Source of the DNA: Streptomyces sp. SID13031
GTDB taxonomy: Bacteria > Actinomycetota > Actinomycetes > Propionibacteriales > Kribbellaceae
DNA: 64,000 nt
Direction of reading: 5' to 3'
NCBI RefSeq assembly: GCF_010548305.1
Contig: NZ_JAAGLV010000010.1
Coordinates: 62,001 to 126,000, forward strand
The notes under the pieces are model-generated. The model was not told where the DNA came from and did no database searches. It saw only the letters and a program-made list of their open reading frames with translations. Below are positions 1 to 64,000 of the stretch, piece after piece (position 1 is the stretch's first letter; each line of letters opens with the position of its first letter). The translations under genes were made by a program, and so were the position numbers.

Positions 1-465
1 ACCTCTGCAGGCACCCCTGCAGCCACGGCTCGACCGGCAGCGTCCGCCGGCGTAGCCGCCGAGTCTGCTGCGCCCGCCAGCCAGCAGAGCGCATCGGCCG
101 GCTTCACGACCTCCTCCAGTTTCACCTCCAGCAGTGCCGCGCCGGCTGCGGCGGAGACTGCGGCTTCCCGGGTCGTGGGCAGGCAGCATGCGGCCTTCGA
201 GGCGCATGATCTCGAGGCGTTCCTGGCGATGTACTCGCCGACGGCTCTGCTTCAGTTCGCCGACGGCCCGGTGATGCGGGGCCGGCGTTCCCTGCGTGAG
301 CACTACCGGCCGCAGTTCGAGGCGGGCGAGTGCAAGCGGGAGTTGGTGCAGCGGATGCTGGTGGGCGACTGGGTGGTCGAGCAGACGGTGACCAACCAGA
401 CCCCGACGGTCGCGCTCTACCAGGTGCAGGACGGCCTGATCACCGAGGTCCGCTTCCTAGCCTGA
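1..465 (+). CDS. NTF2/SnoaL-like domain protein, 5' end missing
   Basis: The reading frame is open from base 1 to the TGA at 463-465, so this is the C-terminal part of a longer protein rather than a short gene starting at the GTG at 175. The first ~58 codons are an Ala/Ser/Thr/Pro-rich linker. The last ~95 residues look like an NTF2/SnoaL-type alpha+beta barrel (a start like AAFEAHDLEAFLAMYSP, a GRRSLREHY segment and a closing beta strand). This fold is used by many small-molecule-binding enzymes and as an accessory domain, so function is unknown. It is convergent with the DUF1501 gene and shares a bidirectional hairpin with it. Confidence 0.7.
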   Translation, partial: TSAGTPAATARPAASAGVAAESAAPASQQSASAGFTTSSSFTSSSAAPAAAETAASRVVGRQHAAFEAHDLEAFLAMYSPTALLQFADGPVMRGRRSLREHYRPQFEAGECKRELVQRMLVGDWVVEQTVTNQTPTVALYQVQDGLITEVRFLA

Positions 466-480
466 CCCTCTGAATTCAGT

Positions 481-518
481 TCGAGCGCACTGCGACCAAC
501 CGGCCGCAGTGCGCTCGA
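481..518. terminator. Bidirectional terminator hairpin
   Basis: A perfect 14-bp inverted repeat (arms 481-494 and 505-518, 10-nt loop) lies in the 58-bp gap between two convergent genes. There is no clear T-tract, as is common for high-GC actinobacterial terminators. It probably serves both genes. Confidence 0.7.
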
Positions 519-523
519 GCCGT

Positions 524-1885
524 TCAGGCCATGATTCCCAGTGATGACGGCTTCCAGCCCGGGAAGACCTTGCCTGCCTGGGCTTCGCTGAGGCCGAGGC
601 GCCTCATCACGATCTCCGACAGCACGTCGCGATAGTCGTTGGTGCCGGGGACATCGCCCTGATCCAGTACTCCGGGCGCCAACCCTTCCCAGCGCCCGTG
701 GACGCCGCCCTTGACTCCACCGCCAAGAACCAGCGCCACCCCACCGTGCCCATGATCCGTGCCGCTGTTGGCGTTCTGCCCCACTCGCCGGCCGAACTCG
801 CTCATGGTGACCACCGTGGTGTTGTCGAGGTCAGGCCCGAGCTCAGCGGCGAAGGCGGCCAGTGCACCCGCCACTGTCTTCAGCGAGTTGGTCATGTCGC
901 CGCCGTCGACAGTGCCGAGGTCCGTGTGCATGTCCCAGCCACCCAGGTCGACAGTGGCCACCCGTACTCCGGCCTTGGCCTTGATCAACTGCGCCAGCGT
1001 CGCCAGAGCCGCACCGAACTCTCCGTCCGGGTAGCCGCGCTCCTTGGCCGGCTTCTCCTGCTGCTTCGCGTAGCCCTGCGCTTGCGCCGAAGCTTGCAAC
1101 GCGTCGAGCCCCTGCACACCCAGCGGATGGTCTATCCCGGTATAGAGCGTCTTCAGAGCCGCCATGGTCTGCGGCGCGACACCGTCGATGCCCTTGACGC
1201 TGAAGTCCTTCAACGAGCTCAGCATGATCGGGTTGGAGTCCCCGAGCAGCGACCGGCTCATCCGCGCGCCGATCCCCAGCCCGCGGAACGTAGTACCGGC
1301 TCCTAGCTCCTGCAGGACTCTGTCGAGCCAGCCGGACTGCACAGACGATCGTGCAGCCCCGCCTCGCTCCAGACAGTCCTGGGCCTGGAAGTGGCTGCGA
1401 GTCAGATCCGGCGTGGATACAGCCGGTACTGCGGCCAGCCGCCCCGCCGTCATCAGCGGCAGCAGTGGAGCAAGCGACGGGTGCATCCCGAACCCGCGCT
1501 GCAGGTTGAGCAGAGAAGCAGCCCGTACTGCGATCGACGGTCGGGCCTTGAGCAGCTCGGGATCATCGGCCGGCACCAGTACCGACAACCCGTCCATCCC
1601 ACCGCGCAGGAACACCACGATCAGCGTGCCACCCGCGTCAGCGCCGGGAGCGGCCCAGGAGACGCGGGTAGTCACCAACTGTGTCGTCATAGCGGCCACA
1701 CCCACCCCCAGACCACCAGCGAGCAAGCGACGCCGGGTGAAGCCTCTACTCCACTGCTCGTCCCTCTCCTCCGTATCGGCCGTCACTGCTGCGGCCTGAG
1801 CCCGCAGTACGGCGTCTGTCGGAGTGGGGCCGAGTCGTTGCCAGTCAGGGCAGTCGGGGTGCAGCGAAGCGAGTGTGTCTCTCAT
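524..1885 (-). CDS. DUF1501 family protein, Tat-exported
   Basis: 453-residue DUF1501 family member. I place the start at the ATG at 1885 (MRDTLASLHP) because a GAAGGAG ribosome site lies 9 nt upstream; the longer frame to 1960 would overlap the preceding gene. A twin-arginine motif (FTRRRLLAGG) followed by a hydrophobic stretch lies at about residues 49-75, an unusually long N-region before a Tat signal. The mature part has a sulfatase-like layout (FLRGGMDGLSVLVP near its start, later SEFGRRVGQNANSGTDHGHG, then GGGVKGG). DUF1501 proteins are commonly encoded next to DUF1800 proteins, as here, and the pair is translated from one transcript with a 14-bp gap. The substrate is unknown. Confidence 0.9.
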   Translation of the reverse strand: MRDTLASLHPDCPDWQRLGPTPTDAVLRAQAAAVTADTEERDEQWSRGFTRRRLLAGGLGVGVAAMTTQLVTTRVSWAAPGADAGGTLIVVFLRGGMDGLSVLVPADDPELLKARPSIAVRAASLLNLQRGFGMHPSLAPLLPLMTAGRLAAVPAVSTPDLTRSHFQAQDCLERGGAARSSVQSGWLDRVLQELGAGTTFRGLGIGARMSRSLLGDSNPIMLSSLKDFSVKGIDGVAPQTMAALKTLYTGIDHPLGVQGLDALQASAQAQGYAKQQEKPAKERGYPDGEFGAALATLAQLIKAKAGVRVATVDLGGWDMHTDLGTVDGGDMTNSLKTVAGALAAFAAELGPDLDNTTVVTMSEFGRRVGQNANSGTDHGHGGVALVLGGGVKGGVHGRWEGLAPGVLDQGDVPGTNDYRDVLSEIVMRRLGLSEAQAGKVFPGWKPSSLGIMA

Positions 1886-1899
1886 CGGTCGGTACTCCT

Positions 1900-3714
1900 T
1901 CAACGGACCAGGAACTGTGGGGAGTCGAGTACCAGGGCGACGACATGCCCCGCCTGCCACTCCATCCGCCCGTGGTCGACCCGGGCGGTGGCCTTGGCCC
2001 CGACGAACGTCGACAGGGCAGTGCGCTGGCGAGTGTCGGGGCGCTGTCCGATCAGGCGCTCACCCAGCCGGTCGAACCACACCTTGTAGGTGTCGCCCTT
2101 ACGGGGTTGCAGTGCGGCCGGGAGCTTCGCCCGCTTCATCCCCTCCCACCAGCCGTACGTCAGCGCGCGGTGCATCGACCAGCGCTCCAGCAGCTGGCCG
2201 GCTGATGCCCAGGCCGGTGCGACGTCGGGGTAGCCGTTGGGGGACGGCCAGGCGAGCGGTGCATGGCCGAGATTGTTGAGCTCCCAGTAGACGGCTTCCA
2301 GCCCCTTGGCGGTGGCCGGTCCGAACGGCAGATCGAGTGCACGCGCACTGCTCACCACATCCTCGAGCGGCCGCTTCGTCTTGCGCCCAAGGGAGTTCCA
2401 GAACTCGCTACTGCGGAACAAGGCGGTCAGCATCGGCAGGATGGCGGTGTTGTTGCGCAGATAGATCTGTGCGAGCCGGTTGACCAGCTCGGCCGGGGGA
2501 GAGTCGTCGACGAACCGTACGACGAGCTTGCGCGCGATGGTCCGCGCTGTCGCCGGATGCTTGGCCAGGTAGTCGAGATAGCGGTCACCAGTGGCCAGGC
2601 CGCCTTTGGCCGAGCTGTTGGCCGCAGTCCAGTCGAGCACCTTCACCCGGCCGGTCCGGTGCCGATCGGCGACGTACTCGAAGGCGCCTTCCTTGGTGGC
2701 GCCGCGGCCGCTCAGTACATAGGCGCTGGCCCGTACGTCCTTCTCTGTATAACCCGACGACACCCCGACCGTATGCAGTTCCAGTAGTTCGCGGCCGAGG
2801 TTCTCGTTGACGCTGTCGCGGGTGGAGGCGTCGTTGTCGAGGAAGCGCAGCATCGCCGGATGCCGCATCGCTGCCCGCAGCATGTCGCTGTAGCGGCCGA
2901 AGGCGTGCCGGCGGACCACCGACACCGCGTACTGCGGCGCGACGTCCCAGCCCCGGTCCGACGGCGTCGCCACGTGCAGGTGGTTGGCGAAGACATCCAC
3001 GACGACCTCGAACAGCTGCCTGCTGCCGAAGACCTGTCGGCCCAAGGTCGCGATCCCCGTGTGGAACATGGCCTCCCACGAGTACTCGGGGATCGACCTC
3101 CGAACAGTCGCGGGATCCGCACCGGCCAGAGTCACTGCCTTCCAGACCTGATCCCCGGCCGGGTCCTTGGCCATCGGCGACAGCTGAGCCGCCAGCCACT
3201 TGTCGATCCCGAGCCGCTCCAGACCTTGTACGTCGGACGGACGCGGGCCGAACGTCGCCCGGTTGAGCAGATGGCGACGGGCCTGGGCATCCGTCAGCGG
3301 ACCGCTTTTGCCGACCAACAGGCCGGGGGAGGTGCGACCTGCCTTGGCGGCGGCCGCATAGCCGGCGTACTCCTGGGGCTTGCCGGTCTGCCCGGTCGCC
3401 TTCGAGCCCTTGGCCGCAACGAAGCTGGAGTCGCGGTCCTCGCCGGCGAGGCTTGGTTGCTGGGCGACCCGGGCGCGAGCCGTAGTACCGGCTGGGTCTT
3501 TCCGGGGCGATGAAGCCAGGACGCGGTTCTGGAGGCTGTCGGGGCGGCTGGCGATCTCCACTGCCAACCCGCCGGCGGCCAGGGTGCCTGCGACGGCACC
3601 GATGGCCGCCCGGCGGGCCACCGGCGACAGGGTCCTTGGGGCGGGAGGACCTGGCGGCGGCTGCTCGTCCGCGGTGAGGCGGGGACGGTTCGAGGGGGCG
3701 GGACCTTGATCCAC
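1900..3714 (-). CDS. DUF1800 family protein
   Basis: 604 residues. The N-terminus has a Pro-rich cytoplasmic stretch, then a basic and hydrophobic segment (ARRAAIGAVAGTLAAGGLAV, about residues 33-53) that is probably a signal anchor. After a low-complexity linker comes the DUF1800 hallmark HLLNRATFGPRP near residue 150, then the helical domain with RELLELHTVGV (about 310) and GYTEKDV. Family function is unproven; it is usually paired with DUF1501 proteins, and here it is the upstream gene of that pair. Confidence 0.9.
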   Translation of the reverse strand: MDQGPAPSNRPRLTADEQPPPGPPAPRTLSPVARRAAIGAVAGTLAAGGLAVEIASRPDSLQNRVLASSPRKDPAGTTARARVAQQPSLAGEDRDSSFVAAKGSKATGQTGKPQEYAGYAAAAKAGRTSPGLLVGKSGPLTDAQARRHLLNRATFGPRPSDVQGLERLGIDKWLAAQLSPMAKDPAGDQVWKAVTLAGADPATVRRSIPEYSWEAMFHTGIATLGRQVFGSRQLFEVVVDVFANHLHVATPSDRGWDVAPQYAVSVVRRHAFGRYSDMLRAAMRHPAMLRFLDNDASTRDSVNENLGRELLELHTVGVSSGYTEKDVRASAYVLSGRGATKEGAFEYVADRHRTGRVKVLDWTAANSSAKGGLATGDRYLDYLAKHPATARTIARKLVVRFVDDSPPAELVNRLAQIYLRNNTAILPMLTALFRSSEFWNSLGRKTKRPLEDVVSSARALDLPFGPATAKGLEAVYWELNNLGHAPLAWPSPNGYPDVAPAWASAGQLLERWSMHRALTYGWWEGMKRAKLPAALQPRKGDTYKVWFDRLGERLIGQRPDTRQRTALSTFVGAKATARVDHGRMEWQAGHVVALVLDSPQFLVR

Positions 3715-3948
3715 GAGAGTTTCTCCAGGCGCGGGCGATGACTACGGCAGGTCCCCGTTATCAGGTCGTTACACCCGACGGGCGTGACTATGCCGCAAAC
3801 TCCGCCGTCCCGAACCGGCGTGGGCCGACCTTTACGCCGATCGGACATAAGGAATCCGAATGGTCCGGTCCGGCCGCGGCGAGAGTGCCGTCAGGGATCC
3901 GGTAGACTGGCAGTGCGGCTGCGCCTCTGCACTGCGCGGTGATCTGTT

Positions 3949-3977
3949 TTGACCGTGCTTGAGGCAGCCGCTAGTCT
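3949..3977 (+). promoter_or_regulatory. Promoter of rpsL-rpsG-fusA-tuf
   Basis: TTGACC at 3949-3954 and TAGTCT at 3972-3977 with exactly 17 nt between them is close to the housekeeping sigma consensus. It predicts a leader of about 185 nt before the rpsL GTG. Confidence 0.7.
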
Positions 3978-4102
3978 TAACGATCGTGCCCGGGTCATCC
4001 TGGGCCGTCATGCGTGCCCCTCGTATTTTTCGGGTCAGCGCGTGGCACGGGACTTCTGCCGACAAGTCAGAAAGTTTATGGCTTCGGCCTGTCCGTGCCC
4101 TC

Positions 4103-4126
4103 GCGACACACCCGACCGCGGGGGTC
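4103..4126 (+). promoter_or_regulatory. Conserved 24-nt leader block, rpsL copy
   Basis: These 24 bases are identical to 8711-8734 in the rpsJ leader, and both copies end exactly 43 nt before the start codon. The block includes GACC-GCGGG-GGTC, which can form a short hairpin (4 bp here, 6 bp in the rpsJ copy). Confidence 0.75.
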
Positions 4127-4169
4127 AGGTGCGCAGCAACCGACCGGACGACAGAAAGAGACCTACGCG

Positions 4170-4544
4170 GTGCCCACCATCCAGCAGTTGGTCCGCAAGG
4201 GCCGCCAGGACAAGGTGTCCAAGAACAAGACGCCGGCCCTGAAGGGTTCCCCTCAGCGTCGTGGTGTGTGCACGCGCGTCTACACGACCACCCCGAAGAA
4301 GCCGAACTCGGCCCTTCGTAAGGTCGCTCGCGTCCGCCTCACCAGCGGCATCGAGGTCACCGCCTATATTCCCGGAGTCGGCCACAACCTGCAGGAGCAC
4401 TCGATCGTGCTCGTGCGTGGTGGTCGTGTGAAGGACCTCCCGGGTGTCCGGTACAAGATCATCCGCGGTTCGCTCGACACCCAGGGTGTGAAGAACCGGA
4501 AGCAGGCTCGTAGCCGCTACGGCGCGAAGAAGGAGAAGAGCTAA
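4170..4544 (+). CDS. rpsL: 30S ribosomal protein S12
   Basis: 124-residue decoding-centre protein. The GTG at 4170 ([11 protein letters not shown]) is chosen because S12 proteins begin with PTI(N/Q)QLVR; the frame extends upstream without family similarity. The [11 protein letters not shown] segment carries the lysine equivalent to K43 and [10 protein letters not shown] carries the one equivalent to K88, both in the streptomycin-sensitive state. It is first in the str operon, and its TAA overlaps the rpsG ATG by one base. Confidence 0.98.
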
Positions 4545-5014
4545 TGCCGCGTAAGGGTCCCGCCCCGAAGCGGCCGGTCATCATCGACCCGGTCTACAGC
4601 TCGCCGCTCGTCACCCAGTTGATCTCCAAGATCCTGGTCGACGGCAAGAAGCAGATCGCCCAGAGCATCGTCTACACGGCGCTCGAAGGCACCCGGACGA
4701 AGACCGGCACCGATCCCGTCATCACGCTGAAGCGCGCGCTCGACAACGTGAAGCCCAGCATCGAGGTGAAGAGCCGCCGCGTCGGTGGCGCCACCTACCA
4801 GGTGCCGATCGAGGTCAAGCCCAACCGCTCGACCACGCTCGCCCTGCGCTGGCTCACGTCGTACTCCCGCGCCCGTCGCGAGAAGACCATGTCCGAGCGT
4901 CTGATGAACGAGATCCTGGACGCGTCGAACGGTCTGGGTGCCGCGGTCAAGCGCCGCGAGGACACGCACAAGATGGCCGAAGCCAACAAGGCTTTCGCCC
5001 ACTACCGCTGGTGA
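4544..5014 (+). CDS. rpsG: 30S ribosomal protein S7
   Basis: 156 residues, the usual length. S7 nucleates assembly of the 30S head and contacts tRNA at the exit site. It starts [10 protein letters not shown] and ends with [12 protein letters not shown], both typical of actinobacterial S7. The ATG shares a base with the rpsL stop, so translation of the two is coupled. Confidence 0.98.
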
Positions 5015-5017
5015 GCC

Positions 5018-5052
5018 GGGGCCCGATCCCGGGCCCCACCGTTCACTCTTTT
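5018..5052 (+). terminator. Attenuator-like hairpin between rpsG and fusA
   Basis: An 8-bp all-GC stem (arms 5018-5025 and 5030-5037, 4-nt loop) is followed ten bases later by a CTTTTT run ending at 5052. Since fusA follows at 5088 without an obvious promoter, this may be a partial terminator or an RNA-processing site that sets the S7 to EF-G ratio. Confidence 0.5.
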
Positions 5053-5087
5053 TGAAGCTAGACAGAAGCGAGAGGTAGACCACCGAG

Positions 5088-7199
<2,112 letters not shown>

Positions 7200-7269
7200 T
7201 CTCGCCCCGGACCAACCAACCCACAGCGCGTCGGCGTACGGCGTAAGTCAATTTTCCAGGAGGGCCCCA

Positions 7270-8463
7270 GTGGCTAAGGCGAAGTTCGAGCGGACTAAGC
7301 CGCACGTCAACATCGGCACCATCGGTCACATCGACCACGGTAAGACGACTCTTACCGCGGCGATCACCAAGGTGCTGCACGACAAGTACCCGACCCTCAA
7401 CGAGGCGTCGGCCTTCGATCAGATCGACAAGGCGCCGGAAGAGCGTCAGCGCGGTATCACCATCTCCATCGCGCACGTCGAGTACCAGACCGAGGCCCGG
7501 CACTACGCCCACGTCGACTGCCCCGGGCACGCGGACTACATCAAGAACATGATCACCGGTGCGGCCCAGATGGACGGTGCGATCCTGGTCGTCGCCGCCA
7601 CCGACGGCCCGATGCCCCAGACGCGTGAGCACGTGCTGCTCGCCCGCCAGGTCGGCGTGCCGGCGATGGTCGTCGCGCTCAACAAGTGCGACATGGTCGA
7701 CGACGAGGAGATCCTGGAGCTCGTCGAGCTCGAGGTTCGCGAACTGCTCTCCGAGCAGGAGTTCGACGGCGACAACGCGCCGGTCATCCACGTTGCGGCG
7801 GCCCCGGCCCTGCAGGGTGACGCGAAGTGGGGTGAGTCGGTCCTGAAGCTGATGGATGCGATCGACGAGTACATCCCGCAGCCGGTCCGCGAGATCGACA
7901 AGCCGTTCCTGATGCCGGTGGAGGATGTCTTCACCATCACGGGTCGCGGTACGGTCATCACCGGCCGGATCGAGCGCGGCGTGGTCAAGGTCAACGAGAC
8001 TGTCGACCTGATCGGCATCCGTGCCGAGAAGCAGACCACCACGGTCACCGGCATCGAGATGTTCCGCAAGCTGCTCGACACCGGTGAAGCCGGCGAGAAC
8101 GTCGGTCTGCTGCTTCGTGGCACCAAGCGCGAAGACGTGGAGCGCGGCATGGTCGTCATCAAGCCGGGCACCACGACCCCGCACACCAACTTCGACGCGT
8201 CGGTCTACATCCTGTCGAAGGAGGAGGGCGGCCGTCACACGCCGTTCTTCCAGAACTACCGGCCCCAGTTCTACTTCCGCACCACGGACGTCACCGGCGT
8301 CGTCACGCTGCCCGAGGGCACCGAGATGGTCATGCCGGGCGACAACACCGACATGTCGGTCGAGCTGATTCAGCCGATCGCCATGGAAGAGGGCCTGAAG
8401 TTCGCGATCCGTGAAGGTGGCCGCACCGTCGGCGCCGGCCGGGTCACCAAGATCCTCAAGTGA
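7270..8463 (+). CDS. tuf: Elongation factor Tu
   Basis: 397 residues; carries aminoacyl-tRNA to the ribosome. The GTG at 7270 ([12 protein letters not shown]) follows a full AGGAGG ribosome site at 7258-7263, which rules out the longer in-frame start overlapping fusA. G1 [11 protein letters not shown]3 DCPGHADY and G4 NKCDM are intact. It is the last gene of the str operon, followed by a strong hairpin. Confidence 0.98.
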
Positions 8464-8473
8464 TTTCATGAGG

Positions 8474-8506
8474 TCCGCGAGGGCTCGCACGCTGAGCCCT
8501 CGCGGA
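8474..8506 (+). terminator. Terminator after tuf
   Basis: Perfect 13-bp stem (8474-8486 with 8494-8506) and 7-nt loop directly after the tuf stop. It separates the str and S10 transcription units. Confidence 0.8.
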
Positions 8507-8524
8507 TCTCTGCTTTAGCCTCGA

Positions 8525-8555
8525 TTGGCGTTTCGACGCCGATCTCTGGCACAAT
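8525..8555 (+). promoter_or_regulatory. Candidate promoter of the S10 operon
   Basis: TTGGCG at 8525-8530 and CACAAT at 8550-8555 are separated by 19 nt, slightly long. It lies just after the tuf terminator. Confidence 0.45.
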
Positions 8556-8710
8556 ATTCAGGTTGCTCAGGCGAGGTTGCCGGGGCGCGCCCCAGAGAGG
8601 TTTTTCTGGCCGGTGCGCCGGACCGGAGACCATGCCGAGGTCCGGTCCGAGACCGAGCCCCGATCTCCATCCCAGGGTCGAAAGTGTGTGGTGACGCGCG
8701 TGCCGCGTCC

Positions 8711-8734
8711 GCGACACACCCGACCGCGGGGGTC
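8711..8734 (+). promoter_or_regulatory. Conserved 24-nt leader block, rpsJ copy
   Basis: Identical to 4103-4126 in the rpsL leader and at the same 43-nt distance from the start codon. Here CCGACC (8720-8725) can pair with GGTCGG (8731-8736) around a GCGGG loop. Confidence 0.75.
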
Positions 8735-8777
8735 GGAGCGACAAAGACGAAGACGAAGAGAAGGACGTAGCGAAGCG

Positions 8778-9086
8778 ATGGCGGGACAAAAGATCCGCAT
8801 CCGGCTGAAGGCCTACGACCACGAGGTCATCGACAGTTCGGCGCGCAAGATCGTCGACACGGTGACGCGTACTGGTGCGAAGGTTGCTGGCCCGGTGCCG
8901 TTGCCGACGGAAAAGAACGTGTTCTGCGTCATCCGCTCGCCGCACAAGTACAAGGACAGCCGCGAGCACTTCGAGATGCGCACCCACAAGCGGCTCATCG
9001 ACATCATCGACCCCACGCCGAAGACCGTTGACTCGCTGATGCGTCTCGACCTCCCGGCCGGTGTCGACATCGAGATCAAGCTCTGA
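8778..9086 (+). CDS. rpsJ: 30S ribosomal protein S10
   Basis: 102 residues. The start [15 protein letters not shown] is typical of the family, and [19 protein letters not shown] matches the conserved C-terminal part. S10 is a 30S head protein that also joins NusB in antitermination. First gene of the S10 operon; it follows the long structured leader. Confidence 0.98.
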
Positions 9087-9102
9087 GGGAAACGCGATAC
9101 CT

Positions 9103-9774
9103 ATGAGCCCCACACAAGGCAACACAGTCAAGACCACGCGAGGTCTGCTGGGCACCAAGCTCGGCATGACCCAGACCTGGGACGAGAACAACCGGGTCGT
9201 CCCCGTCACCGTGATCCAGGCCGGCCCGTGCGTGGTCACCGAGGTTCGTACCTCGGCCAGCCACGGCTACGACGGCGTGCAGATCGCTTTCGGCGACATC
9301 GACCCCCGCAAGGTGAACTCGCCGATGCGCGGCCACTTCGAGAAGGCCGGCGTGACTCCTCGCCGGCACCTGCTCGAGCTGCGGACCGCTGACGCCAGCG
9401 AGTACACGCTCGGCCAGGAGATCAAGGCCGAGGCGTTCGCCGCGGGCGAGATCGTCGACGTCTCCGCCACCAGCAAGGGCAAGGGCTTCGCCGGTGTCAT
9501 GAAGCGACACGGCTTCCACGGCCTCCGCGCCACCCACGGTGTGCACAAGAAGCACCGTTCGCCGGGTTCCATCGGCGGCTGCGCGACCCCCGGCCGCGTC
9601 TTCAAGGGAATGAAGATGTCGGGCCGGATGGGTCACGAGCAGGTCACCACGCAGAACGTGACGGTCCACGCGATCGACACCGAGCGCGGCCTGATCCTGG
9701 TCAAGGGCGCCGTCCCCGGTCCCAAGGGCGGCCTCGTGCTGATCCGCAACGCCGCGAAGGGAGCTACCAAATGA
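9103..9774 (+). CDS. rplC: 50S ribosomal protein L3
   Basis: 223 residues. L3 binds 23S rRNA near the peptidyl transferase centre. [11 protein letters not shown] lies near the N-terminus and the central loop [23 protein letters not shown] is present. I use the ATG at 9103 ([14 protein letters not shown]), 16 nt after rpsJ; the upstream in-frame extension overlaps rpsJ and is unlike L3. The stop overlaps the rplD start by 4 bp. Confidence 0.97.
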
Positions 9775-10466
9775 GCACCGTTGACATCGTCGTCGTGAAG
9801 GGCGACAAGGTCAGCAAGAAGGGCTCCGCGGAGCTCCCCGCCGAGCTGTTCGACGTCCAGGTCAACATCCCGTTGATCCACCAGGTCGTCGTGGCCCAGC
9901 TGGCCGCCGCCCGTCAGGGCACCCACAAGGTCAAGCGCCGTGGCGAGGTGTCCGGTGGTGGCGCCAAGCCGTACCGCCAGAAGGGCACCGGCCGTGCCCG
10001 CCAGGGCTCGACCCGCGCGCCGCAGTTCACCGGTGGTGGCGTCGTTCACGGCCCCACGCCGCGTGACTACAGCCAGCGGACCCCCAAGAAGATGATCGCC
10101 GCCGCCCTGCGCGGAGCGCTCTCGGACCGGGCCCGTGAAGGCCGCGTCCTCGTGGTCGACCAGTTCGTCGACGGCGACGTGCCCTCGACGAAGACCGCGA
10201 AGAAGGTCCTCGCCGAGATCACCGAGTTCCTCAAGGTGCTCGTGGTCGTGGAGCGCGACGACGACGTGGCGCTGCTCAGCCTGCGCAACGTGCCGACCGT
10301 GCACCTGATCGCGGCCGACCAGCTGAACGCGTACGACGTGCTGTGCAACGACGCGATCATCTTCACCAAGGCATCGCTGGAGACGTTCGTCGCCGGTACG
10401 CCGAAGGGCAAGTCCGTCAAGGCTGTCGCGACGTCGACCGAAGCCGAGCAGGAGGTAGAAGCATGA
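9771..10466 (+). CDS. rplD: 50S ribosomal protein L4
   Basis: 231 residues. It has the extended loop that lines the exit tunnel ([19 protein letters not shown]) and the globular domain ending in [11 protein letters not shown] charged tail ([11 protein letters not shown]) extends beyond the E. coli protein. ATGA overlap with rplC; in E. coli L4 represses its own operon, but no such site was identified here. Confidence 0.97.
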
Positions 10467-10768
10467 GCCACGGAGTCAACAAAGACCCGCGGGACGTGCT
10501 GCTGCGGCCGGTCGTGAGCGAGAAGAGCTACGGCCTGCTGGATGAGCAGAAGTACACGTTCGAGGTCGCCCCGGATGCCAACAAGACCGAGATCAAGCTC
10601 GCGGTCGAGAAGGTCTTCAAGGTCCGGGTCACGTCCGTCAACACTCTCAACCGCAAGGGCAAGCGCCGCCGTACCCGTACGGGCTGGGGCAAGCGTCCTG
10701 ACGCCAAGCGAGCGATCGTCAGCCTCGCCGGCGACGACCGTATCGACATCTTCGGAGGCCAGTCGTAA
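10463..10768 (+). CDS. rplW: 50S ribosomal protein L23
   Basis: 101 residues. The ATG at 10463 ([23 protein letters not shown]) overlaps the rplD stop by 4 bp. RPVVSEKS and the [11 protein letters not shown] loop are L23 hallmarks. L23 sits at the tunnel exit and docks trigger factor, SRP and SecYEG. Confidence 0.97.
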
Positions 10769-11601
10769 TGGGTATCCGCAAATACAAGCCGACAACGCCG
10801 GGCCGTCGTGGCTCGAGCGTGGCCGACTTCGTCGAGCTCACCCGTTCGACCCCTGAGAAGTCCCTGCTCCGCCCGCTGCCCAAGAAGGGCGGCCGGAACA
10901 GCTCCGGCAAGATCACCACCCGGCACCACGGTGGCGGTCACAAGCGGGCGTACCGCCTGATCGACTTCAAGCGGTACGACAAGGACGGCGTCCCGGCGAA
11001 GGTTGCCGAGATCGAGTACGACCCGAACCGCACCGCCCGGATCGCACTGCTGCACTACGTCGACGGCGAGAAGCGCTACATCCTCGCCCCGGCCAAGCTG
11101 GAGCAGGGCACGATCATCGAGAACGGCCCGGCGGCGGACATCAAGGTTGGCAACAACCTGCCGCTGCGCAACATCCCGGTCGGTTCGACGATCCACGCGG
11201 TCGAGCTTCGCCCCGGTGGCGGCGCCAAGATGGCCCGCTCCGCCGGCTCCAGCGTTCAGCTGATCGCCAAGGAGGGCCGGATGGCCACTCTGCGGATGCC
11301 GTCCGGCGAGGTCCGGATGGTCGACGTACGCTGCCGCGCCACCCTCGGTGAGGTCGGCAACGGCGAGCAGTCGAACATCAACTGGGGCAAGGCCGGCCGG
11401 ATGCGCTGGAAGGGCAAGCGCCCGACCGTCCGTGGTGTCGCGATGAACCCGGTCGACCACCCGCACGGTGGTGGTGAGGGTAAGACCTCTGGTGGACGTC
11501 ACCCGGTGTCCCCGTGGGGCCAGCCTGAAGGCCGCACCCGCGGCCGCAAGGAAAGCGACCGCATGATCGTCCGGCGCCGCAAGGCCGGCAAGAAGCGCTG
11601 A
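10768..11601 (+). CDS. rplB: 50S ribosomal protein L2
   Basis: 277 residues, full length. L2 supports subunit association and the peptidyl transferase centre. [19 protein letters not shown] near residue 50 and the C-terminal [25 protein letters not shown], which includes the conserved histidine, are present. Its ATG shares one base with the rplW stop. Confidence 0.98.
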
Positions 11602-11616
11602 TAGGAGCCGGACAGA

Positions 11617-11898
11617 ATGCCACGCAGCCTGAAGAAGGGCCCGTTCGTCGACCACCACCTGCTCAAGAAGGTGGAGGTGCAGAACGAAAAGGGCACCAAG
11701 AACGTGATCAAGACCTGGTCGCGCCGATCCATGATCATTCCGGACATGATCGGCCACACGCTCGCGGTGCACGACGGCCGCAAGCACGTCCCGGTGTTCG
11801 TCACCGACGCGATGGTCGGGCACAAGCTCGGCGAGTTCGCACCGACCCGGACGTTCAAGGGTCACGAGAAGGACGACCGCAAGGCACGGCGTCGCTGA
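11617..11898 (+). CDS. rpsS: 30S ribosomal protein S19
   Basis: 93 residues. [19 protein letters not shown] and [21 protein letters not shown] are diagnostic. S19 lies in the 30S head near the A-site finger. It starts 15 nt after rplB with a GGAG site. Confidence 0.97.
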
Positions 11899-11947
11899 CC
11901 TCGGTCAGTGACTACGCGCAAGCAACCTACGGAGAGATTCGAACATC

Positions 11948-12493
11948 ATGAGCGTTCAAGAGCGTAGGGCCGTCAGTGCCCGTCGCGAGAGCCTGTTGGG
12001 CGACGAGCCCGGGGCCTTCGCGGTCGCGCGCTTCGTCCGCGTGACGCCTATGAAGGCGCGCCGCGTGGTCGACCTGGTGCGCGGCATGGGCATCGACGAT
12101 GCACTCGCCACTCTGAAGTTCGCCCCGCAGGCCGCTGCCGCGACCGTGTACAAGGTCGTCGACAGCGCCGCGGCGAACGCCGAGGGCACCGAGCACCTGA
12201 CCCGGACCGACCTGGTCGTGGTGAAGGCTTTCGTGGACGAGGGACCGACGCTGAAGCGTCACCGCCCGCGTGCACAGGGCCGGGCCACCCGGATCGACAA
12301 GCGGACCAGCCACATCACCATCGTGGTCGGCCCGAAGGTCGAAGCCGAGAAGCCGGCCAAGAAGGCCGACGCCAAGCAGGCCGAAGCCAAGCAGGACGAC
12401 GTCAAGAAGGCAGCGGCCAAGAAGGCCCCCGCCAAGAAGGCGCCGGCCAAGAAGGCGACCGCCAAAAAGGCTGAGAAGAAGGAGACCCGATAG
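11948..12493 (+). CDS. rplV: 50S ribosomal protein L22 with Lys/Ala tail
   Basis: 181 residues. The L22 core occupies about residues 20-130 ([17 protein letters not shown], then [21 protein letters not shown], the beta hairpin that reaches the exit tunnel). The remaining ~50 residues are repeats of the type KKAPAKKA, a low-complexity basic tail common in actinobacterial ribosomal proteins but absent from E. coli L22 (110 residues). The TAG overlaps the rpsC GTG by one base. Confidence 0.96.
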
Positions 12494-13362
12494 TGGGCCA
12501 GAAGGTTAACCCGCACGGGTTCCGACTCGGCATCAGCACGGACCACAAGAGCCGTTGGTACGCCGACAAGCTCTACAAGGACTATGTAGGCGAGGACGTC
12601 AAGATCCGCCGCCTGCTGGGCAAGGGCATGGAGCGTGCCGGTATCTCCCGCGTGGAGATCGAGCGCACCCGTGACCGCGTCCGCGTCGACATCCACACCG
12701 CCCGTCCGGGCATCGTCATCGGTCGCCGCGGCGCCGAGGCGGACCGGATCCGGGGCAGCCTCGAGGAGCTCACCGGCAAGCAGGTGCAGCTGAACATCCT
12801 CGAGGTCAAGAACGCCGAGGTCGACGCGCAGTTGGTCGCCCAGGGTGTGGCCGAGCAGCTGTCCGGCCGCGTGGCGTTCCGCCGCGCGATGCGCAAGGCG
12901 ATGCAGACCACCATGCGTGGCGGCGCCCTGGGCATCCGGATCCAGTGCTCCGGTCGTCTGGGTGGCGCCGAGATGTCGCGGTCGGAGTTCTACCGCGAGG
13001 GTCGGGTGCCGTTGCACACCCTTCGCGCGGACATCGACTACGGCTTCTACGAGGCCCGTACGACCTTCGGCCGGATCGGCGTGAAGGTCTGGATCTACAA
13101 GGGCGACGTCGCCGGTACCCGCGCTGAGCGCGAGGCACAGGCAGCCGCTCGTGCCGCCACCCAGCAGCGTGGCCGTCCGGCCCGCCGTGACGGTGGTGGC
13201 GGTGGCGATCGTGACCGTGGTGGTCGCGGTGGCGGCGGTGACCGTGGCGGTCGCGGCGGAGACCGTCGTGACGGCGGCGCCCCGGCAGCGAAGGCCGAGG
13301 CCCCCAAGGCTGACGCCCCGGCTGCCGACAAGCCGGCCGAGACGACCGGAACGGAGAGCTGA
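12493..13362 (+). CDS. rpsC: 30S ribosomal protein S3 with Gly/Arg tail
   Basis: 289 residues, longer than E. coli S3 (233). [13 protein letters not shown] at the start and the KH domain motif [13 protein letters not shown] (about residue 75) are clear. After about residue 220 comes a tail rich in Gly, Arg and Asp ([18 protein letters not shown]), then an Ala/Lys stretch. S3 forms part of the mRNA entry channel; the tail may add RNA contacts. GTG start overlapping the rplV stop. Confidence 0.97.
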
Positions 13363-13365
13363 ACC

Positions 13366-13785
13366 ATGCTCATCCCCCGCAAGGTCAAGCACCGCAAGCA
13401 GCACCACCCGAAGCGCTCCGGCGCTGCCAAGGGCGGTACCACGCTGGCGTTCGGCGAGTTCGGTATCCAGGCGCTGGAGAACCACTACGTCACCAACCGG
13501 CAGATCGAGTCCGCTCGTATCGCGATGACCCGGCACATCAAGCGAGGCGGAAAGGTCTGGATCAACATCTACCCGGACCGCCCGCTGACCAAGAAGCCGG
13601 CCGAGACCCGGATGGGTTCCGGTAAGGGTTCGCCCGAGTGGTGGATCGCGAACGTCAAGACCGGCCGGGTGCTGTTCGAGCTGTCCGGTGTGGACGAGGA
13701 CGTTGCCCGCGAGGCCATGCGCCGCGCGATTCACAAGTTGCCGATGAAGTGCCGCTTCATCTCCCGAGAGGCAGGTGAGAACTGA
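13366..13785 (+). CDS. rplP: 50S ribosomal protein L16
   Basis: 139 residues. [15 protein letters not shown] and the loop [19 protein letters not shown] are hallmarks. L16 is near the A-site of the 50S. Three-base gap after rpsC, one-base overlap with rpmC. Confidence 0.97.
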
Positions 13786-14081
13786 TGGCTACCCTGACCG
13801 CCGCCGAGCTGCGGAACCTCGGAAAGGACGAGCTTCTGGAGAAGCTCGGTGAAGCCAAGGAGGAGCTGTTCAACCTCCGGTTCCAGGCTGCTACGGGTCA
13901 GCTGGAGTCCCACGGTCGGCTGAAGGCCGTCCGCAAGGACATCGCTCGCATCTACACGGTGCTGACCGAGCGTGCGCTCGGCATCACCGAGCAGGTCGAC
14001 GCACCCGTGGCCGAGGCAGACGCCGAGGTCGAGGTTGACGAGACCGCGGACGACAGCGAGAAGGCCGGGAGCAAGGCATGA
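13785..14081 (+). CDS. rpmC: 50S ribosomal protein L29 with acidic tail
   Basis: 98 residues against the usual 60-80. The two-helix core ([29 protein letters not shown], then [16 protein letters not shown]) ends at about residue 65. The rest is an acidic tail ([19 protein letters not shown]). L29 lies at the tunnel exit beside L23, so the tail would be surface-exposed. ATGA overlap with rpsQ. Confidence 0.95.
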
Positions 14082-14377
14082 CCGAGAATGCAGCGAAGGA
14101 CGAGACCGTGAGCACGACCCAAGAGGCGCGCAGCAGCCGCAAGACCCGTGAGGGCCTGGTGCTGAGCGACAAGATGGACAAGACCGTCACCGTCGAGGTC
14201 GAGGACCGGGTCAAGCACAAGCTGTACGGCAAGGTCATCCGTCGCACCCGCAAGCTCAAGGCCCACGACGAGCAGAACGCCGCCGGTATCGGCGACCGGG
14301 TTCTCCTGATGGAGACCCGGCCGCTGTCGGCGACCAAGCGTTGGCGCATCGTGGAGATCCTCGAAAAGGCGAAGTGA
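14078..14377 (+). CDS. rpsQ: 30S ribosomal protein S17
   Basis: 99 residues, with an N-terminal extension of about 20 residues before the OB-fold core ([46 protein letters not shown]). A GTG inside ([10 protein letters not shown]) could be the real start, but the ATG overlapping the rpmC stop is preferred. S17 is a primary 16S rRNA binder. A 91-bp gap follows before rplN. Confidence 0.95.
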
Positions 14378-14468
14378 CCAGCGACGCCTCGCAGTACCCA
14401 ATCGAATTTATTCGTTCCGCAAGGCTCACCGAGCGTGAGAACCAGCGAGACAACCAGGAGATCAACAG

Positions 14469-14837
14469 ATGATCCAGCAGGAGTCGCGACTGAAGGTCGC
14501 CGACAACACGGGTGCCAAGGAGATCTTGTGCATCCGCGTTCTCGGTGGCTCCGGTCGGCGCTACGCCGGTGTCGGTGACACGATCGTCGCCACCGTCAAG
14601 GACGCGATCCCGGGTGGCGGCGTCAAGAAGGGCGACGTCGTCAAGGCTGTCATCGTGCGCACCGTGAAGGAGCGCCGGCGTCCGGACGGCTCCTACATCC
14701 GGTTCGACGAGAACGCCGCCGTGATCCTCAAGGCCGACGGTGAACCGCGTGGCACCCGCATCTTCGGGCCGGTCGGCCGGGAGCTGCGCGAGAAGAAGTT
14801 CATGAAGATCATCTCGCTCGCTCCGGAGGTGCTCTGA
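14469..14837 (+). CDS. rplN: 50S ribosomal protein L14
   Basis: 122 residues, canonical length. [19 protein letters not shown] and the C-terminal [16 protein letters not shown] are diagnostic. L14 bridges to 16S rRNA and binds RsfS. It is the first gene of the spc group and has a CCAGGAG ribosome site. Confidence 0.98.
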
Positions 14838-14838
14838 G

Positions 14839-15246
14839 ATGGCTAACAAGCCCCAGCAGAAGGTGCAGCGTTCGCTGCACGTCAAGAAGGGTGATCTCGT
14901 TCGCGTGATCGCCGGCAAGTCCAAGGGACTCGAGGGCAAGATCATCTCGGTCCTGCCCGAGGCCGAGAAGGTCATCGTCGAAGGCGTGAACCGGGTCAAG
15001 AAGCACACCAAGGTGCAGCAGGCCCAGCGCGGCGGCACCACGGGTGGCATCGTCACCCAGGAAGCCCCGATCCACGTCTCCAACGTGATGCTTGTGGTCG
15101 AGGTCGAGAAGGACGGCAAGAAGCAGAAGGTGACCACCCGCGTCGGCTACAACCGCGTCGAGGTGCAGAAGCGTCGCCCCGACGGTTCGACGTACACCGG
15201 CTTCCGGAGCGTTCGGATCTCGCGGCGCACCGGCGAGGAGATCTGA
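14839..15246 (+). CDS. rplX: 50S ribosomal protein L24
   Basis: 135 residues, slightly longer than most L24 proteins. The KOW motif ([20 protein letters not shown]) is near residue 16 and the VNRVKKHTK and [10 protein letters not shown] segments follow. The C-terminal [21 protein letters not shown] is the extra part. L24 is an assembly initiator at the 50S base. One-base gap after rplN. Confidence 0.96.
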
Positions 15247-15818
15247 TGAGCACCGCAGTGACCGAGGGCAAGGTCGTGCCCCGGCTGAAGACCAAGTACC
15301 GCGAAGAGATCGTCGCGAAGCTGAACGAGGAGTTCACCTTCGGCAACGTCATGCAGGTGCCCGGGCTCACCAAGATCGTGGTGAACATGGGTGTCGGCGA
15401 GGCGGCTCGCGACTCCAAGCTGATCGACGGTGCCATCAAGGACCTGGCCGCGATCACCGGCCAGAAGCCGCAGGTGACCAAGGCCCGTAAGTCGATCGCG
15501 CAGTTCAAGCTGCGTGAAGGCATGCCGATCGGCGCGCACGTCACGCTGCGCGGCGACCGGATGTGGGAGTTCCTGGACCGGCTGCTCTCGCTCGCGCTGC
15601 CCCGGATCCGCGACTTCCGCGGTCTGTCCCCGAAGCAGTTCGACGGCAACGGAAACTACACCTTCGGTCTGACCGAGCAGGTGATGTTCCACGAGATCAA
15701 CCAGGACAAGATCGACCGGGTTCGCGGAATGGACATCACCGTGGTGACCACCGCCAAGAACGACGACGAGGGGCGCGCGCTGCTGCGGCAGCTCGGCTTC
15801 CCGTTCAAGGAGAACTGA
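15246..15818 (+). CDS. rplE: 50S ribosomal protein L5
   Basis: 190 residues. [21 protein letters not shown] and [21 protein letters not shown] are L5 signatures. It binds 5S rRNA and contacts the P-site tRNA. One-base overlap with rplX. Confidence 0.98.
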
Positions 15819-15819
15819 C

Positions 15820-16005
15820 GTGGCGAAGACAGCACTCAAGGTCAAGCAGGCCCGTACGCCGAAGTTCGCGGTGCGTGGTTACACGCGCTGCCAGCGCTGC
15901 GGCCGGCCCAAGGCCGTCTTCCGCAAGTTCGGCCTGTGCCGGATCTGCCTGCGTGAGATGGCGCACCGGGGCGAGCTGCCCGGTGTCACCAAGTCCAGCT
16001 GGTGA
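15820..16005 (+). CDS. rpsZ: 30S ribosomal protein S14, type Z (zinc-binding)
   Basis: 61 residues. The two CxxC pairs (CQRC and CRIC) mark the short zinc-binding form of S14 and the C-terminus GVTKSSW is typical. Many actinomycetes carry a second, zinc-free S14 elsewhere under Zur control; none is in this window. Confidence 0.97.
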
Positions 16006-16102
16006 CCATCCGTACCGCCGGCACCGTTCTTCTCTCTACTCACCATCTAGTCACCGTAGGTCGCCATGAGGCGAAACCACGGCGGGAAAGAGGCCCCAGG
16101 CC

Positions 16103-16510
16103 ATGACGATGACCGACCCGATCGCAGACATGCTTACTCGTCTGCGCAACGCCAACCAGGCGTATCACGAGTCGACCCAGATGCCGTACAGCAAGATCAA
16201 GCAGGGCATCGCCGACATCCTCCAGCAGGAGGGCTACATCTCCTCCTACCAGGTCGAGGAGCCCAAAGAGGGCACCGTTGGCAAGACCCTTGTCGTTGAT
16301 CTGAAGTTCGGCCCGAGCCGGGAGCGCTCGATCGCAGGCGTTCGCCGGATCAGCAAGCCCGGCCTGCGGGTGTACGCGAAGTCGACCAATCTGCCCAAGG
16401 TGCTCGGTGGCCTCGGCGTCGCGATCATCTCGACGTCACAGGGACTCCTGACCGACCGGCAGGCCAAGAACAAGGGCGTTGGCGGGGAAGTCCTCGCCTA
16501 CGTCTGGTGA
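16103..16510 (+). CDS. rpsH: 30S ribosomal protein S8
   Basis: 135 residues. [16 protein letters not shown] at the start (a second ATG at 16109 is possible) and [30 protein letters not shown] at the end are typical. In E. coli S8 represses the spc operon by binding near rplE; that site was not looked for by folding. A 97-bp gap precedes it. Confidence 0.97.
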
Positions 16511-16537
16511 CGAAGAACCGGAAGGAGGACCACTCTC

Positions 16538-17080
16538 ATGTCTCGCATCGGTAAGCTCCCGATCACGGTCCCGGCCGGCGTCGACGTCACGATCGACGGC
16601 CAGACGGTCACCGTGAAGGGCCCCAAGGGTCAGCTCACGCACAGCGTTGCAGAGCCCATCGTGGTCAACCGCGACGAGGACGGCACCATCGCCGTCGTCC
16701 GTCCGGATGACCAGCGCAAGAGCAAGGAACTGCACGGCCTGTCCCGCACTCTGATCGCCAACCTGGTGACCGGCGTGACGGACGGCTACGAGAAGAAGCT
16801 CGAGATCGTCGGCGTCGGGTACCGCGTCCTGGCCAAGGGACCGACCCAGCTGGAGTTCTCGCTCGGCTACAGCCACACGATCACGGTGGACGCCCCTGCG
16901 GGCATCACCTTCGTGGTCGAGGCGCCGACCAAGTTCTCGGTGCAGGGAATCGACAAGCAGTCGGTCGGCGAGGTCGCGGCCAACATCCGCAAGCTGCGCA
17001 AGCCTGAGCCGTACAAGGGCAAGGGTGTGCGGTACGCGGGCGAGCAGGTGCGCCGCAAGGTCGGAAAGGCTGGTAAGTAA
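16538..17080 (+). CDS. rplF: 50S ribosomal protein L6
   Basis: 180 residues. [17 protein letters not shown] and the C-terminal [20 protein letters not shown] are diagnostic. L6 lies next to the sarcin-ricin loop. A GGAAGGAGG site precedes the ATG; its stop overlaps rplR by one base. Confidence 0.98.
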
Positions 17081-17463
17081 TGGCGATCGGATTGCGTCAC
17101 AACAAGCACTCCGCCAAGAAGACCTCTTCCCGGCTGCGTCGCCAGATTCGCGTCCGCAAGAAGGTCAACGGCACGTCGGACCGGCCGCGTCTGGTGGTCA
17201 GCAAGTCGTCGAAGCACCTGTTCGCTCAGGTCATCGACGACGTCGCCGGCGTCACGCTGGTGTCTGCTTCCACGATGGAGGCCGACCTGCGCGGAGCGGA
17301 GGCGAACAAGACGGACAAGGCCAAGACCGTGGGCGGCTTGATCGCCGACCGCGCCAAGGCCGCGGGCATCGAGTCGGTCGTCTTCGACCGCGCCGGGAAC
17401 AAGTACCACGGCCGCATCGCGGCCCTGGCCGACGCCGCCCGTGAGGGCGGCCTTGGCTTCTGA
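17080..17463 (+). CDS. rplR: 50S ribosomal protein L18
   Basis: 127 residues. [17 protein letters not shown] and [24 protein letters not shown] are L18 signatures. It binds 5S rRNA together with L5. Starts [14 protein letters not shown], with an extra basic N-terminus usual in this group. Confidence 0.97.
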
Positions 17464-17496
17464 CATGGCGACACAAAAGGAAGAAGGTAGTTCGAA

Positions 17497-18096
17497 ATGA
17501 GCGGAGGCCAGCAGCGTCGCGGAGGCGGCGCCGGTGGTGAGCGCCGTAACCGCGACGGTGGTCGTGGTGCGGCAGCTGACAAGACCGCCTACATCGAGCG
17601 CGTGGTAGCCATCAACCGTGTCGCCAAGGTCGTGAAGGGTGGTCGTCGCTTCAGCTTCACCGCCCTCGTGGTCGTCGGCGACGGTGACGGCACCGTCGGT
17701 GTGGGTTACGGAAAGGCCAAGGAGGTGCCCGCGGCGATCGCCAAGGGTGTCGAGGAGGCCAAGAAGTCGTTCTTCAAGGTGCCGAGGATCCAGGGCACCA
17801 TCCCGCACCCGGTCCAGGGCGAGAAGGCCGCAGGCGTTGTCATGCTGCGTCCGGCCGCTCCCGGTACCGGTGTGATCGCGGGTGGCTCGGCGCGCGCCGT
17901 ACTGGAGTGCGCCGGGATCCACGACATCCTGAGCAAGTCGCTGGGTTCCTCCAACGCGATCAACGTGGTTCACGCCACGGTGGCCGCGCTGCAGGCCCTG
18001 GAGACTCCGGAAGCCGTGGCCGCGCGCCGTGGCATGCCGGTCGAGCACGTCGCCCCGGCGGCGCTGCTGAAGGCGCGGGCGGAGGGAATCTCCTGA
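17497..18096 (+). CDS. rpsE: 30S ribosomal protein S5
   Basis: 199 residues. A Gly/Arg-rich N-terminal stretch precedes the S5 double-stranded-RNA-binding domain ([20 protein letters not shown], about residues 35-55) and the C-terminal domain with [23 protein letters not shown]5 affects decoding accuracy. The stop overlaps rpmD by one base. Confidence 0.97.
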
Positions 18097-18278
18097 TGGC
18101 ACGCTTGAAGGTGACCCAGACCCGTTCCGGCATCGGTGGCAAGCAGAACCAGCGGGACACGCTGCGCACCCTGGGCGTCAAGCGGATCGGCGACACCGCC
18201 GTCCACGAAGACAAGCCTGAGGTTCGCGGCATGGTGCGCGCGGTTCGCCACCTCATTACCGTCGAAGAGGTTGACTGA
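18096..18278 (+). CDS. rpmD: 50S ribosomal protein L30
   Basis: 60 residues, normal length. [19 protein letters not shown] and [15 protein letters not shown] identify it. The ATG shares one base with the rpsE stop and the gene ends one base before rplO. Confidence 0.97.
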
Positions 18279-18279
18279 C

Positions 18280-18720
18280 ATGGTGCTCAAGGTTCATCAC
18301 TTGCGCCCGGCGCCCGGCGCCAAGACCGCCAAGACCCGCGTGGGTCGTGGTGAGGGCTCCAAGGGTAAGACGGCCGGCCGCGGTACCAAGGGCAGCAAGG
18401 CCCGTAACAACATCCCCGAGAACTTCGAGGGTGGCCAGATGCCGTTGCACATGCGGCTCCCGAAGCTGAAGGGCTTCAAGAGCAGGAACCGAGTGGAGTT
18501 CCAGGTCGTTAACCTGGACAAGCTCGGACAGCTGTTCCCCGAAGGTGGCGAGATCGGCGTAGCCGACCTGGTCGCCAAGGGTGCGGTCCGTGACAGTCTC
18601 CCGGTGAAGGTGCTGGGAGACGGCGAGCTCACGGTTGCTCTGCAAGTTTCGGTGCACAAGTTCTCGAAGTCCGCCAAGGAGAAGATCACGGCGGCCGGAG
18701 GAACTACTACCGAGGTGTGA
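18280..18720 (+). CDS. rplO: 50S ribosomal protein L15
   Basis: 146 residues. [21 protein letters not shown] and [18 protein letters not shown] are the family signatures. I start it at the ATG at 18280 ([15 protein letters not shown]); a longer in-frame form runs back into rpmD and has no support. It is the last ribosomal gene before secY. Confidence 0.97.
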
Positions 18721-18740
18721 GTACCCAGGGCTCGTGCGAG

Positions 18741-18765
18741 CCAGCGCTTGTATATTGTGCGCTGG
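18741..18765 (+). promoter_or_regulatory. Inverted repeat and possible -10 in the rplO-secY gap
   Basis: CCAGCGC (18741-18747) and GCGCTGG (18759-18765) flank TTGTATATTGT, an AT-rich loop in very GC-rich surroundings that contains a TATATT (18751-18756). It could be an intra-operon promoter with an operator, or an RNA hairpin. A second possible stem (CTTGCCC near 18793, GGGCAAG near 18830) follows just before secY. Confidence 0.4.
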
Positions 18766-18855
18766 AGTTCGGACGGGCCCTGGTTCGTCTCTTGCCCAGC
18801 TGCTTTGCTAGTGCCCTGCCCTGCCCGGGGCAAGGAAAACATGTGGGAGGACAGG

Positions 18856-20157
18856 GTGTTAGGCGCCTTTGCCAACGCGTTCAAGACTCCGGACCTGCGC
18901 CGGAAGATCTTGTTCGTGCTCTTCATCGTCGTGATCTTCCGGATCGGCTCGGTCGTGCCGGCGCCTGGCGTCAACGTCCAGTCGTTGCGTACCTGCATTG
19001 ACGTGAGTAAGACAGGTGCGAACGCGAACCTGTACAACCTGATCAACCTCTTCTCGGGTGGGGCACTGCTGCAGCTCGCGATTTTCGCGCTGGGCATCAT
19101 GCCGTACATCACCGCCAGCATCATTCTGCAGCTGCTCACCGTGGTCATCCCGCGGCTGGAGTCGCTGAAGAAGGAGGGCCAGGCGGGCCAGACCAAGATC
19201 ACCCAGTACACCCGGTTCCTGACCGTCGGACTGGCGATCCTGCAGGCGACCGCGTTCGTCGCGCTCGCCCGGACGCCCGGCCGGCTCTTCCAGGGCTGCA
19301 ACGAGCCGCTGCTGTACAAGGACGGCTGGTTCCCGGTGGTCGTCATGGTGCTCACCATGACCGCCGGTACCGGTGTGGTGATGTGGCTGGGTGAGCTGAT
19401 CACCGATCGCGGTGTCGGCAACGGCATGTCGATCCTGATCTTCACCCAGATCGTCGCCACCTTCCCGACCCAGCTGTGGAGCATCCGCAAGTCCAAGGGT
19501 GTCGCCACGTTCATCGTCGTGATCGCCATCGGGTTGGTGATCATGGCCGCGGTCATCTTCATCGAACAGGCGCAGCGCCGGATCCCGGTGCAGTACGCCA
19601 AGCGGATGGTCGGCCGCAAGATGTTCGGCGGGACCTCGACCTACATCCCGCTGAAGGTGAACCAGGCCGGTGTCATCCCGGTCATCTTCGCCTCCAGCCT
19701 GCTGTACCTCCCGGTCCTGGTCAGCCAGTTCCGGCAGGACAAACCGTGGGCGCAGTGGATCCAGAGCAACCTGGTCAAGGGCGATCACCCGATCTACATG
19801 GTGACGTATGTCGCCCTGATCATCTTCTTCACGTACTTCTATGTCTCGATTACCTTCAATCCGAAGGAAGTTGCAGACAACATGAAGAAGTACGGCGGCT
19901 TCATCCCCGGGATCCGGGCGGGCCGGCCGACCGAGGAGTACCTCTCCTACGTTCTGTCCCGCATCACGTTGCCCGGCGCGATCTACCTGGCGATCATCTC
20001 GATGATTCCACTGGTCGCCCTCGTCCTGCTCAACGCCAGCCAGAACTTCCCCTTCGGTGGTACGTCGATCCTGATCATGGTCGGCGTCGGTCTGGACACG
20101 GTGAAGCAGATCGAGTCGCAGCTGCAGCAACGTAATTACGAAGGGTTCCTGCGCTGA
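18856..20157 (+). CDS. secY: Protein translocase subunit SecY
   Basis: 433 residues, ten-helix core of the Sec channel. The GTG at 18856 ([17 protein letters not shown]) is preferred: it has GGGAGG 5 nt upstream and matches the usual start; an ATG at 18841 is an alternative. Recognisable parts are the TM1/plug region ([13 protein letters not shown]), [15 protein letters not shown] (TM2), GNGMSILIF and the C-terminal [25 protein letters not shown]. It sits between ribosomal genes and adk as usual. Confidence 0.97.
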
Positions 20158-20729
20158 TGAGAATGTTGCTGATGGGTCCGCCCGGAGCGGGTAAGGGTAC
20201 GCAGGCAAAGGTGCTTGCGGACCGGCTCGGGATCCCGGCCGTATCCACCGGCGACATCTTCCGCGCGAACGTGAAGGACGAGACCCCACTGGGTCTCGAG
20301 GCGAAGCGGTACATGGACGCGGGCAACTACGTTCCCGACGAGGTCACCAACGCAATGGTGCGCGACCGGTTGTCGGAGGCGGACGCGGGCGAGGGTTTCC
20401 TGCTCGACGGGTACCCCCGCACGCTGCCGCAGGTCGGCACGCTGGACGCGATCCTGGCCGAGCACGGCCACAGCCTGGATGCGGTGGTCGCGCTGGTCGC
20501 GGACACCGACGTCCTGGTCGACCGGATGCTGCGCCGGGCCAAGGTCGACGGGCGGACGGACGACTCCGAAGAGGTCATCCGGCACCGCCAGGTGGTCTAC
20601 GCCGCCGAGACCAAGCCGCTGCTGCGGGTGTACGCCCAGCGCAATCAGCTGGTCGAGGTGGACGGCGTCGGCGAGGTCGAAGAGGTCAGCGAGCGAGTGC
20701 TCACTGCCCTGAAAACACTGGAAGGTTAA
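20157..20729 (+). CDS. adk: Adenylate kinase
   Basis: 190 residues, the short form without the zinc-type LID insert. It interconverts 2 ADP with ATP and [13 protein letters not shown] (P-loop, residues 8-17), STGDIFR (AMP site) and [11 protein letters not shown] are present. The ATG shares one base with the secY stop. Confidence 0.97.
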
Positions 20730-20738
20730 GAGCAGTCA

Positions 20739-21563
20739 GTGATCTTCAAGGACCGCGGGATAGAGATCAAGACCCGCGAACAGATCATCTCCATGCGTGC
20801 GGCCGGCTTGGTCGTCGGCCGCACGCTGGAACTGCTCCGTGGCGAGGTCAAGGCCGGGATCAGCACCGGTGAGCTCGACGCGATCGCCGAGGACGCGATC
20901 CGTTCGGCCGGCGCGACGCCCTCGTTCAAGGGCTACCACGGCTTCACCGGATCGATCTGCGCGTCGGTGAACGACGAGATCGTGCACGGCATCCCGGGCG
21001 ACCGGGTGCTGGCCGACGGCGACCTGATCTCGATCGACTGTGGCGCGATCGTCGACGGCTGGCACGGCGACGCCGCGATCACGGTGCCGGTCGGCGAGGC
21101 TGCGCCGGAGCTGCTCGAGCTGGCCCGGATCTGCGACGAGGCGATGTGGCGTGGGTTCGCCGCCGCCAAGCTGGGTGGCCGGCTGACCGACATCTCGGCG
21201 GCCGTCGAGGGTCACGTCCGCGCCAACGCGGCGTACGGGATCGTCGAGGACTTCGTTGGGCACGGGATTGGGTCGGCGATGCACCAGCCGCCGAACGTGC
21301 CGAACTTCGGCAAGGCCGGCAAGGGCCCCAAGCTGGTCGAGGGCCTGGCGCTCGCGGTCGAGCCGATGCTCACCCTCGGCAAGCAGGACAACCACACGCT
21401 CGAGGACGACTGGACGGTCGTCACGGACGACGGCCTGGCCGCGGCCCACACGGAGCACAGCTTCACGCTGACGCCGCAGGGCCCGTGGGTGCTGACCGCG
21501 CTGGACGGTGGCGAGGCCAGGCTCAAGGAGCTCGGCGTCACCTTCGGTCCCCTGGCCGACTGA
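20739..21563 (+). CDS. map: Methionine aminopeptidase, type I
   Basis: 274 residues. It removes the initiator methionine. The metal-binding set is visible: Asp in SIDCGAIVDGWHGDAA (two Asp), His in VGHGIGSAMHQPP, Glu in LAVEPMLTLG and Glu in THTEHSFTLT-like AAHTEHSF. GTG start 9 nt after adk. Secy-adk-map is a standard actinobacterial unit and likely the end of the spc transcript. Confidence 0.97.
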   Translation: MIFKDRGIEIKTREQIISMRAAGLVVGRTLELLRGEVKAGISTGELDAIAEDAIRSAGATPSFKGYHGFTGSICASVNDEIVHGIPGDRVLADGDLISIDCGAIVDGWHGDAAITVPVGEAAPELLELARICDEAMWRGFAAAKLGGRLTDISAAVEGHVRANAAYGIVEDFVGHGIGSAMHQPPNVPNFGKAGKGPKLVEGLALAVEPMLTLGKQDNHTLEDDWTVVTDDGLAAAHTEHSFTLTPQGPWVLTALDGGEARLKELGVTFGPLAD

Positions 21564-21622
21564 CTCAGTAGTCCACCGGCCGGGGGACGCCGTGCGGTCC
21601 CAGGCTGAGGCACACTTGAGGC

Positions 21623-22078
21623 ATGCCCAGTCAGTACCAGCCACACCAGCGTTTCACCGAGGCCGACCGCGACAAGATCGCCGGCCGGCTGCGGGACGCC
21701 TTCGCCGACGGACGGCTGGACCAGCCCGAGTTCAGTACGCGGCTCGACCAGCTGTACGCCGTCCAGACGTACGGCGAGCTGGAACCGCTGGTCCGTGATC
21801 TGCCCCCGGTACGGACGTACCAGACCCCCGCGGTCGTGCAGAACGCCACTCCGGCGCCGGCTCCCGGTGAGTTCCCCGAGCGGCAGCGGGGCAAGCAGGC
21901 CGACAGCCACGGGCTGCGCAATCTGGGCGGCGGCTTCACCGGCATCGTCGTCATCAACGTCGTCATCTGGTTCGTCATCGGCCTCGCCCACGGCGGCCAG
22001 TGGCCGCACTTCTGGCCGGTCTGGCTGCTGATCCCGTGGGCATTCATCGTCATGGGCCAGCTCGGAAAGCGGCGGTGA
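21623..22078 (+). CDS. DUF1707 protein with C-terminal membrane hairpin
   Basis: 151 residues. The N-terminal ~55 residues match the DUF1707 (SHOCT-like) pattern: DRDKIAGRLRDAFADGRLDQPEFSTRLDQLYAVQTYGEL. A Pro-rich linker leads to two transmembrane helices (GIVVINVVIWFVIGLAHGG and FWPVWLLIPWAFIVMGQL) that look like the 2TM domain. Family proteins are membrane-associated and some are implicated in regulation, but the role is unknown. A weak -10 (CACACT at 21611-21616) 6 nt before the ATG makes a leaderless start possible. Confidence 0.8.
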   Translation: MPSQYQPHQRFTEADRDKIAGRLRDAFADGRLDQPEFSTRLDQLYAVQTYGELEPLVRDLPPVRTYQTPAVVQNATPAPAPGEFPERQRGKQADSHGLRNLGGGFTGIVVINVVIWFVIGLAHGGQWPHFWPVWLLIPWAFIVMGQLGKRR

Positions 22079-22887
22079 CGGCGGCCCCGGTCAGTCGCCA
22101 CACCCGGCGTCCTCGGCTGCGGCCGGACTGGGTGTGGCAACTGCGGCAGGGGTCGGCCCTCGTCTTCGTGCTCTGGTTCGTGGTCGCGGTCCCGTTGGTG
22201 ATCGCCGGTCTGCTGGTCGAACCGCGGTGGGTCGGCTGGATGGTGCTGGCCTGGTTCCTCGTCCTGGTGGTCTTCACGCTGGCGATGCGACTGGCCGACA
22301 ACCGGCTGCGACGGGCCTGGACGGATACCGCCGAGCAGCTCGGCTGGCAGGTCGACGTGGCCGATCCGCTCGTGCTAGAGCGCTGGCCGTTCCCGCCATT
22401 CAGCCTTGATCCCGCCGCCGAGGTCTTCGACATCACGACGGGCCGGCACCGCGGCCGGGAGCTGCTGACCGGCCGCTTCCGGCACAAGGTCCGCAGGCGC
22501 CAATTGGGCTTCGACTTGCTCGAGCTCGCTGTCGACCGGCCACTCCCGCCGCTGCAGGTCCTGCCGACCTCGCTGGCCCCGGTCGCGGCGGCGAGCCTGC
22601 TGCCGATCGAGCTCAGGATCGACGGGCTGCCCGGGACGTACCAGCTCTTCAACGGCCGCGAGGACCTGGCGATCGAGGTCCTGCACCCCCGCGCGGCCGA
22701 GGCGCTCACCCAGGTGCCACCCTTCGGCTTCAGCTGCGAAGGGCGCCGCTTCGTCGTCATCCTGCCCGCCTACCGCGACACCACCACAGCCCTGGCCCAG
22801 CTCGACGCCGCCTGCGACCTCCTCGACCTGATGCCAGAACACGTCTGGCAAGCCGGCGAGCAATGGCTGGCCACCAGACCCCTTTAG
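22075..22887 (+). CDS. Membrane protein of unknown function
   Basis: 270 residues from the GTG at 22075, which overlaps the preceding stop (GTGA). Two hydrophobic helices lie near the N-terminus (ALVFVLWFVVAVPLVIAGLLV and GWMVLAWFLVLVVFTLAM), followed by a ~200-residue soluble part without a motif I know. It is translationally coupled to the DUF1707 gene, so the two probably act together. Confidence 0.75.
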   Translation: MTAAPVSRHTRRPRLRPDWVWQLRQGSALVFVLWFVVAVPLVIAGLLVEPRWVGWMVLAWFLVLVVFTLAMRLADNRLRRAWTDTAEQLGWQVDVADPLVLERWPFPPFSLDPAAEVFDITTGRHRGRELLTGRFRHKVRRRQLGFDLLELAVDRPLPPLQVLPTSLAPVAAASLLPIELRIDGLPGTYQLFNGREDLAIEVLHPRAAEALTQVPPFGFSCEGRRFVVILPAYRDTTTALAQLDAACDLLDLMPEHVWQAGEQWLATRPL

Positions 22888-22917
22888 CACACGGTGCGGG
22901 GTGCTGCTGGGACCCGA

Positions 22918-22948
22918 TTGGGTTTTTCCTGGGTAGGTGGCGTAAACT
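22918..22948 (+). promoter_or_regulatory. Promoter upstream of infA
   Basis: TTGGGT (22918-22923) and TAAACT (22943-22948), 19 nt apart. The -10 is strong and would give a leader of about 90 nt for infA-rpmJ and downstream genes. Confidence 0.5.
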
Positions 22949-23044
22949 CTTTCCTTGGCCCTTCGTGGCCTCTTCTCGTGCTGCCCACGGCGGTGCGGGT
23001 CTGAAGTACCACCATTCAGTTGTCGTCTACAGAAGTGCGAGGAC

Positions 23045-23266
23045 ATGCCCAAAAAAGAGGGAGTAATCGAACTCGAGGGCACCATCGTCGAGGCCCTGCC
23101 GAACGCGATGTTCCGTGTTGAGCTGTCCAACGGGCACAAGGTGCTCGCGCACATCAGCGGCAAGATGAGGCAGCACTACATCCGGATCCTTCCTGAGGAT
23201 CGGGTCGTTGTGGAGCTGTCGCCGTACGACCTCACCCGAGGTCGCATCGTCTACCGGTACAAGTAA
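23045..23266 (+). CDS. infA: Translation initiation factor IF-1
   Basis: 73 residues, a single S1-type OB fold. [27 protein letters not shown] and [13 protein letters not shown] are diagnostic. The ATG at 23045 fits the family; the frame upstream does not. It starts the infA-rpmJ-rpsM-rpsK-rpsD-rpoA-rplQ group. Confidence 0.97.
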
Positions 23267-23295
23267 CCAAGCCACCTGTCGAAGAAAGAAGCTCG

Positions 23296-23409
23296 ATGAA
23301 GGTCAATCCGAGCGTCAAGAAGATCTGCGACAAGTGCAAAGTGATCCGCCGTCACGGCCGGGTCATGGTGATCTGCGAGAACCCGCGGCACAAGCAGCGG
23401 CAAGGCTGA
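23296..23409 (+). CDS. rpmJ: 50S ribosomal protein L36
   Basis: A 37-codon gene, ATG at 23296 and TGA at 23407-23409, reading [20 protein letters not shown] and ending [10 protein letters not shown]. The CxxC (CDKC), a later Cys (VICEN) and His (PRH) form the zinc ribbon of the zinc-dependent L36 type. AAGAAAG lies before the start. It is too short for ordinary ORF length cut-offs. Confidence 0.97.
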
Positions 23410-23596
23410 TTTCAGCCCCACTCGCGTTTCCTGCACTTTCGCACCACACAGCGCGCACGCTCATCCAGTACAGCAACAAGCTGGATGCTGCCCCCGGAAC
23501 AGAGGCCGGGGCCTTGCCGGTGAGCACCAAATTCACCGAGGCGGGCAAGGACGCGGCGCGCCACCACACCTCTGCCGACGAAAGGAACACCGCCAC

Positions 23597-23968
23597 ATGG
23601 CACGCCTCGTAGGAGTTGACCTTCCGCGCGACAAGCGCATCGAGGTCGCTCTCACCTACATCTTCGGTGTAGGACGTACTCGCGCCCTGAAGACGCTCGA
23701 AGCCACCGGCATCTCCGGTGACAAGCGCGTCCAGGAACTGGGCGACGAGGAGCTGGTCAAGCTCCGGGACTTCATCGAAGGCAACTACAAGATCGAAGGT
23801 GACCTCCGTCGTGAGGTCACCGCGGACATCCGCCGCAAGATCGAGATCGGGTCGTACCAGGGTCGCCGGCACCGCAGCGGTCTGCCGGTGCGTGGTCAGC
23901 GCACGCGGACCAACGCCCGCACCCGTAAGGGTCGTCGTAAGGCGATCGCCGGTAAGAAGAAGAAGTGA
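23597..23968 (+). CDS. rpsM: 30S ribosomal protein S13
   Basis: 123 residues. [22 protein letters not shown] and the C-terminal [20 protein letters not shown] are family signatures. S13 contacts the P-site tRNA and 50S L5. The 187-bp gap upstream holds only a short CCCCGG/CCGGGG stem near 23497. Confidence 0.98.
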
Positions 23969-24012
23969 CCCGGATGACCCACGCCCTCGAGCTTTCCAGG
24001 AGCAACTGACTT

Positions 24013-24420
24013 ATGCCTCCCAAGAGCCGCACAGCGGCCGGCGCGAAGAAGGTGCGCCGCAAGGAGAAGAAGAACGTGGCCGCCGGCCACGCGCACATCA
24101 AGAGCACGTTCAACAACACGATCGTGACGATCACCGACCCGACCGGCGCGGTCATCTCGTGGGCCTCCGCGGGCACCGTCGGCTTCAAGGGTTCGCGGAA
24201 GTCGACCCCGTTCGCCGCGCAGATGGCCGCCGAGGCCGCTGGGCGCCGCGCGATGGAGCACGGCATGCGCAAGATCGACGTGTTCGTGAAGGGTCCCGGC
24301 TCCGGCCGGGAGACCGCGATCCGTTCGCTGGGAGCTGTCGGCCTCGAGGTCGGCACCATCCAGGACGTCACCCCGACCGCCCACAACGGCTGCCGCCCTC
24401 CCAAGCGGCGCCGGGTCTGA
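24013..24420 (+). CDS. rpsK: 30S ribosomal protein S11
   Basis: 135 residues. [20 protein letters not shown] and the C-terminal [16 protein letters not shown] identify it. S11 forms part of the 30S platform. An AGGAG site precedes the ATG. Confidence 0.98.
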
Positions 24421-24444
24421 CCCAGAGAAAGGTAGGCAGCGAAA

Positions 24445-25053
24445 ATGGCCCGTTACACCGGACCCATGACCAAGAAGTCGCGCCGTCTCGGGGTCGACCT
24501 CGTCGGTGGCGACAAGGCGTTCGAGCGTCGTCCGTACCCGCCGGGTATGCACGGCCGCGGCCGTCCCAAGGAGAGCGAGTACCTGCTCCAGCTTCGTGAG
24601 AAGCAGAAGGCTCGTTACGCCTACGGCGTGCTCGAGAAGCAGTTCAGCCTGTACTACAAGGAGGCCTCGCGCCGTCCTGGTAAGACCGGTGACAACCTGC
24701 TGATCATCCTCGAGTCCCGCCTCGACAACGTCGTGTACCGGTCCGGCCTGGCCCGGACCCGTCGTCAGGCGCGTCAGCTCGTCGTCCACGGTCACTTCAC
24801 CGTGAACGGCATCAAGGTGAACATCCCGTCGTACCGCGTTTCGGCGCACGACGTGATCGACGTCCGGCCGAAGTCGGTCGAGATGACGCCGTTCATCATC
24901 GCCAGGGAGGCCCACTCCGAGCGAGTGGTCCCGGCCTGGCTCGAGGCGCTGCCCGAGCGGCTGCGGATCCTCGTGCACCAGCTGCCCACCCGGGCACAGA
25001 TCGACACCCAGGTCGCCGAGCACCTGATCGTCGAGCTCTACTCGAAGAACTAG
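24445..25053 (+). CDS. rpsD: 30S ribosomal protein S4
   Basis: 202 residues. MARYTGPMTKKSRRLGVDLV, GMHGRGRPKESEY and the S4 RNA-binding domain (RLDNVVYRSGLARTRRQARQLVVHGHFTVNG, from about residue 92) are clear. It lacks the N-terminal zinc cysteines of the C+ type. S4 is a 16S assembly initiator and in E. coli represses the alpha operon. Confidence 0.98.
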   Translation: MARYTGPMTKKSRRLGVDLVGGDKAFERRPYPPGMHGRGRPKESEYLLQLREKQKARYAYGVLEKQFSLYYKEASRRPGKTGDNLLIILESRLDNVVYRSGLARTRRQARQLVVHGHFTVNGIKVNIPSYRVSAHDVIDVRPKSVEMTPFIIAREAHSERVVPAWLEALPERLRILVHQLPTRAQIDTQVAEHLIVELYSKN

Positions 25054-25059
25054 CACCAC

Positions 25060-25103
25060 CTGGGTTTACCCGGGCTGGGTTTACCCCCGGGCTGGGTTTA
25101 CCC
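25060..25103. repeat. Three direct copies of CTGGGTTTACCC
   Basis: Copies start at 25060, 25075 and 25092 and are separated by 3 and 5 GC-rich bases. Each contains the near-palindrome GGGT-TT-ACCC. They directly follow the rpsD stop and abut the long inverted repeat. Confidence 0.8.
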
Positions 25104-25219
25104 CCAACCTGACTCATCATCGGTCCCTTGTGTCCCTCATGCTGCTTCCCATTTCGGGAGGCGAACCGTGGAGAGCACGACTCAAGAGGGACACAAGGGA
25201 CCGATGATGAGTCGGTTGG
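25104..25219. repeat. Long inverted repeat between rpsD and rpoA
   Basis: Arms 25111-25138 and 25186-25213 are perfect 28-bp complements; allowing one bulged base (T25110) the pairing extends by 6 bp to 25104 and 25219. The 47-nt loop is 25139-25185. As RNA it would form a stable stem within the alpha operon transcript. It could be an attenuator, an RNA-processing site or a small palindromic element inserted in the operon. Confidence 0.85.
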
Positions 25220-25298
25220 TGGTAGGGGTGAGTTCTTAGAGCGTTTTGTTCGCGGCCTCAAATAGTGGTCGTCGCGAGTTTGATTGGAAGGAAACACA

Positions 25299-26324
25299 GT
25301 GCTTATCGCACAGCGTCCCACCCTGGCCGAAGAGGTCGTCGACGAGTTCCGCTCGCGGTTCGTGATCGAGCCGCTCGAGCCGGGCTTCGGCTACACCCTG
25401 GGCAACTCCATCCGTCGCACCCTGCTGTCGTCCATCCCGGGTGCCGCGATCACCAGCATCAAGGTCGACGGCGTACTGCACGAGTTCTCCACCGTCCCCG
25501 GGGTGAAGGAAGACGCCACCCAGATGATCCTGAACCTCAAGGATCTGGTCGTCTCCTCCGAGCACGACGAGCCCGTCACCATGTACCTGCGCAAGCAGGG
25601 CCCCGGTGACGTGACCGCCGCCGACATCGCGCCGCCGGCCGGTGTCGAGGTGCACAACCCGGACCTGAAGATCGCCACCCTGAACGAGAAGGGCCGGCTC
25701 GAGATGGAGCTGGTCGTCGAGCGGGGCCGCGGTTACGTCTCCGCCGTCCAGAACAAGAACGCCGACGCCGAGATCGGCCGGATCCCGGTCGACTCGATCT
25801 ACTCGCCGGTCCTCAAGGTCACCTACAAGGTCGAGGCGACCCGGGTCGAGCAGCGCACCGACTTCGACCGTCTCGTCGTGGACGTCGAGACCAAGCAGTC
25901 GATCCTGCCCCGTGACGCCGTGGCGTCCGCCGGTAAGACCCTGGTCGAGCTGTTCGGCCTGGCCCGTGAGCTGAACGTCGAGGCCGAGGGCATCGACATC
26001 GGCCCGTCGCCGGTCGACGAGCAGATGGCGGCCGACCTGGCCCTGCCGGTCGAAGACCTGCAGCTGACCGTCCGGTCGTACAACTGCCTCAAGCGTGAGG
26101 GCATCCACACCGTGGGTGAACTGATCTCGCGCAGCGAGCAGGACCTGCTGGACATCCGTAACTTCGGCTCCAAGTCGATCGACGAGGTCAAGCTGAAGCT
26201 GGCCGAGATGGGCCTGTCGCTGAAGGACTCGCCCCCCGGCTTCGACCTGCGCGCCGCCGCTGAGGCGTATGGCGACGACGCCGAGGACGAGGACGAAAGC
26301 TTCGCCGAGACCGAGCAGTACTGA
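25299..26324 (+). CDS. rpoA: RNA polymerase alpha subunit
   Basis: 341 residues. The GTG at 25299 ([13 protein letters not shown]) has GGAAGGA 6 nt upstream. The N-terminal domain shows the assembly motif [20 protein letters not shown]; the C-terminal domain has [14 protein letters not shown] and [13 protein letters not shown], the DNA-contact residues. An acidic tail ([14 protein letters not shown]) ends it. The long inverted repeat lies just upstream. Confidence 0.98.
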
Positions 26325-26384
26325 GCTAGCAAGGCCCATCCAAGGTCCTCACCCGGGGCCTGAGATTTCCTGGAGTATAGAGAG

Positions 26385-27089
26385 ATGCCTACCCCTACAA
26401 AGGGATCCCGCCTCGGCGGCAGCGCGGCGCACCAGAAGCTGATCCTCAGCAACCTGGCCACCTCGCTGTTCGAGCACGGCGCGATCACGACCACGGCGAC
26501 CAAGGCCAAGCGCCTGCAGCCGCTGGCGGAGTCGATGATCACCAAGGCCAAGCGCGGTGACCTGAACGCCCGTCGTCAGGTGATGAAGCGGATCCGCGAC
26601 AAGTCCGTCGTGCACACGCTGTTCACCGAGATCGGCGAGCGCTACGCGGACCGTCCGGGCGGCTACACCCGGATCATCAAGCTCGGCCCCCGCAAGGGCG
26701 ACAACGCCCCCATGGTGAAGATCGAGCTGGTCGAGGCGCTGGCCGACTCGCCGAAGGCCAAGGCCGCGGCGAAGAAGGCGGCTCCGGCCAAGAAGGCGAC
26801 CGCGAAGAAGGCGGCTGCCAAGGACGAGGCCAAGGTTGACGCGGCTCCGGCCGAGGAGACCAAGGTCCAGGACGTCGTCGCGGGCAAGTTCGAGGGCTCC
26901 GCGGCCCCGCTGGACGGCGGCGCCGCTCCCGAGGGCTACGACATCAAGGGCAACGAGGACTCGATGAAGTACCACACCACCGAGTCCCCCTGGTACGACC
27001 AGACGGTCGCCGAGGTCTGGTTCCAGACCGAGGACGCCGCGAAGGCGGCCGGCTTCGCCAAGGCCGGCGAGACCGCCGAGGACAAGTAA
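26385..27089 (+). CDS. rplQ: 50S ribosomal protein L17 with extra C-terminal domain
   Basis: 234 residues, about twice the usual 117-130. The L17 core ([21 protein letters not shown] to VKIELVEAL) ends near residue 122. A Lys/Ala repeat linker follows, then an acidic segment, then a conserved-looking module of about 45 residues ([20 protein letters not shown], then [16 protein letters not shown]). That module resembles a short domain I recall at the C-termini of other actinobacterial proteins (sometimes called the sunset domain); its function is not known to me. Last gene of the alpha operon. Confidence 0.96.
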
Positions 27090-27104
27090 CACCGCGCAAG
27101 CAGG

Positions 27105-27141
27105 GCGGCGCCCCTCCACCTTTCGGGTGGAGGGGCGCCGC
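27105..27141 (+). terminator. Strong terminator after rplQ
   Basis: A perfect 16-bp GC-rich stem (27105-27120 with 27126-27141) and a 5-nt TTTCG loop directly after rplQ. It ends the alpha operon; truA begins only 16 nt further on. Confidence 0.9.
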
Positions 27142-27146
27142 TGCGT

Positions 27147-27152
27147 TAGATT
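27147..27152 (+). promoter_or_regulatory. Candidate -10 of a leaderless truA transcript
   Basis: TAGATT fits the actinobacterial TAnnnT -10 and lies 5 nt before the truA GTG (27158), just after the rplQ terminator. There is no Shine-Dalgarno site, so transcription probably starts at or near the GTG. The -35 region would fall inside the terminator stem. Confidence 0.5.
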
Positions 27153-27157
27153 GCCCT

Positions 27158-27970
27158 GTGCGCTGGCGGATCGATCTCAGGTATGACGGCACCGAATTCC
27201 ACGGCTGGGCCCGTCAGGGCGGCCTCAGGACCGTTCAGGGGGTGTTTGAGCAGGCGCTCGGCACCGTACTGCGGCAACGAGAGCTGCCGACGGTGACGTG
27301 CGCCGGCCGGACCGACACCGGCGTCCATGCCAGGGGCCAGGTCGTCCACGTCTGGCTGCCCGAGGGGCAGGTCGCCCGGAAGCTGGTCCACCGGCTCAAC
27401 GGCGTACTGCCGAGCGACATCTGGGTGACCGGGGCAGCCGAGGCCGCAGACGGGTTCGATGCCCGGTTCTCGGCTCTGTGGCGTCGCTACGTCTACCGGA
27501 TCTGCGACGACAACATAGCCAAGGACCCCCTGACCAGGAACCACGTACTGCGGGTCCTCCAGCCGCTCGACGTGGACCGGATGAACGAGGCGTCCGAGCG
27601 ACTGCTCGGCGAACATGACTTCGCGGCCTTCTGCAAGCGGCGGGAGGGGGCGAGCACGGTTCGCGCCCTGCGAGAGTTCACCTGGCGCCGTACCGCGCCG
27701 GGCCTGGTCGAGGCCACCGTGATCGCCGACGCCTTCTGCCACTCGATGGTGCGGGCGCTGGTGGGGTCGGTCGTCCCGGTGGGCGACGGACGCCGCGGCC
27801 TGGACTGGCCGGCCGCAGTACTGGCCGCACGCGTCCGGGACTCGGCAGTGACGGTACTGCCCGCGCACGGGCTCACCCTGGAAGAAGTGCGATACCCAGC
27901 AGACGACCAACTGGCTGCGCGGGCCGTAGAGGCCCGCCAGGTCAGGGGAGAGGTGCACACGCGTGGCTGA
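27158..27970 (+). CDS. truA: tRNA pseudouridine(38-40) synthase TruA
   Basis: 270 residues. It isomerises uridines 38-40 of tRNA anticodon arms. The catalytic Asp is D53 in [24 protein letters not shown] at the N-terminus and [17 protein letters not shown] near the C-terminus are conserved. The stop lies 5 nt inside the next gene, so the methyltransferase is probably co-translated. Confidence 0.96.
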
Positions 27971-28583
27971 CCATTACTTCTCGGCAGAGCCCACTTCAGC
28001 CGACGTACGCCGTACAGTCGGCGCCCAGATCTGGGGACGCAGGTACGAGTTCACCACTTCGACCGGTGTCTTCTCCCGGGACCGCCTCGACCTCGGTACG
28101 TCGATCCTGCTCCGAGAGGCACCCGTGCCGACCACTGGTGGCACCTATCTGGACCTGGGCACCGGCTACGGCCCGATCGCGTGTGCCCTGGCTGTGCAGG
28201 ACCCCAACGCGCAGGTCTGGGCAGTGGACGTGAACACCAGGGCGCTGGAGCTCACCGCCGAGAACGCGAAGACGGCCGGTGTCGCCGACCGGGTCCACCC
28301 GGCGCTGGTGGACGACGTACCGGCGGACCTGCGGTTCGACCAGATCTGGTCGAACCCGGCGATCCACATCGGCAAGCCCGAGCTGCACAAGATGCTGCTG
28401 CACTGGCTGGCCCGGCTTGCCCCCGGCGGCGTGGGATGGTTCGTCGTCGGCAAGAACCTCGGTGCGGACTCGCTGCAGCGCTGGCTGACCGAGCAGGGCT
28501 ACCCCTGTCAGCGGGCCGCCAGCGCGAAGAGCTTCAGAGTTCTGCGAGTGACTGCAACGAATGAGGATCCAGCGCCGTCCTGA
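27963..28583 (+). CDS. Class I methyltransferase, RsmC-like
   Basis: 206 residues from the GTG at 27963, overlapping truA by 8 bp. SAM-binding motif I is [15 protein letters not shown] (about residues 61-75) and the motif IV region is [11 protein letters not shown], a variant of NPPF found in guanine-N2 rRNA methyltransferases. Single-domain actinobacterial RsmC-like proteins have this size. Pairing with truA supports RNA modification; the exact base is not determined. Confidence 0.85.
28554..28579 (+). promoter_or_regulatory. Candidate ECF-type promoter of the first sigma gene
   Basis: GCAACG (28554-28559) and CGTC (28576-28579), 16 nt apart, resemble GCAAC/CGTC promoters of extracytoplasmic-function sigma factors. 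The ATG at 28588 is 8 nt beyond CGTC, consistent with a leaderless start. Confidence 0.35.
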
Positions 28584-28587
28584 GGGT

Positions 28588-29118
28588 ATGGAGGCTGCCT
28601 TGGCGACAGCAGAGGCGCACAGTAGCGCGATCGACTTCGAGCTCTGGGTGACCGAGAAGGCGGACGCGCTGCTGCGGTTCGCCTATGTGCTGACGGGCGA
28701 CCATGCCCTGGCCGAGGACGCGGTCCAGGACGCCTTGACGACGGCCTGTGCGCGCTGGGCCCGGGTCAGCCGGGCTGAGGACCCAGAGGCCTATGTGAAG
28801 CGCATGGTGGTCAACGCGCACATCTCCTGGTGGCGTCGCTTCCGCCGCCGGGAGGCGCCTGTCGCCGAGCCGGCCAGGACGTCGGCCGCCCCGGACGGCA
28901 CAGCGAACAGAGCCGACGCCGAGGCGATCTGGACGCTCTGCGCGACCTTGCCTGACAAACAGCGCGCCGCAGTGGTACTCCGCTTCTACGAAGACCTGTC
29001 GTACGCCGAGATCGCAGTACTGCTGCATTGCGCGGAGGCGACGGCCAGATCGCACGTGCACCGAGCGCTGGCAGTCCTGAAGACCACGCTGAGCAAGGAA
29101 GGAGCCGAGGATGCCTGA
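28588..29118 (+). CDS. RNA polymerase sigma factor, SigE family
   Basis: 176 residues from the ATG at 28588; an ATG at 28561 would overlap the methyltransferase. Region 2 is ADALLRFAYVLTGDHALAEDAVQDAL (about 23-50) and region 4 is LPDKQRAAVVLRFYEDLSYAEIA with the HTH HCAEATARSHVHRAL. This matches the small SigE-family ECF group. The next gene, overlapping by 8 bp, encodes a single-span membrane protein that is probably its partner. Confidence 0.9.
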   Translation: MEAALATAEAHSSAIDFELWVTEKADALLRFAYVLTGDHALAEDAVQDALTTACARWARVSRAEDPEAYVKRMVVNAHISWWRRFRRREAPVAEPARTSAAPDGTANRADAEAIWTLCATLPDKQRAAVVLRFYEDLSYAEIAVLLHCAEATARSHVHRALAVLKTTLSKEGAEDA

Positions 29119-29881
29119 GCCGGATGAGCATGAGCTCGGCCCGCAGATCGCGGACGCCTTCCAGAGCAAGGCCCACACCGTGCAGGGCCTGCGGGGGAGC
29201 GGTTATGCCCGAGAGGCGCGCAGGCGGGTCCACAAGCGGCGCCAGCGGCTCACCATGGCCGCTGCGGCCGTGGTGGTCGTCGTAGCGATCGGTGGAGTCT
29301 GGGGAGTCATCGGAGCGCCATCGCCGATGAACAGCAGCGCGAGTGACAGCTCGACCGGTGCTGCTGGAGTCAGCGAGGCCGATCCGAAGGGTCTGCCGGA
29401 GCGGCCGGCGGAGGCCAGCGGGTGTCCTGAGCAGCACCCGATCCTCACGGCCGGCAATCACGAGGCAGTACCGCCTGGTACCGGTCTGGATCTGGACAGC
29501 ACCAGCCCGGTCTTCGGGCTCCAGGCCTGCCGCTACCGGCTCGTCGAGGGGGCCCAGATGCTGCTCGGTTCGGGCACCTTCAACGCGAGCACGGCCCAGC
29601 AGGTGGTGGACGCGATCAAGGTCCTGCCGGAGCGCAACCCGGGCCTGCCCGTGTTCAAGTGCACCCCTGAGACGGCTCGCCCGAAAGAGGCGATCGTCCT
29701 CCGTTTCGACACCACCACCGGTATCCGCGAGGTCTGGGTCGGCTACGACGGCTGCTCGTCGGCCGGCTTCTTCACCGGCACCCGCAGCTACGGCCTCTAC
29801 GCGGCGCCCTTGAAGCTGTTCCTGAGGGGCACCGTCCGCCCGTCCGGCGGCATCTACCTCGACCACCTCAAGGGCTGGTAG
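29111..29881 (+). CDS. Single-pass membrane protein, putative sigma partner
   Basis: 256 residues. A cytoplasmic N-terminus of about 47 residues rich in Arg/Lys precedes one transmembrane helix (LTMAAAAVVVVVAIGGVWGVIG, about 48-69). The outside part of ~185 residues has four Cys (CPEQHP, ACRYRL, KCTPE, DGCSS) that may form two disulfides. No zinc HxxxCxxC anti-sigma motif is present. The layout and overlap with the sigma gene suggest a regulator or sensor, by inference only. Confidence 0.75.
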   Translation: MPEPDEHELGPQIADAFQSKAHTVQGLRGSGYAREARRRVHKRRQRLTMAAAAVVVVVAIGGVWGVIGAPSPMNSSASDSSTGAAGVSEADPKGLPERPAEASGCPEQHPILTAGNHEAVPPGTGLDLDSTSPVFGLQACRYRLVEGAQMLLGSGTFNASTAQQVVDAIKVLPERNPGLPVFKCTPETARPKEAIVLRFDTTTGIREVWVGYDGCSSAGFFTGTRSYGLYAAPLKLFLRGTVRPSGGIYLDHLKGW

Positions 29882-29927
29882 GCGATAACGGTTCGCGGTC
29901 GCAACCGGCGGCCGTCAGACTGGGGGC

Positions 29928-31610
29928 ATGGGTCACGTCGAGGTTGCGGGGATCGGGTTCGAGTTGCCGGACGGGCGGGTGTTGCTGGACGACATCACGT
30001 TCCGGGTCGGTGACGGGGCCAAGGTCGCCCTGGTCGGGGCCAACGGGTCGGGCAAGACGACGCTGACCAAGATCATCGCGGGCGACCTGAAGGCGCACAG
30101 CGGCAGCGTCGCGCGGTCCGGTGGGCTGGGCGTGATGCGGCAGTTCGTCGGGTCGGTGCGCGACGAGACGAACGTCCGCGACCTGCTGCTCAGCGTTGCG
30201 CCGGAACGGCTCCGGACGGCGGCCGCCAAGCTGGACCAGGCCGAGCTGGCGATGATGGAGGCCGACGACGAGAAGACCCAGCTGCGCTATGCCCAGGCGG
30301 TCTCCGACTGGGGCGAGATCGGCGGGTACGACGCCGAGGTGCTCTGGGACGTCTGCACGATGGCCGCGCTCGGCATCCCGTTCGACAACTGCCGGTGGCG
30401 TGAGGTGAAGACGCTGTCCGGTGGCGAGCAGAAGCGGCTCGTGCTGGAGGCCCTGCTGCGCGGGCCGGACGAAGTACTGATGCTCGACGAGCCCGACAAC
30501 TACCTCGACGTACCGGCCAAGCGCTGGCTCGAGGAGCAGCTCAGGACGACCCAGAAGACCGTGCTCTACATCAGCCACGACCGCGAACTGCTGGCCAACA
30601 CCGCAACCCGGATCGTCACCGTCGAACTAGGTGCCGCGGGCAACAGTATTTGGACGCACGGTGGTGGTTTCAAGACCTACCACGAGGCGCGCAAGCACCG
30701 GTTCGAGCGGCTGGAGGAGCTGCGCCGCCGCTGGGACGAGGAGCACGCGAAACTCAAGGCGCTGGTGCTGATGTACAAGACGAAGGCGGCCTACAACGAC
30801 GGGCTGGCGTCGCGGTACAAGGCGGCCCAGACGCGGCTGGCCAAGTTCGAGGAGGCCGGCCCGCCGCAGGCGATCCCGCGCGAGCAGAAGGTCAGCATGC
30901 GGCTGACCGGCGGGCGTACGGGCAAACGCGCCGTGGTCAGCACGGGCCTGGAACTGACCGGTCTGATGAAGCCGTTCGATCTGGAGGTCTGGTACGGCGA
31001 ACGCGTGGCCGTCCTCGGCTCGAATGGCTCGGGCAAGTCGCACTTCCTGCGGCTGCTCGCGAACGGCGGCTCCGATCCCGACGTCGAGCATCAGCCGGTG
31101 GGCGAGATCGTGATCCCGTCGGTCGCGCACACCGGCAACGCCAAGCTCGGTGCGCGAGTACGGCCGGGCTGGTTCGCGCAGACCCACGAGCACCCCGAGC
31201 TGGCCGGCCGCACGCTGCTGGAGATCCTGCACCGTGGTGACGAGCACCGCGACGGGATGGGCCGGGAGCTGGCGTCGCGCAAGCTCGACCGGTACGAGCT
31301 GGCCCACGCGGCCGAGCAGAGCTTCGACTCGTTGTCGGGTGGTCAGCAGGCGCGGTTCCAGATCCTCCTGCTGGAGCTGTCCGGCGCCACCTTGCTGCTA
31401 CTCGACGAGCCGACCGACAACCTCGACGTCGAGTCCGCCGAGGCACTGGAGGAGGGGCTGGATTCCTTCGACGGAACGGTTTTGGCGGTCACCCACGACC
31501 GCTGGTTCTCCCGCGGCTTCGACCGCTACCTGGTCTTCGGCAGCGACGGCGCCGTCTACGAGTCCCCAGAACCAGTCTGGGACGAGGCCAGGGTCCAACG
31601 CGCCCGCTAG
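29928..31610 (+). CDS. ABC-F family ATPase
   Basis: 560 residues with two ABC domains and no membrane segment. Walker A: GANGSGKTTL (about 38-47) and GSNGSGKSHF (about 366-375). Signatures: LSGGEQKRLVLEALL and LSGGQQARFQILLLEL. Walker B: VLMLDEPDNYLDV and LLLLDEPTDNLDV. The inter-domain linker has a coiled-coil (FERLEELRRRWDEEHAKLKAL). ABC-F proteins act on the ribosome, either as translation factors or in antibiotic resistance; which applies is not clear. A CAGACT 6 nt before the ATG suggests a leaderless start. Confidence 0.92.
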   Translation: MGHVEVAGIGFELPDGRVLLDDITFRVGDGAKVALVGANGSGKTTLTKIIAGDLKAHSGSVARSGGLGVMRQFVGSVRDETNVRDLLLSVAPERLRTAAAKLDQAELAMMEADDEKTQLRYAQAVSDWGEIGGYDAEVLWDVCTMAALGIPFDNCRWREVKTLSGGEQKRLVLEALLRGPDEVLMLDEPDNYLDVPAKRWLEEQLRTTQKTVLYISHDRELLANTATRIVTVELGAAGNSIWTHGGGFKTYHEARKHRFERLEELRRRWDEEHAKLKALVLMYKTKAAYNDGLASRYKAAQTRLAKFEEAGPPQAIPREQKVSMRLTGGRTGKRAVVSTGLELTGLMKPFDLEVWYGERVAVLGSNGSGKSHFLRLLANGGSDPDVEHQPVGEIVIPSVAHTGNAKLGARVRPGWFAQTHEHPELAGRTLLEILHRGDEHRDGMGRELASRKLDRYELAHAAEQSFDSLSGGQQARFQILLLELSGATLLLLDEPTDNLDVESAEALEEGLDSFDGTVLAVTHDRWFSRGFDRYLVFGSDGAVYESPEPVWDEARVQRAR

Positions 31611-31646
31611 CCTTCCCCGATGGGGGTTGCGCCGTGGCACTCGCGC

Positions 31647-32675
31647 TTAGGTGAGGTTGTCGCACCAGGTGTCGCGGTAGGTGGTCCAGTTATCGGGGGT
31701 GGCGGCGAAGTCGACGTACAGGGCGAGGCCGAAGTTCTGGCGTTTCGAGGTGCCGAGGCCTAGTTGGGCGCCGCGGATGGCGGCCTGGACGGTTTCGGCG
31801 GAGCCTCGGTGGGAGAAGTTGTCCTCCCAGTAGAAGGGCAGGCCCATCAGCAGGTCGACGTGGGCCGGGGTGACCTCCAGCGCCATCTCGGTCTGCCGGG
31901 CGACGTAGCCGCCATACAGGGATTCCAGCGGGGTCCAGGTGTCGTACGACATCACGGCGATCTGCTCGACCCGGCTCGCGACCTCGCCGAAGTACGCCTT
32001 CGTCCACCACTTGCTCTGGCCGCTGACGCCGACCAGCAGGCCGTTGAGCCCCGGTGCGGGGTTGATCTGCGCGGCGGCGATCGAGAGCGGCGCGTTGCGC
32101 GCCGAGGTCATCACGTGCACCTGGTCCAGCAACGCGAGGAAGCCTTTGGAGCCGGACCGTACCGGCTCCATGTCGAAGTGGATCCCGTCGAAGCCCTGGC
32201 CGAGGACCTGCTCGGACGACTCGGTCACCCGGGTGCGGACGGCGGCGTCGTCGAGGTCCATCCCGGGGTTCTTCTCCGGTTGCAGGACGTCGCCTAGCCA
32301 CGCCTGCACGCGGAGCTTCGGCAGCGCTTGGTGGACGGCGTCGGTGAACCACCTGGCCTTGGGGGAGACCGTTGCCAAAGGCAACGAGCCGTCGTGTTCC
32401 AGTGGGCCGGCGTGCACGTAGAGATCGCGGATTCCGGTGCCCTGCAGCTGTTGTGCCAGTGCGGCGATGTCGGCGGCCGACTTCCGCCCGTCGACCCAGG
32501 CGTGCCCGAGCCAGATGGCGTCCTGGCCGCGCGTTTGCGCCGTCGCGTCCCCGGTGTAGGCGACCCGCAGCGAGAGCGCCAACGCACCCAAGGGCAGCGG
32601 GATCAGCAGTACGAACGCCAGCGCCAGACTGATGAGCACCCGCCGTCGACGGGACCACGATCTCCAGCGCTTCAC
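31647..32675 (-). CDS. Membrane-anchored glycoside hydrolase family 18-like protein
   Basis: 342 residues. A basic N-terminus and one hydrophobic helix (VLISLALAFVLLIPLPLGALALSL) anchor or export it. The TIM-barrel part contains GFDGIHFDMEP (about residue 165), which fits the DxxDxE catalytic motif of GH18 chitinase-like enzymes, and a later SYDTWTP strand typical of that barrel. Substrate unknown. GTG start overlapping the TetR stop (GTGA), so the repressor controls it. Confidence 0.75.
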   Translation of the reverse strand: MKRWRSWSRRRRVLISLALAFVLLIPLPLGALALSLRVAYTGDATAQTRGQDAIWLGHAWVDGRKSAADIAALAQQLQGTGIRDLYVHAGPLEHDGSLPLATVSPKARWFTDAVHQALPKLRVQAWLGDVLQPEKNPGMDLDDAAVRTRVTESSEQVLGQGFDGIHFDMEPVRSGSKGFLALLDQVHVMTSARNAPLSIAAAQINPAPGLNGLLVGVSGQSKWWTKAYFGEVASRVEQIAVMSYDTWTPLESLYGGYVARQTEMALEVTPAHVDLLMGLPFYWEDNFSHRGSAETVQAAIRGAQLGLGTSKRQNFGLALYVDFAATPDNWTTYRDTWCDNLT

Positions 32676-33235
32676 GACGCGCCCCCTGACCGCAGGCCGT
32701 CGTACACGAGCTCGAGCATCCGATCGCGTACCTCCGGCTCGAGCCCGGTCGCAGTCGCACCCCGGGACGCGCCGACCAGCAGCGCGTACACCTCGGGGAA
32801 CCCGGCATCACGTCGTACTGCGCCCGCCTGCTGCGCCCGATCGAGCAGCAACCCGAAGGCCTCGCGCAACCCCGCGCCGGCGTCCTTGGCGGCCTGCCCG
32901 GCGACCGATCCGGATGCGCTGAGCGCCTCGGCGATGGCCAGTTTCGACGCCGACTCCGACACCACCTGGCCGAAGAAGCCGAAGAACGCGGCGCCGGCGT
33001 CGTCGTGCCCGGACAGCTCGGTGGCGCGGTCGCGGAGCCGCTCCAGCCGCTGCGTCAGGACCGCTTCGAGCAGTTCGACCTTGGTCGGGAAGTGCCGGAA
33101 GACGGTGGCGATCCCCACCTCGGCGAGTTTCGCGACCTCGTCGGTCGAGGCGTTCGGCGACCGACCGAAGACGTCCTCGGCAGCGGTCAGGATCCGGGCC
33201 CGGTTGTCCCGGGCATCCGCACGCAACGGCCTCAT
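32672..33235 (-). CDS. TetR-family transcriptional regulator
   Basis: 187 residues from the ATG at 33235 (MRPLRADARDNRARIL), which has GAGGAG 4 nt upstream; the frame extends further without similarity. The HTH is STDEVAKLAEVGIATVFRHFPTKVELL (about 31-57), followed by a helical ligand domain. It is divergent from an NTF2-like gene, and two palindromic sites lie between them, so it probably represses itself, the GH18-like gene and the divergent gene. Confidence 0.93.
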   Translation of the reverse strand: MRPLRADARDNRARILTAAEDVFGRSPNASTDEVAKLAEVGIATVFRHFPTKVELLEAVLTQRLERLRDRATELSGHDDAGAAFFGFFGQVVSESASKLAIAEALSASGSVAGQAAKDAGAGLREAFGLLLDRAQQAGAVRRDAGFPEVYALLVGASRGATATGLEPEVRDRMLELVYDGLRSGGAS

Positions 33236-33294
33236 CGCACTCCTCGCTGTGGTCGGCACCCGACAGCCTAGGAGACGCCCGGAAGCCCCAAGAG

Positions 33295-33324
33295 GTTGTA
33301 AACGGAGTTGATGCTCCATATATT
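33295..33324 (+). promoter_or_regulatory. Promoter of the NTF2-like gene
   Basis: TTGTAA (33295-33300) and TATATT (33319-33324), 18 nt apart. The first TetR half-site palindrome lies between the two boxes. Confidence 0.5.
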
Positions 33325-33344
33325 GACTCGGAGTCGCTACTCCG
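33303..33344. promoter_or_regulatory. Tandem operator of the adjacent TetR regulator
   Basis: Site 1 is CGGAG-TTGAT-GCTCC (33303-33317) and site 2 is the perfect palindrome CGGAGT-CGCT-ACTCCG (33329-33344). The outer edges also pair (AAACGGAGT with ACTCCGTTT). They overlap the candidate promoter, fitting simple repression. Confidence 0.7.
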
Positions 33345-33366
33345 TTTAACTCGTGAGGACATCCCG

Positions 33367-33822
33367 ATGACTCCTGAAGAGGTCTTCCTGCGCCTGGTCC
33401 ACGGCGTCGCCGACCACGAGCTCGACGCGCTCCCGGCGCTGTACGCCGAGCAGACCGACGTGCGCCACCCGATGTCGCCGTACGGGGGCCGTCCGCTGCT
33501 CAGTCGCGACGCGCTCCGCGAGCACTTCGGTGGTACCGGGCCGCAGGTGGCCGAGGTGGTGCGGTTCCAGCCGGATGCGATCCGGGTGCACCAGACGCAG
33601 GATCCGGAGGTGATCGTCGCGGAGTTCGACTACGCCGGCACGGTGATCGCGACCGGGGAGAGCTTCCGGGTGCCGTGCGTTTTCGTCCTGCGGGTCCGCG
33701 ACGGCGAGATCGTCGAGTCGCGCGACTACATCGACCACGTCGCGATGGCCCGGGCTCGTGGCCGGCTCGGCGAACTGATCGCAGTACTACGGGAACCGGC
33801 GGCGGCGCGGGGCGCGTCGTAG
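33367..33822 (+). CDS. NTF2/SnoaL-like protein
   Basis: 151 residues, one NTF2-like barrel (EEVFLRLVHGVADHELDALPALYAEQTDVRHP at the start, later FRVPCVFVLRVRDGEIVESRDYIDH). The FVLRVRDGEIVESRDY strand is typical of SnoaL-type ketosteroid-isomerase-like proteins, which often act on or bind small molecules. Divergent from the TetR gene with shared operators, so it is probably induced by the regulator's ligand. Confidence 0.85.
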   Translation: MTPEEVFLRLVHGVADHELDALPALYAEQTDVRHPMSPYGGRPLLSRDALREHFGGTGPQVAEVVRFQPDAIRVHQTQDPEVIVAEFDYAGTVIATGESFRVPCVFVLRVRDGEIVESRDYIDHVAMARARGRLGELIAVLREPAAARGAS

Positions 33823-33838
33823 TACCCAGAAGCGCAGA

Positions 33839-33879
33839 AACGGCCCTGGTCCAGGCAATGAAGCCGGACCGGGGCCGTT
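33839..33879. terminator. Bidirectional terminator between convergent genes
   Basis: A 14-bp stem with one G-T pair (33839-33852 with 33866-33879) and a 13-nt loop between the NTF2-like gene and citrate synthase. Confidence 0.8.
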
Positions 33880-33896
33880 CCCAATGCTGCCCTGGG

Positions 33897-35183
33897 CTAG
33901 CGGTCGCCCATCGGGACGTACTGGACGCCACGTGCACCGGTGTAGATCTGCTTCGGGCGGGCGATCTTCTGGTCGGCGTCGGTGAGCGACTCCGACCACT
34001 GGGCCAGCCAGCCCGAGGTACGCGGGATGGCGAACAGCACGGTGAACATCTCCGGCGGGAACTGCAGGGCCTCGTAGATCAGGCCGGAGTAGAAGTCCAC
34101 GTTCGGGTAGAGCTTGCGGGAGACGAAGTACTCGTCCTCCAGCGCGATCTTCTCCAGCTCGACGGCGATCTTCAGCAGCGGGTTGATGCCCGTCACCTCG
34201 AACACGTCGTCGGCGGCCTTCTTGATGATCTTGGCGCGCGGGTCGTAGTTCTTGTAGACCCGGTGGCCGAAGCCCATCAGCCGCTCTTCGCCGTTCTTCA
34301 CGCCCTCGATGAACGACGCCACGTTGTCGACCGTGCCGATCCGGCGCAGCATCTTCAGCACTGCCTCGTTGGCGCCGCCGTGCAGCGGGCCGTAGAGCGC
34401 CGCGATGCCGCCGGTGACCGCGGAGTACGGGTCGACCTGGGTGGAGCCGATCGCCCGGACCGCGTTGGTGGAGGCGTTCTGCTCGTGGTCGGCGTGCAGG
34501 ATGAACAGGATCTCCAGTGCGCGCACCAGCCGGTCGTCGGCGGCGTACTTGGGCTCGCTCATCTTGAACAGCATCGACAAGAAGTTGGCCGCGTAGCTCA
34601 GCTCGTTGTCGGGGTAGACGTACGGCTTGCCCTGGGCGTGCCGGAAGGAGAACGCGCCCAGCGTCGGCATCTTGGCGATCAGCCGGCGGATCTGCAGCGC
34701 CCGCGACTGTTCGTCGAAGATGTCGCGCGACTCCGGGTAGAAGGTGGACAGTGCGCCCACCGAGGCGAGCAGCATGCCCATCGGGTGGGCGTCGTACCGG
34801 AAGCCCTGCATGAAGGTCTTCAGGTTCTCGTGCACGAACGTGTGATACGTCACGTCGTGCACCCAGGCCTCGTACTGCGTCTTGTCCGGCAGCGCACCGT
34901 TCACCAGCAGGTACGCGACCTCCAGGTAGTTGGAGTGCTCGGCGAGCTGCTCGATCGGGTAGCCGCGGTACTCCAGGATGCCCTTGTCGCCGTCGATGAA
35001 GGTCACGGACGACCGGGTCGAGGCGGTGTTGACGAAGCCGGGGTCGTAGGTGGCCAGGCCACCGTCTCCGTCGGTTGCACTGATCTGCTTGAGATCGGCG
35101 GCACGGATGGTGCCATCGGTGATGGCAAGGTCGTAGTCCTTGCCGGTCCGGTTGTCCCGGACGGTGAGCGACTGTTCGGTCAC
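33897..35183 (-). CDS. gltA: Citrate synthase
   Basis: 428 residues, type II (hexameric) form. It condenses oxaloacetate and acetyl-CoA. Catalytic His and Asp are in LHADHEQNAST and MGFGHRVYKNYDPR, with the third in the C-terminal IPRTSGWLAQW. The N-terminal beta domain (SLTVRDNRTGKDYDLAITDG) is intact. GTG start. It is divergent from rplM. Confidence 0.97.
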   Translation of the reverse strand: MTEQSLTVRDNRTGKDYDLAITDGTIRAADLKQISATDGDGGLATYDPGFVNTASTRSSVTFIDGDKGILEYRGYPIEQLAEHSNYLEVAYLLVNGALPDKTQYEAWVHDVTYHTFVHENLKTFMQGFRYDAHPMGMLLASVGALSTFYPESRDIFDEQSRALQIRRLIAKMPTLGAFSFRHAQGKPYVYPDNELSYAANFLSMLFKMSEPKYAADDRLVRALEILFILHADHEQNASTNAVRAIGSTQVDPYSAVTGGIAALYGPLHGGANEAVLKMLRRIGTVDNVASFIEGVKNGEERLMGFGHRVYKNYDPRAKIIKKAADDVFEVTGINPLLKIAVELEKIALEDEYFVSRKLYPNVDFYSGLIYEALQFPPEMFTVLFAIPRTSGWLAQWSESLTDADQKIARPKQIYTGARGVQYVPMGDR

Positions 35184-35272
35184 AATGCCCTCTTCGGAAG
35201 CTGGCGCATCGCCGGAGTGAGTGAGGGTTATCGTCGCCGGCGGGACGCGGATCGGACTGCAATCTTCACCGC

Positions 35273-35312
35273 TAAACTAGTGCGGACCCCGGCTGCTTCC
35301 AAGCCGGGGTCC
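35273..35312 (+). promoter_or_regulatory. rplM -10 and 5'-end hairpin
   Basis: TAAACT at 35273-35278 is a good -10; transcription would start near 35284, exactly where an 11-bp perfect inverted repeat begins (35284-35294 with 35302-35312, 7-nt loop). The rplM transcript would therefore begin with a stable hairpin and have a leader of about 185 nt. Confidence 0.55.
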
Positions 35313-35468
35313 CTCACCGGCTCAGGCTCGCTTTGACCCCGAGGCGTCCACGCCGGTATTCTGGGCTGCTGTTGTGCGTTCCTGGTCCTCGCCGGTGTGA
35401 TTGCGGGCCGCTCGCCGACGTACCAGTTCTAGTTTTGTCACCTCTCTGAGAAACGAAGGTCAACGACC

Positions 35469-35912
35469 GTGCGCACGTACAGCCCGAAACCTGCTGACGT
35501 CACCCGTGAGTGGCATGTGATCGACGCCACCGACGTCGTGCTCGGTCGGCTCGCCGTCCAGATCGCCACCCTGCTGCGTGGCAAGCACAAGCCGACGTTC
35601 GCTCCGCATGTCGACGGCGGTGACTTCGTCGTCGTCATCAACGCGTCGAAGATCGCCCTGTCCGGCAACAAGCGGACCGACAAGCTCGCATACCGCCACT
35701 CGGGTCACCCGGGTGGTCTGACGGCCACGCCGGTCGGCGAGATCCTCGACAAGGATCCTCGCAAGGCCGTCGAGAAGGCTGTCTGGGGCATGCTCCCGAA
35801 GAACCGTCTGAGCCGTCAGCTGCTGGGCAAGCTGAAGGTCTACGCCGGTCCGGAGCACCCGCACACGGCCCAGCAGCCGAAGCCGTTCGAGATCACCCAG
35901 ATCGCTCAGTAG
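35469..35912 (+). CDS. rplM: 50S ribosomal protein L13
   Basis: 147 residues. [20 protein letters not shown] and [23 protein letters not shown] are signatures. L13 is an early 50S assembly protein. GTG start with a GAAACGAAGG site. It forms an operon with rpsI and glmM. Confidence 0.98.
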
Positions 35913-35949
35913 TAGCGATCGACGAGCCAGGTAAACGAGGATTCACAGC

Positions 35950-36471
35950 GTGAGCGACATCACCACCGAGACCGAAGCACTCGACACCGAGGTCCCCATC
36001 GACACCGAGGGCCCGGTTGCCTACACCTCCGAGACGAACCCGAGCCCGGAGCAGCGCGCCGAGTCCGGTCGCGTCGCGGTGATCAACCCGGCCGGCGCGA
36101 CCGGTCGCCGCAAGGAGGCCGTGGCGCGAGTCCGGCTCATCCCCGGGACGGGCACCATCACCGTCAACGGCAAGCCGATCGACGTCTACTTCCCGAACAA
36201 GGTTCACCAGCAGCACGTGAACGAGCCGTTCGTGGTCGCCGGGCTCGAGGGCTCGTACGACGTGATCGCGCGGATCAACGGCGGCGGCATCACCGGCCAG
36301 GCCGGTGCGCTGCAGCTCGGGATCGCCCGCTGCCTGAACGCCGCGGACGAGGAGGCGAACCGGGCCGGTCTGAAGAAGGCCGGTCTGCTCACCCGCGACG
36401 CCCGCATCAAGGAGCGTAAGAAGGCCGGTCTCAAGAAGGCCCGTAAGGCTCCGCAGTACAGCAAGCGCTGA
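35950..36471 (+). CDS. rpsI: 30S ribosomal protein S9
   Basis: 173 residues, with a ~40-residue acidic N-terminal extension ([17 protein letters not shown]) before the core. [23 protein letters not shown] and the C-terminal [12 protein letters not shown], whose final Arg reaches the P-site tRNA, are present. GTG start, 37 bp after rplM. Confidence 0.97.
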
Positions 36472-36478
36472 TCACCTG

Positions 36479-37825
36479 ATGTCGCGTTTGTTCGGCACGG
36501 ACGGAGTCCGTGGCCTGGCGAACGTGGATCTCACCGCGGAGCTGGCGCTCGACCTCTCGGTCGCGGCAGCTCACGTACTCGGCGAGGCCGGTGCCTTCGA
36601 AGGGCACCGGCCACGCGCCGTTGTGGGGCGGGATCCTCGGGCCAGTGGTGAGTTCCTGGAAGCAGCGGTGGTGGCCGGTCTGGCCTCCGCCGGCGTCGAT
36701 GTCGTCCGGCTCGGCGTCCTGCCGACCCCGGCCGTCGCCTACCTGACCGGCTCGACCGGTTCCGATCTCGGCGTGATGTTGTCCGCGAGCCACAACCCGA
36801 TGCCCGACAACGGCATCAAGTTCCTGGCCCGCGGCGGGATCAAGCTCGACGACGTGATCGAGGACGCGATCGAGGTCCGTACCGGCGAGGAGTGGCAGCG
36901 CCCGACCGGATCCGCGGTCGGCCGGGTCATCGATGACGGGCGAGGTTTCGAGACGTATGTCTCGCACCTGGTCCGGTCGGCTCCGAACCGTTTCGACGGC
37001 GTCAAGGTGGTCATCGACTGCGCCAACGGCGCGGCCTCGCTGACGGCACCCGAGGCGTTGCGCCGGCTGGGCGCGGAGGTTGTTACCTACGCAGCGGCCC
37101 CCGACGGCCTGAACATCAACCTCGACTGCGGTTCGACCCACATGGAGGGTCTGCGCCGCGAGGTGATCGGGCACGGTGCCGACCTCGGTATCGCGCTCGA
37201 CGGTGACGCCGACCGCTGTCTGGCCGTGGACGCCTCCGGCGAGTTCGTCGACGGCGACCAGATCCTGGCCGTGCTCGCCCTGGCGATGCGCGACTCGGGC
37301 CGGCTGTCCAACGACACCGTGGTGGCGACCGTGATGAGCAACCTGGGCTTCGTCCAGGCGATGGTCCGGGAGCGGATCGCGGTCGAGCAGACCAAGGTCG
37401 GCGACCGCTACGTCCTGGAAGCGATGAAGGCCGGCGGTCACAAGCTCGGCGGCGAACAGTCCGGCCACGTGATCCTCTCCGACCACGCGACCACCGGCGA
37501 CGGCACTCTCACCGCCGTCATGCTGCTCGCCCGCATCGCCCAGACCGGCAAGGGCCTGGCCGACCTGGCCGCGGTGATGACCCGGCTGCCCCAGGTCCTG
37601 GTCAACGTCCCGAACGTCGACAAGAACCGCGCCGGCACCGACACCGACGTACAGGCAGCCGTAGCAGCAGCCACCGTCCGCCTGGGCGACACCGGCCGCG
37701 TGTTGTTGCGCCCGTCCGGCACGGAGCCCCTCGTCCGCGTAATGGTCGAAGCCGAATCCTCCGCCACCGCCCACGAGGTAGCCCACGACCTCGCCGACAT
37801 CGTGGAAACAGCCCTCAAGCTCTGA
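36479..37825 (+). CDS. glmM: Phosphoglucosamine mutase
   Basis: 448 residues. It converts glucosamine-6-P to glucosamine-1-P for UDP-GlcNAc and cell wall. The phosphoserine loop is [14 protein letters not shown] (about 101-114), the metal loop [11 protein letters not shown] (about 240-250) and the phosphate-binding loop [14 protein letters not shown] (about 414). It starts 7 nt after rpsI and ends the operon. Confidence 0.97.
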
Positions 37826-37842
37826 GGCACCGGCAAAACACC

Positions 37843-37878
37843 GAACCCCCGCTGAACGCACTGCATCAGCGGGGGTTC
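37843..37878 (+). terminator. Terminator after glmM
   Basis: A 13-bp perfect stem (37843-37855 with 37866-37878) and 10-nt loop, 17 nt after the glmM stop. Confidence 0.85.
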
Positions 37879-37907
37879 TGCGTGGGCCCGATAGCCTGCG
37901 ATCTGAT

Positions 37908-37934
37908 GCAACCCTGCCGCTGTTGGCCTCCGTA
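37908..37934 (+). promoter_or_regulatory. Candidate ECF-type promoter of the second sigma gene
   Basis: GCAACC (37908-37913) and CGTA (37931-37934) with 17 nt between them. Similar boxes precede the first sigma gene, so autoregulation is possible. Confidence 0.45.
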
Positions 37935-37965
37935 CTAGGGGAGACAGAGGAGAGTGGAGGGCACG

Positions 37966-38475
37966 ATGCCGGATCGGGATCGGGAGTACGTCGAGTTCGT
38001 CGAGGCGTCCGGTGCGACGCTGCGCCGGACCGCCTACCTGGTCTGCGGCGACTGGCATCGCGCCGACGACGTGGTCCAGGACGCGCTGTACAAGCTGTAC
38101 CTGGCCTGGCCGAAGGTGGACCGGAGCGGGAATCCTCTCGCCTACGCCCGCCGGATCGTCGTCAACGCGGCCCTGGACATCGGTCGGCGCCCCTGGCGCC
38201 GGGAAGTGTCGACCGACCAGCCGCCCGAACGAGTCCACAACGACGACCTGGCCGATACCTATGCCGAGCGCGACGAGGTTCTGTCGGCTCTGCTCGAGCT
38301 GGCTCCGCGCCAACGGGCCTGCGTCGTCCTGCGGTACTACGAAGATCTCTCGCTCGAGCAGACCGCCGAGGTCCTCGACTGCTCGCTGGGCACGGTGAAG
38401 AGCCAGGCCTCGCGCGGACTCGAAACTCTCCGTCACACCATCAACCGGACCCGCGCGAGCGGGCGGCTCTCGTGA
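37966..38475 (+). CDS. RNA polymerase sigma factor, SigE family
   Basis: 169 residues from the ATG at 37966 (MPDRDREYVEF), with GGAGGG 4 nt upstream; a GTG at 37954 is an alternative. Region 2 is LRRTAYLVCGDWHRADDVVQDAL and region 4 is LAPRQRACVVLRYYEDLSLEQTAEVLDCSLGTVKSQASRGL. Same ECF group as the gene at 28588. The next gene is coupled 11 bp downstream. Confidence 0.92.
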   Translation: MPDRDREYVEFVEASGATLRRTAYLVCGDWHRADDVVQDALYKLYLAWPKVDRSGNPLAYARRIVVNAALDIGRRPWRREVSTDQPPERVHNDDLADTYAERDEVLSALLELAPRQRACVVLRYYEDLSLEQTAEVLDCSLGTVKSQASRGLETLRHTINRTRASGRLS

Positions 38476-38486
38476 AGGAGACGGAC

Positions 38487-39524
38487 ATGCGGAACGACCC
38501 GGAGCTCGGCGCCGAACTTGAACGCCTGGTGAGTAGTGATCCTCTGCTGCAGATCGACGCGATCGGCCTGCTGGAGCGTGGTCGCCGCGGCCGTCGCCGG
38601 CGCAGGGTCGCTTCCATCAGCGGTCTGGCCGCCGGGGTGGCGGCCATCGCGGTCGGCGCTGCGCTGGTACCGGACATCGGCGCCGGCCATCGCGAACCGG
38701 CCGCCACGAGCACCGCTACGGCCGAGGCACTGTTCACGCCGATGCCCGGTGTGCCGCAGGGCGAGGCGGCCCTGGGGTTGCTGTCCCAGAAGGAGGCAGC
38801 ACGGCGCTGCGCCGTCCGGTACAGCACGATCCGGCTGAGGGATGGGGATTTCCCTGCGTGGTCCGCCCACGCGAGTATCGGAATCCCGATTCCGGTGCCC
38901 GGGGGCAATCCGGACCAACGTCCGGGGTGCATCATCCCGGGAGACTCGAAGCCGACGGCCAAGGCGGTGGCGCTGGCGGCAAAGGACCCGGTGCCGCAGA
39001 CCGCTGACGGTCAGCTGCGCAACTGCTCGGTGCAGTTCTGGCACGACCTGACGAAGTGGCGGGTGGTGACGACGGATCGGGTCAACACCACCCTGAACCT
39101 GCTGGCCGTGTCGCCGACCGGCCGCAGTGCCGTCAACTGCACCCTGCGGGTGTCAGGCGGAGAGGACTTCTGGGGGAAATCCCTCCGACTGAGCATTCGT
39201 ACGGCGCAGGAGGAAGAGCTGCTGCCACTGGCGAGCGTCGGCGCCAGGGGATCCTCGATGTTCTGCCCGCCGAACACCTGTACGTCCTTTACGTACAACA
39301 ACTTCGGCCGGGTCGATCCCGCCATCGCCCGGATCCAGGTCAAGGCCCAGGACGGCGCCACCCACGACATCGCGGTCGCCAACGGTTGGTTCAGCATCGC
39401 TTGGAGGCATGGTCTCCCCGACGAGCAGAAGAAGGCGACGCTGACCGCCTACGACGCCACCGGTCAACTCCTCGAAACTGTCCCCACCGGTCAACTCGTC
39501 CAAGCCCACAGCCCCATCGGCTAG
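38487..39524 (+). CDS. Single-pass membrane protein, putative sigma partner
   Basis: 345 residues from the ATG at 38487 (AAGGAG 6 nt upstream). A cytoplasmic N-terminus with a basic cluster (RGRRGRRRRRV) precedes one transmembrane helix (SGLAAGVAAIAVGAALVPDIG, about 44-64). The outside ~280 residues include several Cys and an Ig-like feel at the C-terminus (KKATLTAYDATGQLLETVPTG). Its position copies the gene at 29111: sigma factor followed by a one-helix protein with no zinc anti-sigma motif. Function is inferred from context only. Confidence 0.75.
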   Translation: MRNDPELGAELERLVSSDPLLQIDAIGLLERGRRGRRRRRVASISGLAAGVAAIAVGAALVPDIGAGHREPAATSTATAEALFTPMPGVPQGEAALGLLSQKEAARRCAVRYSTIRLRDGDFPAWSAHASIGIPIPVPGGNPDQRPGCIIPGDSKPTAKAVALAAKDPVPQTADGQLRNCSVQFWHDLTKWRVVTTDRVNTTLNLLAVSPTGRSAVNCTLRVSGGEDFWGKSLRLSIRTAQEEELLPLASVGARGSSMFCPPNTCTSFTYNNFGRVDPAIARIQVKAQDGATHDIAVANGWFSIAWRHGLPDEQKKATLTAYDATGQLLETVPTGQLVQAHSPIG

Positions 39525-39540
39525 CCGACGGCCGACTTCG

Positions 39541-39577
39541 GTAAAACGCTGTTCTCGCTCTGAGAACAGCGTTTTAC
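39541..39577. terminator. Terminator hairpin
   Basis: A perfect 16-bp stem (39541-39556 with 39562-39577), 5-nt loop. Read in either direction it ends in a short run of Ts within the stem (GTTTTAC), unlike the GC-only terminators nearby. Confidence 0.85.
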
Positions 39578-39807
39578 AAGGTCACCCGGGAATCGCGGTT
39601 CCCTGGTCAGGGCTTCGAAGGCGGCGCGGCGACGGAGCTGCGGGTCAGGGGTGGGTGGGAGCGGGCGGCGGAGTTCGCGTGGGGATGTTCAAGCGATTGA
39701 ACGGTGCGGTTGGTTGTCGGGTGGGTGCGGGGAGTGTTGGATGAAGCCGGGTTTCCCCTTGACCCCGGGCGGCGGCGTGGGTAACTTTCGCGTGCGGGGG
39801 CATGGTT

Positions 39808-39820
39808 GTAATTCAATTAC
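39808..39820. promoter_or_regulatory. Palindrome upstream of nagZ, possible operator
   Basis: GTAATT-C-AATTAC is a perfect 13-bp palindrome, AT-rich in a GC-rich setting, 14 nt before the ATG. It is a good candidate site for the RpiR regulator of this locus or another repressor. Confidence 0.5.
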
Positions 39821-39834
39821 CTGAGGGGTCGGTT

Positions 39835-41628
39835 ATGTCCGCCTTGCGCCGTTTTGCTGTTGCCAGCCTTGGTCTTGCGACCATCGTCTCGCTGACGCCG
39901 GGTGTTGCCGTCAGCGCTCCACCGCCCCAGCCGCCCAGTGACCTGCAGCAGGCCACCAAGACGCTGCAGGGGATGACGCTGGAGGACAAGATCGGGCAGA
40001 TGTTCGTGCTGTTCGCCTACGGGCCGGACGCGAACCAGGCTGATGCCCGCAACACCGCCCTGTACGGCGTTGCGACGCCCGCCGAGGTGGTGGCGAAGTA
40101 CAAGCCGGGTGGCTGGATCTACTTCAACGCGCGCGACAACGTCACCAGCCCGGCCCAGCTGGCGACGTACTCGAACCAGCTGCAGACGGCCGCGCTCAAC
40201 ACCGGGCTGCACCTGCCGTTGACGATCGCCACCGACCAGGAGCAGGGCGTCGTGGTCCGGATCGGGCCGCCCGCCACCCAGTTCGGCGGCAACATGGCGC
40301 ACGGGGCGACCCGCGACACCAAGGACGCCAGAACAGCAGCCGGTATCACCGGCCGCGAGCTGAAGGCGATGGGCATCCGCCAGGACTACGCCCCGGTCGC
40401 CGACGTGAACGTCAACGCGCTCAACCCGGTGATCGGCGTCCGCTCGTTCTCCAGCGACCCCAAGCTCGTCTCCGACATGACGGTGGCGCAGGTCAAGGGC
40501 TACCAGGACGACGCCGGCATCATGGCGACCGCGAAGCACTTCCCCGGTCACGGTGACACCGTCGACGACAGCCACACCGCGCTGCCGACGATCAACCACA
40601 CCCGCGAGCAGTGGAACACGATCGACGCACCGTCGTTCAAGGCCGCGATCAAGGCCGGGATCGACTCGATCATGACCGCCCACATCGTCGTACCGTCCCT
40701 GGATCCGTCCGGTGACCCCGCGACGCTGAGCAAGCCGATCCTGACCGGTGTCCTGCGCAACGAGCTCGGCTTCAAGGGACTCGTCATCACCGACGCGCTC
40801 GAGATGGCGGCGGTCCGGGCCAAGTACGGCGACGCCGAGGTCGCGGTCCGCGCGATCGAGGCCGGCGCCGACCAGCTCCTGCTGCCGCCGGCCCCTGACG
40901 TCCAGTTCAAGGCCGTCGTGGACGCGGTGAAGTCGGGCCGGATCAGTGAGCGTCAGGTCAACGAGAGCGTTCTCCGCGTACTGCTGATGAAGCTCAAGAA
41001 CGGCGTCCTGTTCCAGCCGTTCGTCGACCCGGCGAAGATCGCCAAGACGGTCGGTACGCCGGCCAGCCTGGCCACCGCGCAGAAGATCGTCGACAAGTCG
41101 GTCACGCTGGTCAAGAACGACACCAGCACGCTGCCGCTGAGCAAGGACCCGCGCAAGATCCTCGTCACCGGCTGGGGCGTCACCACCACCCAGGCGCTCG
41201 CCAACAGCCTGACGACCAGGGGCGCCACCACAACCGTGGCCCAGACCGGCGCGACCCCCACCGACGCCGCCATCGCCGACTCGGTGACGAAGGCGCAGGC
41301 CAACGACGTGACCGTGGTCCTCACCCAGAAGGCCTGGGACACCAAGACCACCGACAAGCTCGCCAAGCAGCAGAAACTCGTGAAGAGCCTGCTCGCCACC
41401 GGCAAGACCGTGATCGTCGTCGCCGTCCGCGACCCCTACGACATCGCGTACTTCGACGCGGCCCCGACCTACCTGGCCACCTACGGGTACGCGGCGGTCT
41501 CGATGGAGTCGCTGACCAAGGTCCTGTACGGCGAGATCAAGCCGGCCGGCAAGCTCCCCGTCGACATCCCGGTGGCCGGTCAGCCCGCCACGCCGCTCTA
41601 CAAGTTCGGCCACGGCCTGAGCTGGTGA
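39835..41628 (+). CDS. nagZ: Exported beta-N-acetylhexosaminidase, GH3 (NagZ type)
   Basis: 597 residues from the ATG at 39835, with a signal peptide (ALRRFAVASLGLATIVSLTPGVAVSA). The GH3 catalytic domain has KHFPGHGDTVDDSH, the NagZ-specific loop whose Asp-His pair is the acid/base, and the nucleophile Asp in VITDALEMAA. A C-terminal GH3_C-like domain follows from about residue 400. NagZ releases GlcNAc from muropeptides. It heads a locus with NamZ-, hydrolase-, RpiR- and MurQ-type genes, matching Bacillus nagZ (ybbD), which also is exported and two-domain. Confidence 0.92.
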   Translation: MSALRRFAVASLGLATIVSLTPGVAVSAPPPQPPSDLQQATKTLQGMTLEDKIGQMFVLFAYGPDANQADARNTALYGVATPAEVVAKYKPGGWIYFNARDNVTSPAQLATYSNQLQTAALNTGLHLPLTIATDQEQGVVVRIGPPATQFGGNMAHGATRDTKDARTAAGITGRELKAMGIRQDYAPVADVNVNALNPVIGVRSFSSDPKLVSDMTVAQVKGYQDDAGIMATAKHFPGHGDTVDDSHTALPTINHTREQWNTIDAPSFKAAIKAGIDSIMTAHIVVPSLDPSGDPATLSKPILTGVLRNELGFKGLVITDALEMAAVRAKYGDAEVAVRAIEAGADQLLLPPAPDVQFKAVVDAVKSGRISERQVNESVLRVLLMKLKNGVLFQPFVDPAKIAKTVGTPASLATAQKIVDKSVTLVKNDTSTLPLSKDPRKILVTGWGVTTTQALANSLTTRGATTTVAQTGATPTDAAIADSVTKAQANDVTVVLTQKAWDTKTTDKLAKQQKLVKSLLATGKTVIVVAVRDPYDIAYFDAAPTYLATYGYAAVSMESLTKVLYGEIKPAGKLPVDIPVAGQPATPLYKFGHGLSW

Positions 41629-41718
41629 ACCTCTATAACGGTGCCACGCCGAACCAGGTGGGTGTGGCCTACCGAGCTGTCGGCTGACCCCTGCCCCTGC
41701 AGCAAAAGAAGGAGAACC

Positions 41719-43011
41719 ATGAAGCGCCGCAGTCTGCTGGCCGGTGCGGGTGCACTCGCCGCCGCCCCGTTGATCGATATCCAGGGAGCCGCCGCCGCGG
41801 CGCCCGTCGACAAGCACGGCAAGGGCGTGACGACCGGCGCGCAGGCGCTGGCCAAGGACGACTGGAAGGCGCTGGCCGGCCAGAAGGTCGGGGTGATCAG
41901 CAACCCGACCGGCATCCTCGACGACCTGAATCACATCGTCGACACCATGCACGCGTCCGGCAAGGTCAACGTGGTCGCCGTCTTCGGCCCCGAGCACGGC
42001 TTCCGCGGCAGCGCGCAGGCCGGCGGTTCCGAGGGCGACCACGTCGATCCGCGGACCGGGATCATGGTCTACGACGCGTACGGCGCGGCCGCGGCCAAGC
42101 TCGCGACGCTCTACACCAAGGCCGGCGTCGAGACCGTCGTGTTCGACATCCAGGACGTCGGCTCGCGGTTCTACACCTATATCTGGACGATGTACGAGGC
42201 GATGCTCGCGGCCGTCCAGACCGGCGCGAAGTTCGTCGTACTGGACCGCCCGAACCCCACTGGCGGGTCGGCGCGCGGCCCGATGCTGAAGCCCGGGTTC
42301 ACCTCCGGCGTCGGCAAGCGGGAGATCATCCAGCAGCACGGGATGACGGTCGGCGAGCTGGCCAGGCTGTTCAACGCGGAGTACCTGCCGCTGGACACGA
42401 ACGGCGCGCGGCTCAAGGAGCTGCAGGTGATCCAGGTGAAGGGCTGGAAGCGTGACCAGCTGTACGCCGACACCGGGCTGACCTGGGTGATGCCCAGCCC
42501 CAACATGCCGACGCCCGACACCGCGCTGCTCTACCCGGGCGCCTGTCTGTTCGAGGCGACCAACATGTCCGAGGGGCGCGGTACGACGCGGCCGTTCGAG
42601 CTGATCGGTGCACCGTACGTCGACTACAAGTGGGCGCAGGCGCTGCAGGCGAAGAACATCCCGGGCATCGACTTCCGGGAGGCCTACTTCACGCCGTTCA
42701 TCTCCAAGAACGCGAACGTGCTCTGCGGTGGCGTCCAGATCCAGATCACCGATCCCGACCGGGCCGAGGCGATCGTGGCGGCGACCCACATGATCGTGGA
42801 GGCCAAGAAGCTGTACCCAGGTTTCGCCTGGCGTACTGGTGACAACCCGCCCGGCCGCTGGATCGACCTGCTGACCGGATCGGATCGCTTCCGCACGATG
42901 CTCGACGGCGGCGCCACCGCCGAGGCGATCGTCGCTGCCTGGAAGAGCGAGACCGACGCCTGGACCGCCCGCCGCGCGAAGTACCTGCTGTACAAGGGAG
43001 ATCACCGGTGA
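41719..43011 (+). CDS. namZ: Exo-beta-N-acetylmuramidase, NamZ/DUF1343 family
   Basis: 430 residues from the ATG at 41719 (AAGGAGA 5 nt upstream). The N-terminus (MKRRSLLAGAGALAAAPLI) looks like a Tat signal. Family motifs: GVISNPTGIL, VVAVFGPEHGFRG (catalytic Glu-His), FDIQDVGSRFYTYIW and NMSEGRGTTRPFELIGAP. DUF1343 proteins such as Bacillus NamZ cleave terminal MurNAc from peptidoglycan fragments. The stop overlaps the next gene by 4 bp. Confidence 0.92.
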   Translation: MKRRSLLAGAGALAAAPLIDIQGAAAAAPVDKHGKGVTTGAQALAKDDWKALAGQKVGVISNPTGILDDLNHIVDTMHASGKVNVVAVFGPEHGFRGSAQAGGSEGDHVDPRTGIMVYDAYGAAAAKLATLYTKAGVETVVFDIQDVGSRFYTYIWTMYEAMLAAVQTGAKFVVLDRPNPTGGSARGPMLKPGFTSGVGKREIIQQHGMTVGELARLFNAEYLPLDTNGARLKELQVIQVKGWKRDQLYADTGLTWVMPSPNMPTPDTALLYPGACLFEATNMSEGRGTTRPFELIGAPYVDYKWAQALQAKNIPGIDFREAYFTPFISKNANVLCGGVQIQITDPDRAEAIVAATHMIVEAKKLYPGFAWRTGDNPPGRWIDLLTGSDRFRTMLDGGATAEAIVAAWKSETDAWTARRAKYLLYKGDHR

Positions 43012-44732
43012 AACTGGTCAAGCCGATCGCGATAGTGTCTACCCTGATGCTCACCATGGCCAGTCCTGCGGTTGCTTCAGGCAACAAATCCGGGCGCTTC
43101 GACCACCCGTACGACGGCTACGCGCCGAAGTCGACGCTACTGCGCGACTCGGCCCCGGCGAAGGCCGGTCTCGATCCCGCGCCGATCGACGCCGCGCTTG
43201 CCCAGGTCGCGGGCTGGACCCAGCCGTCCGGCACCGTCAAACCCCTGTACGCCGGTGCCGTCACGCTGCTCGGCCATGACGGCAAGGTGGTCAGCAAGAC
43301 GGCGACCGGGCTGGCACTCAAGTACTCCGATGGCATCGGCACCGAGCTGCCCGCGGACCAGCAGATCCCGATGCGCACCGACACCATCTTCGACATGGCC
43401 TCGGTCTCGAAGCTGTTCACCTCGATCGTGGTGATGCAACTGGTCGAGAAGGGCAAGGTCGGCCTGGACACCCCGATCGCGACCTACGTGCCGGAGTTCG
43501 CGGAGAACGGCAAGGCCGCGATCACCGTCCGGCAGGCGCTCACGCACACCACCGGGCTGCCCGCGTTCCTGCCGTTGTGGAGCGACCAGCCGACGCCCGA
43601 GCTGCGCCTGCACGAGGCGCTCACGGCGAAGCTGAAGAACCCGGTCGGCAGCACTTATCTCTACAGCGACCTCAACCTGATCTCGCTCGGCGAGCTGGCG
43701 CACCGGGTGACCGGCAAGTCGCTCGACAAGCTCGTCGCCGACGGGATCACCAAGCCGCTGCAAATGCGCGACACCGGCTACAACCCGGACGAGAAGAAGA
43801 AGCCGCGGATCGCCGCCACGGAGTACCAGACGGCCCCGCCGCGCGGGATGGTCTGGGGTTCGGTGCACGACGAGAACGCCTGGTCGCTCAACGGTGTCGC
43901 CGGGCACGCCGGCGTCTTCTCCACGGCCGACGACCTGGCCGTGCTGGCGCAGACGTTCCTCAACGGCGGCAGCTACCGCGGTGCGCGGATCCTCAAGACG
44001 GAGTCCGTCACCGCGATGATCACCAACTTCAACCAGGCCTTCCCGGGCAACGACCACGGGCTCGGGTTCGAGCTGAACCAGCGCTGGTACATGGGTGGCC
44101 TGTCCGGTCCGCGCACGGCCGGCCACACCGGCTACACGGGCACCTCGATCGTGATCGACTTCGATTCGCGCTCGTTCGCGATTCTGCTGACCAACCGGGT
44201 TCACCCCAGCCGCACCTGGGGGAGTAACAATCCCGCCCGCAGGGCCGTAGTACAGGGGCTGGCGTTGTCGCTGGGGGTCGGGCCTCGGCATGGCAAGGAT
44301 TCCTGGTTCTCCGGGACGACGGACGCCAGTACGACGACGCTCGCCGCCAAGGTCGCCGTACCGGCCGCCGGTGCGAAGGTGTCTTTCGACCTCTTCGTGG
44401 ACACCGAGGACTCGGATCTGCTGTATCTGGAGAGTTCTGCCGACGGGACGACCTGGACCAAGGTGCCGTTCACGGTGCTCGACCGGGGGACGGTGATCGA
44501 TACCGACGGCTCGATCAGTGGCTCCGGTGATCGGCACTGGCATCAGGTCACCGCGGACCTCGGATCCGGTGACCAGACGTTGCGGTGGCGCTACACCTCG
44601 GATCCGCTGTACCAGGGCCGGGGCGTCTATGTGGACGGCGTGAAGATCTCCTCGGGGCACAAGGTGCTTTTCGACGGCGAACGAACGCCGGAGTCATTTG
44701 TCGCAACTGGTTGGAGACTTTCGCGTCGGTGA
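43008..44732 (+). CDS. Serine hydrolase, beta-lactamase family, with C-terminal extension
   Basis: 574 residues, exported (signal peptide MKLVKPIAIVSTLMLTMASP). Class C beta-lactamase-like catalytic domain: SVSK at 132-135, YSD at 219-221 and HTGYTG near residue 370. After about residue 430 there is a ~140-residue beta-rich extension (VSFDLFVDTEDSDLLYLESSADGTTW). Homologues beside NamZ and NagZ (ybbE/amiE type in Bacillus) act on muropeptides, possibly as a D-amino-acid amidase or esterase. GTG start, GTGA overlap with namZ. Confidence 0.88.
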   Translation: MKLVKPIAIVSTLMLTMASPAVASGNKSGRFDHPYDGYAPKSTLLRDSAPAKAGLDPAPIDAALAQVAGWTQPSGTVKPLYAGAVTLLGHDGKVVSKTATGLALKYSDGIGTELPADQQIPMRTDTIFDMASVSKLFTSIVVMQLVEKGKVGLDTPIATYVPEFAENGKAAITVRQALTHTTGLPAFLPLWSDQPTPELRLHEALTAKLKNPVGSTYLYSDLNLISLGELAHRVTGKSLDKLVADGITKPLQMRDTGYNPDEKKKPRIAATEYQTAPPRGMVWGSVHDENAWSLNGVAGHAGVFSTADDLAVLAQTFLNGGSYRGARILKTESVTAMITNFNQAFPGNDHGLGFELNQRWYMGGLSGPRTAGHTGYTGTSIVIDFDSRSFAILLTNRVHPSRTWGSNNPARRAVVQGLALSLGVGPRHGKDSWFSGTTDASTTTLAAKVAVPAAGAKVSFDLFVDTEDSDLLYLESSADGTTWTKVPFTVLDRGTVIDTDGSISGSGDRHWHQVTADLGSGDQTLRWRYTSDPLYQGRGVYVDGVKISSGHKVLFDGERTPESFVATGWRLSRR

Positions 44733-44755
44733 CCCCGCTCGGTGCTTAATCGCCG

Positions 44756-44761
44756 TACGGT
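44756..44761 (+). promoter_or_regulatory. Candidate -10 of a leaderless rpiR transcript
   Basis: TACGGT lies 6 nt before the ATG at 44768, and no Shine-Dalgarno site is visible. The -35 is weak. Confidence 0.35.
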
Positions 44762-44767
44762 GGCGTC

Positions 44768-45670
44768 ATGACTTCAGTTACCTCTCCAGAACCCACGGGG
44801 CCGCTGCTGGTCCGGGTCCGCGCGGTGATGCCCGCGCTGGCTCCGGCCGAGCAGCGGGTGGCGAACGCGGTCCTCGCGGACCCGGGCGGAGTGGCGGCGA
44901 TGACGATCTCCGAACTGGCCGAGGTGGCGTCCACCTCGGAGACCACGGTCATCCGGTTCTGCAAGCAGATCGGCGTCCCCGGCTATCCGCAGCTCCGCCT
45001 GCAACTGGCGGCCCAGTCGGCGACGGAAAGCATCCGGCCCGAGATCGGCGGTGACATCGAGCCTGGTGACTCGCTGACAGACGTCGTCCGCAAGGTCGCG
45101 TTCGCGGACGAGAAGGCGGTCCGGGAGACCGCCCAGCAGCTCGACGTCGAGGCCCTGAGCAAGGTCGTCGCCGCGGTCGCGAAGGCACCGCGGGTCGACC
45201 TGTACGGCGTTGCCGCGAGCGCTTTCGTCGCGCTCGACCTGCAACAGAAGCTGCACCGGATCCGCCGGGTGGCGTTCGCCTGGTCGGACGTGCACGTGAT
45301 GCTGACCAGTGCCGCGCTGCTCGGCGAGGGCGACGTCGCGATCGCGATCTCCCACACCGGTACGACGGTCGAGGTCGTCGAGGCGCTCGAGGAGGCCGCC
45401 AAGCACGGCGCCACCACGGTCGCGGTGACGAACTTTCCGCGGTCGCCACTGGCCCGGACCGCCGATCTTGTGCTCACCACGGCCGCGCGCGAGACGACTT
45501 ACCGCTCCGGCGCGATGTCCAGCCGGATCGCCCAGCTGACCGTGATCGACTGCCTTTTCATCGGCGTCGCCCAGTCGGTGCTGCCGGACGCGCGCAAGGC
45601 GCTCGAGGAGACGGCCACCGCGGTCCGCGGTCACCGGCTGAAGAGCTCTGTCAATGATCAACAGAATTGA
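44768..45670 (+). CDS. RpiR/MurR-family transcriptional regulator
   Basis: 300 residues. The N-terminal RpiR HTH (MTISELAEVASTSETTVIRFCKQIG, about 47-71) is followed by a SIS sugar-phosphate-binding domain (AISHTGTTVEVVEALEEA, about 195-212). In other bacteria MurR of this family is controlled by MurNAc-6-phosphate, the MurQ substrate, and represses recycling genes. Here it lies directly between the hydrolase and murQ, which supports the same role. Confidence 0.9.
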   Translation: MTSVTSPEPTGPLLVRVRAVMPALAPAEQRVANAVLADPGGVAAMTISELAEVASTSETTVIRFCKQIGVPGYPQLRLQLAAQSATESIRPEIGGDIEPGDSLTDVVRKVAFADEKAVRETAQQLDVEALSKVVAAVAKAPRVDLYGVAASAFVALDLQQKLHRIRRVAFAWSDVHVMLTSAALLGEGDVAIAISHTGTTVEVVEALEEAAKHGATTVAVTNFPRSPLARTADLVLTTAARETTYRSGAMSSRIAQLTVIDCLFIGVAQSVLPDARKALEETATAVRGHRLKSSVNDQQN

Positions 45671-45695
45671 AAATCCTTCAGTAGAAAACTAACAT
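45667..45695 (+). promoter_or_regulatory. Promoter of leaderless murQ with possible operator
   Basis: TTGAAA (45667-45672) and TAACAT (45690-45695) are 17 nt apart, a near-consensus promoter. The GTG of murQ is 7 nt after the -10, so the transcript is probably leaderless. The -35 overlaps the rpiR stop codon and an imperfect palindrome TGAAAATCCTTCA (45668-45680) that could bind RpiR. Confidence 0.65.
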
Positions 45696-45702
45696 CGTAG
45701 CT

Positions 45703-46596
45703 GTGATCACACCCACGGAGCAGCGCAACCCCAGGACGCTCGCGATCGATGCGGTGGGCACCACCGAGATTCTCCGGCTGGTCAACGCCGAGGATGCCCG
45801 GGTGGCCGGCGCGGTCGCCGCGGTGATCCCTGAGCTGGCGCGCGCGGTGGACGCCGCCGTCGAGGCCGTCCGCAACGGCGGACGCGTGCACTACTTCGGC
45901 GCCGGTACCTCCGGCCGGCTCGCGGTGCTTGACGCGGCCGAGTTGCTGCCGACCTTCCACGCCCCTGACGACCTGGTGATCGCTCACCACGCGGGCGGCA
46001 TGGAGGCCCTGCTGCGCGCGGTCGAGAACGTCGAGGACTCCGAGGAGGGTGGCGCCGCCGACGCGGCCACCGTCACCGGGCGAGACATCGTCATCGGCCT
46101 CGCGGCATCAGGCAGTACGCCGTACGTCGCGGGCGCGCTGCGGGCAGCCCGGGCCGTCGGTGCGACGACGGCCCTCGTCACGTCCAACCCGTCGGCCCCG
46201 CTGGCCCCGCTGGCCGACATCGTGATTGCCGCGGACACCGGCCCCGAGGTGATCGCAGGCTCGACCCGCCTGAAGGCCGGGACGGCGCAGAAGCTGATCC
46301 TGAACAGCTTCTCCACCACTCTGATGATCAAGCTCGGCCGCACCTGGTCGAATCTGATGGTCGACATGGTCGCCACGAACCAGAAACTCCGCGGCCGAAT
46401 GCTGCGCATCCTCGGCGAGGCCACCGGCGCCGACCCCGACGCCTGCGCGGTGGCCCTCGCCGAAGCCGACGGCGAGCTCAAACCGGCCCTGGTGCACCTC
46501 CTGACCGGCTCTCCGGTGCCAGAGGCCCGCCGGGCCTTGTCCCAGGCAGGCGGCCGCGTGGCCGTCGCTCTGGGCCTCCTCAGCGCCTCTGCCTGA
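45703..46596 (+). CDS. murQ: N-acetylmuramic acid 6-phosphate etherase
   Basis: 297 residues, full length. It cleaves the lactyl ether of MurNAc-6-P to GlcNAc-6-P and D-lactate. The SIS domain has HYFGAGTSGRLAVLDAAELLPTF (about 64-86), VIGLAASGSTPYV and the C-terminal helical part (PDACAVALAEADGELKPALVHLLTG). A MurNAc kinase or PTS transporter is not encoded nearby, so the phosphorylated substrate must come from elsewhere. Confidence 0.95.
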   Translation: MITPTEQRNPRTLAIDAVGTTEILRLVNAEDARVAGAVAAVIPELARAVDAAVEAVRNGGRVHYFGAGTSGRLAVLDAAELLPTFHAPDDLVIAHHAGGMEALLRAVENVEDSEEGGAADAATVTGRDIVIGLAASGSTPYVAGALRAARAVGATTALVTSNPSAPLAPLADIVIAADTGPEVIAGSTRLKAGTAQKLILNSFSTTLMIKLGRTWSNLMVDMVATNQKLRGRMLRILGEATGADPDACAVALAEADGELKPALVHLLTGSPVPEARRALSQAGGRVAVALGLLSASA

Positions 46597-46686
46597 CCAC
46601 CGGCTGCAAAATGGAACTGGCGCGCTCGGCGAGAGTTTGCAGGTTGTTGCAGAGCTAAATGATTCGCTCGGTGGTTGCCGCGTCCC

Positions 46687-46692
46687 TACAGT
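46687..46692 (+). promoter_or_regulatory. Candidate -10 of the GNAT gene
   Basis: TACAGT lies 7 nt before the ATG at 46700; TTCGCT at 46663-46668 is a possible -35 at 18 nt. No ribosome site is present, so a leaderless start is likely. Confidence 0.45.
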
Positions 46693-46699
46693 CGGGAAG

Positions 46700-47698
46700 A
46701 TGAGCACCGAGCGCATCGACCCGCGGGACCCGGCGGCCTTCGACGAGTGGCATCAGGCCATGGTGGCGGCCGCGACGGCCGGCCGGGAGTTCCCTGTCTT
46801 CTGGCCGCTGGAGGAGATGCGGATCTCGGTGACCGCGGAGACGCCGTACTACGAACGGGAGATCTGGGCCGTTCGGGACGACGGCGGGCGGATCGCCGGA
46901 GTGCTCTACGTCGAGCTGCCGCAGAAGGACAACACGAACCTCGCCGCACTGGATCTCGGTGTCGTGCCGGATCGCCGGCGGCAAGGCTTCGGGACCGTGC
47001 TGGCCCGGCTGGGCGAGGAGCGGGTCGCGCATCATGGGCGCACGGTCGTGCAGTGCATGGTGCACAGTCCGCTCGGCGAAGAGACTGCCGGGCGGGCCTT
47101 TGCTCGTGCTCATGGTCTGACCGTGGGCATCTCCGACATGCACCGGATCCTTCAGCTACCGCTCGAGGAGTCGTTCCTGGAGGAGCTGGCCGCTGAGGTC
47201 GCCGAGCATCATCGCGACTATCGGCTGGTCTCTTGGCAGGATCGTTGCCCGGACGACCTGGTGGATGGGTACGCGGCGCTCGAAGGCACCTTCCTGACCG
47301 AGGCGCCGATGGGCGAGCTGGAGGTGGAGGCCGAGGTCTGGGACGCGGCGCGGGTCCGTTTCCGCGAGGAGCAGGCCCGTGCGCAGGGCCGGAACAGCTG
47401 CGTCACCGTCGCGATCGCACCGGACGGCACGCTGGTCGGGCAGACCGAACTGTTCTTCCCCGGCCATGACCAGGTCAACGCGTTCCAGTCGGGGACGCTG
47501 GTGGCGAGGGCTCATCGCGGGCACCGGCTCGGGCTGGCGCTGAAGGCCCGCAACCACCTCGAGCTGCAACGCAGCCACACCGAGCGGCGGATCCTGCACA
47601 CCTGGAACGCCGAGGTGAACACCGCGATGAACGCCGTCAACGAGCGGCTCGGATTCGTTCCGGTCGAGCTGACCGAGGAGTGGCAGCGCAAAATCTGA
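46700..47698 (+). CDS. GNAT acetyltransferase with two GNAT domains
   Basis: 332 residues from the ATG at 46700 (MSTERIDPRDPAAF). Two acetyl-CoA-binding regions are visible: LGVVPDRRRQGFGTVLARLGE (about 95-115) and VARAHRGHRLGLALKARNHLEL (about 268-290). Such tandem GNAT proteins (like mycothiol synthase in layout) are common in actinobacteria; the substrate is unknown. The C-terminal WNAEVNTAMNAVNERLGFVPV is typical of the group. Confidence 0.85.
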   Translation: MSTERIDPRDPAAFDEWHQAMVAAATAGREFPVFWPLEEMRISVTAETPYYEREIWAVRDDGGRIAGVLYVELPQKDNTNLAALDLGVVPDRRRQGFGTVLARLGEERVAHHGRTVVQCMVHSPLGEETAGRAFARAHGLTVGISDMHRILQLPLEESFLEELAAEVAEHHRDYRLVSWQDRCPDDLVDGYAALEGTFLTEAPMGELEVEAEVWDAARVRFREEQARAQGRNSCVTVAIAPDGTLVGQTELFFPGHDQVNAFQSGTLVARAHRGHRLGLALKARNHLELQRSHTERRILHTWNAEVNTAMNAVNERLGFVPVELTEEWQRKI

Positions 47699-48052
47699 AA
47701 ATATTTCCGCCGGTCCCGTTCTGGAATAGTGCGGTAAACGGTGATTTGAAATCTGCGGGGGGAACCCTTCGCAGTGGAGTTGTTGAACGTAAAACCTAAC
47801 CGGCCACGGCTGATCATCCGGTTTGCGGGATGGTTGGGTGTTTGATTTCCGGGGGCAACAAAACGGAGCAGCATCGCTGATCCGGGACCGAAAGAAAAGC
47901 GATCTGGAACACGTCGCCAAGGGTAGCCTAACCGTCACTTTCGGTCCGTAGACCGACCGTGTGATCGTGTCGTATCGTCACGTCATCGCCAGGCCTTGGT
48001 GGGGTCCTGGTGCTCTGAATCCTTTGTGTTCAAGGCGAACTTCGGAGCTCGG
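47699..48052 (+). other. Intergenic region before the biosynthetic cluster
   Basis: 354 bases without a gene and with lower GC than the surroundings. It contains several short inverted repeats, the palindrome at 47941-47956 and a TATCGT -10 candidate at 47973-47978. I could not match it to a riboswitch class. It probably carries the control region of the cluster. Confidence 0.6.
47941..47956. promoter_or_regulatory. Palindrome in the cluster control region
   Basis: TCGGTC-CGTA-GACCGA, 6-bp arms and 4-nt centre, lies 17 nt before the -10 candidate TATCGT (47973-47978), i.e. at the -35 position. This is where a dimeric repressor or activator would bind. Confidence 0.5.
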
Positions 48053-49453
48053 ATGACCATGGACGGTACTGTCGTGGTGCCCGGAACCACTATGGGTGCC
48101 CAATGGGTCGATGATGTGTTGCTGGCCGGTGCGGCGAGTGACATCTGTTTTCGGCTCCCCACTCCAATTGATCGTGGAATGCTGCGCCGGCTGGTTGCCG
48201 AGCGGCAATCCGAATTGACTGCGTCGGGTTTGCGCCCGGGCGGTGCCGCCGCATTGCGTTTACCGCCGTCAATGGCGTTCGTGACGCATTTGCTGGCGGT
48301 CTGGCGGCTCGGTGGGCAGGCGATCCTGCTGGATCACCGGCTGACCGACTACGAGGTACGCCGGGCGGTCGAGCGACTCGTCCCGCAGGTGGTGGTTTCG
48401 CCGGACGGACCGGTCGTGGCCGGCTTGCGCACCTTCGTGGACATCGAGACCGACGTGGCCAGCTACTCGGGCCACCCGGCCAGTACTGCGCACGCCGTCG
48501 TCCAGCTCAGCTCGGGGTCGACCGGGCCGTCGAAGGTGATCGGGCGGACCGCCGAGGACCTGGTCGAGGAGGTCCTGCGATACACGCAGATCGACGGTGT
48601 GCCGTTGCGGGGCGAGCGGATCATCCTGCTGCCGTCGATGGTGCATGTGCTCGGTCTCGTCGGTGGGTTGATGTACGGCCTGCACGCCGGTGTCGTACTG
48701 GTCCCGCCCGCGCGGTTGACCGGTGACGCCATCGTCCAGGCGATCGCGAGTGGTCGCAGCCCGGCGACCGTGCTCGGGGTGCCGTTCCACATCGGGTTGC
48801 TGGCCTCGGTCCAGGAGCCGCCGAAGCTGCCGCAGTTCAAGCGGATGACGACGGGTGGCGAGCTGGTACCGGCGGTGATCTCGGCCGCCTTCGAGGACAA
48901 GTACGGCGTACCGCTGGCCAACATGTACGGGATGACCGAGGTCGGGGTGATCGGGACAGACCTGTTCGGCGCCCATCGCCCGCAGATCCGCCCGGCGCCC
49001 GGGATCGAAGTACGGGCTGTCGACGGTGAGCTGCACATCCGGCGGCCGGAGTCGCCGTACCTGGGCCTGTCCGACCCGAGCCGCTGGGCCGACGGCTGGT
49101 TACGGACCAAGGATGCCGGCGTCGTCGACCCGGAGACCGGCCTCGTGTCGATCAAGGGCCGGCTGGACTCACAGGTCTCGGTGGGCGGGTTGAAGGTCGA
49201 CCTGACCGAGGTCGAGTACACGGTCAACACGCTCCGCGGCGTCGAGGCCGCGGTGGTTGTCCACGACGGTTCGATCACCGCCTATGTCCAGCTGAACGAA
49301 CGCCGCGACGTGGCTCGCATCGAGGCCGACCTGGCTCAACTGCTTGCCTCGTACAAGCGCCCGCGCAGCGTCCGCGTCCTCGATCAGTTGCCCCGGACAA
49401 CCACCGGGAAGCTCGTCCGGGACACCGCAGTACTCCGCAAGGCAGCCCCATGA
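48053..49453 (+). CDS. Adenylate-forming acyl/aryl ligase
   Basis: 466 residues from the ATG at 48053 (MTMDGTVVVPG; GGAG 5 nt upstream). ANL-superfamily motifs: A3 QLSSGSTGPSK at 151-161, A5 NMYGMTEVG, A7/A8 WLRTKDAGVVDPETGLVSIKGRLDSQVSVGGLKVDLTEVE, and A10 LPRTTTGKLVRD with the catalytic Lys. The N-terminal part is short. It would activate a carboxylic acid for transfer to CoA or one of the nearby carrier proteins. It overlaps the antisense phosphopantetheinyl transferase by 70 bp at its 3' end and is the first gene of the cluster. Confidence 0.9.
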   Translation: MTMDGTVVVPGTTMGAQWVDDVLLAGAASDICFRLPTPIDRGMLRRLVAERQSELTASGLRPGGAAALRLPPSMAFVTHLLAVWRLGGQAILLDHRLTDYEVRRAVERLVPQVVVSPDGPVVAGLRTFVDIETDVASYSGHPASTAHAVVQLSSGSTGPSKVIGRTAEDLVEEVLRYTQIDGVPLRGERIILLPSMVHVLGLVGGLMYGLHAGVVLVPPARLTGDAIVQAIASGRSPATVLGVPFHIGLLASVQEPPKLPQFKRMTTGGELVPAVISAAFEDKYGVPLANMYGMTEVGVIGTDLFGAHRPQIRPAPGIEVRAVDGELHIRRPESPYLGLSDPSRWADGWLRTKDAGVVDPETGLVSIKGRLDSQVSVGGLKVDLTEVEYTVNTLRGVEAAVVVHDGSITAYVQLNERRDVARIEADLAQLLASYKRPRSVRVLDQLPRTTTGKLVRDTAVLRKAAP

Positions 49454-50043
49454 TGCTCAGACAAGACCACCCTCGTAGCAGTCGCCGGTACTACGACAGC
49501 CAGCACCGCGTCGGCCCGTACCGGCAGGTGCACCAGAGCGAGGCCGGGCTCGGAGGCGACGATCCCGCCGACCAGACCCCCACTGCTCGCGGGAGCGGTG
49601 GCGGGGAGCGGCATCTCGCGGCTCAGGCCGGCGTTCCGGAGGCCGGTGCCGAGGGCTTTGCCTACCGCTTCCTTTGCCGTCCAGAGGTGCAGGAATGCCT
49701 CGAGTTCTTCGGGCTGACCGGCCAGCCAGGCGAGCTCGGTAGGGGCGAACCAGCGGTGGGCGAGGGCGGTGATGTCCCGGGGGTAGCGGTCCTCGAGGTC
49801 TATGCCGACTGGGCCCGACAGGCTCGCGGCGACCGCGACGAGGTGCCGGCTGTGGCTGAGGCTCACCCAGAGCGGGTCGACGTGGGGACCGCCGGCGGCG
49901 TCGTGGCGCAGTACCGGGGGTTGGTCGAGCAGGGTGCCGGCGAGTTCGAGGAGCAGGGCGTGGGCAGCCGATCGCTGGTCGCGTTCGACGGGGTTCAGCC
50001 AGACGTGCACGGGGGCCAGATCGGTGCCCGGACGCTGATTCAC
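49384..50043 (-). CDS. 4'-phosphopantetheinyl transferase, Sfp type
   Basis: 219 residues. It transfers phosphopantetheine from CoA to carrier proteins. VGIDLEDR holds the metal-binding D82 and E84; WTAKEAVGKALG (121-132) holds the W/KE/K triad. It is encoded on the opposite strand in the gap between the first ligase and the carrier-protein genes, overlapping the ligase 3' end. The GTG at 50043 has no good ribosome site and is only 17 bp from the divergent ACP start, so the true start may be slightly downstream. It presumably activates the two local ACPs. Confidence 0.93.
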   Translation of the reverse strand: MNQRPGTDLAPVHVWLNPVERDQRSAAHALLLELAGTLLDQPPVLRHDAAGGPHVDPLWVSLSHSRHLVAVAASLSGPVGIDLEDRYPRDITALAHRWFAPTELAWLAGQPEELEAFLHLWTAKEAVGKALGTGLRNAGLSREMPLPATAPASSGGLVGGIVASEPGLALVHLPVRADAVLAVVVPATATRVVLSEHHGAALRSTAVSRTSFPVVVRGN

Positions 50044-50060
50044 AGGAAGAAGGTATCCCG

Positions 50061-50315
50061 ATGAGGGAAGAGGTTCGCGAGTTCGTCCTCGCGCAACTGC
50101 AGGACATGAACTACGACGTCGAGGGCATCGACGACGAGACCACGCTCGGCCCGGCCGGGGTCGACCTGGAGTCGCTGGCGCTGGCCGACCTGTCGGTGCG
50201 GGTCGAGGACAAGTTCGGCGTCCGGTTCTCCGACGACGAGTCCGAGGAGCTGGCTTTGATGACCGTCGGCGAGTTCACCTCCGCGGTGGCCGGCCGGGTA
50301 GCGCAGCAGGTCTGA
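50061..50315 (+). CDS. Acyl carrier protein 1
   Basis: 84 residues, four-helix carrier protein. The phosphopantetheine site is S38 in GVDLESLALADL, a DLES variant of the usual GxDS(L). Acidic surface as expected. AAGAAGG lies 8 nt before the ATG. The stop overlaps the second ACP start by one base. It would hold the starter or growing chain for the adjacent ketosynthases. Confidence 0.92.
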   Translation: MREEVREFVLAQLQDMNYDVEGIDDETTLGPAGVDLESLALADLSVRVEDKFGVRFSDDESEELALMTVGEFTSAVAGRVAQQV

Positions 50316-50566
50316 TGCCAAGCTCCGGGCCCCCCTCATCGCTCCCCCCTCCCGGAAGAGCAGAAGTCGTCGACTGGCTCGCAGCGCTGGGTGATCGTGG
50401 TCCCGGTGAGGTCCGGGAACGGATCGACTCGATGGAGCTCGCCTGGCTCGTACATCAGGTCGAGCAGCGCTACGAGCTGGAGCTCGACGACGATCAGCTG
50501 GACCGGATCAAGACCATCGACGACGCCGTATTCGTGCTCGCGGAAGCGTTGAAGAGCCATGTCTGA
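50315..50566 (+). CDS. Acyl carrier protein 2
   Basis: 83 residues. A Pro/Ser-rich N-terminus of about 14 residues precedes the carrier fold; the prosthetic-group Ser is S39 in RIDSMELAWLVHQVE. Sequence differs strongly from ACP1, so the two probably carry different acyl groups (for example starter and extender). It overlaps ACP1 by 1 bp and the ketosynthase by 8 bp. Confidence 0.9.
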   Translation: MPSSGPPSSLPPPGRAEVVDWLAALGDRGPGEVRERIDSMELAWLVHQVEQRYELELDDDQLDRIKTIDDAVFVLAEALKSHV

Positions 50567-51587
50567 TCCCGTTTCCATCACCGGGTTCTCCGTCCTGAGC
50601 GCGCTCGGCCGTGGTGCCGAGGCGCAACTGGCCGCGGCGCTTCCCGGCGCCGCGGCGTTCGGCGAGGTCCGGCGGTTCGACACCTCGAACCGCCGGGTGA
50701 CCCGCGCGGCGACGGCCCTCGACGCCCGCTCGCTGGAGGAGGAGCTGCACGACGCGGTCATCGACGCCTGCGCCGACGCCGGTCTCACTCCGGCCCAGCG
50801 TGCGACGACGCCGTTGTTCCTCGCGGTCCACGGCCGTTCCGGTGTCCGTGCCCTGGCCACCAGAGCGGCGAAGATCTACACCAGCGCGTGCGTCTCAGCC
50901 AGTACTGCGGTCGCTGACGCGGCGGCGCTGATCCGCTACGGCTACGCGGAGCGCATCGTCGTGGCAGCCGGCTATCTGGTCGAGCCCGACCAGTTCGCCT
51001 TGTTCGACGCGGGCCGGGCGTTGTCCGACGACAGCACGGTCCGCCCGTTCAGCCTGGATCGCCGAGGGCTCCTGCTCGGGGACGCCGTCGTGGCGGTCGT
51101 TCTGCAAAAGGGCGAGGGGCAGGCCGAGATCGCCGGCTGGGGACGAGCCGGCGACGCGTACCACCCCTGTCAGCCGGCCCCGGACGGCGCAGGGCTGGCG
51201 GCGGCGATCGAGGCCGCGTTGCGCAAGGCCGAGCTGCCCGCCGGTGTCGTCGGCTACATCAACGCGAACGCCACCGGCACGACCATGAGCGACGCGTCGG
51301 AGGCGGCCGCGATTCGATCCGTGTTCCCGGCCGACGTGCCGGTCAGCTCGACGAAGGCGGTGCACGGCCACGCCCTGGAGGCGTCCGGCCTGCTGGAGCT
51401 GGTGATGACGGTACTGGCGTTGCGCGCCGGGAAGCTCCCCGTCAACGCCGGCTTCACCACCGCCGATCCGAGCTGCCCGCTGGACCTGATCCTCGACGCT
51501 CCCCGGCCGGCGACAGCGCAGTACGGGCTGACGCTGAACGCTGCCTTCGGGGGCGCCAACACGGCCTTGCTGGTGCGTGCTGGATGA
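50559..51587 (+). CDS. Atypical beta-ketoacyl synthase, His replaced by Asn
   Basis: 342 residues, shorter than a normal KAS II (~410). The nucleophile is present: C111 in YTSACVSASTA. The second region normally reading NAHGTGT is NANATGT, so the first catalytic His is N237. The second His, H271 in KAVHGHALEASG, and Lys K266 are kept. This is neither a standard KS (C-H-H) nor a chain-length factor (no Cys). It may condense without normal decarboxylation, or transfer acyl groups. Its stop overlaps the next gene by 4 bp. Confidence 0.88.
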   Translation: MSDPVSITGFSVLSALGRGAEAQLAAALPGAAAFGEVRRFDTSNRRVTRAATALDARSLEEELHDAVIDACADAGLTPAQRATTPLFLAVHGRSGVRALATRAAKIYTSACVSASTAVADAAALIRYGYAERIVVAAGYLVEPDQFALFDAGRALSDDSTVRPFSLDRRGLLLGDAVVAVVLQKGEGQAEIAGWGRAGDAYHPCQPAPDGAGLAAAIEAALRKAELPAGVVGYINANATGTTMSDASEAAAIRSVFPADVPVSSTKAVHGHALEASGLLELVMTVLALRAGKLPVNAGFTTADPSCPLDLILDAPRPATAQYGLTLNAAFGGANTALLVRAG

Positions 51588-52111
51588 ACAACCTGGTCGA
51601 GATTCCCGAACTCCGTGTGATCACGGACAGTCACTGGCCGCAGCCGGGTGACGACGCGCTGGTAGGTCCACCGGCGCTGCCCGGTTTCATCGGGTCGACG
51701 TTCAGCCCGCTGGTCGCCGTCGTGGCCGATCGTTGCCTGCAGTCCCTGTACGGCGAGGTCGCCGCGAAACAAGGCGAAAAGGTCGGCATCGTGCTGGTCA
51801 GCCGGACCGGTGACCGGGTCGCGGCCGAACATGTCCGGCAAGCAGTTGCCGACGGCAAGCGAGTCGGACCGCTGCACTTCTTCCAGTCGGTCCCGAACAG
51901 CGTGGCTGGGTACGTCGCCGCGCGCTGGGGGCTGCACGGACCCGTCGTCTGCCTCAATCCGCCGGGCGACCCGAGGCAGGCGGGGTTCGACCAGGCCGCA
52001 CTGCTGATCGCCGACGGGGACGCGGACCAGGTGCTGATCGTGCTCGTCGAACAGGCAAGTCAGGGCGACACCGCCGTCGCCCTGTTGGTGAGTGGGGGAG
52101 ATCCGTTGTGA
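51584..52111 (+). CDS. Short ketosynthase-like protein
   Basis: 175 residues, similar to the N-terminal half of a ketosynthase in the style of the Ketoacyl-synt_2 family known from aryl polyene clusters (FFQSVPNSVAGYVAARWGLHGPVVCL, about 105-130, then ADGDADQVLIVLVEQAS). It has no second half, so no catalytic His residues, and the single Cys in PVVCLNPPG is not in the usual motif. It is probably a partner subunit of one of the two ketosynthases. ATGA overlap on the left and GTGA on the right. Confidence 0.75.
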   Translation: MNNLVEIPELRVITDSHWPQPGDDALVGPPALPGFIGSTFSPLVAVVADRCLQSLYGEVAAKQGEKVGIVLVSRTGDRVAAEHVRQAVADGKRVGPLHFFQSVPNSVAGYVAARWGLHGPVVCLNPPGDPRQAGFDQAALLIADGDADQVLIVLVEQASQGDTAVALLVSGGDPL

Positions 52112-53706
52112 AGAGTCTGAGAGCGCAGTTGGCAGCCGATCCGGCCATCGGTGCAGGCAACGTGCTGGCGACGGTGATCGCGCATGGCGCCGACCTGAGC
52201 GGACCCGGGTTGAGCTTCGATACCGCCGTCGACCACTTCCCGGCCGAACACCCGCTCACGCTCGGCGAGCTGGACGAGCGGGTGCAGGCGCGGACGGCGT
52301 GGTTGCACGACCGGGGGATCGGGCGGCGGGACGTGGTGGCGATCTGGGCCACCGATGCCGCCGACATCGTGCTGAGCTTCCTGGCGCTGACCCGGATCGG
52401 GGCGATCCCCGCGTTGCTGAACGGGAAGATGGCGCCGGCGATCGCGGAGGAGTACATCCGCCGGCTGCGGGTGACCGGCGTCCTGGCCGACGAGGCGCAC
52501 AAGGAGTTGTTGCGCGAGGCATCGATCCTGGGTGAGCCGGTGGAGCTCGGTACGGGTGATCCGGCGAAGGCGCCGGCGCAGTACCGGCATCACCAGGACG
52601 ACCCGATCGTGATCACCCACACCTCCGGTACGACCGGGGTGCCCAAGGCCGTCCTGCACACCCACAAGACGCTGTACGCCGCGCTGAAGCACCTGCTCAC
52701 GATGCCGCAGTCGCAGGGCACCGACAGGATCCTGAACGCGTTGCCGATCCCGCACACGGCGACGATCCTGATGGTCAACCAGGTCCTCGGCAACCGCGCC
52801 GAGATGCTGCTGCTGTCCAGCCAGGACGCGTCGACGGTACTGCGCCAGATCGAACGCTGGAAGCCGCACGGGGTCTACGGATTCGCCGTGACGTGGGCCG
52901 GGCTGGCGCGTGAGGACCTGAGCGCGCACGACCTCGACTCGGTCCGGATGTGGTTCAACACCGGCGACTGCGCGCACGAGCCGCACATCCGCAAACTCGT
53001 CGCCGTCGGCACCCGCGAGACCGTCACCCGGGAGGGGCGCAGAACCGTCCCGGGTTCCCACTTCGTCGACGGGCTCGGGTCGAGCGAGATGGGCCACAAC
53101 GGCTTCCACATCACCCACACGATCGACAGCGACCACTACGGGCGCTGCATCGGCAAGCCGTACCAGTTCGCCGAGGCGACCGTGCTCGACTCGACCGGCG
53201 AAGAGCTCCCACCCGGCAAGGCCGGGCTGCTCGGCTTCCGCTCGCCGACGGTGTCGCCGGGGTACTGGAACGACTCGGTCAACACCTACAAGTTCCGCCT
53301 GAACGGCTGGTTCCTCACCGGCGATCTCGTCTACCGCGACGAGACCGGCCACTACTTCCACCTGGACCGGGTCCCCGATGCCGTTGCCGGCTTCAACGGT
53401 CCTCAGCTCTACACCTCGATGTCCGAGGAGCGTATCCTCGCCGCCCTCCCCGAGGTCCAGGACTGCACGGTGATCATCGTGCAGGAGAACGACCGGTTCC
53501 TCACCGACGTGCTGCTGGAGCTGCCCGCGAACGCCGAACCCATTGCGGATCGGGACGAACGGATCCTCGCGGCGCTGGGCAAAGAGGTCGCGGCGACGCT
53601 GCGCCGGATCACCGTCGTCGACGATGCCGACGTGCCGGTGACGGTGACCGGCAAGGTCCGGAAGGTCGCCCTCCGGCAGGAACGCTTGTCCGAGGTGTCG
53701 TCATGA
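52108..53706 (+). CDS. Adenylate-forming acyl-CoA/ACP ligase
   Basis: 532 residues. A3 is THTSGTTGVPK at 170-180, the A5 region is GLGSSEMGHNG, and A10 is PVTVTGKVRKVAL with the catalytic Lys. The A7 region reads DRVPDAVAGFNG, unlike the usual GRxDD-IK, so the hinge may be modified. It likely activates a second acid for the pathway. GTG start overlapping the short KS-like gene; ATGA overlap with the next ketosynthase. Confidence 0.92.
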   Translation: MKSLRAQLAADPAIGAGNVLATVIAHGADLSGPGLSFDTAVDHFPAEHPLTLGELDERVQARTAWLHDRGIGRRDVVAIWATDAADIVLSFLALTRIGAIPALLNGKMAPAIAEEYIRRLRVTGVLADEAHKELLREASILGEPVELGTGDPAKAPAQYRHHQDDPIVITHTSGTTGVPKAVLHTHKTLYAALKHLLTMPQSQGTDRILNALPIPHTATILMVNQVLGNRAEMLLLSSQDASTVLRQIERWKPHGVYGFAVTWAGLAREDLSAHDLDSVRMWFNTGDCAHEPHIRKLVAVGTRETVTREGRRTVPGSHFVDGLGSSEMGHNGFHITHTIDSDHYGRCIGKPYQFAEATVLDSTGEELPPGKAGLLGFRSPTVSPGYWNDSVNTYKFRLNGWFLTGDLVYRDETGHYFHLDRVPDAVAGFNGPQLYTSMSEERILAALPEVQDCTVIIVQENDRFLTDVLLELPANAEPIADRDERILAALGKEVAATLRRITVVDDADVPVTVTGKVRKVALRQERLSEVSS

Positions 53707-54962
53707 CCGCCGTGACGATCACGGGCATGGGGTTGCTCACGCCCGTGGGGCGGGGTGTGACCGAGGTGTTCGGTGCCTTGCTGCAAGGGAAGTCGGGGAT
53801 CAGCCGGCCGCCGGCGGATCATCCGGTGGCCAACTCTGTCGAGCTCGCCGGCTTCCTGCCGCCGTTCGACGCCGGGAAGATCGCGAGTGGGCCGGACGGC
53901 AAGGTGATGGATCGCACCGTGATCCTCGCCCAGGTGACGGCGGCGGAGGCCTTGGCCGATGCCGGCCTGGTCGTCGGCGAGAACGTCGAGCCCGAGCGGA
54001 TCGGCGTGATCATCGGCGGCGTGGGTGGGATGGCGACGCTGGAGACCCAGGTGCTGGCCAGGGCCGAACGCGGCCGGGCAGCGGTCAGTCCGTACCTGCT
54101 GACCGGGATTCTGCCGAACATGCCGGCCGCGAGGGTGGCGATCCGCTTCGGGATCCGCGGCTACACCTCATCAGTCGGTACGGCGTGTGCCTCCGGCGCG
54201 CAGGCGATTGCCGACGGAGTACGGCTGATCCGCAGCGGTGAGGTGGATGTGGTGATCTGCGGGGCCAGCGAGGCGCCGCTGTTCCCGACGTTCGCCGAGA
54301 CCTTCGCCAACGCCCGGGCGCTGGCCCGCAACTGGGACGACCCGACCGAGGCGAGCCGGCCGTTCGACCTGCGCAGGAACGGGTTCGTGCTCTCCGAGGG
54401 CGCCGCGTTGCTGGTACTCGAGAGCGCTGAACACGCTTCAAGACGAGGCGCCGGCGGGTACGCCGATGTCGTCGGGTACGGCGTGAATGCGGATGCACAT
54501 CACCCGACAGCGCCTCGCCCGGATGGTACCGGTGCAGCGGCCTGCATGCGGCTGGCGTTTGCCAGTGGCAACGTCTTGCCCGAGCAGGTCGGCTACGTCA
54601 ACGCGCACGGCACCAGCACGAAGCTCGGTGACGTCGCCGAGTCGGTCGCGATCGGCCTTGCGTTCAAGGGATCCAGCCCGGCGGTGAGCTCCACCAAGGC
54701 GCTCACCGGACACATGCTCGGTACTTCGGGCGTGGTCGAGGCCGCCGCCAGTGCGATGGCGGTCAACACCGGGTTGCTGCCACCGACGTACAACCTCGAA
54801 GACCCCGATCCGGCCTGTCCGCTGGATCACGTCCGCAAGGAGCCGCGCGAGGCGCGCCCGCAGTACGCCCTGTCGAACTCGTTCGGCTTCGGCGGCCAGA
54901 ACGTCAGCCTGCTGTTCGGCCCTCCGAGCACGCAGATCAAGAGTGAGGGAGAGGTCTGGTGA
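53703..54962 (+). CDS. Beta-ketoacyl synthase, complete (FabF type)
   Basis: 419 residues from the ATG at 53703. All catalytic residues are in place: C162 in GTACASGAQA, H302 in VNAHGTSTKLGD and H337 in TKALTGHMLGTSG. The start MTAVTITGMGLLTPVG and the C-terminal ALSNSFGFGGQNVSLLF are typical. It should carry out decarboxylative condensation on ACP-bound substrates. No ketoreductase or dehydratase is encoded nearby, so beta-keto groups may persist or cyclise. Confidence 0.95.
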   Translation: MTAVTITGMGLLTPVGRGVTEVFGALLQGKSGISRPPADHPVANSVELAGFLPPFDAGKIASGPDGKVMDRTVILAQVTAAEALADAGLVVGENVEPERIGVIIGGVGGMATLETQVLARAERGRAAVSPYLLTGILPNMPAARVAIRFGIRGYTSSVGTACASGAQAIADGVRLIRSGEVDVVICGASEAPLFPTFAETFANARALARNWDDPTEASRPFDLRRNGFVLSEGAALLVLESAEHASRRGAGGYADVVGYGVNADAHHPTAPRPDGTGAAACMRLAFASGNVLPEQVGYVNAHGTSTKLGDVAESVAIGLAFKGSSPAVSSTKALTGHMLGTSGVVEAAASAMAVNTGLLPPTYNLEDPDPACPLDHVRKEPREARPQYALSNSFGFGGQNVSLLFGPPSTQIKSEGEVW

Positions 54963-56035
54963 TGGAGATCTACGGGATCGACCACGTGGAGATGTACGTG
55001 GGCGACGCCAAGCAGGCGGCGTTCTACCTGGCGCACGCCTTCGGTCTGCAGATACACGGTCAAGGAGGACCGGAGACGGGCCTGGCCGACCAGCGTTCGC
55101 TGCTGCTGCGGGAGAGCGCCGTACAGATCGTGTTGACCTCGGGGCTGGCCGCCACCCACCCCGCCGCCGAGTATGTCCAGCGCCACGGTGACGGTGTCGC
55201 CGTGGTGGGAATCGAGGTGGACAACGCCGCGGTCGCCTACACCGAACTGCTGGCCCGCGGCGCCGTTTCGGTGACCGAGCCGGTGACTTACACCGACGAG
55301 CTGGAGACCACCGTGGTGATCGCGGAGGTGGCCGGTTTCGGCGACGTGATCCACCGGCTGGTCGAGCGGCACGGACCGCGGCGGGAGTTCCTGCCCGGTG
55401 CCATCCAGATCACCGAGCCCTCGAAGGGCCCCGACGAGAAGCTGTTCAGCGAGATCGACCACCTGGCGATCTGCGTGCCGTCCGGCCAGCTGAAGCCGAC
55501 GGTGGAGTTCTACGAGAACGTCTTCGGGTTCCTGCCGATCTTCGACGAGTACATCGAGGTAGCCGGTCAGGGAATGGAGTCGACCGTCGTCCAGAGCCCG
55601 TCGAAGCACGTCACCTTCACGCTGATCGAGCCCGACCCGAACCGGCGGCCGGGCCAGATCAACGACTTCCTCACCTGGCACGCGGGCGCCGGAGTTCAGC
55701 ACATCGCCTTGCGGACCAGCGACATCGTCGAGGCGGTCGGCACCCTCAAGGAGCGCGGCGTCAACTTCCTCGCCTCGCCGTCGGCGTACTACAAGGCGCT
55801 GCCGGGCCGGGTCGGCGACGTGGAGACACCGCTCGAGGACCTGGAGAAGCTCGGCATCCTGGTCGACAAGGACCACTGGGGCCAGTTGCTGCAGATCTTC
55901 ACCGAGTCGATGCACGTCCGCCGGACGCTGTTCCTGGAGATCATCGAGCGGCGCGGCGCGATGACGTTCGGCAGCGGCAACATCAAGGCCCTGTACGAGG
56001 CCAAGGAGCGCGAGCTGCAAGGGGTCGAGGTATGA
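54962..56035 (+). CDS. 4-hydroxymandelate synthase / HPPD family dioxygenase
   Basis: 357 residues (ATG at 54962; a GTG one codon earlier is possible). It is a two-domain vicinal-oxygen-chelate enzyme. Iron ligands are H167 (IDHLAI), H247 (VQHIAL) and E326 (LFLEIIE). The segment MESTVVQSPSKHVTFTLIEP and the C-terminal RRGAMTFGSGNIKALYEA resemble the hydroxymandelate synthases of glycopeptide clusters more than housekeeping HPPD, so I favour 4-hydroxyphenylpyruvate to 4-hydroxymandelate, but homogentisate formation is not excluded. The location in a biosynthetic operon supports a specialised role. Confidence 0.88.
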   Translation: MEIYGIDHVEMYVGDAKQAAFYLAHAFGLQIHGQGGPETGLADQRSLLLRESAVQIVLTSGLAATHPAAEYVQRHGDGVAVVGIEVDNAAVAYTELLARGAVSVTEPVTYTDELETTVVIAEVAGFGDVIHRLVERHGPRREFLPGAIQITEPSKGPDEKLFSEIDHLAICVPSGQLKPTVEFYENVFGFLPIFDEYIEVAGQGMESTVVQSPSKHVTFTLIEPDPNRRPGQINDFLTWHAGAGVQHIALRTSDIVEAVGTLKERGVNFLASPSAYYKALPGRVGDVETPLEDLEKLGILVDKDHWGQLLQIFTESMHVRRTLFLEIIERRGAMTFGSGNIKALYEAKERELQGVEV

Positions 56036-56940
56036 GGGCGCTCGAGTTCATCCTGTCGGCCGACGAGATCGACCTGCTGCCGTCGGACGAGGACGTCGCG
56101 TTCTACCAGGAGCACGGCTGGTACCTGTCGAAGAAGCTGCTCACCGACGACGAGACCGACGAGCTGGTCAACGCGAGCGAGCGGTACTACGCCGGTGAAC
56201 GCGATCGGGAGCTGCCGGTCGCGCCGCCCAAGCTCGCCTACTGGGACCCGTCCAAGGGCGACGTCCAGCGGCACAACGACTACGTGCACTACGAGCACGA
56301 CGGGCTCGCGAAGATCCTGGGCAAGCCGCTGATCGGCGCGGTCGCGGCCCGGCTCGCGCAGGTCGAGGAGATCCGGATCTTCCAGTCCACCTTGATCTAC
56401 AAGCCACCGATCAAGGGTGAGCCGTCGAACATCGTGCCCTGGCACTTCGACAAGCACTACTGGTCCTCCTCGTCGTCGGACCGGATGCTGACCGCGTTCA
56501 TCCCGTTCCACGACTGCCCGCCCGAGATGGGCACGATCACGATGGTCGACGGCAGCCACCGGTGGAAGGAGATCGGCTCGAACGACACCGTCGTGCGGCA
56601 CTTCGCCGACCGGGACAAGTCGCAGCTCGACCAGATGCTGATCGAGAACGCCGAGTTCAACGGCGTCGAGGTGGTCAAGCTGCCGATCACCATCCCGCGC
56701 GGCCAGATGAACTTCCACCACTGCCGGACGTACCACGGCAGCGGTGCGAACGTCAGCGACCGCCCCCGCCGGGCGATCTCGCTGCACCTGCAGGACGGCG
56801 GCAACTCCTACCGGGAGTTCCCGCTCTCCGACGGCACCCTCGCGGCGTACAACCACGACGCGCTGGTCCGCCGGACCCCGGACGGCACGCCTGACTACGC
56901 CGACCCGGATTTCTGCCCCACTCTCTGGGCCGACCGCTAA
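56032..56940 (+). CDS. Phytanoyl-CoA dioxygenase family (PhyH) oxygenase
   Basis: 302 residues, Fe(II)/2-oxoglutarate type. The facial triad is H138 and D140 (PWHFDKHYW) with the distal H235 ([11 protein letters not shown]), and R244 or R246 may bind 2-oxoglutarate. It would hydroxylate or desaturate an acyl, amino-acid or carrier-bound intermediate. ATGA overlap with the preceding dioxygenase. Confidence 0.9.
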
Positions 56941-56956
56941 ACCAAGGAGAAGGAAC

Positions 56957-57757
56957 ATGTCACGTTACGACTGGGGTCAGACCCACCCGGGCATCGAGCA
57001 GCTGGAGAAGGCCGTCTCCGAGGCCCGCGACAAGGTCGTCCAGCACCCGCTCTACGCCAACCTGGACACGCACGAGTCACTCGTCACCTTCATGGAGCAC
57101 CACGTCTTCGCCGTCTGGGACTTCATGTCGCTGCTCAAGTCGCTGCAGCGCGAGCTGACCTGCGTCACGGTGCCGTGGATCCCGACCGAGCACCGCAGCA
57201 GCCGCCGGCTGATCAACGACATCGTGATGGTCGAGGAGAGCGACGAGCTGGGCGGCGAGGACGGCAAGCCGGCCTTCATCAGCCACTTCGAGCTGTACGT
57301 CGACGGCATGCACGAGGCCGGCGCGGACACCAGCTCGATCGACAAGCTGATCAGCCTGCTGCGCGACGGCGCCCCCGTGGTCGAGTCGCTCGCGGCGGCC
57401 GGCGTACCGCAGGTGTCGATCGACTTCGCCGGTACCACCTGGGGCATCATCGAGAACGCGCCGGTGCACTGCCAGGCGGCCGCGTTCGCGTTCGGCCGGG
57501 AAGACCTGATCCCGGACATGTTCACCCAGGTCGTCGCGGTGAACGAGCGCTCCAACAAGCTCAACACCTTCGTCGACTATCTGGAACGCCACATCGAGGT
57601 GGACGGCGAGTTCCACACCCCGATGGCGATGCAGATGGTCGCCGACCTGTGCGGTGACGACCAGGCCAAGTGGGACGCCTGCGCGGACACCATCAACACC
57701 GCACTCGCCGCCCGCGCCCGGCTGTGGGACGGCATCCTCGCCGCGATCAAAGGCTGA
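56957..57757 (+). CDS. DUF3050 family protein
   Basis: 266 residues from the ATG at 56957 (AAGGAGAAGGA upstream). [20 protein letters not shown] (about 45-64), VEESDE (about 92-97) and [15 protein letters not shown] (about 108-122) are the family hallmarks. The conserved Glu and His residues in mainly helical surroundings suggest a haem-oxygenase-like fold, possibly a di-iron oxygenase, but I cannot confirm this. In the cluster it follows the PhyH gene and may act in the same oxidative step. Confidence 0.85.
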
Positions 57758-57767
57758 GGACTGACTG

Positions 57768-58718
57768 ATGACCACCATCGATCTCTACCGGACCGTGCGG
57801 CTGATCCGCCGCTTCGAGGAGCGTGCGATCGAGTTCGTCCGGTCCGGCGAGATCGTCGGCGGTATTCACCCGTACGTCGGTCAGGAGGCGATCGCGGCCG
57901 GAGTGTGCGCCGCCTTGCGCGCCGACGACCTGATCACCAGCACGCATCGCGGACACGGTCACGTGCTGGCCAAGGGGGTGAACCCGGCCCGGATGTTCGC
58001 CGAGCTGATGGGCCGGGAGTCGGGGCTGAACAAGGGCCGCGGCGGTTCGATGCACGCGGCCGACTTCGGGCTGGGCATCCTGGGCGCGAACGCCATCGTC
58101 GGGGCGGCCGGATCGATCGCCACCGGCGCGGCCTGGGCTCAGCGCCGGCTGGGCAAGTCGACCGTCGCGGTCACCTTCTTCGGTGACGGCGCGGTCAACG
58201 AGGGGATGTTGCTGGAGGCATTCAATCTGGCCGCGCTCTGGAACGTGCCGGTGCTGTTCGTCTGCGAGAACAACGGCTACGCCACCACGATGCCGGTGGC
58301 GTCCGCGGTCGCGGGCAGCATCACCGGCCGGGCGAAGGCGTTCGGCATCCCGGCCTTCACGATCGACGGCCAGGATCCCGAGAAGGTGCTGGCAGCAACG
58401 ACGGCAGCCGTCGAACGGGCCCGCGCCGGTAAGGGGCCGACCTTTCTCGAGTGCCTGACCTACCGGTTCGACGCGCACCACACCTTCGAGCACCGGACCC
58501 GGCTCACCTACCGCTCGGCGGAGGAGCTCGCTGCCGGGTGGTCGCGGGATCCGGTGGAGATCCAGGGGGCACGGCTGTCTGTTGACGACCGGGCTGCCGT
58601 CGACTTCGAGATCGAGTCACTGCTCGACGCGGCGGCCGGGATCGCGCTGGGGAGCGCTCATCCCGATCCCGACGCCGCCTTGCAATACCTCTACGCGTCG
58701 CCGGAGGTGTTCAGCTGA
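57768..58718 (+). CDS. Thiamine-diphosphate dehydrogenase E1 alpha subunit
   Basis: 316 residues, slightly short for the family. The ThDP motif GDG (139-141) to NN (168-169) is complete, and STHRGHGHVLAKG (about 58-70) and RGGSMH are conserved. It pairs with the beta subunit of the next gene to decarboxylate a 2-oxo acid. Similar free E1 pairs occur in phenylglycine pathways (PglB/PglC), acting on an aryl-pyruvate. One-base overlap with the beta gene. Confidence 0.94.
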   Translation: MTTIDLYRTVRLIRRFEERAIEFVRSGEIVGGIHPYVGQEAIAAGVCAALRADDLITSTHRGHGHVLAKGVNPARMFAELMGRESGLNKGRGGSMHAADFGLGILGANAIVGAAGSIATGAAWAQRRLGKSTVAVTFFGDGAVNEGMLLEAFNLAALWNVPVLFVCENNGYATTMPVASAVAGSITGRAKAFGIPAFTIDGQDPEKVLAATTAAVERARAGKGPTFLECLTYRFDAHHTFEHRTRLTYRSAEELAAGWSRDPVEIQGARLSVDDRAAVDFEIESLLDAAAGIALGSAHPDPDAALQYLYASPEVFS

Positions 58719-59695
58719 TGCCCAAACTCTCCTATTTGAAGGCTCTCAACCGGGCGCTGGGGGACGAGCTAGAGGCCGACGAGCGGGTGTTCCTGCTCGG
58801 TGAGGACGTCCGGGTCGCGGCCTCGAACCTGACCGCCGGGTTGTTCAGCCGGTTCGGTCCGGAGCGGGTGCTCGACACCCCGTTGTCCGAACAGGCATTC
58901 ACCAACTTCGCGACCGGCGCGGCGCTGGCCGGGCTGCGGCCGGTGATCGAGTTCCAGATCCCGTCGCTGCTCTTCCTCGTCTTCGAGCAGATCGCGAACC
59001 AGGCGCACAAGATGTCACTGATGTCCGGGGGACAGTGCAAGGTTCCGGTCACGTACGTCGTACCGGGGTCGGGATCGCGGACCGGGTGGGCCGGGCAGCA
59101 CTCCGACCACCCCTACAGTCTTTTCGCGCACGTCGGGGTGAAGACGGTGGTACCGGCGACTCCGGCGGATGCCTATGGGTTGTTGCTGTCGGCAATCCGG
59201 GATGACGATCCGGTGGTGTTGTTCGCGCCGGCGGGTGCGCTCGGGTTCCGGGAAGATGTCGACTTCTCGACCTTGGCGCCGGTACCACTCGGGGTCGGCC
59301 GGATCGCGCGGGCCGGATCCGATGTCACGGTCGTTGCTCTGGGCCACCTGGTCGCCGATGCCCTGGCGGTGGCCGACGAGCTGGCCGGTGAGGCGTCGAT
59401 CGAGGTGTTCGATCCGCGCACGGTCTATCCGCTGGACGTCGCCGGACTCGCCGCGTCGGTGGCACGGACCGGGCGGTTGGTGGTGATCGACGACTCGAAT
59501 CGGACCAGCGGGTTCGGCGCCGAAGTACTGGCGGTGGCTGCTGAGCGGTTCGACCTGGTCGCGCCGCCGCGGCGGGTGACCCGGCCGGATGGAGCTGTGC
59601 TGCCGTTCGCGCTGGCGCTCGATCGGGCCGTCCAGCCGGGACGGGACGACCTGGTCGCGGCGATCCGCGGCGTGTTGAAGGGGGAGAAGAAGTGA
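58718..59695 (+). CDS. Thiamine-diphosphate dehydrogenase E1 beta subunit
   Basis: 325 residues. LGEDVRVAASNLTAGLFSRFGPERVLDTPLSEQAF (about 27-61) and the HSDHPYSLFAHVGVKTVVPATP segment match transketolase-like E1 beta subunits; the C-terminal domain with IEVFDPRTVYPLD is complete. No lipoyl E2 or E3 gene is in the window, so the acyl group may be passed to CoA by an E2 elsewhere, or to another acceptor. GTGA overlap with the next gene. Confidence 0.94.
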   Translation: MPKLSYLKALNRALGDELEADERVFLLGEDVRVAASNLTAGLFSRFGPERVLDTPLSEQAFTNFATGAALAGLRPVIEFQIPSLLFLVFEQIANQAHKMSLMSGGQCKVPVTYVVPGSGSRTGWAGQHSDHPYSLFAHVGVKTVVPATPADAYGLLLSAIRDDDPVVLFAPAGALGFREDVDFSTLAPVPLGVGRIARAGSDVTVVALGHLVADALAVADELAGEASIEVFDPRTVYPLDVAGLAASVARTGRLVVIDDSNRTSGFGAEVLAVAAERFDLVAPPRRVTRPDGAVLPFALALDRAVQPGRDDLVAAIRGVLKGEKK

Positions 59696-61038
59696 CCACC
59701 AGACCATCCGCGGCAGAGCTCTGGCCGGAGCTGCCGGAGCAGGTCCGCGAGAAGTTCCTTGCCTATGGCCACAAGTATTGGCAGCAGGTCTACGACGACG
59801 TCTCGCTGCAGAACCAGAACTGGATCCCGCTCCGCTCGCCGGTCACGACCCACGCCGGGTTCGCCGAGATGAACCGCATCACGCAGCGGGTCGCGCAACT
59901 CGTGCTCGACGCCTGCCGCCGGCGGGCGCGGACGGCGGGTGAGCTGCGCGCGGTACTGGAGGTTCCGGACGACCGGATCCAGCTGCTGGACGACAGCGAG
60001 CCGTTGACCGGGCGGCTGATCAACGCGATCCGCTCCGACCTGCTGATCGAACGCGGTGTGCCGCGGATGGTGGAGTGCAACGTCGAGAGCGCGCTGGGCG
60101 GAGTACTGGATGCCGATGGCGTGATCAAGCGCTGGATGGACGTCTATCGCGAGGAGCCGGTGCTCACCGCGATGGGGGCCGCCGCGCCACCGTCAGCGGT
60201 CGACGGGCGGTTCGACGCGATCCGTGCGGATGTCGGACCGGGGAAGACGACCGGGATGATCTATGCCGCCGGCGGTGGCTATCCGCACGCCGACGACGCG
60301 GAGTACATGATCAACCGGCTGCGCCCCTTCGCCGACCGCGGGCGCGAGCTGGGCGTCGACCTGCTCGTCTACCCACTCGAGTGGATCGTGCAGGACGCTG
60401 ACGGCAAGCTGTTGGCCGGGGACCGGACGCTCGACGCCGTCTGGCGGATGTTCGTCCCGACGTACGACGGCGCATCTGCAGGAATGGCCGCGCTCCGGGC
60501 GGCGAACGAGGCGGGGACGTTCCGGATGTTCCTGCCGTCGGCCGTCTGGCTGCTGAGCAACAAGACGATCTTCGCCTGGTTGTGGGACGACCTCGACCAG
60601 CTTCCGGCCGAGGACGCGGAGATCGTCCGGGCGCACATCCCGCGGACCTGGCTCTACGGACCCGAGCGGCGGCAGCAGACGCTCGACGACCGCGAGCGGC
60701 TCGTGCTCAAACCGACCGACGACTACGGCGGCCACGGTGTCTTCATCGGCCCGCTCACCTCACCGGAGGACTGGCTCGCGGCGGTCGACGCCGCTGAAGG
60801 GCCGCACATCACCCAGGAGCTGATCGAGGCGGATCCGCTGACGATGCAGTTCGTCCGGCCGGACTCGGGCGAGGTGGTCGAGGCCGACGTCTCGTACTGC
60901 GTCTCGACGTACCAGTTCGACCGGGTCCCGGCCGGTGGCTTCACCCGCTTCTCGCCGCCCGGTGCCGGCGGCGTCGTCAACCTGACCCAGGGCGCGCTGA
61001 CCGCCGGCCTGTTACTCGTGAATCTGGAGGAGCACTGA
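59692..61038 (+). CDS. ATP-grasp-like ligase 1
   Basis: 448 residues, first of three tandem homologues. LVLKPTDDYGGHGVFIG (K340, G346-G347) is an ATP-grasp glycine-rich loop; PRMVECNVESALGG (about 124-137) is the counterpart of the carboxylate-substrate region in glutathionylspermidine-synthase-like enzymes, and HITQELIEADPLTMQFV follows the loop as the adenine hinge. I infer carboxylate-amine (or -thiol, -hydroxyl) ligation. It differs most from the other two and lacks their PYTFGR C-terminal motif. GTG start. Confidence 0.78.
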   Translation: MTTRPSAAELWPELPEQVREKFLAYGHKYWQQVYDDVSLQNQNWIPLRSPVTTHAGFAEMNRITQRVAQLVLDACRRRARTAGELRAVLEVPDDRIQLLDDSEPLTGRLINAIRSDLLIERGVPRMVECNVESALGGVLDADGVIKRWMDVYREEPVLTAMGAAAPPSAVDGRFDAIRADVGPGKTTGMIYAAGGGYPHADDAEYMINRLRPFADRGRELGVDLLVYPLEWIVQDADGKLLAGDRTLDAVWRMFVPTYDGASAGMAALRAANEAGTFRMFLPSAVWLLSNKTIFAWLWDDLDQLPAEDAEIVRAHIPRTWLYGPERRQQTLDDRERLVLKPTDDYGGHGVFIGPLTSPEDWLAAVDAAEGPHITQELIEADPLTMQFVRPDSGEVVEADVSYCVSTYQFDRVPAGGFTRFSPPGAGGVVNLTQGALTAGLLLVNLEEH

Positions 61039-62411
61039 TGGACTTCGACTGGCGCGGGACGTCCTTCGACTACTGGGAAGAGTTGCCACAGGCAACGAAG
61101 GACAAGGTGCTCGCGGCCGGTGCGGAGGACTGGAAGAAGGTCTTCAGCGGCGTGCTGACCTTCAACAAGTCCTGGCGCCCGCTACGGCCGGTGATGATCC
61201 ACCAGACCACGTACGACGCGCTGGCGCAGGTGATGGACCGGCTGCTCGGGTTGCTGCTGGAGACCGGGATGCGCCGGGCGCGGACGGCGGGTGAGCTGCG
61301 CAAGCTGCTCGGGACGCCGGATGGCCTGATCGAGTACCTCGACGACGATGAGGTACTCGGCGAGCAGCTGATCCAGTCGGGCCGGCCGGACATCCTGATC
61401 AGCGACGGCGTACCGAAGTTCGTCGAGTTCAACGTCGGCAGCGAGGCGGGCTGCGTCTGGGACACCGAACGCGTCTCGACCCGCTTCCTGACGATGTTCG
61501 CCGACCATGGACTGGCGACGCTCGACGGCGCTGACGGGCCGGTGAAGGTTGACGCGCCGCCGTCACCCGTCGACGGCCGCTACCAGGCGATCATCGACAC
61601 CCTCGGGCTCAAGCCGGGCGACCGGCTGACGACCGTACTGCGGACCGAAGGCGAGTATCCGGGCAGCGACAACCTGCCCGCGATCGTCCGTTCGCTCGAC
61701 CCGTTCGTCGAGCGCGGTGCGGCATTCGGGATCGACGGTGACGTCGCGCCGCTGATCTGGCTCGAGGCCGACGAGAACGGTGCCTTGGTCAACCAGGGCC
61801 GGCCGGTGGAGGCTGTGTTCCGGCTGTTCGTCTGCACGGACATGCCGCAGCTCCCGGGCCAGGCGGCGTTGAAGGCCGCGGTCGAATCGGGCCGGTCGAA
61901 GCTGTTCACGTCGTCGGCGGGCTGGCTGCTGGCCAACAAGATCATGCTGGCCTTCCTCTGGGACGACATCGAGTTGCTGGCCCCCGAGGACCAGGAGCTC
62001 GTCCGGCTGCACGTGCCGTGGAGTCGACTCATCACGGCGGAACTGCTCGACGACGCGGTTGCCCGGCAAGCGTTGCTGGTGCTGAAGCCGGCTGACGAGT
62101 ACGGCGGTGCCGGCGTACTGGTCGGGCACGAGACCGATCCGGGCGCGTGGCGGGAAGGGCTCGAGGAGGCGATCCGCCGTGGCGGCTACCTGTTGCAGGA
62201 CTACGTGCGGCCCGACCGGCTGACGATGGACTTCACCAATATCGACACCGGCGAGCACCTGCAGGTCGAGGTGCCGTACTCAGTCGGTCCGTACACGTTC
62301 GGGCGGAAGTCGTTCGGCTGCTTCCTCCGGGTCGGGTCGCACGAGCACGGCGAGGTGCTCAACCTCAAGCGCGCGATCCACGTGACCGGCCCGCTCCTGG
62401 TGACGACGTGA
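61038..62411 (+). CDS. ATP-grasp-like ligase 2
   Basis: 457 residues. LVLKPADEYGGAGVLVG is the ATP-grasp loop; VPKFVEFNVGSEAGCVW and YLLQDYVRPDRLTMDF are as in the third copy. The C-terminus has VPYSVGPYTFGRKSFGCFLRVG. High similarity to the next gene throughout points to a duplication. Its ATG shares one base with the previous stop. Confidence 0.78.
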   Translation: MDFDWRGTSFDYWEELPQATKDKVLAAGAEDWKKVFSGVLTFNKSWRPLRPVMIHQTTYDALAQVMDRLLGLLLETGMRRARTAGELRKLLGTPDGLIEYLDDDEVLGEQLIQSGRPDILISDGVPKFVEFNVGSEAGCVWDTERVSTRFLTMFADHGLATLDGADGPVKVDAPPSPVDGRYQAIIDTLGLKPGDRLTTVLRTEGEYPGSDNLPAIVRSLDPFVERGAAFGIDGDVAPLIWLEADENGALVNQGRPVEAVFRLFVCTDMPQLPGQAALKAAVESGRSKLFTSSAGWLLANKIMLAFLWDDIELLAPEDQELVRLHVPWSRLITAELLDDAVARQALLVLKPADEYGGAGVLVGHETDPGAWREGLEEAIRRGGYLLQDYVRPDRLTMDFTNIDTGEHLQVEVPYSVGPYTFGRKSFGCFLRVGSHEHGEVLNLKRAIHVTGPLLVTT

Positions 62412-63772
62412 GCGATTTCGACTGGGCCGGGCGCCCCGGATTTGATGCCTGGGGCAACTTGTCCGAGGAGGTGGAGGCGGCGGTACTGGCGGCTGGTACG
62501 GCCGGCTGGCGGGTCGTCTTCGACGAGATCGCGACCTACAACGAGACGTGGCGGCCGGTGCGGCCGGTGCTGATGAGCAAGTCCTGGCTGGACGAGCTCT
62601 ACGGGTTGAGCGATCGGATGCTGCAGCTGCTGCTGGAATGCTGCCGGCGCCGGGCCAGTACTGCGGGGGAGTTGCGCAAGTTGCTGGGGATCCCGGAAGG
62701 GCGGGTCGAGTTCCTGGACGATGCCGAGCCGCTCGGTGATCATCTGGTGATGTCGGGGCGGCCTGACATCTTGCTGACCGACGGTGTGCCGAAGTTCGTC
62801 GAGTTCAACGTCGGTAGCGATGTGGGCAGCGTCTGGGACTCCGAGAAGGTGTCGGCGCGGTTCCTGGAGCTCTTCCGTAACTCCGGGGTCTCCTCGTTGC
62901 TGCCGGTCGAGGCGCCGGCCTCGGCCGTCGACGGGCGGTACTCCGCGATTCGTGAGTCGCTCGGGCTCGCGCCGGGTGCGCGGCTGACGATGGTGTTCCG
63001 GACCGATGGCGAGTATCCGGAGTCGCATGATCCGGAGAAGCTGGTCGAGCTGCTGCAGCCGTTCGTGGATCGTGGGCGCGAGAACGGCTTCGACATGGAT
63101 GTGCAGCCGGTCGACTGGCTGTCGCTGGACGCGAACGGCGAGCTGGTCGGGCGAGGACGACGGGTCGAGGCGATCCTGCGACTGTTCGTCTGCTCCGAGA
63201 TGCCGCCGACCGTTGGGTTGCAGGCGATCAAGGATGCGCTGCAGGCCGGTACGGCGACGTTGTTCACCTCGGCGGCTTCGTGGTTGATCAGCAACAAGGT
63301 GGTCTTCGCCTGGCTCTGGGAGGACGCCGACGAGCTTCCGGCTGCTGATGCTGAGCTCGTCCGGAACCACTTGCCGCGCACGCGGTTGCTCACGCCGTCG
63401 CTGGTCTCGTCTGTGGTTGCCGAGCGGGAGCAGTTGGTGCTCAAGCCGGCTGACGAGTTCGGTGGGTCCGGTGTGGTGGTCGGCCGGGAGGCGACTCCGG
63501 CGGAGTGGCTCCAGCTGGTCGAGAGTGGTGCTGCCGAGGGGCTGCATCTGGTGCAGGACTACTCGAAGCCGGACCGGATGGTGATGGACTTCGTGCATCT
63601 GTCCAGCGGCGCGCAGGAGCGGGCGGAGGTCCCGTTCTCGATCGGGCCGTACACCTTCGGGCGGCGCGGGTCCGGGTGTTACGTGCGGATCGGGAGCCAG
63701 GGTGAGGGGGAGGTCCTCAACCTCAAGCGCAACGTGCACGTCACCGGCTCGCTGCTGCTCGGCGAGACGTGA
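62408..63772 (+). CDS. ATP-grasp-like ligase 3
   Basis: 454 residues from the GTG at 62408. LVLKPADEFGGSGVVVG is the ATP-grasp loop; VPKFVEFNVGSDVGSVW and LHLVQDYSKPDRMVMDF match copy 2, as does VPFSIGPYTFGRRGSGCYVRIG. Both its order and overlap (GTGA) place it as the last gene of the + strand operon. Three such ligases in a row would suit successive couplings of amino acids or a tripeptide-like product. Confidence 0.78.
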   Translation: MSDFDWAGRPGFDAWGNLSEEVEAAVLAAGTAGWRVVFDEIATYNETWRPVRPVLMSKSWLDELYGLSDRMLQLLLECCRRRASTAGELRKLLGIPEGRVEFLDDAEPLGDHLVMSGRPDILLTDGVPKFVEFNVGSDVGSVWDSEKVSARFLELFRNSGVSSLLPVEAPASAVDGRYSAIRESLGLAPGARLTMVFRTDGEYPESHDPEKLVELLQPFVDRGRENGFDMDVQPVDWLSLDANGELVGRGRRVEAILRLFVCSEMPPTVGLQAIKDALQAGTATLFTSAASWLISNKVVFAWLWEDADELPAADAELVRNHLPRTRLLTPSLVSSVVAEREQLVLKPADEFGGSGVVVGREATPAEWLQLVESGAAEGLHLVQDYSKPDRMVMDFVHLSSGAQERAEVPFSIGPYTFGRRGSGCYVRIGSQGEGEVLNLKRNVHVTGSLLLGET

Positions 63773-63774
63773 TG

Positions 63775-63999
63775 CTAGACGACGTACTCCAGCACGCGCG
63801 GGCCGGCCGTGGGTTGGTGGATGGCCTTGCGGGTCAAGCCTGCGGCCGCTGCGGCGTCGTCGTACTCGGCGAGGGTGCGCTCCCGGCCGTGCCCGAGCAC
63901 CAGCATCAACAGATCCATCGCGGCGAAGACGGCCGGCACTGCGTCGGATGCTTCCATGACGAGGATGGAGCCGCCGGCGGTGAGCGCCTTCCTGCACTT
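63775..63999 (-). CDS. O-methyltransferase, C-terminal part only
   Basis: A frame open from the right edge (63999) to the stop at 63775, 74 codons, on the minus strand. The sequence LTAGGSILVMEASDAVPAVF, then MDLLMLVLGHGRERTLAEYDDA and AAGLTRKAIHQ, matches the C-terminus of class II (SAM-dependent) O-methyltransferases acting on aromatic hydroxyls. The body of the gene is outside the window. It is convergent with ATP-grasp gene 3 (2 bp apart) and probably belongs to the cluster. Confidence 0.8.
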   Translation of the reverse strand, partial: KCRKALTAGGSILVMEASDAVPAVFAAMDLLMLVLGHGRERTLAEYDDAAAAAGLTRKAIHQPTAGPRVLEYVV

Positions 64000-64000
64000 G

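Follow-up and report, generated by a model that had tools for sequence, protein, structure and literature searches.

Palindromic repeats of bacterial genomes are usually linked to RAYT transposases and to stems that are imperfect and shorter than those described here. REPINs are doublets of REP sequences that form hairpins (PMC3116915), while REP families keep a GTAG motif in over 90% of their members (PMC3733652). The GTAG and CGTC repeats of the latter paper have short stems, mostly of 6–9 bp, in which G-T pairing is often seen; the word “actino” is absent from this text. Template switching between the arms, as described in two other papers, homogenises inverted repeats and inverts their spacers (PMC8604942, PMC8794818). 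In the titles and abstract openings of the literature on palindromic or dispersed repeats in Kribbella and other actinobacteria, with subscription journals mostly outside the search, the families reported below are undescribed.

The DNA stretch of 64,000 nucleotides that was analysed (hereafter, the window) is part of contig C9 in the draft genome G000 (8.5 Mb) of a soil actinobacterium of the genus Kribbella. It carries a long hairpin, which is a small, near-perfect palindromic repeat; some related species have their own versions, two of them at about a hundred copies.

The palindrome between rpsD and rpoA

The element is located between two genes on the + strand which we take to be rpsD (24445–25053; an ORF of 202 amino acids) and rpoA (25299–26324; GTG start), names that come from the initial annotation and from the sequences themselves. 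The left arm (25111–25138) is the perfect complement of the right arm (25186–25213), both of 28 bp, and they flank a 47-nt loop (25139–25185) that differs from copy to copy. The stem continues outwards: the outer left arm (25104–25110) consists of CCAACC (25104–25109) and a bulged T at 25110, and the outer right arm (25214–25233) reads GGTTGGTGGTAGGGGTGAGT, of which GGTTGG (25214–25219) pairs with CCAACC, adding six pairs beyond the one bulged T to give 34 bp in total. Outside the left arm, three CTGGGTTTACCC units (25060–25071, 25075–25086 and 25092–25103) span 25060–25103. The initial annotation had reported these three direct repeats in the rpsD–rpoA gap together with an inverted repeat of 28 perfect base pairs, or 34 with a bulge, around a 47-nt loop, and we recovered the whole arrangement as it had been described. 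The CTGGGTTTACCC triplet is a local expansion peculiar to the window copy: one CTGGGTTTACCC-like unit is extant at the equivalent site in Kribbella catacumbae (G007), and the triplet is absent from the other eight copies in the host genome.

The window element folds beyond chance. The RNA fold of 25040–25240 has a predicted energy of −129.5 kcal/mol, whereas shuffled versions average −73.2 and none of 200 reaches so low a value (z = −12.0). The element folded alone yields a z-score of about −11.8 on either strand, while the longest other perfect stem in the window (scanned with loops of up to 110 nt) measures 16 bp. An Rfam search over 24900–25400 returned nothing above the gathering cut-off and five sub-threshold families (four miRNA and one snoRNA), and identity with an Rfam RNA is rejected for want of a gathering-level match. 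Closely upstream of rpoA, at 25252–25276, there is a conserved imperfect palindrome, GCGGCCTCAAATAGTGGTCGTCGCG, which has no Rfam match either; the sequence AAATAGTGGTCGTCGCG occurs in all 29 Kribbella gaps read by script, including that of the host genome.

Comparison of the rpsD–rpoA gap among relatives, a check proposed in the initial annotation, separates two genomes from the rest. We matched rpsD in all 38 Kribbella genomes and read the gap in 30 of them: the host, K. catacumbae and 28 others. The palindrome is present in the first two, and each of the 28 others has a short, ordinary hairpin at that spot (27 read by script, G008 by eye). The 27 script-read gaps measure 100–109 nt and contain a GC-rich hairpin region past the stop codon, with a longest uninterrupted stem of 8–14 bp (just 6 bp in G005). 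The gap is 245 nt long in the host and 203 nt in K. catacumbae; there, the ordinary hairpin is gone and the palindrome is found in its place. The element has probably moved in, replacing the ordinary rpsD–rpoA hairpin.

K. catacumbae has one copy of the window type, located at the equivalent rpsD–rpoA site, and the outer-arm sequence GGTTGGTGGTA is common to this copy and the window element alone amongst the ten copies aligned. As they share both the site and the outer arm, the two copies appear to derive from one ancestral copy. The loops give a divided picture on this point: a gapped alignment finds the same base at 25 of 31 aligned positions, but the overall loop identity (23/45) is no higher than that between unrelated copies (21–25/45). 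None of the 56 arm positions has changed between the two copies, versus 32 of the 310 four-fold sites of rpsD and rpoA (10%). The probability of seeing no arm change is 0.002, or 0.05 when the arms are counted once; such conservation is moderately improbable by chance and suggestive only.

A stem of 28–34 bp, as predicted by the fold of the transcript, could serve as a putative RNase III site, where cleavage of double-stranded RNA between rpsD and rpoA would give the two messages different lifetimes. All 28 of the other Kribbella gaps examined use a short hairpin in this place, which speaks against such a role, as does the fact that several copies of the element do not lie between genes of one operon, and we deem it most improbable.

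Dispersed copies and related families

With BLAST of the unit and an arm pattern scan allowing up to three mismatches, we identified nine copies in the host genome, one of them being the window element; the proposal of the initial annotation was to fall if there were no copies elsewhere and no change of RNA coverage across the element, and eight copies do exist elsewhere. All 18 arms carry GACTCATCATCGGTCCCTTRT without mismatch and each has a partner, the arm starts being 68–82 nt apart; no solo arms were found in this genome at up to three mismatches. The elements are about 90–130 bp long and contain no gene. Over the nine host copies and the one in K. catacumbae, the perfect stems measure 28–38 bp and the loops 19–47 nt, and the conserved 19 bp of the arms fall into three main types, in each case with a matching partner arm. 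The loops of two copies (L011 and L015) run in the reverse direction relative to their kin, which fits either insertion in both orientations or inversion of the spacer. A covariance model yielded a weak match in the host genome at C113:163923–164071 (E = 2.4e-5). Other long perfect palindromes, unlike the window element, occur in a 464-kb sample of the same genome (L121, 12173–12271; L107, 17987–18075; L113, 11497–11596), and the L113 type was also seen by eye in K. catacumbae (L084).

At the eight other host sites, the relatives compared (two to six per site) do not have the element; 35 of the 40 stretches fetched could be aligned, and the genomes were the seven nearest by rpsD identity plus a choice by match. 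G030 and K. catacumbae have a clean short gap where the host has L013, and so does G028 where the host has L012. In G030, the gaps orthologous to those of L015 and L010 (L083 and L093) harbour by eye a different repeat-like sequence, TTGTGCTCCACCTGAG, as if different repeats had refilled equivalent gaps.

The exact arms occur in two of the 38 Kribbella genomes, the host included. Amongst 84,980 species (host genome excluded), the exact arm was found in K. catacumbae and as one unpaired match in an Uhrbacteria MAG; the latter is at chance level, about two matches being expected by our estimate for 19 bases in 257 Gb. Phage and plasmid records gave no match and viral contigs no exact arm, for which reason a phage or plasmid origin is rejected. 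Nine of the 38 Kribbella genomes gave matches at E 0.01 to a covariance model built from the ten copies. True relatives exist in four of these, G000, G007 (CTGATCATTCGCCCCCTTTTCACCCTC type), G030 and G031, the last with several weak matches; the single weak matches in G004, G011, G022, G023 and G024 (E 2e-4 to 4e-3) were judged by eye and not counted as members. A model of 18 members run over 245 genomes of the order retrieved G000, G007, G008, G018, G030 and G031, along with one unrelated hairpin, in a scan that scored 16 candidates per genome under stricter filters and is therefore likely to have missed some. The match in G172, from another genus (E = 1.4e-5), was read by eye and is not counted as a member.

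Related families with other arm sequences are present in five Kribbella genomes; K. catacumbae has about 85 copies and G031 about 130. A single-arm scan found K. catacumbae-type arms 90 times forward and 80 times reverse in K. catacumbae itself, seven times in G030, three times in G018, twice in G008 and not at all in the host genome. In G031, a further type with TTCATTCGTCGGAATCCGCCCTC arms (examples: L129, 15782–15883; L131, 10543–10638; L135, 13035–13142) amounts to 131 + 128 arms, with none in the other 37 Kribbella genomes. Two loci of G031 (L053 and L059) are by eye nested palindromes, one lying within the arms of another that is built from TTCATCGGTCCCTTGTGAC repeats; the outer type with its TTCATCGGTCCCTTGTGAC units stands on its own at L170 (by eye).

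All nine host copies are intergenic (five between co-directional, two between convergent and two between divergent genes; automatic calls, hand-corrected at the window site and at L010), and seven of them are located 13–88 nt past the nearest stop codon. The 25 K. catacumbae copies of that species’ own type comprise 10 convergent, nine co-directional and six divergent locations according to uncorrected automatic calls. The 40 nt to the left of the stem are rich in C (0.49) and the 40 nt to the right in G (0.55), so that C-rich sequence comes ahead of the stem in both reading directions.

The family could instead be a strong bidirectional terminator or 3′-end hairpin that multiplied because it was useful, the stem being kept by RNA selection acting in two directions and mobility being minor. 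The short distances to stop codons and the C-rich flanks agree with it, as do the ordinary hairpins which relatives have after rpsD and which some of them show by eye at the L009, L011 and L016 sites. A stable hairpin does follow the gene, but the T run of an intrinsic terminator is missing directly after the stem, where the sequence is GTGGTAGGGGTGAGTTC; a terminator scan found none either, albeit with loops limited to 8 nt, the loop of the element being 47 nt. Moreover, the divergent copies follow no gene in two of nine cases in the host (six of 25 in K. catacumbae, by the uncorrected calls), and one arm sequence shared by nine unlinked sites demands copying between sites regardless. We hold this explanation to be rather unlikely. 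The regulated attenuator put forward in the initial annotation is affected likewise: the ordinary hairpin at this spot in 28 of 28 gaps speaks for it, while the lack of a T run and the two copies that are downstream of no gene speak against it, which leaves attenuation as a possible present role of the window copy.

Symmetry of the arms

Arm types vary between copies and between species, yet agree within a copy. In the ten copies of the window type, 289 of 290 arm cells form Watson–Crick pairs and none is G-U; at eight positions both sides are altered and never just one of them, and the ninth variable position holds the sole mismatch. For the wider set, we aligned 18 members, most of them chosen for their long stems: seven of the window type, six of the 25 from K. 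catacumbae, two from G030 and three from G031. In this selected set, both sides have changed at 25 of 32 stem pairs, 96.9% of 575 cells pair (eight of the 557 paired cells being G-U) and the covariation score is 0.693 versus a shuffled mean of 0.194. When the partner is slid by one to three columns, the score falls to at most 0.121. Five measures were compared with 500 shuffles; the number of further pair types was equalled by five shuffles and the other measures by none.

A second view comes from single arms in K. catacumbae, taken from the best 100 arms listed for all genomes together and ordered by mismatches. Of the 61 K. catacumbae places listed, 39 show both arms and 22 a single one. In 36 of these 39 pairs, the two arms carry the identical variant, against a mean of 11.3 and a maximum of 22 in shuffles. 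The latter figure depends less on the choice of members than the 18-member alignment does, although both lean upward because the 18 members were chosen and the 39 pairs stem from the best-matching places listed. Exact arm symmetry and few G-U pairs suggest that the arms are kept alike at the level of DNA; covariation with scarce G-U would also fit selection on hairpins that are read from both strands.

Two other readings of the arms were dropped. The idea that the outer stems are relics of an older terminator is unsupported, since a degenerate C-rich consensus is common to the outer arms. An attC (integron) site was set aside by eye, because the ends that an attC motif requires are not conserved.

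Probable mobility and relation to described repeats

The element is dispersed, patchily distributed, absent from equivalent sites in relatives and expanded in particular lineages, all of which indicates movement or copying. Amongst the options offered in the initial annotation, the evidence favours a small mobile palindromic element, with nine dispersed intergenic copies, a patchy distribution and element-free equivalent sites in relatives; that part of the earlier interpretation is supported, while attenuation may be a role that the window copy plays today. We put at roughly 0.6 the probability that the window harbours a small non-autonomous mobile palindromic repeat, whose arms are kept alike by template switching and which displaced and functionally replaced the hairpin after rpsD. 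Two mirror-copy arms of about 30 bp with a conserved core, flanking a variable loop, would be spread by some enzyme or replication process working on the arms, and mismatches between arms would be erased through template switching during replication. In the alpha operon, the element would have ousted the ordinary hairpin after rpsD and, judged by its position, may now stand in for it, in 3′-end formation or in tuning how much transcription from rpsD reads through into rpoA. Its movement, the agent that mobilises it and its function are what we infer.

The Y1 family (PF01797), the transposase family that we searched for, has no member in the host genome and one in the 38 Kribbella genomes, in G008 (L217). 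There, the sole Y1 transposase adjoins a TnpB-like ORF and by appearance belongs to an IS200/IS605 element; arms of this kind are absent from the 3.3-kb locus. A more sweeping proposal is a superfamily of palindromic DNA replicators which would spread and stay symmetric by hairpin-templated copying at replication forks without a dedicated transposase, new arms taking over lineage by lineage and copies ousting ordinary terminators, including that of the alpha operon; we consider it decidedly unlikely in this full form.

Like MITEs, the window element is short, gene-free, dispersed in multiple copies and bounded by terminal inverted repeats around a variable interior, and it might be a classical MITE, in which case an ordinary DDE transposase would recognise the arms as terminal inverted repeats and move it. 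A recurrent target-site duplication is lacking, however: no flank repeat is common to three or more of the nine host copies, and the best result for K. catacumbae is three of 25 copies at one offset. Nor was a longer, autonomous element with the same ends seen, either for the window arm type, amongst the 100 of 170 K. catacumbae-type arms listed or amongst the places listed for the G031 type. We consider a classical MITE very unlikely.

The GTAG- and CGTC-tagged repeats, as presented in PMC3733652, are likewise dispersed intergenic palindromes, with subfamilies distinguished by complementary stem changes, and the CGTC repeats too are without a dedicated transposase. In contrast, the Kribbella stems measure 28–38 bp in the ten copies and G-U pairs are nearly absent. 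Hairpins subject to template switching, as described in PMC8794818 and PMC8604942, would explain both the homogenisation of the arms without G-U intermediates and the inversion of spacers; this is a mechanism of maintenance rather than a repeat family, and alone it does not explain dispersal.

In this actinobacterial genus, there are lineage-specific families of long perfect palindromes whose arms differ by species and stay complementary, the RAYT-type enzyme not having been found. Such families make template switching testable as a maintainer, and even as a spreader, of repeats. At the window site, a selfish-looking repeat between the essential genes rpsD and rpoA occupies the place of a hairpin that every one of the other 28 Kribbella gaps examined retains.

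Membership in the REPINs themselves is rejected, as the host genome contains no Y1 (RAYT) transposase and the arms do not have the tag: GTAG/CTAC occurs in none of the 10 conserved arm pairs. The stems differ too, being perfect over about 30 bp, with no solo arms at up to three mismatches, and one of 38 Kribbella genomes has a Y1 transposase at all. In six of the nine host copies, one or both flanks carry GTAG 7–9 nt away from the core (both flanks in one of nine, and neither in the K. catacumbae copy), which makes a distant tie to REP-like repeats possible. With the RAYT transposase not found and the tag not conserved, we class the family as REPIN-like, not REPIN. Two conserved arms in inverted orientation, forming a hairpin around a variable spacer, are nonetheless what REPINs consist of, and in PMC3116915 these are gene-free, intergenic units of about 70–130 bp with compensatory changes on both sides of the stem. 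Of the systems described, REPINs are the closest to the Kribbella family in build and life-style.
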